DNA of 48,609 bases from an uncultured Magnetospirillum sp. (lineage in GTDB: Bacteria; Pseudomonadota; Alphaproteobacteria; Rhodospirillales; Magnetospirillaceae): positions 1-48,609 of the forward strand of contig NZ_CAINTR010000150.1 of assembly GCF_903853455.1 (NCBI RefSeq), read 5' to 3'. Shown one piece after another: positions 1-48,609 of this stretch. How positions within the stretch are numbered: position 1 is the first letter of the stretch; every line of letters begins with the position of its first letter. The position numbers were made by a program, and so were the translations under genes. The notes under the pieces were generated by a model. That model did no database searches and was not told the DNA's origin. It was given only the letters and a program-made list of their open reading frames with translations.

Positions 1-25
1 AACATCCCCCGATATTGGGGGGATA
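1..25. repeat. short inverted repeat at left edge
   Basis: ATCCCCC and GGGGGAT flank a short AT-rich loop, giving a perfect 7-bp stem. It sits in the AT-richer DNA (1-223) that precedes the broken acyl-CoA synthetase gene. It could be a terminator stem or part of a mobile-element end. Positions 1-223 otherwise show no convincing gene; a second weak stem (TTACAC/GTGTAA, 150-169) is followed by a run of A. Confidence 0.35.
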
Positions 26-226
26 TTTCGTGGTACGCCACCCAGGTGTTGTGTCGTAAAATTAGGTACATTTCACCCTGCGCAATAATAAAACTCGCGG
101 CAGGATATAGCCCAACTCCCGCCATATCAACACCTCTTACATACAGCGCTTACACACAGTTACGTGTAAAAAAGTGGCTGAAACGTTGATATCTGCGGCT
201 TCCAGCGATACCATCCTCTCCTCGTC

Positions 227-1009
227 ATGGGGATGCTGATCAACGCTGCGGAAAAGGACCGCCGCCCCCTGCCGCATCCCGTGGAATTCATGACGGCGGC
301 GGCACCGCCCCCCGCCGCGGTGATCGGCCGCTTGGAAAGCCAAGGCTTCAAGATCACCCATGTCTACGGCCTGACCGAGGTCTACGGCCCCGCCACCGTC
401 TGCGCCTGGCACGAGGAGTGGGATCTCCTGCCGCTGGACGAGCGGGCGCGGCTGAAGTCGCGTCAAGGCGTGCGCTATGTCAACGAGGAGGCCATGATGG
501 TGGCCGATCCACTGTCACTGGAGCCGGTTCCCATGGACGGAACGACCATGGGCGAGGTCTTCTATCGCGGCAACGTGGTGATGAAGGGCTATCTGAAAAA
601 TCCGACCGCCACCGCCGAGGCCTTCGCCGGTGGCTGGTTCCACACCGGCGATCTCGGCGTCTGGCACGCCGACGGCTATATCGAGTTGAAGGACCGCTCC
701 AAGGACATCATCATCTCCGGCGGCGAGAACATCTCCACCATCGAGGTGGAGGGAGTACTCTACCAGCATCCCGCCGTGGCCGAGGCGGCGGTGGTGGCGC
801 GCCCGGACGAGAAGTGGGGCGAGACGCCGTGTGCCTTCATCGGCCTCAGGGAGGGAGCCAGCGTCACCGACCAGGAGATCATGGCGTTCTGCCGCGAGCG
901 TCTGGCCCATTACAAATGCCCGCGCACCGTCGTCTTTACGACCTTACCGAAAACATCGACGGGAAAAGTCCAGAAATATGTTCTGCGTGAGATGGCCAAA
1001 ACCGTTTGA
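227..1009 (+). pseudogene. acyl-CoA synthetase (AMP-binding), 3' fragment
   Basis: This is the C-terminal half of an AMP-forming acyl-CoA synthetase of the ANL superfamily, which would activate a fatty acid to its CoA ester through an acyl-adenylate. About 260 residues remain of a family usually 520-550 long. Visible motifs are the A5-type YGLTEVYG, the GWFHTGDLG motif, the hinge region KDRSKDIIISGGENIS, and a C-terminal PKTSTGKVQK with the catalytic lysine. The N-terminal half, including the phosphate-binding loop, is absent. Homology seems to begin at about 221-227 (VMGMLINA), and an in-frame TGA at 179-181 closes the frame upstream. The upstream 220 bases are AT-richer and do not encode the missing half. 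The copy is probably non-functional. Whether the break is biological or an assembly edge cannot be told here. Confidence 0.8.
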
Positions 1010-1150
1010 CGCTGATCGAGGTGATTCCGGCTTTCCTCGAGAATGATACCGGAGTCGGGCATTGGGGGCCTGCCTATTGGCCTAGGTAAAAATAGTATTG
1101 CGCCGAGGTTTGACCCTGACTTGCCTGCCGGAGTATCGTTCAGTAGGCAA

Positions 1151-2311
1151 ATGTCGGGGTTGAAAGCGGGTGGTGTTGTGAATTCGGGTGTAACACGCAA
1201 GACTTTGCCGGCTATCCATCAAGGACTGGCGGAGCGCTTGGTCTGTCTTCATGACGAAATCAAGAGTGACCAGGACCTGACGGCATTAAGCCGCATCGCT
1301 GTTGCGTTGTATGATGAGCGGACGGATATTCTCAAGACGTTCATTCATTCTAGCGATGGCGAAAGTCCGCTCGATCATTCGTCGGCCAAGATGTCCAGCC
1401 TCCCCAGTTTGCAGCAATTGGCCTTGACCGGCGGGCGGCGCACCCTCAACGACCTTCAGGTGGTGGCGGAAATCGGGCAGCGGCATGCCAGCCGGCTGGT
1501 GGCATGCGGCTATCTCTCCAGCTACACCATGCCGATCATCTCCAAGGGGCAGTTTTTCGGTTTCCTGTTCCTCAATTCGGTCGAGAAGGGCTTTTTCACT
1601 CCCCTGGTCGTCCATCGACTCCGGCCTTATGCCGAGTTGATTGCCCAAGTGGTGATGCGTGAACTGGACGCCGTGCGGATGATGCATGCGGCGGTCAAGG
1701 TGATCCGCCAGGTCTCCACCGTGCGCGACGAGGAAACCGGCGCTCATCTCGCCCGCATGGCCCGATACGCCAGGTTGATCGCCACCAAGCTAGCGGACCG
1801 CCACGGTCTCGACGACGAGTTCGTCGAGTATCTGTTCCAGTTCTCGCCCATCCACGATGTGGGCAAGATCGGGGTGCCGGACAGCATCTTGTTCAAGCCG
1901 GGCAAACTCACGCCCGAGGAATTCGATGTGATGAAGGCGCATGTGGCGCGAGGGCTGGAGATCATCGACCTGATGGCCGTGGATTTCGGCATGCAGTCGC
2001 TGGCGCATTTCTCCATTCTGCGCAATATCATCGCCTATCACCACGAGGCGCTGGACGGCAGCGGCTATCCTCACCGTCTGCGGGGGACGGAAATCCCCCT
2101 TGAGGCCCGCATCGCCGCCGTTGCCGATGTCTTCGACGCCCTGACCTCGGAGCGGCCATACAAGAAGGCGTGGAGCAATCAGCAGGCTTGCGATCTGTTG
2201 CTGGAATTGGCGGGGAGCAAGTTCGATCCGGAATGCGTGGCCGCCATGCTCGACAGCCAAGACGAAATTCGCGAAATTCAGGCCAGCTTCGAAGCGACGG
2301 TGTTCGATTGA
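1151..2311 (+). CDS. HD-GYP domain protein (putative cyclic-di-GMP phosphodiesterase)
   Basis: HD-GYP proteins hydrolyse cyclic di-GMP. The C-terminal half carries the set expected of an active enzyme: ETGAHLARM, the HD pair in IHDVGKIGVPD, YHHEALDGSGYP (the GYP motif), and AVADVFDALTSERPY. The N-terminal 180 or so residues look like a GAF-type sensor domain, with no membrane segment, so the protein should be cytosolic. The frame is open from an ATG at 1043, but the first 36 residues look non-coding, so I prefer the ATG at 1151; a weak AGTAGG lies just upstream. The gene ends with a TGA that overlaps the proposed start of the next gene, which suggests translational coupling. The input signal is unknown. 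Confidence 0.85.
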   Translation: MSGLKAGGVVNSGVTRKTLPAIHQGLAERLVCLHDEIKSDQDLTALSRIAVALYDERTDILKTFIHSSDGESPLDHSSAKMSSLPSLQQLALTGGRRTLNDLQVVAEIGQRHASRLVACGYLSSYTMPIISKGQFFGFLFLNSVEKGFFTPLVVHRLRPYAELIAQVVMRELDAVRMMHAAVKVIRQVSTVRDEETGAHLARMARYARLIATKLADRHGLDDEFVEYLFQFSPIHDVGKIGVPDSILFKPGKLTPEEFDVMKAHVARGLEIIDLMAVDFGMQSLAHFSILRNIIAYHHEALDGSGYPHRLRGTEIPLEARIAAVADVFDALTSERPYKKAWSNQQACDLLLELAGSKFDPECVAAMLDSQDEIREIQASFEATVFD

Positions 2312-3135
2312 GGCTGCTTGCGGTCATGGTCGTCGCCGTGCTGGCGCTTGGCGGTCCGGCCGCCGAAGGCAGAGAGGCCTGGGCGTTTACCGTAGCCCCG
2401 GCCGCGGGGCAGGCTCTGGTGATCGGCTCGGCGGCGGCGGGATGTGTGCGCGGAGCGGAAGCGCTGGCCTTGGACGGCGAGAACTATCAGGTGCTGCGTC
2501 CATCGCGGCATCGCAACTGGGGCCACCCTTCCACCATCCGCTTTGTCCGGGATCTTTCCGCCGCTGCCGGCGGGGTAGGGATCGCTGGCGTTCTGGTTGC
2601 CGACATGGGGCAACCGCGCGGCGGCCCCATGCCGTCCGGCCATGCCAGCCATCAGAACGGCCTGGATGTGGACATCTGGTTCAGGTTGGCGCCCCAGCAT
2701 CTTGGCCGCGCCGAACTCGAAGACCCCACGCCGGTGGAGATGGTGAAGGGAGGGGACGTGGATCCCGCCACCTGGACACCGGCCCAGGCGCGGCTGGTGG
2801 AGTTGGCGGCGCGCGCTCCCGAGGTGGAGCGGATCTTCGTCAACCCGGCGATCAAGCGGGCCATGTGCCGCGCCGCGCCGGCGGCGGGTGACCGCGACTG
2901 GCTGCGCAAGCTGCGGCCATGGTGGGGGCATGACGAACATTTTCATGTCCGTCTGGTCTGCCCGCCAGACAGCCCGGACTGCGAGGTTCAAAAGCCGATT
3001 CCCGAGGGTGACGGCTGTGGCGACGAACTGGAATCCTGGTTGGTCAAGCCGACTTCGCCGGCCCCGCCCAGCAAGCCGCACGTCCAGGCCCGGCCGCTGC
3101 CCGCCGCCTGCCGCGTGGTCTTGAAAGAGAAATAG
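2308..3135 (+). CDS. mepA: penicillin-insensitive murein endopeptidase (MepA family)
   Basis: A LAS-type zinc endopeptidase that cleaves the D-Ala-meso-DAP cross-link of peptidoglycan in the periplasm. The family signature is complete: GHASHQNGLDVDIWF holds the first zinc ligands (by alignment to E. coli MepA, His115 and Asp122), and HDEHFHVRL near the C-terminus provides the others. A start at TTG 2308 gives a clean signal peptide (MRLLAVMVVAVLALGG) of about 20 residues and overlaps the stop of the HD-GYP gene. ATG 2326 is a shorter alternative. The frame also extends upstream inside the HD-GYP gene, but that part is a shadow. Length about 275 residues, normal for the family. Family assignment is firm, start codon less so. 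Confidence 0.88.
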   Translation: MRLLAVMVVAVLALGGPAAEGREAWAFTVAPAAGQALVIGSAAAGCVRGAEALALDGENYQVLRPSRHRNWGHPSTIRFVRDLSAAAGGVGIAGVLVADMGQPRGGPMPSGHASHQNGLDVDIWFRLAPQHLGRAELEDPTPVEMVKGGDVDPATWTPAQARLVELAARAPEVERIFVNPAIKRAMCRAAPAAGDRDWLRKLRPWWGHDEHFHVRLVCPPDSPDCEVQKPIPEGDGCGDELESWLVKPTSPAPPSKPHVQARPLPAACRVVLKEK

Positions 3136-3144
3136 CAACTTCGC

Positions 3145-3173
3145 TTGCAAATCCCGGCGCAAAGGCGTAAGAA
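3145..3173 (+). promoter_or_regulatory. possible sigma70-type promoter for rpsB
   Basis: TTGCAA (3145-3150) and TAAGAA (3168-3173) are 17 bases apart, just after the mepA stop. They would start a leader of about 120 bases before rpsB. That leader contains a CCGGG-ACAA-CCCGG hairpin (3241-3254), which could be an S2 autoregulatory structure. Pattern match only. Confidence 0.35.
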
Positions 3174-3297
3174 CCCGGCCATTAATCCGCACGCGGGATC
3201 GCGGCGGCGACATGGCTTTTGTCGCTCGTTCGCTCCGGTGCCGGGACAACCCGGCTACTCCCGCGGAGGTTCAACCGGAGAAGCAAAGGACTTTCCG

Positions 3298-4104
3298 ATG
3301 GCTCTGCCCACGTTTACCATGCGTCAGCTCGTCGAAGCCGGCGTCCATTTCGGCCACAATACCCGCCGCTGGAACCCGAAGATGTCGTCGTACCTCTTCG
3401 GCATCCGCAATGGCATTCACATCATCGACCTCCAGCAGAGCGTGCCCATGCTGCACCGCGCCATGCAGGCGGTTCGCGACGTGACCGCCGGTGGCGGCCG
3501 CGTTCTGTTTGTCGGCACCAAGCACCAGGCGTCTTCCATCGTCGCCGATGGCGCGCGTCGCTGCGGCCAGTACTTCGTCAACCATCGTTGGCTCGGCGGC
3601 ATGCTGACCAACTGGAAGACCATCTCGCAGTCGATCAAGCGCCTGCGCGAACTGGACGAGCAGTTGACTTCGGGCGCCCTGGGTGGCCTGACCAAGAAGG
3701 AGCAGTTGGTGCTGCAGCGCGAGCGCGACAAGCTCGAGCGCGCGCTGGGCGGCATCAAGGAGATGGGCGGCCTGCCCGATATCCTGTTCATCATCGACAC
3801 CAACAAGGAGCAGCTGGCGGTTCAGGAAGCCAACAAGCTGGGCATTCCGGTGGTGGCGATCATCGACTCCAACTCGGATCCGGCAGGCATCACCTATCCG
3901 GTTCCCGGCAATGACGACGCCATTCGCGCCATCCAGACCTACTGCGATCTGATGGCCGGCGCGGTGCTCGACGGCATTCAGGCCGAGATCACCCGTGGCG
4001 GCGGCGATGTGGGTGCCAGCGTCGAAGCCCCGGTGGAGCAGGTCCCCGAGGTCGAGGCCGAAGTTGTGGTGGTTGCCGAAGAGGCTCCCGCTCAGCCGGC
4101 TTAA
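3298..4104 (+). CDS. rpsB: 30S ribosomal protein S2
   Basis: Ribosomal protein S2 of the small subunit. The N-terminus [20 protein letters not shown] and the following RRWNPKM are typical, as are the LPDILFIID and NSDP segments that contact 16S rRNA. At 268 residues it is longer than the E. coli protein because of an acidic, Val/Glu/Pro-rich tail of about 30 residues, common in alphaproteobacteria. The ATG at 3298 is preceded by AAAGGA at a good distance; the open frame upstream to 3145 is the untranslated leader. tsf follows after 109 bases that contain a strong hairpin, the classical rpsB-tsf order. Expression is probably from the promoter at about 3145. Confidence 0.97.
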
Positions 4105-4120
4105 GTCGCTTTATCGCATG

Positions 4121-4153
4121 CGAATGGCGGCGACACCCGTTCGCCGCCATTCG
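4121..4153. terminator. 13-bp perfect hairpin between rpsB and tsf
   Basis: CGAATGGCGGCGA (4121-4133) and TCGCCGCCATTCG (4141-4153) form a perfect 13-bp stem with a 7-base loop, starting 16 bases after the rpsB stop. TTTG follows, with only a short T run. It could be a partial terminator or attenuator that sets the S2:EF-Ts ratio, or a 3' processing/stability element. Confidence 0.6.
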
Positions 4154-4213
4154 TTTGAGAACTTGTCCGTTTTCGAGGCTCCTCTGGAGCCCTTCGTCGA
4201 GAGAGGAAAACCC

Positions 4214-5140
4214 ATGGCCGAAATTACCGCTTCGTTGGTCAAGGAACTGCGCGAGAAGACCGGCGCCGGCATGATGGATTGCAAGAAGGCGCTGGGCGAG
4301 ACCGCCGGCGACATCGAAGCCGCCATCGACTGGTTGCGCACCAAGGGCCTTGCCGCCGCCGCCAAGAAGGCCGGCCGCGTCGCCGCCGAGGGTCTGGTCG
4401 GCATTGCCGCCGCCGGCACCAAGGGTGTCGCCGTCGAGGTCAACGCCGAGACTGATTTCGTCGCCCGCAACGAGCAGTTCCAGGGTTTCGTGTCGGCCGT
4501 CGCCGCCGTGGCGCTGGCCAAGGGCGCCGATGTGGAGGCCATCAAGGCCGCCGAGTGCCCCGGTGCCGGCAAGTCGGTCGCCGAGCAGTTGACCGCCCTG
4601 ATCGCCACCATCGGCGAGAACATGAATTTCCGTCGTGCCGTGTATCTGGAAGTGCCCAACGGCGTCGTCGCGTCCTACATGCACTCGTCCATCGCTCCCG
4701 GCCTGGGTAAGATCGGCTGCATGGTGGCCCTCGAGTCCACCGGCGACCAGGCTCGCCTGGCCGAGTTGGGCAAGCAGCTGGCCATGCATGTGGCCGCCGC
4801 CAACCCGCAATTCCTCGATCCCAGCGCCGTCGACAACGCCGCGCTGGAGCGGGAGAAGGCGGTTCTGACCGAGCAGGCTCAGGCGTCGGGCAAGCCGGCC
4901 GCCGTCGTCGAGAAGATGGTCGAGGGTCGTATCCGCAAGTACTACGAGGAAGTCTGCCTGTCCGAGCAGATCTTCGTCATCGACCAGGAGAGCAAGATCT
5001 CCAAGGTTCTCGAGACCGTCGGCAAGGAAATCGGCGCGCCGATCAAGCTGGCCGGCTTCGTCCGCTTCGCCCTGGGCGAAGGGATCGAGAAGGAAGAGAA
5101 GGACTTCGCCGCCGAGGTTGCCGCCCAGCTCGGGCACTAA
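4214..5140 (+). CDS. tsf: translation elongation factor Ts
   Basis: EF-Ts is the guanine-nucleotide exchange factor for EF-Tu. The N-terminal UBA-like module shows [19 protein letters not shown], and the core has the TDFVARN motif that contacts EF-Tu. Length 308 residues, similar to other proteobacterial EF-Ts. The ATG at 4214 follows GAGAGGAAAA, a strong ribosome site; the longer open frame from 3995 lies inside rpsB and is not used. It lies downstream of rpsB and upstream of pyrH, the conserved order. A GC-rich stem follows the stop. Confidence 0.97.
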
Positions 5141-5153
5141 TCCTCCACAGCGA

Positions 5154-5198
5154 CCGGGCCGCTTCGAATGGAGCGGCCCGGATGCCCCTAGAAGGGGC
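5154..5198 (+). terminator. two hairpins after tsf
   Basis: CCGGGCCGCT (5154-5163) pairs perfectly with AGCGGCCCGG (5172-5181), and GCCCC/GGGGC (5184-5198) makes a second small stem. There is no T run, so this is either a weak or Rho-assisted terminator, or an mRNA 3' stabiliser between tsf and pyrH. Confidence 0.45.
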
Positions 5199-5284
5199 GC
5201 GACAGGCGGTCGGAATGGTGTATGATCGCCGCCGCTCGGGCCGTGAGAATGCGGCCCCGGGACCCACCAGACCCGAGGGAGATC

Positions 5285-6007
5285 ATGGCCAGCGACGCCA
5301 AATTCCGCCGCGTTCTCCTGAAGATTTCCGGCGAAGGGCTGATGGGGACTCGTGAATACGGGCTCGATCCAGCTACCGTTGAACGCATCGCCCGCGAAGT
5401 ACAATCGGTCCGCGACCTTGGGGTCGAGGTCTGCGTCGTCATCGGCGGCGGCAATATCTTTCGCGGCGTCTCCGGCGCCTCCAACGGGATGGAGCGGGCG
5501 GCGGCCGACAACATGGGCATGTTGGCGACGGTCATCAACGCCCTGTCGGTTCAGAACGCCCTGGAGCGGATCGGCTGCGAGACCCGCGTTCAGTCCGCCA
5601 TCGTCATGCCCACCGTGTGCGAGGCCTATATCCGCCGCCGCGCCATCCGCCATCTGGAAAAGGGCAGGGTGGTCATATTCGCCGCCGGAACCGGCAATCC
5701 CTTCTTCACCACCGATACCGCCGCCGCCTTGCGTGCCGTCGAAATGGGATGCGACGCGCTACTCAAGGCGACGCAGGTTGACGGGGTCTATTCCGCCGAT
5801 CCCAAGAAGGTCAAGGATGCGGTCCGTTTCGACCGTCTGACCTTCAACGATGTGCTGGCCCGCGACCTTGCCGTGATGGACACGGCCGCGATCGCGCTTT
5901 GCCGCGAGAACCGGGTTCCCATCGTGGTGTTCGACCTGCACCGTCCCGGAGCGTTTTCCGAGGTGGTGTCCGGCCAAGGGCTCTTTACCATTATCGCGAA
6001 CGAATAA
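5285..6007 (+). CDS. pyrH: UMP kinase
   Basis: Phosphorylates UMP to UDP with ATP, the entry to all pyrimidine nucleoside triphosphates. It is an amino-acid-kinase fold enzyme. Visible are the N-terminal [11 protein letters not shown] with the catalytic lysine, [10 protein letters not shown], the [10 protein letters not shown] loop and [11 protein letters not shown]. 240 residues, the usual length. The ATG at 5285 is preceded by GAGGGAGATC. It is followed 16 bases later by frr, the conserved arrangement. Confidence 0.97.
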
Positions 6008-6023
6008 GAAAAGGGGGTAGATC

Positions 6024-6596
6024 GTGTCCGCTCCGACCAGCTGGAACGACCTCAAGAAAGACGTCAGCCGTCGCATGGACAGCGCCGTCGAGGTTCTCAA
6101 GAAAGAATTTTCCGGTCTTCGCTCCGGCCGGGCGTCCACCAATTTGCTCGATCCGGTGGTGGTCGAGGCCTACGGCCAGACCATGCCGCTGTCGCAGTGC
6201 GGAACCGTCGGTGTGCCCGAACCCCGCATGCTGACCGTTCAGGTGTGGGACAAGTCCCAGGTCAAAGCGGTGGAGAAGGCGATCCGCGACGCCGGTCTTG
6301 GTCTCAACCCGCAGACCGACGGCCAACTGGTTCGGGTGCCGATTCCGGCGCTGAACGAGGAACGGCGCAAGGAATTGCAGAAGATCGCCGGAAAATATTC
6401 CGAGCAGGCTCGCATTTCCGTCCGCAATGTCCGTCGCGATGGTATGGATACGCTGAAGAAGATGGAAAAGGACGGACATATCTCGGAAGACGAGATTAAG
6501 AAACATGAAAAAGAAATTCAGGTCATAACCGACGACATCATCAAGAAGATTGACGACTATCTGTCCCATAAAGAAAAAGAAATCATGCAGGTCTAG
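6024..6596 (+). CDS. frr: ribosome recycling factor
   Basis: RRF splits post-termination ribosomes together with EF-G. The 190-residue protein starts at GTG 6024 behind AAGGGGG, and shows the family features [16 protein letters not shown]-type hinge, and the long alpha-helical [18 protein letters not shown] tail. It sits 16 bases after pyrH and 8 bases before uppS, so the three are almost certainly co-transcribed. The 3' end of the gene is noticeably richer in A/T codons (Lys, Glu, Ile) than its neighbours, which reflects the protein's composition. Confidence 0.97.
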
Positions 6597-6604
6597 CAGA
6601 TAGC

Positions 6605-7336
6605 ATGGAACCCGCCCCGTCCAACGCCGATCTGTCGCCGCCGCCCGCTCATATCGCCATCATCATGGATGGCAATGGTCGCTGGGCGAAGGCGCGCGGA
6701 CTGCCACGCACCGCAGGACACAAGCGGGGCGCCGAGTCCGTGCGCCGCACCGTCGAGGCGGCGCGCGAAATGGGCGTGTCCTACCTCACCTTGTACGGCT
6801 TCTCCTCGGAAAACTGGAAGCGGCCGGCTGGAGAGGTCTCGGATCTGATGGGGCTGTTGCGGCTTTACCTGCGCAACGAAATCAATTCGCTTCACAAGAA
6901 TGGCATTCGCCTCAAGGTGATCGGAGATCGCAAGCGCCTGGGGCCGGACATCGTCCGTCTGATTGAGGACGCCGAGTCCAAGACTGCGGACAATGCCTCG
7001 CTGACCCTGGTCCTGGCCCTTTCATACGGTGGCCGCCAGGAACTGGTCGAGGCGGCGCGGCGGATCGCTTGCGACGTCGCCGATGGGAAACTATCTCCCG
7101 ACGCCATCGACGAGGACATGTTTAGCGGTCACCTCTTCACCGCCGGCATTCCCGATCCCGACCTGATCATCCGCACCAGCGGCGAGAAGCGCATCAGCAA
7201 TTTCCTGCTGTGGCAGGGGGCTTACGCCGAACTCGTCTTCATCGAAACCCTGTGGCCGGAATTCGGCCGCGCCGAGCTTGAGGGCGCCATTCGCGACTAC
7301 CATGGCCGCGAACGCCGCTACGGCGCCACAAGGTGA
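6605..7336 (+). CDS. uppS: undecaprenyl diphosphate synthase (cis-isoprenyl transferase)
   Basis: Condenses isopentenyl diphosphate units onto farnesyl diphosphate to make the C55 lipid carrier for peptidoglycan and surface polysaccharides. It has the cis-prenyltransferase signature IIMDGNGRWAKARG with catalytic Asp22, GHKRGAE, LYGFSSENW, and RTSGEKRISNFLLWQ near the C-terminus, which binds the second substrate. 243 residues, normal. ATG 6605 lies 8 bases after the frr stop. The last codons run up to the cdsA start. Confidence 0.96.
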   Translation: MEPAPSNADLSPPPAHIAIIMDGNGRWAKARGLPRTAGHKRGAESVRRTVEAAREMGVSYLTLYGFSSENWKRPAGEVSDLMGLLRLYLRNEINSLHKNGIRLKVIGDRKRLGPDIVRLIEDAESKTADNASLTLVLALSYGGRQELVEAARRIACDVADGKLSPDAIDEDMFSGHLFTAGIPDPDLIIRTSGEKRISNFLLWQGAYAELVFIETLWPEFGRAELEGAIRDYHGRERRYGATR

Positions 7337-7343
7337 CCGCCGC

Positions 7344-8129
7344 GTGCTGAAAACCCGCGCGATCTCAGCCCTGGTCATGGCTCCTCCGGCGCTGCTGGCC
7401 GCCTGGGCCGGGGGCTATGCCTTCGCCGCCCTGGTGGCGGTGGCGGCGGCGCTGATGTGCTGGGAATGGGCCCGGATGGCGCTGGGCGGTTTCGCCAACG
7501 CGGGGCGGGTTGCCGCGATTGGCTGTTTCGTCGCCGCCCTCGTGACGGTGGTTTATCCGCTGGCGGCTGTCGCCGTGGTGGCGGCGACAACCGTTGTTTC
7601 GGTCGTCCTGGCCGGACCGGCGAATTCCGGACGGCTATGGGCCGGTCTCGGCGGATTCTATATCGGCTTGCCTGCCATCGCATTGGTGTGGCTTCGTGAT
7701 GATCCCGGTCTGGGCGGCGCCGTGGTATGGTGGCTGCTGCTGGTGGTTTGGGCCACCGATATCGGCGCCTATGCCTTTGGGCGGTTGATCGGCGGTCCGC
7801 TGCTGCTGCCGGCTGTCAGCCCCAAGAAGACCTGGGCTGGTTTGTTTGGCGGCATGGCTTGCGCGGCGCTTGCCGGTGTGCTGGTGGCGCGCACGTTCGC
7901 TCTCGCCGATGTCGGGGTGATCGCCGTGGTCAGCGCCGTCGGCGCGGTGGTGGCGCAGGTTGGTGATTTGTTCGAGTCCTGGGTGAAACGACGGTGGAAT
8001 GTCAAGGATTCCAGCGGCATCATTCCGGGCCATGGTGGCGTTCTGGACCGGGTCGATGGTCTGCTCGCCGCGGCTTTGACGGTGGCGGTTTTGACGTTGG
8101 CCAGTGGCCGGCCCGTATTGATTTGGTAG
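7344..8129 (+). CDS. cdsA: phosphatidate cytidylyltransferase (CDP-diacylglycerol synthase)
   Basis: Inner-membrane enzyme that converts phosphatidic acid and CTP to CDP-diacylglycerol, the precursor of all phospholipids. It is strongly hydrophobic with about seven or eight membrane segments. The C-terminal family signature is present: KRRWNVKDSSGIIPGHGG followed by LDRVDG. I place the start at GTG 7344, with AAGGTGA about 8 bases upstream, giving 261 residues; ATG 7302, overlapping uppS, is an alternative. Conserved position between uppS and dxr. Confidence 0.93.
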   Translation: MLKTRAISALVMAPPALLAAWAGGYAFAALVAVAAALMCWEWARMALGGFANAGRVAAIGCFVAALVTVVYPLAAVAVVAATTVVSVVLAGPANSGRLWAGLGGFYIGLPAIALVWLRDDPGLGGAVVWWLLLVVWATDIGAYAFGRLIGGPLLLPAVSPKKTWAGLFGGMACAALAGVLVARTFALADVGVIAVVSAVGAVVAQVGDLFESWVKRRWNVKDSSGIIPGHGGVLDRVDGLLAAALTVAVLTLASGRPVLIW

Positions 8130-8142
8130 TAAAGGGATTGCC

Positions 8143-9309
8143 ATGAGCGCAAGGCGAGGTATCACCATTCTCGGCTCGACCGGGTCCATCGGCTGCAACA
8201 CGGTCGAACTGGTCGAAGCGCGTCCGGACCTCTACCGGGTCGAGGCTCTTGTCGCCAATTCGCGAGTGGACATCCTGGTGGACCAGGCCAAGCGGCTGAA
8301 GGCCCGGCTGGCGGTGGTGGCCGACGAGGCCGCCTATCCGGCCTTGAAGGAAGCCCTTGCCGGCAGCGGCATCGAGGCTGCCGCCGGTGCCAAGGCGGTG
8401 GTCGCCGCCGCCGAGATTCCCGACGCCGACTGGGTGATGGCCGCCATCGTCGGCGCCGCCGGCTTGGCGCCGACTCTGGCCGCGGTGCGGCGGGGCGCGG
8501 TGGTCGGCCTGGCCAACAAGGAGTGCCTAGTCTGCGCCGGCCAGCTGATGATGGCCGAGGTGCAAAAGCACAAGGCCACCCTGCTGCCGGTGGATTCCGA
8601 GCATTCGGCCATCTTCCAGGTGTTCGACTTCGACCAGTTGGACAAGATCGAGAAGATCATTCTGACCGCGTCGGGCGGGCCGTTCCGGAGCAAGAGCCGC
8701 GACTTCATGGCCGACGTGACGCCGGAACAGGCGGTGGCGCACCCCAACTGGTCCATGGGCGCCAAGATTTCGGTGGATTCAGCCTCCATGTTCAACAAGG
8801 GGTTGGAACTGATCGAGGCGCATCACCTGTTCGACATGCCGGAAGACCGGATCGACATCGTCGTCCATCCCCAGTCGGTGATTCACAGCCTGGTGGCCTA
8901 TGTGGACGGTTCGGTGCTGGCGCAGTTGGGGGCGCCCGACATGCGCACTCCCATCGCCTATGCCTTGGGATGGCCTAAGCGTATCGAGGCCCCGGTGGCC
9001 AAGCTTGATCTGGCCGCTATCGCCACCCTGACCTTCGAGCAGCCCGACCCGTTGCGCTTCCCGTCGCTGCGTCTGGCACGCTCGGCGCTGCGGGCTGGCG
9101 GTTCGGCCGCTGCGGTCATGAATGCCGCCAACGAAATCGCCGTCGCGGCCTTCCTCGACCGGCGCATCGGATTCCTCGACATCGCCCAGGTGGTCGAGCG
9201 GACCATCGAAGGCGTCGAGCACTGCGAACTCGGTTCAATCGACGATGTCCTCGCCCAGGATCACAAGGCGCGTCAGTTCGCGTCCACTGTGGTCGGGCAC
9301 GTTTCCTGA
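8143..9309 (+). CDS. dxr: 1-deoxy-D-xylulose 5-phosphate reductoisomerase
   Basis: Second step of the methylerythritol phosphate pathway: isomerises and reduces DXP to MEP with NADPH, supplying IPP to UppS and hopanoid synthesis. The N-terminal NADPH loop GSTGSIG, the metal site VDSEHSAIFQ, SGGPFR, and the flexible-loop region HPNWSMGAKISVDSASM are all intact. 388 residues, standard. ATG 8143 lies 13 bases after cdsA and has AAAGGGATTG upstream; rseP starts 12 bases after its stop. Confidence 0.97.
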   Translation: MSARRGITILGSTGSIGCNTVELVEARPDLYRVEALVANSRVDILVDQAKRLKARLAVVADEAAYPALKEALAGSGIEAAAGAKAVVAAAEIPDADWVMAAIVGAAGLAPTLAAVRRGAVVGLANKECLVCAGQLMMAEVQKHKATLLPVDSEHSAIFQVFDFDQLDKIEKIILTASGGPFRSKSRDFMADVTPEQAVAHPNWSMGAKISVDSASMFNKGLELIEAHHLFDMPEDRIDIVVHPQSVIHSLVAYVDGSVLAQLGAPDMRTPIAYALGWPKRIEAPVAKLDLAAIATLTFEQPDPLRFPSLRLARSALRAGGSAAAVMNAANEIAVAAFLDRRIGFLDIAQVVERTIEGVEHCELGSIDDVLAQDHKARQFASTVVGHVS

Positions 9310-9321
9310 TCCCGGAGTACC

Positions 9322-10482
9322 ATGGAACTTTCCTCCCTGCTGCACAGCGTGATCCACGGCGTTTGGTATTACGTGGTGATCTTTCTGCTGATTCTGACCG
9401 TCGTGGTGTTCATCCACGAGATGGGACATTTCCTGGTCGCCCGGTGGAACGGGGTGAAGGTCGATGTCTTTTCCATCGGTTTCGGTCCCGAGGTCTGGGG
9501 ACGGACCGATCCCAAGACCGGGACGCGGTGGCGGATCAGCCTGATTCCGCTGGGGGGGTATGTGAAGTTCTTCGGCGATGCCGACGCCTCCTCGACCACC
9601 AGTGACGAGCGCGTCATGACCGAGGACGAGAAGGCGGTCGCCTTTCAGCATAAGCGCGTCGGTCAACGCGCCGCCGTGGTGTTCGCCGGACCGGCCGCCA
9701 ACTTCGTCTTTGCCATTCTCGGCCTAGCTGGAATGTTCATGGTGTTGGGCCAGCCGGTCACCGAACCGGTCGTCGGCAGCGTCCACGCCGATACCGCCGC
9801 CGAGGCCGCCGGATTGCGGGCGGGCGACCGCATTGTCGCCATCAATGGTCAGGCGGTTGAACGCTTCCAGGATATCCAGCGCATCGTCCGGTTGGAAATC
9901 GAACATCCGCTGGACCTGTCCGTGCAGCGTGGGACCGAGACCCTGTCCATTTCGGCGCAGCCGCGGGTGATTCAGCGCAAGGGCGTCTTCGGCGATATGG
10001 AAAAGGTGCCGGTTCTCGGCATCACCGCCGATCCCGCCAGCACCCGGATTGTTAGCCATGGCCCGGTTTCGGCCCTGGTGGAATCCCTGCGCGAGACCGA
10101 AGGCATGGTCCGTTCGACCTTCATCGGCATTGGGCAGATGATCAACGGAACTCGTGACACGGACGAATTGGGCGGCCCGATCAGAATAGCCAAAGGGGCG
10201 GGGGAAGCTGCGCAAATCGGATTGTCCAGCGTCATCTTCTATACGATATGGCTGTCACTGAATCTGGGGTTGATCAATCTTTTCCCCATTCCGGTTCTCG
10301 ACGGTGGTCATCTTCTATTCTATGCTTTTGAAGCGATCCTTGGTCGTCCCCTGGGGGAGAGGGCTCAAGAATATGGTTTCCGAATCGGGCTGTTTCTGGT
10401 ATTGGCCTTGATGGTTTTCGCTACGAGAAACGACATCGTTGCGTTGCCGATTTGGGAAGTGGTGAAACGGCTGTTTTCGTGA
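9322..10482 (+). CDS. rseP: site-2 zinc metalloprotease RseP
   Basis: Intramembrane protease that cleaves anti-sigma factors and leftover signal peptides in the inner membrane. The active site is complete: HEMGH (His32, Glu33, His36) in the first membrane segment and PVLDGGH with Asp327 in the third. One periplasmic PDZ domain is visible (about residues 155-225, with AAGLRAGDRIVAING); E. coli RseP has two. The N-terminal FFGDADAS insertion is typical of alphaproteobacteria. 386 residues. Immediately upstream of bamA, consistent with a role in envelope quality control. Confidence 0.96.
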   Translation: MELSSLLHSVIHGVWYYVVIFLLILTVVVFIHEMGHFLVARWNGVKVDVFSIGFGPEVWGRTDPKTGTRWRISLIPLGGYVKFFGDADASSTTSDERVMTEDEKAVAFQHKRVGQRAAVVFAGPAANFVFAILGLAGMFMVLGQPVTEPVVGSVHADTAAEAAGLRAGDRIVAINGQAVERFQDIQRIVRLEIEHPLDLSVQRGTETLSISAQPRVIQRKGVFGDMEKVPVLGITADPASTRIVSHGPVSALVESLRETEGMVRSTFIGIGQMINGTRDTDELGGPIRIAKGAGEAAQIGLSSVIFYTIWLSLNLGLINLFPIPVLDGGHLLFYAFEAILGRPLGERAQEYGFRIGLFLVLALMVFATRNDIVALPIWEVVKRLFS

Positions 10483-10526
10483 CCCGAGTCTGCGAATCGG
10501 CACTGCGGACTCGAAGGGGGGCCTCG

Positions 10527-12812
10527 ATGCGTTTCGTGCAGTGTACCGGTATTCTGGTGGGCGCCGTTTTGCTTTTGGGCATGGCGTTCGGGGCGGGGTC
10601 TGCTCGCGCCGAGGATGGCGGACGCATTCAGTCCGTCGTGATCCAAGGCACCCAGCGTATCGAGACCGAGACCGTCAAGTCGTATATGACGATCACCGAA
10701 GGCGACATGTACGACGCTGATCGCGTCAATCGCTCGCTGAAGGCGCTGTTCAACACGGGGCTGTTCGCCGACGTGGCCATTCGCCGCGAGGGAAGCCAGC
10801 TGGTGGTCAGGGTGGTTGAAAACCCGATCATCAATCGCATCGCCTTCGAGGGAAACAAGCGTATCAAGGATGAGCAACTGAACACGGAAGTTCAGTTGCG
10901 GCCGCGTACCGTCTATACCCGTTCCAAGGTCCAGGCCGACGTCAAGCGTATCCTCGAACTCTACCGTCGCAATGGCCGTTTCGCCGCGACGGTCGAGCCC
11001 AAGATCATTCAACTGGAACAGAACCGGGTTGATCTGGTCTACGAGATCGGCGAGGGCGAGCCTACGTATGTGCGACGCATTTCGTTCGTCGGCAATCGGC
11101 GCTATGACCAGGACCGTCTGGCCGAGATCCTCCAGACGAAGGAGGAGCGCTGGTACCGCTTCCTGTCGTCCGATGACACCTATGATCCCGACCGCGTCAC
11201 CTACGACCGCGAATTGTTGCGCCGCTTTTATCTCAAGCGTGGCTTCGCCGATTTCCGGGTCTCGTCCGCCATTGCGGAACTGACTCCCAATCGGGAGGGC
11301 TTTTTCATCACCTACACGATCGATGAAGGTGAGCGCTATAGATTCGGTAAGTCGGTCATCAACATCAACATCAAGGACCTCAAGGCCGAAGAGCTCCAGC
11401 CGCTGGTGGTGAGCGAGGAAGGCGATTGGTACAACGCCGATCAGGTCGAAGATATCGTTCAGAAGCTTACCGATGCGGTCGGAACCAAGGGATTCGCCTT
11501 TGTCGATATCCGTCCCCAGGTCAATCGCAATCGCGAGACCAAAACCATCGACATTGCCTATGACGTGCAGGAAGGCCCGCGCGTCTTTGTCGAGCGGATC
11601 GACATCACCGGCAATGTGCGCACCCTGGACAAGGTGATCCGGCGTGAGTTCCGTCTCGTCGAGGGTGACGCCTTCAATTCGGCCAAGCTGCGCCGGTCGC
11701 GCCAGCGCCTGAAGGATCTCAACTTCTTCGAGAAGGCGGAAGTCACCAATGTTCCGTCGGAAACGGCTCCCGACCGCACGATCATCAAGGTCGATGTCCA
11801 AGAGAAGTCGACCGGCGAACTTAGTTTCGGTGTCGGCTGGTCAAGCCAGGTCGGCCCGATGATCGAAGCGACGCTGCGGGAACGAAATCTGCTGGGACGT
11901 GGCCAGGACGTCAAGCTGTCGGGCATGTTGGGCTTGCGGCGGACGTCGATGGAGTTCTCGTTCACCGAGCCCTACTTCATGGAGCAGGAGATTGCTGCCG
12001 GCTTCGACATCTTTGCCGTCGACCGCAAGCTTCAGCAGCAGAGCGCCTACAACTCCTCGACCCTCGGTGGCGATCTTCGCATGGGTTACCAGATCACCGA
12101 ACCGCTGCGCCAGGACTGGAGATACACGCTCAAGCAGGACACGGTCAGCAGCGTCAACAGCACGTCGCCCTATGTGCTGGATCAGATCGGCTCGCATCTG
12201 ACGTCCTCGATCATGCAAATGGTCAGCTATGACAAGCGTGACAGCCGGATCGAGCCGACCGAAGGATACTTCGTCCGTGGAAGTACCGAGTTCGCCGGGC
12301 TTGGCGGAGACACCCGCTATGTCCGTGGTGGCATGAACGGTGGCCAGTACTTCACGCTCACCGAACGGGTGATCCTCGGCATCTCCGGGAGTGGCTCCTA
12401 CATCTACGGACTGGGACAGCGGGTCCGGATTACCGATCGCATGTATGCCGGCGGCGATTCCTTGCGTGGTTTCGCCACTGGCGGCGTCAGCCCTCGCGAC
12501 AAGAACACCGGGGATGCCATTGGCGGCGTCTGGCTCGCAACCGGTTCGGCGCAGGTCAAGTTCCCCATCGGTCTGCCGGAGGAATTCGGGGTATTGGGTG
12601 AAGCCTTCACCGATTTCGGCACGGTCGGACCCACCGATGTGGGCGATACCAGCGCGGTCGATCAATCCAGTTCGCTTCGTGCCGCGGTTGGTATCGGCGT
12701 CTCCTGGAAATCACCCATGGGGCCGGTCGCCGTCGATATCGGTATTCCCGTCATGAAGCAATCCTTCGACAAGACGGAACTGTTCAAGTTCAACTTTGGC
12801 TCCAAGTTCTGA
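10527..12812 (+). CDS. bamA: outer-membrane assembly factor BamA
   Basis: Core of the BAM complex, which inserts beta-barrel proteins into the outer membrane. A signal peptide (about residues 1-28, ending SARA-ED) is followed by five POTRA domains and a 16-stranded barrel. The conserved loop-6 motif appears as DSLRGF, and the protein ends on an aromatic beta-signal (KFNFGSKF). 761 residues. The ATG at 10527 has AAGGGGGG upstream; an earlier in-frame start at 10452 inside rseP is a shadow. The order rseP-bamA-skp-lpxD is conserved in many proteobacteria. Confidence 0.97.
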   Translation: MRFVQCTGILVGAVLLLGMAFGAGSARAEDGGRIQSVVIQGTQRIETETVKSYMTITEGDMYDADRVNRSLKALFNTGLFADVAIRREGSQLVVRVVENPIINRIAFEGNKRIKDEQLNTEVQLRPRTVYTRSKVQADVKRILELYRRNGRFAATVEPKIIQLEQNRVDLVYEIGEGEPTYVRRISFVGNRRYDQDRLAEILQTKEERWYRFLSSDDTYDPDRVTYDRELLRRFYLKRGFADFRVSSAIAELTPNREGFFITYTIDEGERYRFGKSVININIKDLKAEELQPLVVSEEGDWYNADQVEDIVQKLTDAVGTKGFAFVDIRPQVNRNRETKTIDIAYDVQEGPRVFVERIDITGNVRTLDKVIRREFRLVEGDAFNSAKLRRSRQRLKDLNFFEKAEVTNVPSETAPDRTIIKVDVQEKSTGELSFGVGWSSQVGPMIEATLRERNLLGRGQDVKLSGMLGLRRTSMEFSFTEPYFMEQEIAAGFDIFAVDRKLQQQSAYNSSTLGGDLRMGYQITEPLRQDWRYTLKQDTVSSVNSTSPYVLDQIGSHLTSSIMQMVSYDKRDSRIEPTEGYFVRGSTEFAGLGGDTRYVRGGMNGGQYFTLTERVILGISGSGSYIYGLGQRVRITDRMYAGGDSLRGFATGGVSPRDKNTGDAIGGVWLATGSAQVKFPIGLPEEFGVLGEAFTDFGTVGPTDVGDTSAVDQSSSLRAAVGIGVSWKSPMGPVAVDIGIPVMKQSFDKTELFKFNFGSKF

Positions 12813-12874
12813 GCCTTCGGAACATGTGGCGGCAGTTTTGGTCAGAGCGGCGAATCGGTGAGGAAAGCCTTGAA

Positions 12875-13501
12875 ATGATCATCCGATTCGGGATGCGTGC
12901 CGTGATCGCCGCGACGGCTCTGGTTTCAACCTTGGCGTGGGGCGGTCCTGCACTCGCCCAGAAGCAAAACACGGCGCCGGTTGTCATCATTATCGTCGAT
13001 GTTCAGGCGGCTCAGCGAGAATCGCTGGCCGGAAAGGCGTTGATCGCCCAACGGGACAAGTATCAGCAGATCTTTCAGGCCGACTTCAATTCCGCACGTC
13101 AGCAGTTGCAGGCCGCCGACCAGGACCTGGCCAAGCAAAAGGGGACTATTCCCCAGGATGCCTACGACCAAAAGGCCAAGGCGCTGGAGCAGCAGGTCAT
13201 CGCCTTTCAACGTCGAACCCAGGTCGCCGTCAGGGCGCTGGAGAAATCGACCGAGGGTGCCGCCGCCGACATGATGAACGCCATCCTGAACATCACCGGC
13301 GAGATCGCCAATGAGATGGGGGCAAATCTTGTCCTGCCCAAACAGCAGGTGGTGTTGCACGAACCGCGCATGGATGTTACCCCCACAGTGATTGAACGCC
13401 TTAATCGCAAGATGCCATCGGTCAACTTCCCGGTTCCGGTCGTTGACGACACGCCCACACCTGTCGCGCCCTCCGCCGCGACCAAGCCCGATAAGAAATA
13501 A
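12875..13501 (+). CDS. skp: periplasmic chaperone Skp/OmpH
   Basis: Holdase chaperone that carries unfolded outer-membrane proteins to BamA. It has a signal peptide (about 27 residues, ending ALAQ), a short beta segment ([15 protein letters not shown]) and a long amphipathic coiled coil rich in Gln, Lys and Ala. 208 residues with a Pro/Thr-rich tail. ATG 12875 is preceded by GAGGAAAG; the open frame from 12824 is not used. Sequence conservation in this family is low, so the call rests on size, coiled coil and position between bamA and lpxD. Confidence 0.88.
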
Positions 13502-13505
13502 CGTC

Positions 13506-14525
13506 ATGGCCGATCCAAGGTTCTTTACGGTCGCAGGGCCGTTCACGCTGGGTGCGCTGGCGGAGATTTCCTCCGCCAAACCGGTAGAGGGTTGCGACCC
13601 CGCCCGGCAATTCAGCGATGTGGCGCCGCTGGAGACGGCCGGCCCCGGAGATGTTTCGTTTCTCGACAACAAAAAGTATGTTGCTGCGTTTCAGGCCAGC
13701 AAGGCCGGATTGTGCATCGTGGCGCCGGACATGGCGGACAAGGCACCGGCCGGCATGGCCCTGTTGCTGGCGGGCGATCCCTATCGCGCCTATGCGCGCG
13801 TCGCTCAAGCCTTCTATCCCGTTGTCGCTCCCGAGGTTTGGGTGGCCCCGACCGCATGGGTCGATCCCACCGCCGTGATCGGCGATGGTTGTCGCATCGA
13901 GCCCGGAGCGGTGATTGGCGCCAATGCCCGGATCGGTGCCCGGTGCCGCATCTGCGCCAATGCGGTTGTCGGTCCCGGTGTCACGGTGGGAGACGACTGC
14001 ACCATCGGCGCCAACGCCACGGTTTCCCATGCCCTCCTGGGGCGCAAGGTTGCGGTCTATCCCGGTGCGCGGATCGGTCAGGACGGTTTTGGATTCGCCA
14101 TGGGGCCCGAGGGGCACCTGAAAGTGCCGCAATTGGGCCGGGTGATCATCGGCAACGGTGTCGAGATCGGCGCCAACGCCACCATCGACCGTGGAGCCGG
14201 GCCGGATACGATCATCGGCGATGGCTGCATGATAGACAATCTCGTCCAGATTGGGCACAACGTCCAACTTGGACGCGGTTGCGTGATTGTCGCTCAGGTT
14301 GGAATTTCGGGATCGACCCGCATGGGGGATTTCGTCGCGGCCGGCGGTCAGGCCGGAATTACCGGGCATCTCAAGATTGGCTCGGGGGCGCGGATCGCCG
14401 CCCAGTCTGGAGTGATGCGCGACATCGGACCAGGGGAAACCGTGGGGGGGGCCCCTGCGGTTCCCATGGCCGATTGGCTGCGCCAGAGCGCCATTCTCGG
14501 TAAGATGGCGCGCAAGAAGACTTGA
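13506..14525 (+). CDS. lpxD: UDP-3-O-(3-hydroxyacyl)glucosamine N-acyltransferase
   Basis: Third lipid A step: adds a 3-hydroxyacyl chain from acyl-ACP to the 2-amino group of UDP-3-O-acyl-glucosamine. The N-terminal uridine-binding domain (about residues 1-105, with [11 protein letters not shown]) precedes a left-handed beta-helix of hexapeptide repeats. The catalytic histidine should be that in [10 protein letters not shown]. 339 residues, typical. ATG 13506 lies 4 bases after the skp stop. The gene continues the lpxD-fabZ-lpxA-lpxB cluster. Confidence 0.96.
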
Positions 14526-14570
14526 TCGGTCGCACCGGCCAAGAGACGTATCGATAAGGCAGGACTGCAT

Positions 14571-15035
14571 ATGGACACTACCGTCAGCGACCAGGGCAAG
14601 GTCATCGACATCAGCCGGATCATCGAAATGATCCCGCATCGTTATCCGTTCCTCATGGTGGATCGGGTCATCAAAGTCGTGGCCAACGAGAGTGCCGTCG
14701 GCATCAAGAACGTCACCATCAACGAGCCGTTTTTTCAGGGGCACTTCCCCTCGCGGCCGGTTTTCCCCGGCGTTCTGATCATCGAGGCCATGGCGCAGAC
14801 CGCCGCCGTTCTGGTGGTGGAAACCTTGGGGCCGTCGGCCGAGGGAAAGCTGGTCTACTTCATGAGCGTCGAGAATTGCCGCTTCCGCCGGCCGGTTGGG
14901 CCGGGCGACCAGTTGCATATCCACGTTTTCAAGGAGCGCAGCCGCGGCAACGTCTGGAAGTTCCGGGCTGAAGCCAAGGTCGACGACACCCTGGTGGCGG
15001 AAGCGACCTATGCCGCGATGATCCTGGACGAATAG
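14571..15035 (+). CDS. fabZ: 3-hydroxyacyl-ACP dehydratase FabZ
   Basis: Dehydrates 3-hydroxyacyl-ACP in fatty acid elongation, competing with LpxA/LpxD for the same substrate, which explains its place in the lpx cluster. Hot-dog fold. The active-site motif [13 protein letters not shown] carries His58, and Glu72 lies in [18 protein letters not shown] is present near the N-terminus. 154 residues. ATG 14571 with AAGGCAGGA upstream; lpxA starts 6 bases after its stop. Confidence 0.97.
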
Positions 15036-15041
15036 GGCGCA

Positions 15042-15845
15042 ATGACAAATATCCATCCCACCGCCGTGATCGATGCCAAGGCAAAGATCGCTCCGTCCGC
15101 CATCATCGGTCCCTATTGTGTTGTCGGTCCTGATGTCCAACTGGACGATTCGGTCGAGTTGATTTCCCATGTGGTCGTGGCCGGACGCACCAAGATCGGC
15201 GCCGGCACACGCATTTTTCCCTTTGCCTCCATCGGGCATCGCCCGCAAGACCTGAAATATCGGGGCGAACTCTCCACGCTGGAGATCGGGAAGAACAACC
15301 AGATCCGCGAACATGTGACCATGAATCCGGGCACCGAGGGTGGCGGCATGATCACCCAGGTGGGTAATGACTGCCTGTTCATGGCCAGCGCTCATGTGGC
15401 GCACGACTGTATCCTGGGTGACAACGTCATCATGGCCAATAACGCCACCCTGGCCGGACATGTGACGGTCGGCGAGTTCGCCTTCCTGGGTGGGTTGTCG
15501 GCGGTGCACCAGTTCGTGCGGATCGGCAAGCACGCCATGATCGGCGGCATGTCGGGGGTCGAGGCCGATGTCATTCCGTTCGGAACGGTGATCGGCAATC
15601 GTGCTTATCTCAACGGTCTGAACATTGTCGGACTGAAGCGTCGAGGCTTCTCGCGCGATGACATCCATACTCTGCGCAACGCGTATCGTCTGCTGTTCGC
15701 TCCCGAGGGAACGTTGCAGGAGCGGCTGTCCGATGTGGAAGAGCAGTTCAAGGATAACGCGGTGGTGATGGAGATCGTGGCCTTTATCCGCTCCGATTCG
15801 TCGCGCTCCCTCAGCACGCCCAAATTCAGTGGCGATGCGCCCTAA
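15042..15845 (+). CDS. lpxA: UDP-N-acetylglucosamine O-acyltransferase
   Basis: First lipid A step: transfers a 3-hydroxyacyl chain from ACP to the 3-OH of UDP-GlcNAc. Hexapeptide-repeat beta-helix with the catalytic histidine in AHVAHDC (His121) and the downstream GGLSAVHQFVRIG. 267 residues, close to the E. coli enzyme. Its 3' end overlaps lpxI by about 11 bases, so the two are likely translationally coupled. Confidence 0.97.
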   Translation: MTNIHPTAVIDAKAKIAPSAIIGPYCVVGPDVQLDDSVELISHVVVAGRTKIGAGTRIFPFASIGHRPQDLKYRGELSTLEIGKNNQIREHVTMNPGTEGGGMITQVGNDCLFMASAHVAHDCILGDNVIMANNATLAGHVTVGEFAFLGGLSAVHQFVRIGKHAMIGGMSGVEADVIPFGTVIGNRAYLNGLNIVGLKRRGFSRDDIHTLRNAYRLLFAPEGTLQERLSDVEEQFKDNAVVMEIVAFIRSDSSRSLSTPKFSGDAP

Positions 15846-16656
15846 ACTCGGCATCGTGGCGGGAGGTGGCGAGCTTCCTGGGCTCGTCGCCGCCGCCTGC
15901 CGGGCCGAGGGGCGGACTTTTCATATCCTGGCATTGAATGGCCACGCCGATCCGGCGGTGATCGGCGATGCGCCCGCCGATTGGATCCGTCTGGGCGAGG
16001 CGGGGAGCGGGTTTGAAAAATTGCGCCAGGCCGGGGTGGTCGAGGTGATGATGATCGGGCCGGTGCGCCGTCCGTCGCTGAGTGAACTCGCCCCGGATTT
16101 CCGCACCGCCCGGTTTTTCGCCAAGGTCGGACTCAAGGCTCTGGGCGATGACGGCCTGCTGCGTGCCGTGGTCGCCGAGTTGGAGCATGAGGGCTTCCGG
16201 GTGGTGGGTGTGGACGAGGTGCTGTCCGATTGCCTGGCGGTGGCCGGGGCTTACGGCTCCGTCGCGACCGATGCCCAAGCCGAAGCGGATATTGAACGCG
16301 GGCTTGAGGTCGCGCGGGGGCTGGGCGCTCTCGACATCGGCCAAGCGGTGGTGGTCCAGCAGGGAATCGTGCTGGGGGTCGAAGCGATCGAAGGCACCGA
16401 CCAACTTTTGCGCCGCTGTGGCGCACTGGCCCGCGACGGCCTGGGCGGTGTGCTGGTGAAGATCCGCAAGCCAGGGCAAGACCGTCGGATCGACCTTCCC
16501 ACCATCGGCACGACGACGGTTCGCGAGGCCGCCGCCGTCGGCTTGCGTGGCATTGCGGTGGAGGCCGGCGGCGCTTTGGTTCTTGGGCGCGACGCGGTGG
16601 CGGCGGAGGCTGATCGCCTGGGGCTGTTCGTTCGTGGCGTCGAGATCGCTCCATGA
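15835..16656 (+). CDS. lpxI: UDP-2,3-diacylglucosamine diphosphatase LpxI
   Basis: LpxI hydrolyses UDP-2,3-diacylglucosamine to lipid X and UMP and replaces LpxH in alphaproteobacteria. It belongs to the DUF1009 family. The N-terminus MRPKLGIVAGGGELPG and the C-terminal half with DLPTIGTTTV and GIAVEAGGALVLGRD are typical. About 273 residues. ATG 15835 overlaps the end of lpxA; GTG 15829 is an in-frame alternative. Its stop overlaps the lpxB start (ATGA, 16653-16656). No lpxH is seen in the window. Confidence 0.94.
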   Translation: MRPKLGIVAGGGELPGLVAAACRAEGRTFHILALNGHADPAVIGDAPADWIRLGEAGSGFEKLRQAGVVEVMMIGPVRRPSLSELAPDFRTARFFAKVGLKALGDDGLLRAVVAELEHEGFRVVGVDEVLSDCLAVAGAYGSVATDAQAEADIERGLEVARGLGALDIGQAVVVQQGIVLGVEAIEGTDQLLRRCGALARDGLGGVLVKIRKPGQDRRIDLPTIGTTTVREAAAVGLRGIAVEAGGALVLGRDAVAAEADRLGLFVRGVEIAP

Positions 16657-17825
16657 GCCAGGGACCGCTGATCTACATCATTGCCGGAGAGCCTTCGGGT
16701 GATCTGCTCGGTGGGCGTCTGATGGCGGCCTTGAAGACATTGTCCGGCGGTTCGGTTCGGTTTGCCGGCATCGGTGGCGAGGCCATGCGGGCTGAAGGGC
16801 TGCAAAGCCTGTTTCCCATGACGGAATTGTCGGTTATGGGATTGGTGGAAGTGTTGCCTCGGCTAGCCAACATCTTGCGCCGGATCAAGCTTACTCTTTC
16901 CGATATCGAAACGAAGCGTCCCGATGCCGTCCTGACCATCGATTCCTGGGGCTTTACCGGGCGCATCCATGGCGGGCTGAAAAAGCGCGGATCGACCATC
17001 CCCCGCATTCATTATGTCGCACCCATGGTTTGGGCCTGGAAGTCGGGACGAACCAAGACGCTGGCGCGGGTACTGGATCTGCTGCTGACCCTGCTTCCCA
17101 ACGAGCCGGCCTGGTTCGAAAAGGACGGTCTGCGGTCGATCCATGTGGGACATCCGGTCATCGAGGGCGGGGCGGGGCGGGGGGATGGCCCTGGATTCCG
17201 CGCTCGTCACGGCATTTCGCCCGAGGCGAAGGTCATTTGCGTTCTTCCCGGCAGCCGCCATTCCGAGACGGCCAAACTGCTGCCGCCCTTCGCCGCGACC
17301 TTGGGTATTCTGGCGCGACGGCATCCGGGGCTGGTCGCGGTGGCGCCGACCGTGGAGACGGTGGCCGAAGAGGTTTCCGCCGCGGCCCGATCATGGCCGC
17401 TTCCGACCGTGGTGGTTCGCGGTGCCGCCGAGAAATACGATGCCTTCGCCGCCTGCGACGTGGCCTTGGCCGCGTCGGGAACGGTTGCGCTGGAATTGGC
17501 CATGGCCGGCTTGCCGACGGTGATCACCTACAAGGTCTCCAAACTGTCGGCCTTCGTGGCGACCCGCTTTCTCGGGCTCAGCTTCAAATTCGTCACCCTT
17601 GTCAACATCCTGGTTGACGAGCCGGTGATGCCGGAACTGCTGCAGGATCAATGTCGGCCGGACGCCCTGGCGGATGCTGTCGATCATCTCCTGGTTGATC
17701 CGGCGGCATGCGATACCCAAGTATCGGGCGCGCGCCGGGCCCTGGCTAAACTGGGGTTGGATGGGGATAGTCCAAGCGCCAGAGCCGCGGCAACCATCCT
17801 GGAATTTATCGGAGAAAAGCAATGA
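16653..17825 (+). CDS. lpxB: lipid-A-disaccharide synthase
   Basis: Family-19 glycosyltransferase that joins lipid X and UDP-2,3-diacylglucosamine into the lipid A disaccharide, directly using the product of LpxI. Motifs include IIAGEPSGDLLGGRLM at the N-terminus, VAPMVWAWKSGR, GHPVIE and LPGSRHSE, and the acceptor/donor segment ASGTVALELAMAGLPTV. 390 residues. Start overlaps the lpxI stop and its own stop overlaps the gloA start, both as ATGA, so the three are translated as a unit. Confidence 0.97.
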   Translation: MSQGPLIYIIAGEPSGDLLGGRLMAALKTLSGGSVRFAGIGGEAMRAEGLQSLFPMTELSVMGLVEVLPRLANILRRIKLTLSDIETKRPDAVLTIDSWGFTGRIHGGLKKRGSTIPRIHYVAPMVWAWKSGRTKTLARVLDLLLTLLPNEPAWFEKDGLRSIHVGHPVIEGGAGRGDGPGFRARHGISPEAKVICVLPGSRHSETAKLLPPFAATLGILARRHPGLVAVAPTVETVAEEVSAAARSWPLPTVVVRGAAEKYDAFAACDVALAASGTVALELAMAGLPTVITYKVSKLSAFVATRFLGLSFKFVTLVNILVDEPVMPELLQDQCRPDALADAVDHLLVDPAACDTQVSGARRALAKLGLDGDSPSARAAATILEFIGEKQ

Positions 17826-18220
17826 GCGAGGCGAATTGGCGGTTGCTGCATACCATGATCCGAGTGGGTGATTTGGATCGGTCCCTGGATTTCTATACCC
17901 GATTGCTGGGAATGAAGCTGCTGCGGCGCCAGGATTATCCCGAAGGCCGCTTCACCCTGGCCTTCGTCGGGTACGGTGCCGAATCCGATCATACCGTGAT
18001 CGAACTGACCCATAACTGGGACACAGCCTCTTACGAGCTGGGCACCGGTTTCGGCCATCTGGCGCTTGGAGTGGCCGACATCCACGGTGCTTGCGCCAAA
18101 TTGGCGGCGGAGGGCGCCAAGATCGTGCGTACTCCCGGCCCCATGAAACACGGCTCGACCATTCTCGCCTTTATTGAAGATCCTGATGGCTATCGCATCG
18201 AACTTATCCAAAAGGCTTAG
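17822..18220 (+). CDS. gloA: lactoylglutathione lyase (glyoxalase I)
   Basis: Converts the methylglyoxal-glutathione hemithioacetal to S-lactoylglutathione. A vicinal-oxygen-chelate protein of 132 residues with the metal ligands in the expected places: His10 (RLLHTMIRV), the glutamate of IELTHNW, the histidine of GFGHLALGV, and the last glutamate of DGYRIELI. Paired beta-alpha-beta-beta-beta modules in a short single-domain form. Its ATG overlaps the lpxB stop, so it is co-translated with lipid A genes, an unusual but probably incidental partner. The operon seems to end here. Confidence 0.94.
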   Translation: MSEANWRLLHTMIRVGDLDRSLDFYTRLLGMKLLRRQDYPEGRFTLAFVGYGAESDHTVIELTHNWDTASYELGTGFGHLALGVADIHGACAKLAAEGAKIVRTPGPMKHGSTILAFIEDPDGYRIELIQKA

Positions 18221-18302
18221 ATCATTATGGTTTGTAACTCACGCTGAAACAGTGCTAATTTCGCCGTGATTCAAGGTCAGAGTCGGGAAGAGGTGAATTC
18301 GT

Positions 18303-19502
18303 ATGGCGGTATTTGGCTTTTCCGTAAGCAATATTGCCTTGACGCTTCTGGCACTGTCCGGCATGTCTTACTTATTGCTATGCCTCCGGCATGTACTCGC
18401 GTTTCGTGAGACGGCCTTCGCGCCCAATAGCAGCTTCCTTCCACCTCTGTCGATTCTAAAGCCGCTTTGCGGCGACGAACCGCGGCTCTATGAGTGCCTG
18501 CGTTCGTTTTGCAATCAAGATTATCCCGACTATCAGCTCGTTTTCGGTGTTCGCGACTCTTGCGATCCGGCGGTGGCGGTGGTCGAGCGTCTGAAAATTG
18601 AATTTCCCAACCGCGACATCACACTGGTTTGCGATGCCCGTATCCACGGTGCCAATCTCAAGACCAGCAACGTGATGAATATCATGTCCGCGTGCCGGCA
18701 TGACGTCCTGATGGTTTCCGACAGCGACGTGGAAATCGGCCGGGAGTGCTTTCGCTCTGTCGTCGCCACCATGGCCGAGCCCAAGGTCGGGGCGGTGTCC
18801 TGCATCTATAAGGGCTCGCCCACCCAGGGGCTGGTTTCGGAACTTGGGGCGCTCAACATCAATGGCTGGATCGTGCCGTCGATCCTCCTTGATCGCGCCC
18901 TCAACGGGATCGACGCCTGCCTGGGGCCGGTGTTGCTGCTGCGGCGTGACGCGCTGGATGCGATCGGTGGTTTTGCCGCCGTTGCCAACCATCTGGCCGA
19001 GGATCACCAGATCGGAGACCTGCTGGCCCATGCCGGCTGGGACGTCCGCCTGAGCTCTTATACCGTCGACACCATGGTCAACGAGGTCGAACTCGGCGCG
19101 CTGTTCCGCCATGAAGTCCGCTGGGCTCACACCGTCCGGGCCGTGCGTCCGGCCGATCACATTCTGTCGGTGGTGACCTGCGTCTTGCCGCTCTTGCTGG
19201 TCTTGTATCTGGTGCACCCCAGTTGGTGGGGAGGGGGCTTGGTCGCGGCCTATCTGGTTCTGCGGCTGTGGTTGGATCGCGCGGTGAATTCGCGCCTCAT
19301 CCTTACCCGCCGCGCCGCCGCGTGGCTGGTGCCTATCCGGGAGTGCCTGTGCTTCGCGGTCTGGTTCTACAGCACGTTCAGCCGGGCCGTGCTGTGGCGC
19401 GGTCAGCCGTTCAAGCTGTTGAGCGGCGGGCGTCTGGTGCCGCTGGAACCGCCGGTTCCTCCTCTCTCCGCTGCCGAGAAGCAGGAAGCCACCCGGCGTT
19501 AG
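18303..19502 (+). CDS. hpnI: hopanoid-type glycosyltransferase HpnI (ceramide glucosyltransferase-like)
   Basis: HpnI adds N-acetylglucosamine to bacteriohopanetetrol in hopanoid lipid synthesis. This is a 399-residue family-21 glycosyltransferase with one N-terminal membrane segment (about 8-30) and two or three near the C-terminus. The ceramide-glucosyltransferase motifs are present: [33 protein letters not shown] and a final [11 protein letters not shown] of the (Q/R)xxRW type. ATG 18303 follows GGGAAGAGGTG. Other hpn genes are not nearby, so the pathway must be scattered. Its stop overlaps the trmFO stop from the other strand. Ceramide glucosyltransferase is the alternative reading. Confidence 0.85.
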
Positions 19503-20851
19503 GGGGCGATTCCGGCTACGGCTTGCAGCCACGGAAGCAAGGCCTCGCGGGCACGGCTCGAATAGAGCTTCTTGCGGTCACGTCCCTTGACCCGCCGGCC
19601 GTTGTCGTCGCGCTCGGGCGGCGGCGGAAACAATCCGAAATTGATATTCATCGGCTGGTAGGTCTCGGCCATGGCACCGCCGGTGACATGCGCCAGCAGG
19701 GCGCCCAGCGCGGTGAGCGGCGATGGCGGCGGCATGTCCCGGCCGAGCGCCTCGGCGGCGGCGAACAACCCGGCCAGCAGCCCGATGGCGGCACTTTCCA
19801 CATAACCTTCGCAGCCGGTCACCTGGCCGGCCAACCGTAGGCGCGGCTCGGCCTTGAGGCGGAGCGAACCGTCAAGCACCTTGGGACCATTGACGAAAGT
19901 GTTGCGATGCAGGCCGCCCAGACGGGCGAACTCGGCCTGCTCCAGTCCTGGAATCGAGCGGAAGATCCGGGCCTGCTCGCCGTGGCGCAGCTTGGTCTGG
20001 AAGCCAACGAGGTTGTAGAGGGTGCCCAGCGCGTTGTCCTGGCGCAACTGCACCACCGCGAACGGCTTGGGACCGTTGGGATCGGTGAGTCCCACCGGCT
20101 TCATGGGGCCAAAGGCCAGGGTGTCGCGGCCACGCTCGGCCATGACCTCGATGGGCAGGCACCCTTCGAAATAGGGGGTGTCCTTTTCCCAGTCGTGGAA
20201 TTCCACCTTGTCGCCGGCGATCAGCCCGTCGATGAAGGCGTAATACTGGTCCTTGGAGAGCGGACAGTTGATGTAGTCCGATCCGGTTCCCTTGTCGTAG
20301 CGCGACTGGAACCAGGCCTTGGAGAAGTCGATGCTCTCCTTGGTGACGATGGGGGCGATGGCATCGAAAAAGGCCAGGGACGCCTCGCCAGTCAAGCCGC
20401 GCAGACCCTCGGCCATGGCGGCCGACGTCAGGGGACCGGTGGCGATGATCACGCTGTCCCAATCGGCGGGCGGCAGACCGGCCACTTCCTCGCGCTGAAG
20501 GGTGATCAGCGGATGGGCGCAAAGAGCGGCTTGCACGGCTTGGGAAAAGCCATCACGATCCACCGCCAGGGCGCCGCCGGCCGGCACCTTGTGGGCGTCG
20601 GCCATGGCCAGGATCAGGGAGCCGGCCTTGCGCATCTCCTCGTGCAGCAGACCGACGGCGTTGTAGTCGGCGTCATCGGAGCGCAGCGAGTTGGAGCACA
20701 CCAGTTCCGCCAGTCCATCGGTCTGATGGGCGGCGGTGGTCCGCACCGGGCGCATTTCGTGAAGGACGACGGTGAGGCCGGCGCGTGCGAGCTGCCAGGC
20801 GGATTCCGATCCGGCCAGCCCGCCGCCGATTACATGGACGGTTCGAGTCAT
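19499..20851 (-). CDS. trmFO: methylenetetrahydrofolate--tRNA (uracil-54-C5) methyltransferase
   Basis: Folate- and FAD-dependent enzyme that makes ribothymidine at position 54 of tRNA. The N-terminal FAD-binding loop [16 protein letters not shown], the [11 protein letters not shown] segment, DRDGFSQAV, and the C-terminal [15 protein letters not shown] are typical. 450 residues, normal. ATG 20851 on the minus strand. Convergent with hpnI: the two stop codons share bases 19500-19501, so there is no terminator between them. Confidence 0.96.
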
Positions 20852-20909
20852 GGTCGTGACATAGACCGTCAGACCGAGCCTGTCCAGAGGAACACTTTCG
20901 GCGGAGGTC

Positions 20910-21167
20910 TCACGACCCTGCCAAGTGGGTGAGGAAGGCGGCCGAACTGCTGATGCTCGAGGTGACCGATGACGTTCCGGTCACCGCCTTGCCACGGCTG
21001 TTGTCGACCTTGGCCGGGCCGCCCTTGTCGGGCATGTCCATGGGACCGAAAGCATAATTGGCGAAGGTGCTGCCGGGGCCGGTGGTCTCGCGACGCGTGG
21101 AGTGACTGGCCGCCTCGTCCTTTCGATTCAGCAGGAGATTCTGGGATACGCTGCTCAGGGCTTGCAT
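20910..21167 (-). CDS. hypothetical small Ser/Thr-rich protein
   Basis: An 85-residue frame starting at the ATG complementary to 21165-21167, with GGAG about 8 bases upstream on the minus strand. The product is hydrophilic, rich in Ser, Thr, Gly and Asn, without membrane segments or a signal peptide; the C-terminal 20 residues are notably Ser-rich. The centre contains [11 protein letters not shown] do not recognise a family. The frame can be extended to 21257, but the ribosome site favours 21167. An 8-bp perfect inverted repeat (GGTGACCG/CGGTCACC, 20961-20985) lies inside it. If it is not a gene, 20852-21368 holds no other candidate that I can see. Confidence 0.45.
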
Positions 21168-21368
21168 GTTCGTTCTCCGAAGGAGATGGACTGCCGGATC
21201 ATCTGCATGGTGCGTGCCAAGGCAGCAGGGGCGGAAATCCGCCGTTCCGTAGGCCATACGGCCGGCAATTTCTGCCGCATGGTGCGTTGCGGAAGGACAT
21301 TCCTTCCCGGCTCACAATAGGGTATAAGCACGCCGCCACCACCCCTTCGGATGGGAAAGAGACCCCCC

Positions 21369-21770
21369 ATGGCCAAGACCTATTATGTCGTCGGTGGAGA
21401 ATACGCCGACACGTCGTTCTCCATCATTGCCCCCGGTCACACCGAGGAACGCTTCGGTCCGTTCGAGGAACATGAAGCCCATATCTGCTGGCGCGCCCTG
21501 ACCGGCAAGACCGTCGATAATGCGATGATCCGCTATTTCATCCGTTCGACCGAGGCGGTTTCCGGCGAAACCTGGTACGTGGTCGGCGGCGAATATGCCG
21601 ATACCGACTTCCAGACCATCGCGCCGGGCAAGACCAAGGACGTGTTGGGGCCGTTCAGTCGCAAGGATGCCATGGACAAGTGGCGCGAATTGACCGGCAA
21701 GACGGTGGACAGCGCGCTCACCCGCTTTGATCTGTGCACAGGCGAGGAACTCGCCCGGGCCGATTCTTAA
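21369..21770 (+). CDS. DUF4170 protein with two tandem copies
   Basis: The 133-residue product is two copies of a domain of about 65 residues. Copy 1 has YYVVGGEYADTSFSIIAPG and ends in LTGKTVDNAMIRYFI; copy 2 has WYVVGGEYADTDFQTIAPG and ends in LTGKTVDSALTRFDL. This matches the small alphaproteobacterial DUF4170 family, usually one domain of 70-80 residues. No function is known. No signal peptide or membrane segment. ATG 21369 follows GGGAAAGAGACC. The frame from 21351 is also open, but the shorter start fits the family's MAKTYYVV-type N-terminus. It precedes the thioredoxin-like ferredoxin gene by 68 bases. Confidence 0.8.
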   Translation: MAKTYYVVGGEYADTSFSIIAPGHTEERFGPFEEHEAHICWRALTGKTVDNAMIRYFIRSTEAVSGETWYVVGGEYADTDFQTIAPGKTKDVLGPFSRKDAMDKWRELTGKTVDSALTRFDLCTGEELARADS

Positions 21771-21838
21771 CGGCTGGCAATAGGCGAGAGATCGCGCTAT
21801 TTCCTGATGTCGTACTCATCGTGAGCGGGAGGGAATTC

Positions 21839-22171
21839 GTGTCGTATTATCCTAACAAATATCATGCCTTCATCTGCACCCAGCGCCGCCCCGAAGGGCA
21901 CCCACGCGGCTGCTGCACCACCAAGGGCGGCGGACAGCCGCTGTTCGAGCGTCTGGTCGGCAAGATGAGCGAGAAGAACCTGTGGGAGGCCGGTATCAGC
22001 GTGGCGTCGTCCAGCTGCCTCGGTTTCTGCAAGGCCGGCCCGCTGATGGTCGTCTATCCCCAGGGCGTCTGGTACAAGATCGAGACGCCGGAAGACATCG
22101 ACGAGATCGTCGAGTCCCACTTCGCCAACGACAAGCCGGTCGAGCGCCTGATGGTCACCCCTGGCAAGTGA
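21839..22171 (+). CDS. thioredoxin-like [2Fe-2S] ferredoxin
   Basis: A 110-residue protein with the four cysteines of the thioredoxin-like 2Fe-2S ferredoxin family: ICTQRR, a GCC pair and SCLGFC followed by KAGP. The rest (FERLVGKM, PLMVVYPQGVWY, VESHFANDKPVERL) matches the family. It would carry electrons in the cytosol; the partner is unknown. Start is GTG 21839 behind GGGAGGG; a frame from 21734 is open but overlaps the DUF4170 gene. Its last base abuts the end of the CULT gene on the other strand. Confidence 0.88.
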   Translation: MSYYPNKYHAFICTQRRPEGHPRGCCTTKGGGQPLFERLVGKMSEKNLWEAGISVASSSCLGFCKAGPLMVVYPQGVWYKIETPEDIDEIVESHFANDKPVERLMVTPGK

Positions 22172-22537
22172 TCACTTTTCCGTAGTCAGGGCTTCCTTGA
22201 TCAGGCCGAAGAAGACCCTGGGCTCGGCGCTGCCTTCGTAGCGCCAGCCCAGGTGCGCATCGCAAGCGCGGCACATGGCCAGTCGCCACCGATACCCCTG
22301 AAACCAGGTGAACACTCCGGACGCTACGCCTTGCGGTCCGGCGCCGGGGGCATCGCGAAAACACAGCACCCGGAACACCAGGCCGGCGGGATTGAAGACC
22401 ACGTGCTCGTGGCCGCCGTTCAGGCTCATTTCCCACCGGCCACGCGTGATCAACGCGCCGCAGCGAACGCAGTAATACGCGATATCCTCCTCCCATGATC
22501 CGGCATCGACCTCGGTCGATGGCGCATCGCGGGGCAT
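22172..22537 (-). CDS. CULT-domain (cereblon-like thalidomide-binding fold) protein
   Basis: A 121-residue single-domain protein of the CULT (cereblon domain of unknown activity, binding cellular ligands and thalidomide) family. Four zinc cysteines are visible as YCVRCG (Cys23, Cys26) and MCRACD (Cys89, Cys92). The aromatic cage that binds cyclic imides in cereblon is intact: Trp78 (FTWFQG), Trp84 (YRWRL), Trp98 and Tyr100 (GWRY), and HEHVVFNPAG precedes it. From memory, MsCI4 of M. gryphiswaldense has the same residues with a one-position offset. No Lon-like domain is attached, so it is not an E3-adaptor. It follows the parvulin gene by 7 bases on the minus strand. Its native ligand is not known; C-terminal cyclic imides on damaged proteins are a candidate from work on human cereblon. 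Confidence 0.9.
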   Translation of the reverse strand: MPRDAPSTEVDAGSWEEDIAYYCVRCGALITRGRWEMSLNGGHEHVVFNPAGLVFRVLCFRDAPGAGPQGVASGVFTWFQGYRWRLAMCRACDAHLGWRYEGSAEPRVFFGLIKEALTTEK

Positions 22538-22544
22538 GGGGGAT

Positions 22545-22865
22545 TCAGTCGGTGCGCTGGATCAGGTGGAAGCCGAAAGGCGTTTCCACCACGCCGCTGA
22601 CTTCACCCGAGGTCAAGGCGAATGCCGCCACTTCGAATTCGGGAACCATGGAGCCGGCGGGAAAAAAGCCGAGATCGCCGCCTTCATCGGAGGAGGGACA
22701 GTCGGAATATTGACGCGCCATCTGGCCGAAATCGGCGCCCTCCGTAATCTCCGCCAGGATTTCGGTGATGGCGGTACGGGCTTCTTCCTTGGTGCGGCTG
22801 GCCTGGGAACGCATGGATCCCTTGTACATCAGCAGGATATGGGCGGCGCGAATCTGGTCGGACAT
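22545..22865 (-). CDS. parvulin-type peptidyl-prolyl isomerase
   Basis: A single parvulin (PpiC-type) domain of 106 residues that catalyses cis-trans isomerisation of prolyl bonds in the cytosol, with no signal peptide. Motifs are AAHILLMYKG, DFGQMARQYSDCPSS, GDLGFFPAGSMVPEFE and the C-terminal TPFGFHLIQR. ATG at 22863-22865 on the minus strand gives MSDQIRAAHILL; an upstream ATG at 22877 is also in frame. It lies just before the CULT gene, spaced by 7 bases, and 38 bases after the RNA methyltransferase gene. Confidence 0.92.
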   Translation of the reverse strand: MSDQIRAAHILLMYKGSMRSQASRTKEEARTAITEILAEITEGADFGQMARQYSDCPSSDEGGDLGFFPAGSMVPEFEVAAFALTSGEVSGVVETPFGFHLIQRTD

Positions 22866-22903
22866 GGGAAACTCCACAGGGTAGGGCAGGCGGCACTCTA
22901 GCG

Positions 22904-23698
22904 CTATCGCCGCGGCTTTGCCAGTTCATGGATCAGGATGGCGGCGGTGGCGGCGACATTGAGCGACTGCACCCGCCCCGAGCCGGGGATGGTGGCGATG
23001 TCGTCGCAGGCGGCCAGGGTGGCGGGGCCGAGGCCGTTCTCCTCGTTGCCCAGGATCATGGCGACGGGCTTGCCCGGCGCGGCGAGGACCTCGGCCAGGG
23101 GGCGACCCGACCCCAAGGCGGTGCCGACCACGCGGTAGGAATCGCGCAGCCGTTTCAGTCCGGCGACCAGCCTGGGAGCGCGAATCACCTCGACCCACTC
23201 CAGACCACCCTCGGAGACGCGGAAGGCGGCCTCGGACGGAGCCGCCTGTCCGGGATGATCCGAGATCACCAGACGTTCCAGGCCGAAAAAGGCCATGGTC
23301 CGCGCGATGGCCCCCAGGTTGTGGGGATTGCCGATGCCGTCGAGGATGAGCAGCGGCGCGCCGGATTTGGCCCACAGCTTGGCCTCGGCCGGATCGAACA
23401 GGGCGACGGGTTTGGGTTGGGTCACCGCCACGATGCCGCCATGCAACTGGGTGCCGGCGATCTTGGTCAGTTCCTCGGTCGGCACCAGCCGATAGGGCTT
23501 GTGCTGCTTGGCCATCAGGCTGCAAAACTCCCCGACCAGCGGCTTCATGCGGTCGTCGTAGAACAGCCGTTCGGCGCGGCGGGGATCATGCTCGAACAGC
23601 GCCTTGACGGCGGGCAGGCCGGTGATCCGTTCGCTGTCGTCTCTTGGCTTCGTATGGGGAGCAGCGGGCTTCTTGTGCGGAGCGGGCGGTCGTGCCAT
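22904..23698 (-). CDS. TrmH/SpoU-family RNA methyltransferase
   Basis: SPOUT-fold 2'-O-methyltransferase of 264 residues. The three family motifs are present: motif 1 NPHNLGAIARTMAFFG, motif 2 MILGNEENGLGP, motif 3 PGSGRVQSLNVAATAAILI. The N-terminal 100 residues match the RNA-binding substrate domain, preceded by a Pro/Lys-rich stretch. It could be the 23S Gm2251 enzyme (RlmB-like) or a tRNA enzyme; I cannot decide between them. Divergent from the RluE-type gene, with 32 bases between start codons. Confidence 0.9.
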   Translation of the reverse strand: MARPPAPHKKPAAPHTKPRDDSERITGLPAVKALFEHDPRRAERLFYDDRMKPLVGEFCSLMAKQHKPYRLVPTEELTKIAGTQLHGGIVAVTQPKPVALFDPAEAKLWAKSGAPLLILDGIGNPHNLGAIARTMAFFGLERLVISDHPGQAAPSEAAFRVSEGGLEWVEVIRAPRLVAGLKRLRDSYRVVGTALGSGRPLAEVLAAPGKPVAMILGNEENGLGPATLAACDDIATIPGSGRVQSLNVAATAAILIHELAKPRR

Positions 23699-23730
23699 GA
23701 CAGGGCCTTGTTGCGGATGGAGACAGTGTT

Positions 23731-24288
23731 GTGCCCCGGCTGATCCTGTTCAACAAGCCTTATGACGTGCTGACCCAGTTCACCGACCGCGAAGGCGGCC
23801 GGGCTACGCTCAAGCAGTTCATCGACGTGCCGGGAGTCTATGCCGCCGGACGGCTGGACCGGGATTCGGAGGGGCTGCTGGTGCTGACCGATTCGGGAGT
23901 GCTGGTCAAGCGCATCAGCGACCCCGGCCACAAACTGCCGAAGACCTACTGGGCCCAGGTGGAGGGCGTTCCCACCGAGATGGCGCTGGAGAATCTGCGC
24001 CGGGGGGTCATACTTAAGGACGGGATCACCTTGCCGGCGGGGGCGCGGCTGATGGGCGAGCCGGCCGGCCTGTGGCCGCGCGATCCGCCGATCCGCGTTC
24101 GGGCCGCCATTCCCACCGCCTGGATCGAACTGATTCTGCGCGAAGGCCGTAACCGTCAGGTCCGCCGCATGACTGCCGCGGTGGGCTTTCCCACCTTGCG
24201 GCTGATCCGCTGGGCGGTGGGCGACTGGACCCTGGAGGGGCTGGAGCCGGGACAGTGGCGGGAGGTGACGACGAAAAGAGGCAGCTAA
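23731..24288 (+). CDS. rluE: RsuA/RluE-type 23S rRNA pseudouridine synthase
   Basis: Isomerises a uridine to pseudouridine in rRNA. The 185-residue protein lacks an S4 domain and starts directly with the catalytic core: [29 protein letters not shown] with the catalytic aspartate, and [24 protein letters not shown]. Size and lack of S4 resemble RluE, which modifies U2457 of 23S rRNA. Start is GTG 23731. The stop overlaps the end of the OmpA-lipoprotein gene by 4 bases (convergent). Confidence 0.88.
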
Positions 24289-25151
24289 CGCGCGGTTTCC
24301 CAGGTCACGACGGCCCGGCGATTGCGCTGTTCCTTGACGTTGTCCTTGGTGGGAACCGCCAGTTTTTCCTTGCCGTGGCCCGTCACCTCGACGGTCACGC
24401 CGTCCACTCCCAGGCTCTTGAGCTGAGCGGCGACGGCCTTGGCGCGCTTCTCGGACAGGGTCTTGTTGTAAGGCTTGCCGCCGACCGTGTCGGTGAAGCC
24501 GTCGATATGGATCACGGTCGGCTTGGCCGCTTTCAGCGCCGGGGCGGCGTCGTGCAGCGCCTGCATGGCCGAAGCATTGATGTTGGACTTGTTGTAGTCG
24601 AACAGAATCACCAGCGGCTGGGCCAGGGGCGGGGGAGCCGCCGGCACGACGACTTGCGGCGCCGGGGGCTGCTTCAGCTTGGGTTCGGTGGCGAGGAAGG
24701 TGTCCTTGCAGCCGGGATCGTTCTCACGCTCCCACTCTTCCTCGATCCAGCAATCCAGGGATACCTGGGCCTTGGCGGCCTCGGCGGGAACCCGCTCACG
24801 GGCGCCCTTGGCGAAATCGTCCATCAGGGTGGCGCGGGCGTCCTTGAGCACGGGAGCGACGGCGGCGGGAACGTCCCAATTGGCCGGATCTTCCGGCGGC
24901 ACCACCTCGCCGGTGGCGGCGCGCTCCGCCTTCTCGGCATAGGCCGCCGCATGACGCCATTCGTACTCGTCGATGGCTTCGTGGCGGGTGGCCTCCTTGT
25001 ACTCCTCGAACAAGGCCTTGGTGAAGGGCGTGCCGACGGTGGGGCTGGGGGCTGCCATGACGTCTTGCACCTCCGCCACCTGGAACGGTGTGGCGCAGGC
25101 GGAGACGGCGGCGAGGGCCACCAGGGCGGTCAGGACACGGACGATCTTCAT
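24285..25151 (-). CDS. OmpA-family lipoprotein
   Basis: Exported lipoprotein of 288 residues. It has a signal peptide with lipobox LAAVSAC (lipidation Cys19) and a C-terminal OmpA-like peptidoglycan-binding domain (about 165-285) with the [17 protein letters not shown] start, DGFTDTVG and a conserved LSEKRAKAV and NRRAVV. The central 140 residues are hydrophilic and unassigned. It could tether the outer membrane to the cell wall. ATG at 25149-25151 on the minus strand. Probably an outer-membrane protein, judging by an Ala rather than Asp after Cys. Confidence 0.88.
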
Positions 25152-25375
25152 GGTTGGTCTCGTCGAGCAATGGGTGTGCCGGCGCCATGAAGGCTTCGGC
25201 AACACTTTAATTTTGCAAGAGGAGGATCAATTGTCCAGAAAAATAAAATAGTTACCGGCGCTGAACCAAAGTAAGTCGATGACAAGGTCTAGTCGCGAGT
25301 CAGAAGATGATTAAATCAGCGTCTTAAAGACATTGGATGCGATGAGGCGAAAAAATTCGCAAAATCAATGCGTTG

Positions 25376-28216
<2,841 letters not shown>

Positions 28217-28246
28217 TGTTCCAGCCCTGTCGACCAAGATTTTCCT

Positions 28247-28275
28247 CGTCACCCCCACGAAGGCGGGGGGTGACG
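28247..28275. repeat. extragenic palindrome upstream of uvrA
   Basis: CGTCACCCCC (28247-28256) and GGGGGTGACG (28266-28275) make a 10-bp stem with a 9-base centre. Its form resembles dispersed extragenic palindromes seen in other alphaproteobacteria. It lies between the uvrA start and the CDF stop, so it would be within the 3' region of the CDF mRNA or the leader of uvrA. Confidence 0.5.
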
Positions 28276-28324
28276 AAACAAACGAGGGGCGGATGTTAGA
28301 GAGATTCGAGGCGGGGATAAAGCC

Positions 28325-29719
28325 TTACGCCCGCATGGCCTCGATGCCGTCGCTGGTGGGCTCGGCATGGACCACCACCCGCGAGATGCCGTGGACGGAA
28401 TCGCGCAGCCGGTGTTCCAGGCGGACGGTGGCCTGATGCACCTGACCGATCGGGGCGAGGTCGGGGAACAGGCAGTGGAACGAGACGTAAAGTCCGTCCT
28501 CGCGTTCCTGCGCTTCCAGGTGATGCACCGATTCCACCAGACTATCCTCGGCGGCGGCACGGGCAACGGCCGCCTGGACTTCGCTCAGGCGATCTCCCGT
28601 CGGCGCGGTGCCGGAAAAGTCGGTGGCGCGGCGAGGATCGATGTGGGTGTCGATGGTCACCTCGGCCCCCAGTTCGGCGGTCAAGGCGGTTTCCAATTCG
28701 GAGGCGATGGCGTGGGCGGCGACAATGGTCAGGGATTCGTCCACCTCCATGTCGAAGCTGAGATGGGGGCGGTCGCCGATGGCGGCGACGCCCACATGGT
28801 GGACCGAAAGGTCGCGAGCGGCTGCCAGCACCCGCACCGTCTCGGCGATGCTCTCATCGCTGAGCGCCAGCGGTTCGGCGATGACGACGGGTTGGACCTC
28901 CGGCAGTTTGGCGGCGAGGTGGGCGATGACCGCATGGCGCAACGCCTCCACCTGCTCCAGGTGAAGGGTGCGGCCGACCTTGATCACCACCTCGGCGAAG
29001 ACCACCGGGCCGGCGGGGCGGGCTCGCACCAGCTCGACCCGGGCGATGCCGGGGACAGCCGCCGCCACCTCCTCGATCCGCTCGGCGATGCCCTGGGGGG
29101 CTGCATCCACCAGGACGTCGATGGTTCGACTGCCCAGCCGCCAGCCGGCCAGGGTGACGAATCCGGCCACGCCCAGCGCCGCCACCGCGTCGCCCTTGGG
29201 CCAGCCCAGCCAGACCAGCCCCAGGCCCACCAGCACGGCGGTGGAGCTGAGGATGTCGGAGGAGAAGTGCAGGGCGTCGGCTTCCAGCGCCTGGCTGCCG
29301 GTCTCCTTGGCGACCTTGAACAAGGCTCGCGACCGGCCGATGTCGATCAGGATCGAAACCACGATGACCCCCACCGACCACCAGGTGGATTCCACCGCAA
29401 CCGCCTCGGCCAGCAGGCGGGTGACCGCCTCCTTGACGATCCAGGCGGCGGTGACGAACAGCAGACCGGTCTCGATCAGGGCCGAGACACTTTCCACCTT
29501 GCCGTGGCCGTAGGGGTGGCGCTCGTCCGCCGGCTGGTCACCGATCCGCACCGCGAACCAGGTCAGAATTGCCGCCCCCATGTCGAGCAGGGAATGAGCC
29601 GCCTCGGACAGGACGCCCAGACTGCCGGTCATCAGCCCGACCACCAGTTTCATGATGGTCATGGCGGCGCTGGCGAATACCGAGGAGAGGGCGACGCTTT
29701 GCTTGCGGTCACTCGACAT
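28325..29719 (-). CDS. cation diffusion facilitator (CDF) metal exporter with long cytosolic tail
   Basis: Proton-driven exporter for divalent metals (Zn, Fe, Mn or Co). The N-terminal 200 residues hold about six membrane segments with the active-site aspartates in [11 protein letters not shown] (TM2) and [12 protein letters not shown] (TM5). The family's usual tail is one ferredoxin-like domain; here about 260 residues follow and seem to hold three related segments, near [29 protein letters not shown] and [13 protein letters not shown]. Total 464 residues, well above the usual 300. ATG at 29717-29719 ([11 protein letters not shown]) is preferred over the longer frame. Not MamB or MamM, which are about 300 residues with one tail. 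Metal cannot be predicted. Divergent from the GDT1-type gene. Confidence 0.88.
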
Positions 29720-29936
29720 GGGAATGGGGCTCCGAGGGAAGGAATGCGTCAGACACCTACAGGAAGCCAGGCCGGCGGAAAAGAGAAAATTCGGCAATAA
29801 TCTGAAAGGGTTGTGAGGTTCTTTGTGAGTTGCATTCGCAGGTCAGGGCGGCGGGCGGGCATGGATCCTTGATCCAACCGCCTCGAGCCGTTACGGTCCG
29901 GCTGGTCATTGGACCCAGCCCTTCGGAACGCTCGTC

Positions 29937-30509
29937 ATGGAAGCATTGCTGATTTCCCTCGCCGTGGTTGCCGCCGCAGAAATCGGTGACAAGACCCAAC
30001 TGCTGGCCTTGTTGCTGGCGGCCAAGTTCCGCAAGCCGTTGCCGGTGATTGCCGGAATTTTCGTCGCCACCATCCTCAATCACGGCATTGCCGCCGGTAT
30101 CGGCGTCGCCGTGGCGGAATGGCTGAGTACCGAGGTGCTGCGCTGGATTGTCGGCGTATCGTTCATCGCCATGGCCGCCTGGACCCTGGTGCCCGACAAG
30201 ATGGACGAGGACCCCAAGATGTGGGAGCGGGCCGGGGCCTTCGTCGCCACCGCCGTCTCCTTCTTTCTGGTGGAGATCGGCGACAAGACTCAAGTGGCGA
30301 CAGTGGCGTTGGGAGCCCGCTTCGGCGACGTGGTCACCGTCACCGCCGGAACCACGCTCGGCATGCTGATCGCCGACGTGCCGGCGGTTTTCATCGGCGG
30401 CGCCATGGCCGAGCGGCTGCCGCTCAAACTGGTCCGCGCCATCGCTGCGGCCTTGTTCGCCATCCTCGGGATTCTGGCCCTGACCAATGTGGGCGACCGC
30501 TTCCTTTAG
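29937..30509 (+). CDS. GDT1/TMEM165 (UPF0016) cation transporter
   Basis: Membrane transporter of a family linked to Mn2+/Ca2+ export. The 190-residue protein has six membrane segments in two repeated halves, each with the signature E-x-GDKTQ: AAEIGDKTQLLALLL near residue 15 and FLVEIGDKTQVATVAL near residue 118. The domain-linking cytosolic loop is charged. ATG 29937. It is transcribed away from the CDF exporter, with 217 bases between. I found no yybP-ykoY-type manganese riboswitch upstream. The gene ends in a strong shared terminator. Confidence 0.92.
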   Translation: MEALLISLAVVAAAEIGDKTQLLALLLAAKFRKPLPVIAGIFVATILNHGIAAGIGVAVAEWLSTEVLRWIVGVSFIAMAAWTLVPDKMDEDPKMWERAGAFVATAVSFFLVEIGDKTQVATVALGARFGDVVTVTAGTTLGMLIADVPAVFIGGAMAERLPLKLVRAIAAALFAILGILALTNVGDRFL

Positions 30510-30515
30510 AAACGA

Positions 30516-30549
30516 AAAGCGGTGGAAGCTCAAGAGCTTCCACCGCTTT
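30516..30549. terminator. bidirectional terminator between GDT1-type gene and ssb
   Basis: AAAGCGGTGGAAGCTC (30516-30531) and GAGCTTCCACCGCTTT (30534-30549) form a perfect 16-bp stem with a minimal loop. A/T runs at both ends let it work for both the plus-strand transporter and the minus-strand ssb, which converge here. Confidence 0.85.
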
Positions 30550-30572
30550 GTTACCACCTCGAAATGACAGAG

Positions 30573-31085
30573 TCAGAACGGAATTTCGTCGTCCATGTCG
30601 GCCGGCGGCTCCCAGCTCTGACCACCGCCACCGCCACCACTGCCGCCACCGCTTTGGCGTCCACCACCACCCGAGGCACCGCCACCACCGCCGTAACCGC
30701 CGCCGCCGCCACCGCTACCGCTACCGCCACCTTCGCGGCCGCCCAGCAGGGTCAGCTCACCCTTGAACTTGCCGATGACCACTTCGGTGGAATACTTCTC
30801 CTGGCCCGACTGGTCGGTCCATTTGCGGGTCTGCAACGAACCTTCGAGATAGACCGAACTGCCCTTCTTCAGATAGCGCTCGGCGATGTCGGCCAGATTC
30901 GGATTAAAGATCACCACCCGGTGCCACTCGGTCTTTTCCTTGCGTTCGCCGGTGGCGCGGTCCTTCCAGCTTTCGGACGTGGCGATGTTGAGGTTGACGA
31001 TCTTGGACCCGTCCTGCGAGGTCCTGACCTCGGGATCGCGCCCCAGATTGCCGATAAGAATGACCTTGTTGACACTGCCGGCCAT
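30573..31085 (-). CDS. ssb: single-stranded DNA-binding protein
   Basis: Coats single-stranded DNA in replication, repair and recombination. OB-fold N-terminal domain ([45 protein letters not shown]), then a low-complexity glycine/serine linker of about 50 residues and the protein-recruiting tip DMDDEIPF. 170 residues. ATG at 31083-31085. The linker DNA is a run of near-repeats, prone to slippage. In some bacteria ssb is next to uvrA and SOS-controlled; here it is about 2.4 kb downstream of uvrA's start and no SOS box was recognised. Confidence 0.97.
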
Positions 31086-31269
31086 GGCGCGTTCGCTCCC
31101 CTTGGAAAATTGAGGGCCGGATCGTACTTCAACCCGCTGGTCGGCGGAAGGGGGGTTAACAGGATTCTGTTGTGGAGCGCAGCGACTAGCCCGTTGAGGG
31201 CGCGCGTCTCGTGACGCGTTAGCCAAGCGAACGGCGTTCGCGCCGGCGCTTGAGGCTATGAACGACTCC

Positions 31270-31668
31270 CTAATGCTTGGTCCGCGACGGCGAGGCCGGC
31301 AGCATCCGCCCCAACAGGGAGCCCAACGCCTTGACATAGGTGGCGGCGCCGGAGCGGTGCATGCGCAGATTGACTTCGGCGCCCTTGGCCAGACGAAAGC
31401 CCAGGACCACGTATTCCTCGTCCGCCTCGGGTCCCACGGTCCAGCGCTCGATCTGCATGGTCGGAGTGGCCGGTCCCTTGGGCGAGGATGCGCTGTCAGC
31501 CAGTCTGCCGGCCTGTTCCAGCCAGGAGGACAGGATGGCGAGCTGATCCAGCGGCAGCATCACCACCGACTCGTCGCCGGCCTCGTCGAGCAGCACGACG
31601 CGGATGGCGTCTCCGGTGTCGGAGGTTCGCGCCGATACCACTTGGCGTGCCGTGATCACTTTTTTCAT
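31270..31668 (-). CDS. conserved hypothetical protein
   Basis: A 132-residue protein, [15 protein letters not shown] at the N-terminus, hydrophilic, with no membrane segment or signal peptide. It has alternating short beta-like and helical segments ([35 protein letters not shown]) and a basic tail. I do not recognise a family. Good codon usage and a plausible ATG at 31666-31668 support a gene. It is divergent from gyrA, with about 200 bases between the start codons, and followed by ssb after a gap of about 185 bases. Confidence 0.7.
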
Positions 31669-31864
31669 AGCCCGTTGCGCACCCTGTCAGCCTCGCCCTT
31701 ATTATGCCTGAGCCGGCGACGAACTTCATCGTCGGTTCGCTACGCCCTTGCAGTTGTCGCACTGCACGATATCTGGTAGCGTGCGCCACCGTGGCAGTCT
31801 AGCCACCGTAATTTCCGGCCGATTCAGACATCGGCCTTTCTCGGGAACCGACGGGAAGATTTCG

Positions 31865-34546
31865 TTGACCACGCCTACTGCGTCGCCGCAATTCGATATC
31901 ACTCCGGTTACCATCGAAGACGAGATGAAGCGCTCTTATCTCGATTACGCCATGAGCGTGATCGTGAGCCGTGCGCTCCCCGACGTCCGCGATGGTCTGA
32001 AGCCGGTTCATCGCCGCATCCTCTTCGCCATGAAAGAGGCCGGCTACGACTATAACAAGCCGTTCCGAAAATCGGCCCGCATCGTCGGCGACGTCATGGG
32101 TAAGTATCACCCCCATGGCGATTCCTCGATCTACGACGCCATGGTGCGCATGGCGCAAAACTTCTCCATGCGCCTGATGCTGATCGACGGCCAGGGCAAT
32201 TTCGGCTCCATGGACGGCGACCCGCCGGCAGCCATGCGTTATACCGAGGCGCGGCTGGCCCGCTCGGGCCACGCGCTGATCGAGGACATCGACAAGGACA
32301 CCGTCGATTTCCAGGCCAACTACGACGAATCGACCTATGAACCGGTCGTCCTGCCGGCGCGCTTTCCCAATCTGTTGGTCAATGGCGCCGGCGGCATCGC
32401 CGTCGGCATGGCCACCAACATCCCGCCCCATAATCTGGGCGAGGTGATCGACGCCTGCTGCGCTTATATCGACGATCCCGAGGTGACGCCCGAGCGTCTG
32501 ATGGAACTGGTGCCCGGCCCGGACTTCCCCACCGGCGGCACCATTCTCGGCCGCTCCGGCATCCGCGCTGCCCAACTGACCGGGCGCGGCTCGGTGGTGA
32601 TGCGCGGCCGCGTCCATATCGAGGAGATCCGCAAGGACCGCGAAGCCATCGTGGTCACCGAGATTCCCTATCAGGTCAACAAGGCGCGCATGCTCGAGCA
32701 GATCGCCGAGTTGGTGCGCGACAAGAAGATCGAGGGCATCTCCGACCTGCGCGACGAGTCTGATCGCGACGGTGTGCGGGTGGTGGTCGAGGTCAAACGT
32801 GACGCCATCGCCGACGTGGTGCTGGCGCAGCTCTACAAGTTCACGCCGCTGCAGACCAGCTTCGGCGTCAACAGCCTGGCGCTCAACGGCGGCCGGCCGA
32901 TGATGATGACCCTGCGGGACATCATCAAAGCCTTCATCGCCTTCCGCGAGGAGGTGATCACCCGCCGGACCATCTTCGAACTGGGCAAGGCCCGCGACCG
33001 CGCCCATATCCTGGCCGGCTTGGCCATCGCCGTGGCCAATATCGACGAGGTCATCCGGCTGATCCGCGCCGCTCCCGATCCCGTCACCGCCCGCGAGCAG
33101 TTGATGGGGCGCGAATGGCCGGTGGGCGACGTGGGACCGCTGATCCAGTTGATCGACGAGCCGGGGCGCGGCATCACCGATGGCAAGTATTCGCTGTCGG
33201 AGCTTCAGGCCAAGGCCATCCTTGATCTGCGTCTGCACCGCCTGACCGGGCTGGAGCGCGACAAGATCGGCGACGAACTGCGCGAAATCGGCCGCCAGAT
33301 CGAGGAATATCTGGAGATCCTGTCGTCGCGTCCGCGCCTGTTCGAGGTGATGCGGGCCGAGCTGCTGGAAATCCGCGAGCAATTCGCCACCCCTCGGCGC
33401 ACCACCATCGAGGAAAACGAGTTCGAAGCCGATATCGAGGATCTGATCGCCCGCGAGGACATGGTGGTGACGGTGACCAACACCGGCTACATCAAGCGGG
33501 TGCCGCTGTCGGCCTATCGCGCCCAGAAGCGGGGCGGCAAGGGCCGGTCCGGCATGAACATCAAGCAAGAGGATTTCCTCAACCAGGTGTTCGTGGCCAA
33601 CACCCATACGCCGGTGTTGTTCTTCTCGTCCTCGGGCATCGCCTACAAGCTGAAGGTCTACCGCCTGCCGCTGGGCAATCCCCAGGCGCGGGGCAAGGCC
33701 ATGGTCAACATCCTGCCGCTGGACGAGGGCGAGAGCATTTCCACCGTGATGCCGTTGCCCGAGGATGAAGGCAGTTGGGGCAACCTGCACGTGGTGTTCA
33801 CCACCTCGAACGGCGACGTGCGGCGCAACCTGCTGTCCGACTTCACCGAGGTGCGGGCCAACGGCAAGATCGCCATGAAGCTGGGCGAGGGCGAACGCCT
33901 GATCGCGGTTCAGACCTGTTCCGAGGCCGACGACATGTTGCTGGCCACCCGCCTGGGCAAGGCCATCCGTTTCCCGGTGCCCGACGTTCGCGTGTTCAAG
34001 GGCCGCGACTCCACCGGTGTGCGCGGCATCCGGTTGGAAGATGGCGACGAGGTCATCTCCATGTCCATCGTTCGGCATGTGACTTTCGACAGCGAGACCC
34101 GTGACTCCTATCTGCGCGGCGACTTGCCGACGGATCAGTCGGAGAAGATGGCCGGCGAGGAGCAGTATGTGCTGACCGTGACCGAAAACGGCTTCGGCAA
34201 GCGGACCTCGGCCTACGAGTACCGCATCACCGGCCGTGGCGGTCAGGGCATCGCCAATATCGACATGACCGACAAGACCGGTCCGGTGGTGGCGTCGTTC
34301 CCGGTGGACCACGAAGACGACATCATGCTGGTGAGCGACGGCGGCAAGCTGATCCGCATGCCGGTGGACGACATCCGTATCGTCGGCCGGCGGACCCAGG
34401 GCGTGACGCTGCTGCGCACCGCCGAGGGCGAGCGGGTGGTGTCGGCGGCGCGGTTGTGCGACATCGCCGGTTCGGGCGATGACGTTGACGAGGGTGACGA
34501 GGATTCGGACGGCACCGATGCCATGGCGGGAGGAGAGGATGTCTAA
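31865..34546 (+). CDS. gyrA: DNA gyrase subunit A
   Basis: Breaks and rejoins DNA in the negative supercoiling reaction. 893 residues from a TTG start at 31865 ([15 protein letters not shown]) behind GGGAAGAT; ATG 31925 would remove part of the conserved N-terminus. The catalytic tyrosine is Tyr126 in AMRYTEARL. The quinolone-resistance region reads [13 protein letters not shown], with Ser87 and Asp91 (E. coli Ser83 and Asp87), i.e. the susceptible form. The C-terminal wheel has the GyrA-box-type QKRGGKG. The acidic tail is rich in Asp/Glu. Its stop overlaps the coaD start by 8 bases. Confidence 0.97.
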
Positions 34547-35039
34547 GCGGGTCGGCCTTTATCCCGGGACGTTCGATCCCGTGACCAATGGTCATCTCGA
34601 CATCGTTTCCCGCGCCGCGCGGCTGGTGGACCACCTGATCGTGGCGGTGGCGGTCAACGCGGGGAAGGGGCCTTTGTTCACCCTGGAAGAGCGGGTGGCC
34701 ATGGCCGAGGCCGAGACGGCGGTCATTTCGGCCTCGCTTGGCGTCAGCATCGAGGTTCGGCCGTTCGAGACCCTGCTGGTGAACTTTTCCAAGGATTGCG
34801 GCGCCAACCTGATCGTGCGCGGGCTTCGCGCCGTCTCCGACTTCGAGTACGAGTTCCAGATGGCCGGCATGAATGCCAGGATATCGCCCGATATCGAAAC
34901 CATGTTTCTGATGGCGTCCGAGCGCAGCCAGTTCATTTCCTCGCGCTTCGTCAAGGAAATCGGGCGCTTGGGCGGAGACATCTCCCAGTTCGTCAGCCCT
35001 CGGGTCAAGACGATGCTGGACGAAAAATTTGGCTTCTAA
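34539..35039 (+). CDS. coaD: phosphopantetheine adenylyltransferase
   Basis: Penultimate step of coenzyme A synthesis: 4'-phosphopantetheine + ATP to dephospho-CoA. Nucleotidyltransferase motif [12 protein letters not shown] at the N-terminus, [26 protein letters not shown] and [11 protein letters not shown]. 166 residues, typical. ATG 34539 has AGGAGAGG just upstream and lies inside the end of gyrA, so translation is coupled. Confidence 0.96.
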
Positions 35040-35068
35040 TAAGCCGATCAAGGACAATGGAGGACCAC

Positions 35069-35545
35069 GTGGACGCCGAGAACACTCTTTACCTGGACCT
35101 CAAGGATGGCCGCGTGGTGATCGAACTGCGCCCCGACCTTGCTCCCAATCATGTTGCCCGAATCAAGGAACTGGTGCGCGAGAAGTACTACGACGGACTT
35201 AAGTTCCATCGGGTGATCGATGGTTTCATGGCCCAGACCGGCTGCCCCACGGGGACCGGAACCGGTGGCTCGGGCACCAAGCTCAAGGCTGAGTTCTCCA
35301 AGGAGAAGCATGTGCGCGGCACCTGTTCCATGGCCCGTGCCGCCAGCCCCGACAGCGCCGATTCGCAATTCTTCATCATGTTCGACGAATCTTCTCATCT
35401 CGATGGCAAGTACTCCATCTGGGGCAAGGTCATCGAAGGCATGGAGCATGTGGACGCCATCAAGCGCGGCGCGTCCGGCTCCGGCTCCGTCAGCTCGCCC
35501 GATTCCATCATCAGCCTGCGTGTCGCGGCGGATTGCAAGGACTGA
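35069..35545 (+). CDS. cytosolic cyclophilin-type peptidyl-prolyl isomerase
   Basis: Prolyl isomerase of about 158 residues. The cyclophilin core has FHRVIDGFMAQTGCPTGTGTGG, AEF and DSADSQFFIMF, with the catalytic arginine in FHRVI. No signal peptide. I place the start at GTG 35069 (MDAENTLYLDL) because GGAGG lies 5 bases upstream; ATG 35057 has only a poorly spaced AAGGA. It lies 29 bases after coaD and 6 bases before a paralogue with a signal peptide. The gap-GSG-SGS stretch near the C-terminus is low in complexity. Confidence 0.93.
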   Translation: MDAENTLYLDLKDGRVVIELRPDLAPNHVARIKELVREKYYDGLKFHRVIDGFMAQTGCPTGTGTGGSGTKLKAEFSKEKHVRGTCSMARAASPDSADSQFFIMFDESSHLDGKYSIWGKVIEGMEHVDAIKRGASGSGSVSSPDSIISLRVAADCKD

Positions 35546-35551
35546 CATCAC

Positions 35552-36109
<558 letters not shown>

Positions 36110-36128
36110 CCATTTCCCTCCGTTGACG

Positions 36129-36161
36129 AAGGGCGCTCACCTGCCTATGGTGAGCGCCCTT
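36129..36161 (+). terminator. terminator after the cyclophilin pair
   Basis: AAGGGCGCTCACC (36129-36141) pairs with GGTGAGCGCCCTT (36149-36161), a 13-bp stem with a 7-base loop and TT after it. It ends the coaD-cyclophilin transcription unit and lies just before tRNA-Lys. Confidence 0.75.
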
Positions 36162-36167
36162 TCGAGA

Positions 36168-36243
36168 GGGCCCGTAGCTCAGTTGGTAGAGCAAGCGACT
36201 TTTAATCGAGAGGTCCCGGGTTCGAGTCCCGGCGGGCCCACCA
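36168..36243 (+). tRNA. tRNA-Lys (TTT)
   Basis: A 76-base tRNA with encoded CCA. Acceptor stem GGGCCCG/CGGGCCC, D-arm GCTC-AGTTGGTA-GAGC, anticodon loop CTTTTAA with anticodon TTT at 36201-36203, T-arm CCGGG-TTCGAGT-CCCGG and discriminator A. The anticodon stem is unusual: AGCGA opposite TCGAG gives A-G and G-A contacts at pairs 27-43 and 28-42, leaving three standard pairs. Reads lysine AAA/AAG. Confidence 0.95.
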
Positions 36244-36260
36244 AAACTCGAAACGAAAAC

Positions 36261-36289
36261 AAGGGGTTGATCGGATCGGTCAGCCCCTT
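36261..36289 (+). terminator. terminator after tRNA-Lys
   Basis: AAGGGGTTGA (36261-36270) pairs with TCAGCCCCTT (36280-36289) with one G-T wobble, followed by TTTCTTT. Typical Rho-independent form. Confidence 0.8.
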
Positions 36290-36370
36290 TTTCTTTGCCC
36301 GCGCGGCGGTGAAATATTTCATCGTGGCTTGCCGTGAGAACGGCTTCAGCAGTCAGTGAGAGTCCTCTCA

Positions 36371-36396
36371 TGGGCGGTGGTTCGCGCCACCGCTCA
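36371..36396. repeat. hairpin in intergenic region after tRNA-Lys
   Basis: TGGGCGGTGG (36371-36380) pairs with CCACCGCTCA (36387-36396), 10 bp including one G-T wobble. Lies between the tRNA terminator and the promoter at 36432-36460; no T run. Confidence 0.4.
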
Positions 36397-36431
36397 CCCG
36401 ACTCGGATTCCAGTCGCGGGGTTGGTGTTGC

Positions 36432-36460
36432 TTGCATCCCTAGGCCGTAAGTAATATAAT
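36432..36460 (+). promoter_or_regulatory. possible promoter with perfect TATAAT
   Basis: TTGCAT (36432-36437) and TATAAT (36455-36460) are 17 bases apart. The -10 is perfect, rare in this GC-rich DNA. It would transcribe the small Cys-rich frame at 36512. Confidence 0.45.
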
Positions 36461-36511
36461 CTCCCTTGATGGCGTATGCCATAAGGATTAGTTGCAAGAG
36501 GAGCGGCCGCG

Positions 36512-36715
36512 ATGGGAATCGTCATATCAGGAACTTGCGGAGCTTGTGTTCACTATCTCGACGGGGGATGCCGGCGGGCCAGTTCACGTTTTTGCGGGCG
36601 CCCGGTATGGTCGCTTGCCTGCCTTGACTGTACGGGCTACCAGCGAAGCGCGATGGCGGCGACGCCCACTGACCCGAGCGCATTTTCCGCAGTGAGACAG
36701 AGCCCCCATCTTTAG
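36512..36715 (+). CDS. possible small cysteine-rich protein
   Basis: A 67-residue frame starting at ATG 36512 with GAGGAG about 9 bases upstream and a good promoter at 36432-36460. The first 40 residues have six cysteines (9, 12, 20, 28, 37, 40), forming CGAC-type and CLDC pairs, a likely zinc or Fe-S site. The tail after residue 45 is low-complexity and without features. No family recognised. The cysteine pattern with its own promoter and ribosome site makes it more than a random frame. If not a gene, 36244-36776 holds only the terminator and hairpins listed. Confidence 0.45.
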   Translation: MGIVISGTCGACVHYLDGGCRRASSRFCGRPVWSLACLDCTGYQRSAMAATPTDPSAFSAVRQSPHL

Positions 36716-36723
36716 GGTGACCA

Positions 36724-36760
36724 TAAAAAAAACCTCCCCGCCACTCGGGCGGGGAGGTTT
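36724..36760 (-). terminator. terminator of the cold-shock gene
   Basis: AAACCTCCCCGCC (36730-36742) and GGCGGGGAGGTTT (36748-36760) form a 13-bp stem; on the minus strand it is followed by a run of T (A run at 36724-36732). It ends the cspA-type transcript. Confidence 0.85.
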
Positions 36761-36776
36761 CATAGCGGCAAGATTC

Positions 36777-36986
36777 TTAGAGAACCTTGATATTGACCGC
36801 AGAGGTCTTACCCTTCTTCGGGTCGCGCTCTTCGTCGAACGACACCTTCTGGCCGTCGTTGAGGCCGCTGAGGCCGGCACGCTCGACGGCAGAGATGTGC
36901 ACAAAGACGTCCGGACCACCGTTATCGGGGGCGATGAAGCCGTAACCCTTGGTGGAATTGAACCATTTAACAGAACCGTTAGCCAT
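36777..36986 (-). CDS. cspA: cold-shock protein (CspA family)
   Basis: A 69-residue RNA-binding chaperone with one cold-shock domain. RNP-1 KGYGFIAPD and RNP-2 VFVHISA are intact, and the [12 protein letters not shown] start is typical. ATG at 36984-36986 with GGAG about 8 bases upstream. The 5' region on the minus strand holds a hairpin (37039-37056) that may be part of a long leader, as is common for cold-shock genes. CspA-type regulation by temperature is not shown by the sequence itself. Confidence 0.96.
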
Positions 36987-37038
36987 TTAGAGTCTCCAAC
37001 AAACTTACGCGCCTATCTTTAGACGGCAACGCTTTGCT

Positions 37039-37056
37039 GAGCAAGCGTCCTTGCTC
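37039..37056 (-). promoter_or_regulatory. hairpin in the presumed cold-shock mRNA leader
   Basis: GAGCAAG (37039-37045) and CTTGCTC (37050-37056) make a perfect 7-bp stem with a 4-base loop, about 53 bases upstream of the cold-shock start codon. It may be a leader structure affecting mRNA stability or translation. Confidence 0.35.
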
Positions 37057-37146
37057 GAATTTGTCGCCGGAAGTTATTTAATGCGGATTTGCCTGGAATC
37101 TTTCGCCGGCCTATGATCAGACGATATAGGCATTATTGGCGGGATA

Positions 37147-37872
37147 ATGGGCGAGACGGCGGGGAAGATGGTGTCCGGTGACGATCTTGCGGTCTGGCGC
37201 GACAGTGTCGGCGAATACGCAGGTCACACGCAGGACCTCTATGCCAATTGCGTCAGTGCCTATCATGCCTTCGACGGTTTGCCGCGCCTGGTCGATGGGC
37301 TGCGCCTGCTGTCGGTCAATGCCGGGCTGGTCTCGGCACGGGCCGGCGATTACGGCCGTTCCATCCGAGTTCTGACCAACTTCGCCACCGAATCGGTCAC
37401 GCGTTTGCGCGACGTCATCCCGCAGATGCTGTCGTTGAAGCGCGAGACCTATGAAACCGTCGGCAGTGTGATGCGGTCGATCAATGATATCGGCAAGCTT
37501 GAGGCGGCGGGGACCATCATCATGCGGGGGCAAGGAGGCCAGGCGGCATCGCTTGGCGCCGTCTCCGGCGCGTGGCGGGCGCGGGTCAGGACGCTTTCGG
37601 CTGCCGCGTCCCGGCTCAGCACCGCCAACGACCATCTGGTCGCTGCGGTCCGCGTGGCTCGCGAGGTCATGCTTCAGGTCGAGTTGATCGCCGCCAACAT
37701 CGCCATCGAGGCCACCACCGCCGGTCCGTGGGAGGCCGAGTTGACCGCCATCGCCGAGACCATTCGCGCCAAGTCCGTGGAACTGCGGGCGATGGTCGAC
37801 GACGCGGGGCGCAATCTTCGCAACGCTACCGAAACCATCGTCGCCCTGGTTGGGGTCGGCTCGCGGACATAG
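37147..37872 (+). CDS. soluble protein with two chemoreceptor-like hairpin-tip segments
   Basis: A 241-residue protein without membrane segments, signal peptide or HAMP domain, and almost wholly helical by composition. Two segments resemble the kinase-contacting tip of chemoreceptors: residues 55-78 (SVNAGLVSARAGDYGRSIRV) and residues 181-207 (IAANIAIEATTAG followed by ELTAIAETIR). Compare the usual NAAIEAARAGExGRGFAVVA. The methylation helices of a full receptor are not evident. ATG 37147; ATG 37168 is an alternative. An ODP-type gene starts 16 bases after its stop, so the two are probably one operon. It may be a cytosolic receptor or adaptor that couples the ODP partner to CheA/CheW; this is inference. 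Confidence 0.65.
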   Translation: MGETAGKMVSGDDLAVWRDSVGEYAGHTQDLYANCVSAYHAFDGLPRLVDGLRLLSVNAGLVSARAGDYGRSIRVLTNFATESVTRLRDVIPQMLSLKRETYETVGSVMRSINDIGKLEAAGTIIMRGQGGQAASLGAVSGAWRARVRTLSAAASRLSTANDHLVAAVRVAREVMLQVELIAANIAIEATTAGPWEAELTAIAETIRAKSVELRAMVDDAGRNLRNATETIVALVGVGSRT

Positions 37873-37887
37873 TGGGAGGACGGGCAA

Positions 37888-38661
37888 TTGAAGTGTACCG
37901 AGCTTTGGGTCCAAGGAGATCATCGCTGGCTGGCCTTTGCCGATGATCCCACCAAGCCGGACAATGTCATCGACACCAACCAATTCGTGGTGACCTCCGA
38001 CGCGGGGTGCATGCTGATCGATCCCGGCGGGGTCGAATTGTTTCCGGCCATGGTGGCGGCGGTGACCCAAGAGGTGCCGATCGAGCGCATCCTGCATCTG
38101 TTTTTGAGCCATCAGGACCCGGATGTATCCTCGGCGCTGCCGCTGTGGCGGCAAGTCTGCCCGACCGATCTGGTCACCCATGTGTCGTGGATGTGGACAG
38201 GCTTCGTCAGCCACTTTGACCGCGAGGCGGTGTTCGATCCGCTGCCGGACATGGGAAGCGACATTCACCTGTCTCAGGATGTGCGGCTGAAGGCGCTGCC
38301 GGCCCATTACCTCCACTCGTCGGGAAATTTCTGCGTCTACGATGCCAAGGCCAAGGTGCTGTTTTCCGGCGATATCGGCGCCGCGCTGGTTCCGCGCGAC
38401 AAGCGGCCGACCATTTTCGTCGAGGATTTCGCCAGCCATGTTCCATACATGGAGGCGTTCCACCGCCGCTGGATGGGGTCGCCGGCGGCGCGCGACAAAT
38501 GGATCGCCATGGTGCGGCGGCTGAAGATCGACATCCTGGCGCCGCAGCACGGCCTGTTGTTCCGTGGCCCGGATGTGGAACGCTTCCTGGACTGGCTTGC
38601 CGCGCTGCCGCTGGGCAGCGGTCTCGACGCTTTCGACCAGGCGATGGCCAAGCTCGATTGA
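37888..38661 (+). CDS. flavodiiron/ODP-type metallo-beta-lactamase-fold protein
   Basis: A 257-residue stand-alone beta-lactamase-fold di-iron domain like that of flavodiiron proteins, without the flavodoxin domain. Candidate metal ligands are His75, Asp77 and Asp79 (LSHQDPDV), His143 (LHSSGNF), Asp162 (FSGDIG) and His221 (PQHGLLF). The canonical HxExDH reads HxDxDV here, so one histidine is replaced by Val80 and the glutamate by Asp77. Start is TTG 37888, 16 bases after the MCP-like gene, with GGGAGGA upstream. Oxygen-binding di-iron proteins (ODP) of this type act as O2/Fe sensors with chemoreceptors in Treponema; the neighbour supports a similar role. A hydrolase or NO/O2 reductase role is the alternative. 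Confidence 0.8.
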   Translation: MKCTELWVQGDHRWLAFADDPTKPDNVIDTNQFVVTSDAGCMLIDPGGVELFPAMVAAVTQEVPIERILHLFLSHQDPDVSSALPLWRQVCPTDLVTHVSWMWTGFVSHFDREAVFDPLPDMGSDIHLSQDVRLKALPAHYLHSSGNFCVYDAKAKVLFSGDIGAALVPRDKRPTIFVEDFASHVPYMEAFHRRWMGSPAARDKWIAMVRRLKIDILAPQHGLLFRGPDVERFLDWLAALPLGSGLDAFDQAMAKLD

Positions 38662-38684
38662 CAAGCGGCTCCGCCGACCGCACT

Positions 38685-38701
38685 GTCAACGTCATGTTGA
38701 C
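38685..38701. promoter_or_regulatory. palindrome, possible operator
   Basis: GTCAAC (38685-38690) and GTTGAC (38696-38701) flank a 5-base centre in the short gap between the ODP-type gene and the HTH gene, 9 bases before the latter's ATG. It may be an operator for the downstream HTH protein, or chance. Confidence 0.35.
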
Positions 38702-38710
38702 GGGGGTGGC

Positions 38711-39664
38711 ATGGATCTGTTCGAACAGCTGACCGAGGGGCGAGAGGACAAGGCGCTGGACCGGCTGGAAGCCATGCTGGCGCTGTTCGAGGCCGACAGC
38801 GAGATCGAGCAGGATCTGGCGCTGGAACGCGTGATGGCCTATTGCGAGCGGGAATGGGGGGGCTATGCCGCCGGCCTGGACGCTCTGGCCCATCGCATCG
38901 AGAGCCGCTCCGAGGATTCGGTCGATGCCGCCATGCAGTCGCTGCGGCTTCGGCAAGAGGGCGCCGAACCGGGGGCCATCATCCAATCCATTCGGCACCG
39001 GCGTTTCCGCGAACGCGGCCGCCTCGGTGAGCGCGAAGCGGTGATCGCCCTCTATGGAAGCGAGGATGCCGCCATGGCTCCCACCGCTTTCGAAGCGATC
39101 TTCATCGCCGCAACCGCTCTTCTGGCGGAGGAGGGCGCGCCGGATGATCCGTTCGGGCCGCTGTGCGGCTGGCAATTGGCCTGGCACGACCTGCCTGACG
39201 CGCTTCGCCTCGCTGTATCGGCGGCCTATCCTTTGCCGGCGACGGTTGCCACCGCCCGCGATGAATGCCTGAAATGGGAAGAACGCCTGCACCATCTGGA
39301 ACTGGTGTTCGACTGTGCCGGGGCCGGGGCGCTGCCCACCGCCTGCGCCGCCAGACGCCGAGTGGTCGAGGAGCTTTGGCGCAAGGGACTGAAGGCTGCC
39401 AGTCTCGACGACTTTGCCGCCCGGCTTGGCTATTGGGCCAGCCGGGGAGGGGATGACGGTGCCGGCTATGGCATCCTGATCGCGGATTTGGAAAGCGTTT
39501 CGGCCGGCCTGACCGCCCGTGCGCCCACGGAAAGCACCAAGGACAGGGCGCGCCGGCTGAAAGCCGACCATCCCGAATGGTCATTGGCCAAGATCGGCAA
39601 GGCGCTTGGTATCTCACGTCAAGCGGTCCATAAGCACCTCAAGGGGTTCTCGCCATCGGTATGA
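38711..39664 (+). CDS. hypothetical protein with C-terminal helix-turn-helix
   Basis: A 317-residue protein starting at ATG 38711 behind CGGGGGTGG. The first 250 residues are helical and acidic (MDLFEQLTEGREDKAL; several Leu-rich helices) and I do not recognise a family. Residues from about 275 contain a short helix-turn-helix with SLAKIGKALGISRQAVHKHL, as in bacterial DNA-binding regulators. No membrane segment. It lies 49 bases after the ODP-type gene and is probably transcribed with it. A palindrome precedes it, so autoregulation is possible. Confidence 0.7.
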   Translation: MDLFEQLTEGREDKALDRLEAMLALFEADSEIEQDLALERVMAYCEREWGGYAAGLDALAHRIESRSEDSVDAAMQSLRLRQEGAEPGAIIQSIRHRRFRERGRLGEREAVIALYGSEDAAMAPTAFEAIFIAATALLAEEGAPDDPFGPLCGWQLAWHDLPDALRLAVSAAYPLPATVATARDECLKWEERLHHLELVFDCAGAGALPTACAARRRVVEELWRKGLKAASLDDFAARLGYWASRGGDDGAGYGILIADLESVSAGLTARAPTESTKDRARRLKADHPEWSLAKIGKALGISRQAVHKHLKGFSPSV

Positions 39665-39757
39665 TGGGAGTGATGAATTGGTATGACCGATTGGCGAGCG
39701 CGGATTTGGCCTGTATGGTTGTCGGGTGGGATCTCTTTTACCAAAGCAGGTTCGATC

Positions 39758-40351
39758 ATGCCTCGCATCGCCAGCCTTGTCGCCGCAATCGGGTTCGTCT
39801 TTTTGGCCTTGCCCGCCAACGCCCAGCTCATGGACATCCTCAGCGCCCCCAAGACGTTGATCGAGCGGGCGGCGGAGGCCCGGTCGGTCTCGGATATCGC
39901 CAAGGACAACGCCATCGTGGTCAAGGTCAATGGCGCCATGGCCAAGCACACCACCATCAAAGCGTCCACCGAGATCTACGAGCAGCGGCTGCTGGTGACC
40001 GGACTGTTCGACGACAAGGCCGCCTATGACGCCTTCCAGAAGGATGTGAAGGCCGTGGGCGGGGTCAAGAAGCTGTATTGGCAGGTGACCTATCTGGCCG
40101 AAAACGATCCCCAGCGGAAGACCCTGCCCAGCTGGGGCGACACGCTGGCCATGGCCACCAAGGCCCAGGTCCGCCTGACCAAGGCCGTGGCCGGCAAATA
40201 CGTCAATTTCCGGGTTACCGGCGATTCCTACGGCAATCTCTTCGTCATCGGCCGTGCCCACACCAAGGAAGAGGCCCGCAGCGTCGTCACCGCCCTCAAG
40301 GACGGCAACGGTGTCAAGAAGGTGGTCAGCTACATCGATGTCAGGCCATAG
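39758..40351 (+). CDS. exported BON-like domain protein
   Basis: A 197-residue protein with a signal peptide of about 22 residues (ending ANA-QL). The mature part looks like two BON-type segments: one with VKVNGAMAKHTTIKASTEIYEQRLLVTG-type pattern near residues 50-110 and one with NFRVTGDSYGNLFVIGRAHT and KVVSYIDVRP at the C-terminus. BON domains bind phospholipids or stabilise the outer envelope, so a periplasmic role is likely. ATG 39758; the frame upstream to 39683 is not needed. It is 4 bases before the next small gene. Confidence 0.8.
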   Translation: MPRIASLVAAIGFVFLALPANAQLMDILSAPKTLIERAAEARSVSDIAKDNAIVVKVNGAMAKHTTIKASTEIYEQRLLVTGLFDDKAAYDAFQKDVKAVGGVKKLYWQVTYLAENDPQRKTLPSWGDTLAMATKAQVRLTKAVAGKYVNFRVTGDSYGNLFVIGRAHTKEEARSVVTALKDGNGVKKVVSYIDVRP

Positions 40352-40355
40352 GACC

Positions 40356-40565
40356 ATGGCCTTGCGTCTGCCGCGTCACGTCATCGGAGCGATCAGCGTC
40401 GCCGTCGGCTTCGTCGGCGGCATCGCCCTGTTGCTGATCCTGCCACAGAAATTCGGCGTCTCGCCGAAACTGACCGGGTTCATCGCCCTCGGGGTATGGA
40501 TTGCCTCCACCTGGGTGTTCTGGACCGGCGGGAAAGAGCCGCCTTCCCCGAAGCAGGACGGTTGA
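40356..40565 (+). CDS. small membrane protein
   Basis: A 69-residue protein with two hydrophobic segments (about residues 10-30 and 38-56; AISVAVGFVGGIALLLILP and FIALGVWIASTWVFW) and a short polar tail. ATG 40356, 4 bases after the BON-like gene; the frame is open further upstream (ATG 40338). I do not recognise a family. It lies between the BON-like gene and the EamA transporter, with 5 bases before the latter's start. Confidence 0.65.
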   Translation: MALRLPRHVIGAISVAVGFVGGIALLLILPQKFGVSPKLTGFIALGVWIASTWVFWTGGKEPPSPKQDG

Positions 40566-40570
40566 CCGCC

Positions 40571-41515
40571 ATGCGTCACCACGCCTGGACCACCGCCATG
40601 CCGGGAGTCTTCGTCCTGCTGTGGAGCACCGGCTTCATCGGCGCCAAGTTCGGACTGCCCTACGCCGAGCCCTTCACCTTCCTGGCGTTGCGCTTCATCG
40701 TTGTCATCGCCCTGCTGACGGTGGTGGTTTTGGCCAGCAAGGCGGTCTGGCCGCGCAATCCTCGCCTGATCGCTCATCTGGCCGTCTCGGGTATCCTGGT
40801 GCACGCCATTTATCTGGGGGGAGTGTTCGGAGCCATTCGGCACGGCGTTCCGGCCGGGCTGGTGGCGCTGGTGGCCGGCTTGCAGCCGCTGTTGACAGCC
40901 GCGGTGGTGGGCCCCTTGCTGGGCGAGCGGGTCGGGGGCAGGCAATGGCTCGGCCTTGGTCTCGGCCTGATCGGCGTCGCCATGGTGTTGTCCACCCGGT
41001 TGACGGGGGTTCGTTTCGACGGCTTTGGTTGGGATGGGATGAGTTTTGCCGTGGCGGCACTGCTGGCCATCACCGGCGGCACCCTTTACCAGAAACGTTT
41101 TTGTACCGGAATGGACTTGCGGACGGGCACTTTGGTGCAGTATCTGGCCGCCCTGGCGGTTTCCTTGCCGGTGGCCATGGCGTTCGAGACCATGGAGATT
41201 CGCTGGACGCTTCCATTCGTCCTGGCGCTAGGGTGGCTGGTGCTGGTGCTCTCACTGGGCGCGATCAGCCTGTTGATGACGCTGATTCGCCTGGGGGAGG
41301 CCGCCAAGGTCGCCAGTTTCTTCTATCTGGTGCCGCCGGTGACGGCGGTGCTGGCCTTTGCCCTGTTCGGCGAAGCGTTGACCCCGTTGGCCCTGGCCGG
41401 CATGGCGGCGACGGCGGTGGGGGTGGCGCTGGTGGTTCAAAGGCCTAGCGTTCGCTCATGTGATTCAGCAGCCGCCGCAGGAAGGTCTCGCACTGGGCGA
41501 CCTGCTCCAGGGTGA
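40571..41515 (+). CDS. EamA/DMT-family transporter
   Basis: Ten predicted membrane segments in two EamA repeats, 314 residues, typical of the drug/metabolite transporter superfamily (RhaT/YdcZ-like efflux or uptake of small metabolites). Start MRHHAWTTAMPGVFVLLWSTGFIGAKFG at ATG 40571, in repeat 1, and GEALTPLALAGMAATAVGVALV in repeat 2. The substrate cannot be inferred. The last 70 bases overlap the end of argE on the opposite strand, and the last 25 residues are basic and unlike the family, so the true functional end may be near residue 292. Confidence 0.85.
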   Translation: MRHHAWTTAMPGVFVLLWSTGFIGAKFGLPYAEPFTFLALRFIVVIALLTVVVLASKAVWPRNPRLIAHLAVSGILVHAIYLGGVFGAIRHGVPAGLVALVAGLQPLLTAAVVGPLLGERVGGRQWLGLGLGLIGVAMVLSTRLTGVRFDGFGWDGMSFAVAALLAITGGTLYQKRFCTGMDLRTGTLVQYLAALAVSLPVAMAFETMEIRWTLPFVLALGWLVLVLSLGAISLLMTLIRLGEAAKVASFFYLVPPVTAVLAFALFGEALTPLALAGMAATAVGVALVVQRPSVRSCDSAAAAGRSRTGRPAPG

Positions 41516-42647
41516 TGAACTCATCCGGCTTGTGAGCCTGCATGATGCTGCCGGGGCCGCAGACCACGGCGGGGATTCCGGCTCGCTGGAACAGCCCAGC
41601 CTCGGTGGTGAAGGCGACCTTGGAGGTGTCGTTGTTGCCCGACAGGGCACAGACCAGACGCACAGCCTCGTCGTCCGGGCGCATGTCGAGGCCGGCGGTG
41701 GAATTGTGCTCGTCCAAGGTGATGCCGGCGGCGGAGGAGACCGCCAGCATTTCAGGCACGAGATCCTGAGCCCAGCCGCGCATCTCGGCCATCAGCGTTT
41801 CGGGGTCGTGGCTGGGGAGATTGCGAATCTCGAACTCGAAGCCGCATGACTTGGGAACGATGTTAAGGGCGGTTCCGCCTTGGATGGTTCCGGTGTGAAT
41901 GGTGGTGTAGGGCGGTTGATAGGCGAGATCGAAGGGGCCGTCGTTGCGAATGCGACGTTGCAATCCGCGCAACCGGACCACCAGCTCGGCGGCGATCTCG
42001 ACCGCGTTGACGCCCCGGTCGTTCATGGCCGAATGGCATTCGTGGCCTTCGACGTGGCAGCGGACGCTTTTTTTGCCCTTATGGCCGATCACCGCCTTCA
42101 TTTCCGTGGGCTCGCCGACGATGCAAAGGCGCGGCGCGACGGGAAGCTGGGCCAGATCGCCGATCAGGCGACGCACGCCGACACAGCCGACCTCCTCGTC
42201 ATAGGAGAAGGCGAAATGAATCGGCATGGCAAGACGCCGTGCGGCGAACTCCGGCGCCAGGGCGAGGCAGACCGCGATGAAGCTCTTCATGTCGGCGGTG
42301 CCGCGGCCGTAGAGCTTTCCGTAGCGCTGGGACAGGGCGAACGGATCACTGCTCCAATCCTGGCCCTCCACCGGCACCACATCGGTGTGGCCGGAAAGAA
42401 CCACCCCGGGACGATCCTCCGGTCCTAATGTAGCGAACATATTCGCTTTTTGACGGTTTTCATCCCAGGTCAAACGGATACTGGCGCCTAGTCCCGATAA
42501 GATGTCGGACGCAGCCTCTATTAACCGCAAATTAGTCTTGTAGCTTGTAGTGTCGAACGCTACTAAACGTTCGATCATGTCGATGCTGGATAATCGTTGC
42601 GCAGCAGGATGTTCGCTCAAGGAAGAACTCTCAGACTTGGATGCCAT
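41445..42647 (-). CDS. argE: acetylornithine deacetylase (M20 family)
   Basis: Zinc deacetylase that releases ornithine from N-acetylornithine in arginine synthesis. The 400-residue protein has the M20 motifs LSGHTDVVPV (His87, Asp89), GRGTADMKSF, SYDEEVGCVG with the catalytic glutamates, and HKGKKSVRC before a dimerisation domain. The C-terminal FTTEAGLFQ and GPGSIMQAHKPDEF give the last metal ligand. Start at the ATG complementary to 42645-42647. The family also includes succinyl-diaminopimelate desuccinylases; the GHTDVVP context and length favour ArgE. Divergent from the secretion operon, with 221 bases between, in which I see no clear promoter. Confidence 0.9.
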   Translation of the reverse strand: MASKSESSSLSEHPAAQRLSSIDMIERLVAFDTTSYKTNLRLIEAASDILSGLGASIRLTWDENRQKANMFATLGPEDRPGVVLSGHTDVVPVEGQDWSSDPFALSQRYGKLYGRGTADMKSFIAVCLALAPEFAARRLAMPIHFAFSYDEEVGCVGVRRLIGDLAQLPVAPRLCIVGEPTEMKAVIGHKGKKSVRCHVEGHECHSAMNDRGVNAVEIAAELVVRLRGLQRRIRNDGPFDLAYQPPYTTIHTGTIQGGTALNIVPKSCGFEFEIRNLPSHDPETLMAEMRGWAQDLVPEMLAVSSAAGITLDEHNSTAGLDMRPDDEAVRLVCALSGNNDTSKVAFTTEAGLFQRAGIPAVVCGPGSIMQAHKPDEFITLEQVAQCETFLRRLLNHMSER

Positions 42648-42868
42648 CGAATGCTCGGGTCGGTGACGCGGGGTGGTCGTGCCGTTTCAGCCTATCATAA
42701 GGCCGGAGGGATGGTCTGCGCCAGGGTATCGCCGATGCCTATGAGCAATCGGCTATGGCTCTCGCCCCGCCATGGCGATATGCTACCGAAGAGTCGTCAT
42801 AGCGGCGGTCAAGGGGTGTCGAGAATAGGGCAGGGAGCGTGGGCCCGACCAGCCTGCGGCACGGCAGA

Positions 42869-44623
42869 ATGAGTGATCCCGGCACGATGAGGGATGCCGG
42901 CGCTGGCTCGCAGGAGAGTGGCCAGAGGGTTAGTATTGCCTCGCTGTCCACCTTGAAGAACAATCTGTTCGATCTGGCCATGGGATCGCTGTTCCTCAAC
43001 GTCCTGGGCCTTGCGCTCCCCATGGCGCTGTTGCAGGTCTACGACCGTATCCTGCCCAACAAGTCGGTCGGCACCATGGTCCTGCTGATGGCTGGCGTGA
43101 TCGGCGCCTTGCTGATCGAGTCGACCCTGAATTTCTGCCGCTCCTATATCACCGGCTGGGTTGGAGCCAAGTTCGAGCACAAGGCCGGCTGCACCGCCTT
43201 GGATCATTTGGTGATGGCCGGGATCGACGATTTCGAGAAGGGAGGGTCCGGCGCCCATCTCGAACGCATGGGCTCATTGGCCACGGTGCGCGAGTTCTAT
43301 GCCGGCCAGGCCATGCTGACGCTGCTCGATCTGCCGTTCGCCATTCTTTATCTCAGTCTGGTGGCGATGATGGGCGGATTGCTGGTCCTGGTCCCCATCG
43401 TGCTGCTGATCGCTTTCGCCATCACCGCCGTCCTGATCGGCACCAAGCTGCGGGGATCGCTGCAAAAGCGCATGGTGGCGGACGACCGCCGGTTCAACTT
43501 CATCATCGAGGTGCTGGGGGGCATCCACAGCGTCAAGGCGTTCTCCATGGAGGCGCAGATGGTGCGCCGGTATGAACGCCTGCAGGAATCCTGCGCCGAA
43601 GGCGCCTATCAAGTGGCGCTGCACAGTTCCTCGGCCATGGGCGTCTCTTCGTTCTTCTCCCAGGCCACCACCATCTGCGTCGCCATGGTCGGAGCCCTGG
43701 TGGTGATGAACGGCGACATGACCACCGGCGGTCTGGCCGCTTGCTCCATGTTGGCCGGCCGCGCCATGAGCCCCTTGCAGAAGGCCCTGGGCGTTTGGAC
43801 CCGCTTCCAATCCTTCATGCTGGCGCGCCATCGCCTCACCGAGTTGTTCTCGCTGAAGCCGGAAGCCCCCAAGGGGCTGCCCAAGCTTGAGAACATCAAG
43901 GGAGCGCTTGAACTGGACGATGTCAGTTTCCGTTACGGCGAGAATCTGCCCTTCGTCATTCACCACGCCTCCATCTCCATCCGCGAGGGCGAGTGCATCG
44001 TTATTTCCGCCGGCAACAGCGCCGGCAAGACCACACTGCTGACCCTGATGCAGGGCGCCTTGCGCCCCACCAGCGGCAGCGTCCTGGTCGATGGTCAGCA
44101 TACTTCCCTGTACGAACCCCAGAGCATTCGCGATCAGATCGCGTTCCTGCCGCAGATGGGCGAGCTGTTCCAGGGCACGATCCTTCAGAACATCACCATG
44201 TTCCGCAAACAGTTCGACGACGTGGCGGTCGAAACCGCCGCGCTGCTGGGACTGGACGAAGTGGTGGCCACCATGGCGTTGGGCTTCGACACCCCGGTGG
44301 GCGACGGGGCCTATGATTCCCTGCCGCGCGGCATCAAGCAGCGTATCGCCATTGCCCGCGCCCTGGTCAACAATCCGCGGATCGTGCTGTTCGACGAGGC
44401 CAATACGGCGGTGGACACCACCGGCGACAACTTCCTGCGGGTGTGGCTCGAGCGCGCCAAGGGAAAGCGGACCCTGGTCCTGGTGACGTCGCGTCCGTCC
44501 CTGGCCAAGCTGGGGGATCGGGTGTTCGAATTGGATCATGGCGTGCTGCGGCTGAAGCCGCCGCGTGAGGATCGGCCCCCGGTTCAGGCTCCCGGCCTTT
44601 TGCCACAGGGAGGGCCGGCATGA
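42869..44623 (+). CDS. type I secretion ABC transporter protein, first of two
   Basis: ABC half-transporter (six membrane segments then an ATPase domain) of 584 residues without an N-terminal peptidase-like domain. Motifs: Walker A AGNSAGKTT, Q-loop FLPQMGELFQG, Walker B IVLFDEAN, but the signature reads LPRGIKQRIAIARAL rather than LSGGQ, and the switch histidine is replaced by Ser (VTSRPSL). ATG 42869 is chosen; GTG 42839 is in frame upstream. Its stop overlaps the next gene start (ATGA 44620-44623). A substrate gene is not in the window. Confidence 0.85.
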   Translation: MSDPGTMRDAGAGSQESGQRVSIASLSTLKNNLFDLAMGSLFLNVLGLALPMALLQVYDRILPNKSVGTMVLLMAGVIGALLIESTLNFCRSYITGWVGAKFEHKAGCTALDHLVMAGIDDFEKGGSGAHLERMGSLATVREFYAGQAMLTLLDLPFAILYLSLVAMMGGLLVLVPIVLLIAFAITAVLIGTKLRGSLQKRMVADDRRFNFIIEVLGGIHSVKAFSMEAQMVRRYERLQESCAEGAYQVALHSSSAMGVSSFFSQATTICVAMVGALVVMNGDMTTGGLAACSMLAGRAMSPLQKALGVWTRFQSFMLARHRLTELFSLKPEAPKGLPKLENIKGALELDDVSFRYGENLPFVIHHASISIREGECIVISAGNSAGKTTLLTLMQGALRPTSGSVLVDGQHTSLYEPQSIRDQIAFLPQMGELFQGTILQNITMFRKQFDDVAVETAALLGLDEVVATMALGFDTPVGDGAYDSLPRGIKQRIAIARALVNNPRIVLFDEANTAVDTTGDNFLRVWLERAKGKRTLVLVTSRPSLAKLGDRVFELDHGVLRLKPPREDRPPVQAPGLLPQGGPA

Positions 44624-46794
44624 ACTCCATGCTCACCTCCTCGGGCATGCCGCCGAAGCCGAATCAAAAGGCGATCGAGCAGTACGAACAGCAATTGGCG
44701 CAAAATGCGCTGGGCGGGTTCTCGGCGGCGTCGGATCTTGCCGCCTGCCTGCTGCCATTGCTGAAATCCCTGGGATGGAAGGGCGACCCCCGCCACGTGG
44801 CGGAATCGTTGCCGCATTTCGCCAACGATCTCGACCTCACCGGCCTGCGCAACGTGCTGGCGACGCTGAACTATTCGAGCCGTCCCGAGAAGCTGCTGCT
44901 CGAAACCATCGACCCCCGTCTGCTGCCCTGCCTGTTCCTGCCTGACGGCCAGCCGGCCATGGTGGTGAAGGCGGTTGGCGAGGAAGGCGACGCCGACGTC
45001 TTCGACAGCTCGGAAGGCGCCAGCCGGTCCCTGGATATTCGCGGTCTCAAGGGAACCGCCTACTTCTTCACCAATCAGTCCGATGCCGCGGCGGCACGGC
45101 CGGTCAACTGGTTCAAGAGCGTGCTGGAGCGGTTCCGGCCGTTGTACTGGCAGGCGTTCTTTGTGACCCTGGTCCTCAACGTGTTCTCGCTGTCGACGCC
45201 GCTGTTCGTGATGGCGGTTTACGACAAGGTGATCGGCGCCTCCTCGCATTCCATGCTGCTGGCCCTGTCCATCGGCGTGACCCTGGCCCTGGCCGCCGAT
45301 GCGGTGCTGCGAGAGGTGCGCGCCCGGGTGCTGGCCTTCGTCGGCGCCCGTCTCGACAACATCATGGGCAACAACATCTTCCAGCATATCCTGGCCCTGC
45401 CGCCGGGCTTCACCGAACGCGCCACCATCGGCGCCCAGGTGGCCCGCATCAAGGACTTCGAATCCGTTCGCGAGTTCTTTACCGGTCCGCTGGCCACGGT
45501 GTTCATGGAACTGCCGTTCGCCCTGTTCTATTTCGCCGTCATCGCCATGCTGGGCGGCATCATCGCCATCGTCCCCATGATCGCCACGGCGCTGTTCATG
45601 ATCGGCGGCTATCTGGTGATGCCGATCGTGCGCAAGAATGTGAGCATCGCCTCGCGCGCCGGTTCGCGGCGGCAGGAATTCCTGGTGGAGGCGCTCGGTA
45701 AGATGCGAGCGGTCAAGCTGGCCTCGGCGGAGCACACCTGGGTCAAGCGTTACCGGGAAATGTCGGCCAGGGCCGCCTATGGCGGCTTCAAGAACGGCCT
45801 GTTCGCCGCCGGCATCGCCACCTTGTCCAATATCTTGATCATCAGTTCGGGCTTGGCGACCATCTGCGTCGGCGTGTTGGGAGTCATCAGCGGCGATATG
45901 ACCATCGGCGGCCTGATCGCCGCCATGATGCTGGTGTGGCGGGTTCTGTCGCCGCTTCAGACCGGCTTTACCATGATCCAGCGGGTCGAGCAGGTGCGCG
46001 GCTCCATCCGCCAGATCGATGGTTTGATGGCGATCAAGCCCGAGCGCGACCCTCAGGCAATCGTCGCGCCGTTGAAGAACGTAAAGGGCAGGGTGGTGTT
46101 CTCCCGGGTGTCGTTGCGCTACAACAACGAGGCCGATCCGGCGCTGGTCGGCGTCTCGTTCGAGGTCGAGCCGGGGGAAGTGGTCGCGGTCACCGGGCGC
46201 AACGGCTCGGGCAAATCCACCGTCATCAAGCTGTTGCTGGGCCTTTATGCGCCGCAAGCCGGCAACATCAAGATCGACGCCGCCGATATCCGTCAGATCG
46301 ATCCCATCGAGTTGCGGCACATGATTTCCTATGTGCCGCAGGTCTGTAATCTGTTCTTCGGCTCCATCGCCCAGAATCTGCGGTTGGCCAATCCCACCGC
46401 CACCGACGCCGATATCCGCTGGGCCTGCGACCAATCCGATGTCTGGGACGAGATCGCCGCCTTGCCACGTGGCCTCGACACCCGCATCGGCGAGGGCGCG
46501 GCCGATCATCTGCCCACCAGTTTCATTCAGAAACTGTCGTTGGCGCGGGGCTACCTCAAGCGCAGCCCGATCATGTTGTTCGACGAACCGGTCAACGGCC
46601 TGGATTTCGAGGGTGACCGCACCTTCATGCAGGCGGTTGAAACCTTCCGCGGCCAGTCCACCATCTTCATGGTGACCCACCGTCCCAGCCATCTGCGCAT
46701 CGCTGACCGGATTCTTGTGTTCGACGCCGGTTACCTGCGTCTCGCCGGCCCCGCCGAAGAGGTGAGGGCGCGCATACCCCCGGATCTGATATGA
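44620..46794 (+). CDS. type I secretion ABC transporter protein, second, with N-terminal domain
   Basis: ABC half-transporter of 724 residues. An N-terminal domain of about 150 residues (with LLPCLFLPDGQPAMVV and ending GTAYFFTN) resembles the C39-peptidase-like domain of LapB/HlyB-type proteins but shows no catalytic Cys, so it would bind substrates, not cut them. Then six membrane segments and an ATPase with normal Walker A GRNGSGKST, Walker B IMLFDEPV and switch histidine (MVTHRPSHL), but a degenerate signature (LPTSFIQKLSLARGYL). Together with the previous and following genes it makes a type I secretion system. Stop overlaps the adaptor start. Confidence 0.88.
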   Translation: MNSMLTSSGMPPKPNQKAIEQYEQQLAQNALGGFSAASDLAACLLPLLKSLGWKGDPRHVAESLPHFANDLDLTGLRNVLATLNYSSRPEKLLLETIDPRLLPCLFLPDGQPAMVVKAVGEEGDADVFDSSEGASRSLDIRGLKGTAYFFTNQSDAAAARPVNWFKSVLERFRPLYWQAFFVTLVLNVFSLSTPLFVMAVYDKVIGASSHSMLLALSIGVTLALAADAVLREVRARVLAFVGARLDNIMGNNIFQHILALPPGFTERATIGAQVARIKDFESVREFFTGPLATVFMELPFALFYFAVIAMLGGIIAIVPMIATALFMIGGYLVMPIVRKNVSIASRAGSRRQEFLVEALGKMRAVKLASAEHTWVKRYREMSARAAYGGFKNGLFAAGIATLSNILIISSGLATICVGVLGVISGDMTIGGLIAAMMLVWRVLSPLQTGFTMIQRVEQVRGSIRQIDGLMAIKPERDPQAIVAPLKNVKGRVVFSRVSLRYNNEADPALVGVSFEVEPGEVVAVTGRNGSGKSTVIKLLLGLYAPQAGNIKIDAADIRQIDPIELRHMISYVPQVCNLFFGSIAQNLRLANPTATDADIRWACDQSDVWDEIAALPRGLDTRIGEGAADHLPTSFIQKLSLARGYLKRSPIMLFDEPVNGLDFEGDRTFMQAVETFRGQSTIFMVTHRPSHLRIADRILVFDAGYLRLAGPAEEVRARIPPDLI

Positions 46795-48185
46795 GCACCA
46801 GTCAAAGCCTCGTCAATGTTCCAAATCCCGGCAATTTGCCGGAGCCTGCGCCTGCCGCCAAACCGCCGATCAAGATGTCCAGCCGGCAGTCGCGCCATCT
46901 GGCCCAGGCGGTGGTGCTGGAGGAAAGCGGAACGTCGGGTCTGGTCCGCTTCACCATGATGGTGGCCAGCGCCACCACCGCCGCCTTCGTGATCTGGGCG
47001 GCCTTTACCGATGTGCCTGAAATCGCCTCGGCCGAAGGCAGCGTCATTCCCAGCGGCCAGGTTCAGACCATCCAGCATCTGGAAGGGGGCATCGTCCAGG
47101 ATGTGGTCGTCAAGGAAGCCGAGATTGTCGAGGCCGGCCAGGTCATCATTCGCCTTAATCCGGCCCAGGCCATTTCCGACCTGGAACAGACCCGGGCGCG
47201 CGAAGCCACGCTGCTGATCAAGGCGGAGCGCCTTCGCGCCTTTGCCGAGGAACGCCAACCCGATTTCGCCGGCATGCCGCAGGGCTACGACCGCCTGATC
47301 GCCGACAACATGGCCATTTTCGTCAGCCAGACCCAGGCCCGCGATACCGCCCGGTCGGTGATCACCTCGCAGATCGACCAGAAGCGCTCGGACCTTGTGC
47401 TGCTGGAAAGTCAGGAGCGGTCGTTGCGCGAGCAGATGGGGCCGCTTCAAGAAGAAATGACCATGCGCCAGGAGTTGGTCGCCAAGGGCCTGGTGTCACG
47501 GGTCGTCTTTCTGGACACCAAGCGCGAACTGTCGCGGGTCCAGGGGGAAGTGGCTCGTCTGGTCGGCCAGGAGGTCACCGCCCGCAGCGCCTTGACGGAA
47601 GTGGAAAATCGTCTGATCGACAGCCGTTCCGCTCTCCAGAAGCAGACCATGGACGATCTCGGCGTTACCATCAACGAATTGGCCCAGGTTCAGGAAAGCA
47701 TCGGGCGCCTGGAGGATCGGGTCAAACGGCTTGAAATCATCTCACCGGTGCGCGGCATCGTCAAAGGGCTGGCGGTCAAGAACCAGGGCGCCGTCATTCA
47801 GCCGGGTGGCCAAGTCTGCGACGTGGTCCCCATCGATCTCGACATGAAGATCGACGCCAAGATCAACACCAAGGATGTCGGTCATCTGAAGGTGGGGCAG
47901 CCGGTCAAGGTCAAGGTCACGACCTACGACTTTGCGCGCTATGGTGCGGTCCACGGCACCTTGACCAAGATCTCCGCGTCCAGTTTCACCGATGAGAAGG
48001 GCGTTCCTTTCTTCAAGGGCGTCATCGAGTTGGAACACAATTATGTCGGAACCGCTCCCGGGCGCTTCCTGATCCACCCGGGCATGACGGTGACGGCTGA
48101 AATCATCACCGGCGACAAGACCCTGCTGCAATATATGTTGAAGCCGATCTTCACCCAGGTGCAGCAGTCCTTCCATGAACGATAA
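46791..48185 (+). CDS. HlyD-family type I secretion membrane fusion protein
   Basis: Periplasmic adaptor linking the ABC proteins to an outer-membrane TolC. 464 residues: short cytosolic N-terminus, one membrane segment (about 60-80), the HlyD barrel motif QTIQHLEGGIVQDVVVKEA, a long coiled-coil hairpin, and a second half with SPVRGIVKGLAV and the conserved C-terminus ITGDKTLLQYMLKPI. Same order as lap/prt-type systems. No TolC gene or secreted RTX substrate is present, so those must lie elsewhere. ATG 46791 overlaps the preceding stop. Confidence 0.93.
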   Translation: MSTSQSLVNVPNPGNLPEPAPAAKPPIKMSSRQSRHLAQAVVLEESGTSGLVRFTMMVASATTAAFVIWAAFTDVPEIASAEGSVIPSGQVQTIQHLEGGIVQDVVVKEAEIVEAGQVIIRLNPAQAISDLEQTRAREATLLIKAERLRAFAEERQPDFAGMPQGYDRLIADNMAIFVSQTQARDTARSVITSQIDQKRSDLVLLESQERSLREQMGPLQEEMTMRQELVAKGLVSRVVFLDTKRELSRVQGEVARLVGQEVTARSALTEVENRLIDSRSALQKQTMDDLGVTINELAQVQESIGRLEDRVKRLEIISPVRGIVKGLAVKNQGAVIQPGGQVCDVVPIDLDMKIDAKINTKDVGHLKVGQPVKVKVTTYDFARYGAVHGTLTKISASSFTDEKGVPFFKGVIELEHNYVGTAPGRFLIHPGMTVTAEIITGDKTLLQYMLKPIFTQVQQSFHER

Positions 48186-48537
48186 GAGACCGGCCGCAGA
48201 CGTGTCGCCCCTGATTCCCTCCCTGGGGATCGGGGGCAGGCTGCGGGCTTATTTCTTTGCCGGCATCCTGGTGACGGCGCCCATCTCCATCACTTTTTAC
48301 ATCGCCTGGAAGTTCATCAGCTTCGTCGACGCCCAGGTGTCACCGCTGATCCCGCCCTGGTGGGACCAGCGGGTCTGGAGCATTCCCGGTTTCGGTTTGC
48401 TGGTTGCGGCGGTGGCCTTGACTCTGGTGGGGGCCCTGACCGCTAATTTCGCCGGGCGCCTGTTCGTTCGCGCCTCCGAGGCGGTTCTGGAGCATATGCC
48501 GGTCATCTCGCCGCCGACAATTATCTTGGCCGGTTGA
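48175..48537 (+). pseudogene. DUF502 membrane protein, truncated
   Basis: The first 110 residues match DUF502, a two-membrane-segment family of usually 200-250 residues: GGRLRAYFFAGILVTAPISIT, FVDAQVSPLIP and GFGLLVAAVALTLVGALTANFAGRL. The family continues after MPV with a RSIYxAVKQ motif, but here the sequence changes at about 48508 to PPTIILAG and stops. The remaining 70 bases contain a GGGGC-GGA-GCCCC mini-stem and no gene. The ATG at 48175 overlaps the HlyD-type stop. So the gene is broken at or near the window end, biologically or through assembly. Confidence 0.7.
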
Positions 48538-48609
48538 GCGACAACTATGATGGCCGGTATGATTGCCCGCTGGGGCCGGACGTAAGGAGGGGCGGAGCCC
48601 CGACTGGAG

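Follow-up and report, generated by a model that had tools for sequence, protein, structure and literature searches.

An Oxygen-Binding Di-iron Protein Paired with a Single-Chain, Asymmetric MCP-like Receptor in Magnetospirillum: A Candidate Oxygen or Iron Input to Chemotaxis

The Receptor-ODP Gene Pair

Two neighbouring genes in the DNA of an uncultured Magnetospirillum sp. form a real, conserved module, which is constructed from a single-chain, asymmetric MCP-like receptor and its oxygen-binding di-iron protein (ODP). They lie in a window of 48,609 nucleotides, by which the whole stretch analysed is meant, and appear to constitute a cytoplasmic oxygen (or iron) sensor together with a small, dedicated chemotaxis receptor. 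It is fairly probable that the pair signals the O2, Fe or redox state to a che kinase, with the steps from sensor to receptor and from receptor to kinase as we infer them below. Computation supplied the two family assignments, the gene pairing, the fold prediction, the reciprocal pattern of tip conservation in the receptor and the linkage of one relative to che genes. The pair is arranged as follows:

37147-37872, + strand: receptor gene, ORF with ATG start, 241 aa, encoding a soluble single-chain MCP-like protein
37873-37887, + strand: intergenic gap of 15 bases, with AGGA before the TTG of the ODP gene
37888-38661, + strand: ODP gene, ORF with TTG start, 257 aa, encoding a stand-alone ODP

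The original prediction had placed both genes correctly, while the gap of 16 bases that it gave is actually one of 15 bases between the two ORFs. A membrane segment is unlikely in either protein, the top 19-residue Kyte-Doolittle mean being 1.39 for the receptor and 1.48 for the ODP. The source genome (G000) comprises 5.18 Mb in 223 contigs, yields 65 MCPsignal matches and harbors a second, paralogous receptor-ODP pair on contig C162. The nearest named relatives of the receptor come from Paramagnetospirillum marisnigri (72% identity) and P. kuznetsovii (67%). Neither Pfam nor NCBIfam holds a model that names the receptor-ODP module as such.

By eye, no che genes were recognised among the window ORFs at 32000-44000, three of which were also profile-searched. 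FNR-type sites gave 18 matches against 11.0 expected, and the sole perfect one, the FNR-like palindrome TTGATGGCGATCAA at window positions 46024-46037, is distant from the pair. A hemerythrin-like protein (by eye) was noticed at L038 679-1110, roughly 3 kb away from the second ODP pair of the genome.

Identity of the ODP

The second protein matched the Pfam ODP family (PF19583) with E=1e-68 and 231.5 bits, against a curated cut-off of 27.2, and the ODPs 6qrq (E=2e-64) and 6qnm (E=5.8e-57) in the PDB. Over its 257 aa Pfam returned only ODP and Lactamase_B, and neither flavodoxin nor rubredoxin was matched; the stand-alone di-iron protein of the original prediction is accordingly an ODP that lacks a flavodoxin domain. 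Its motif HxDxD, H, D, H aligns with those of the solved ODPs (6qrq, 6qnm) instead of the HxExD of flavodiiron proteins (FDP). When the window protein was aligned with 33 others from related loci, all 34 sequences had H75, D77, D79 and H140, 33 had H143, and D162 and H221 each occurred in 32; the departures are confined to the loci L102 and L083. We take H75, D77, D79, H140/H143, D162 and H221 to be the metal ligands of the ODP.

Chemoreceptor Ancestry of the Receptor

Judged by sequence profiles, the first gene is firmly MCP-derived once its relatives are included, and borderline when considered alone. The window receptor by itself matched Pfam MCPsignal (PF00015) in two stretches at E=4.7e-4 and 20.5 bits; because this falls short of the gathering score (curated cut-off 34.6), the protein is named MCP-like. 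Half 1 alone matched MCPsignal at E=0.011, and half 2 alone matched no Pfam family.

Profile A2 was built from 45 of the 53 available proteins (window plus 52 loci), with L080, L084, L090, L093 and L100 omitted as presumed near copies, L094 as fused, L095 for its broken frame and L105 as partial. In the PDB it found 13 sequences at E<0.01, all of them chemoreceptors or aerotaxis receptors, the best at E=1.2e-10. When the halves were aligned by hhalign to a profile built from 20 MCPs of the source genome, half 1 scored 40.0 and half 2 scored 44.4, both on the hairpin tip, against maxima of 19.8 and 16.2, respectively, in 60 column shuffles per half. The direct alignment of half 1 with half 2 failed (score 17.9, probability 3.1%), so the relation of the two halves follows from each aligning to the same MCP tip, not to each other. 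For four relatives the halves were scanned separately against MCPsignal: L067 gave 1.3e-4 and 1.5e-4, while in L083, L101 and L106 one half gave 1.1e-6 to 1.7e-4 and the other 0.0025 to 0.12. The two tip-like segments of the original prediction are therefore both recovered with the help of relatives, the second being beyond the reach of Pfam on its own.

As a separate observation, the source genome contains five short frames (164-169 aa) that match only MCPsignal positions about 56-167 and may encode half-receptor proteins (C84:19439, C203:27446, C198:119, C118:6723 and C35:40672).

Predicted Fold and Reciprocal Tips

The AlphaFold2 model of the receptor is one up-down-up-down four-helix bundle (pLDDT 91.9, pTM 0.83) with helices at residues 21-40, 45-65, 67-127, 132-189 and 193-240 and with both tips at one end. 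In this model one chain seems to reproduce the receptor dimer as a natural single-chain pseudo-dimer, and on such a pseudo-dimer with reciprocally degenerate tips the original prediction was silent. The helix arms, about 45-60 residues long in the model, look too short for methylation helices, given the presumed positions of the methylation sites. Foldseek found nothing in the PDB at E<=0.001, the HAMP-Tsr fusion 3zx6 appearing at E=0.39, and MCP bundles need two chains. The 50 VIA rows of a structural comparison held no MCP signalling domain, in a setting where helical bundles reach middling Z by chance. The two tips are located as follows:

37297-37404, + strand: hairpin tip 1, about residues 51-86, with N58, R65, G67, D68, G70 and R71 and with no E385 equivalent
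37675-37770, + strand: hairpin tip 2, about residues 177-208, with N184, E188, A189 and G193 and with no R388 equivalent

In Tsr numbering, tip 1 keeps N381, R388, G390 and G393 in all 45 rows and D/E391 in 38, while E385 occurs in none. Tip 2 keeps N381, E385 and G390 in all 45 and F396 in 39, while R388 occurs in none. The divergent set A3 follows the same pattern at tip 1, with R388 and without E385 in 5/5 rows; at tip 2, E385 is present in 5/5, R388 is gone in just 3/5 and R stands in 2/5. In the relevant passages of PMC8144572, a model of an archaeal phototaxis transducer has the homologues of Tsr E385 and R388' forming ionic locks between dimers and the homologues of F396 stacking. By analogy, a homotypic trimer of the window receptor would be unable to form the canonical lock set, and a location among complete MCPs is more likely than one in homotypic trimers.

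Conservation and Loss of the Pair

Across 55 family genomes, 37 of 50 receptor genes are followed on their own strand, at a distance of 100-172 bases, by an ODP core; conversely, a receptor lies upstream of 37 of the 49 ODPs. The 50 receptor genes are 48 rows at E<=6e-9 plus the divergent rows from G011 and G012, weaker rows being left unused, and the 49 ODPs are the rows above 150 bits. The gene pair expected by the original prediction is in this sense conserved, and the opposite outcome, in which MCP similarity and synteny are both missing, did not occur. At the contig loci, whose genomes partly overlap those 55, an ODP lies downstream in 33 of 52, including L095 behind a broken receptor frame. 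The distances of receptors and ODPs correlate over 32 pairs (r=0.81), as is also expected from shared descent alone.

The 13 receptor genes without an adjacent ODP all fall within one genus group (g15), and of the 19 genomes that contribute ODP-less loci, 14 show no ODP above the cut-off, from which it follows that the receptor can outlive the ODP. Five Novispirillaceae loci also stand without an adjacent ODP, and G021 has the orphan two-tip gene alone. The tree splits the two receptor types represented by the paralogous pairs, of 6 and 40 rows, with support 100/100.

Orphan two-tip receptors with a shortened base end and no adjacent ODP were noted in one Magnetospirillum genus group at L033, L034, L036, L037, L072, L075, L077, L078, L087-L089 and L091. 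A two-tip gene interrupted beside an ODP was seen at L095 and at G396:C13:19410-20093 (L167), which are probably one locus. Searched class-wide with profile A1, 385 genomes yielded matches in 12: the source genome, G396 with a near full-length match carrying an internal stop, and 10 genomes with partial matches in frames of 403-841 aa.

Divergent Relatives and Linkage to che Genes

In a survey of the phylum, 103 of 398 genomes carry an ODP at E<=1e-50. Thirty of these ODP loci were inspected with flanks of up to 1,500 bases, and at four of them (L133, L150, L156 and L161) the upstream gene clearly encodes a two-tip protein, about 200-230 aa long; since most of the 30 have other neighbours, the pair is not universal for ODP. 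A 230-aa upstream candidate at L134 was set aside, as it has no MCPsignal match. Scanned singly against MCPsignal, three divergent members matched poorly (E=1.6e-4, 0.034 and 0.035), and the G012 two-tip protein had no match. Profile A3, whose 5 rows comprise four from other classes of the phylum and one from G012 of the same family, nevertheless aligned to A2 along 166 columns spanning both tips, at a probability of 96.3% and E=2e-9.

When the 398 genomes were searched with A3, the best six matches, namely the four A3 members, the source-genome C162 gene and G770:C3, were all directly upstream of an ODP. Those beyond the best six are partial and mostly in long frames, four of them (G648, G458, G704 and G666) in frames of 180-250 aa. 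In G770, where the frame has 201 aa, tip 1 reads NAILLANRAG (by eye), with R388 present and E385 absent.

The receptor-ODP pair of G012 comes after genes for CheA, with CheW, HATPase and dimerisation domains, CheR (E=1.2e-61), CheB (1.8e-63) and CheD (1.5e-23), and is followed by a histidine-kinase-like frame (by eye). A chemotaxis output gains support from this arrangement.

Several further features of the ODP loci were observed in passing. At 12 of the 30 phylum loci (L137, L140, L144-L147, L149, L152, L153 and L157-L159) the upstream neighbour is Roadblock/LC7-like by eye. A second ODP type, with a QHYDPD motif and about 290-308 aa, directly adjoins a gene of GGDEF type (GGDEF by eye) at L042 (3850-4725 and 4739-5437) and L049 (5633-6556 and 4880-5623), which suggests an input to c-di-GMP signalling. 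Three ODPs of similar score occur in G039, a genome with one receptor-ODP pair; one of the three was inspected.

Clues to Ligand and Docking

Two globin fusions bear on the ligand. The ODP gene of L083 (3712-5430) runs on into Globin (E=2e-13) and Bac_globin (2e-18), its ODP domain having D162 changed to E and H221 to R. At L094 (2965-4581) it is the receptor that carries fused Globin (6.3e-15) and Bac_globin (4.5e-8) domains, in a genome where no ODP was found. That one kind of gas-binding domain takes the place of another suggests O2 or a related gas as ligand.

37450-37527, + strand: receptor base end, away from the tips and spanning about residues 102-127 with Y102, the candidate ODP docking end

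By eye, Y or F stands at position 102 in 32/32 ODP-linked A2 rows versus 1/13 unlinked rows; that single row, L092, comes from a genome with an ODP at another place. The tip-to-tip spacing is 120-130 in the ODP-linked rows and 91-117 in 12 of the 13 unlinked ones. As the unlinked rows need 3 tree changes, about two independent losses lie behind the position-102 pattern, and docking of the ODP at the base end of the receptor is offered as a lead. A tethered one-chain AlphaFold2 model of receptor plus ODP (pTM 0.57) gave neither a confident orientation nor support for an interface.

Proposed Mechanism and Alternatives

In the proposed mechanism, the two proteins together would feed a cytoplasmic sensory signal into a chemotaxis kinase. 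The ODP would bind O2 at its di-iron site, whereby it may also report the iron and redox state, and its state would be passed to the neighbouring MCP-like protein by docking at the tip-distal end. The two hairpins of one chain would make up the four-helix bundle for which an ordinary MCP has to homodimerise, and CheA/CheW would bind at the end carrying both tips. With the R388 side of the inter-dimer lock on tip 1 and the E385 side on tip 2, the orientation of the chain would be fixed, and the receptor probably enters arrays beside complete MCPs and not as canonical homotypic trimers of dimers. Control of CheA and a tactic output would be the final steps. The original reading of the pair as an O2- or Fe-taxis input is strengthened by the che-linked relative in G012 and by the globin fusions, and the coupling that it assumed stays a matter of inference.

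Other explanations share much of this evidence. The O2 or Fe input might be delivered to a che-type pathway that serves something other than taxis, such as flagellum number or development, as with MCP2/Che2 and MCP3/Che3; passages of PMC2890560 describe Rhodospirillum centenum MCP2 acting on flagellation and MCP3 on encystment, and the roles of the R. centenum single-chain MCPs are called unknown in passages of PMC4692393. We regard such an output as unlikely; no direct evidence speaks against it. It is rather unlikely that the two-tip protein is instead a structural or adaptor factor of the array, for example for capping or spacing, with the ODP as an optional regulator. The ODP-less genes of one genus and of the five Novispirillaceae loci speak for such a role, as do the 8 A2 rows of the ODP-less genus clade that keep both tips, but ODP linkage is found again in more divergent relatives and the base-end residues degrade upon ODP loss. 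The ODP might also be an enzyme or O2/NO scavenger, merely co-transcribed with a coiled-coil protein and free of any signalling, and it does weakly match flavodiiron proteins by sequence; the missing flavodoxin/rubredoxin match, the MCP-derived partner and the che-linked relative make this very improbable.

Building on the sensory-input reading, a further proposal is put forward tentatively, with less than even confidence: the ODP partner of Pseudomonadota may be an obligately asymmetric single-chain chemoreceptor with half-lock tips, a guest of fixed orientation in the array. With half of the E385-R388' inter-dimer lock on each tip, canonical homotypic trimers of dimers could not arise; one tip would face the trimer axis and the other CheW/CheA, so that inner and outer subunit roles would be naturally separated, and the O2 sensor would sit at the end opposite the tips. 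Upon loss of the ODP, that opposite end would decay or globin domains would take over.

Comparison with Known Systems

In the work of Muok et al. 2019 (PNAS), ODP is reportedly an O2/Fe sensor for chemotaxis in Treponema. The Treponema denticola ODP TDE2498, accompanied by the cytoplasmic receptor TDE2496, and the Thermotoga maritima ODP belong to the same ODP family as the window protein, and the TDE2498/TDE2496 pair resembles that of the window in combining an ODP with an MCP-like partner that has neither a sensor nor a membrane part. The soluble receptor structure 3g67 has a chain of 213 aa in which one stretch was matched, presumably a single hairpin that homodimerises, whereas the window receptor has two unlike tips per chain. 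DosM of Vibrio cholerae likewise carries two signalling domains in one chain; its tips are at opposite ends, while both lie at one end in the model of the window receptor.

The Treponema sensor is also treated in passages of PMC7666581, PMC6978683 and PMC7319448, the last of which describe ODP and MCP operons in two gene orders, operons with other signalling genes, and fusions. Work on Magnetospirillum gryphiswaldense has covered eleven strains with MCP deletions as well as the bipartite CetBA2, and the aerotaxis receptors of magnetotactic bacteria are portrayed as many and partly redundant (passages of PMC12442639). CetBA2 is a two-protein aerotaxis receptor of a close relative and resembles the window pair in being bipartite, but it is composed of a FAD-PAS sensor and a membrane-linked MCP (same passages). 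A word search of the main text of PMC12442639 did not return "ODP", and the present pair adds a candidate O2/Fe sensor to these magnetotactic relatives.

ODP-receptor operons and natural single-chain MCPs have each been published already. The combination was not found in the passages of PMC9665402, PMC10653840 and PMC13401364, and the literature searched, a set outside Muok 2019 and Wuichet & Zhulin 2010, contained no report of it or of reciprocal tips. Natural soluble single-chain MCPs are known from R. centenum and a handful of microbes, and single-chain Tsr was engineered to separate the inner and outer roles of tip residues (passages of PMC4692393), which are hard to tell apart in receptor trimers, since identical subunits fill both positions. 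The natural single-chain MCPs, with which the window receptor is compared by description and not by sequence in the case of R. centenum, and the engineered Tsr~Tsr share its two signalling hairpins per chain (same passages). The wild-type halves of Tsr~Tsr are identical, whereas those of the window receptor are reciprocally degenerate, short and accompanied by a dedicated sensor gene. The new part is the combination of an ODP pair with a single-chain receptor whose tips are specialised: it would give a ligand input to the little-understood natural single-chain receptors, and a natural family with evolutionarily split tip roles would make the question of inner and outer positions directly testable.
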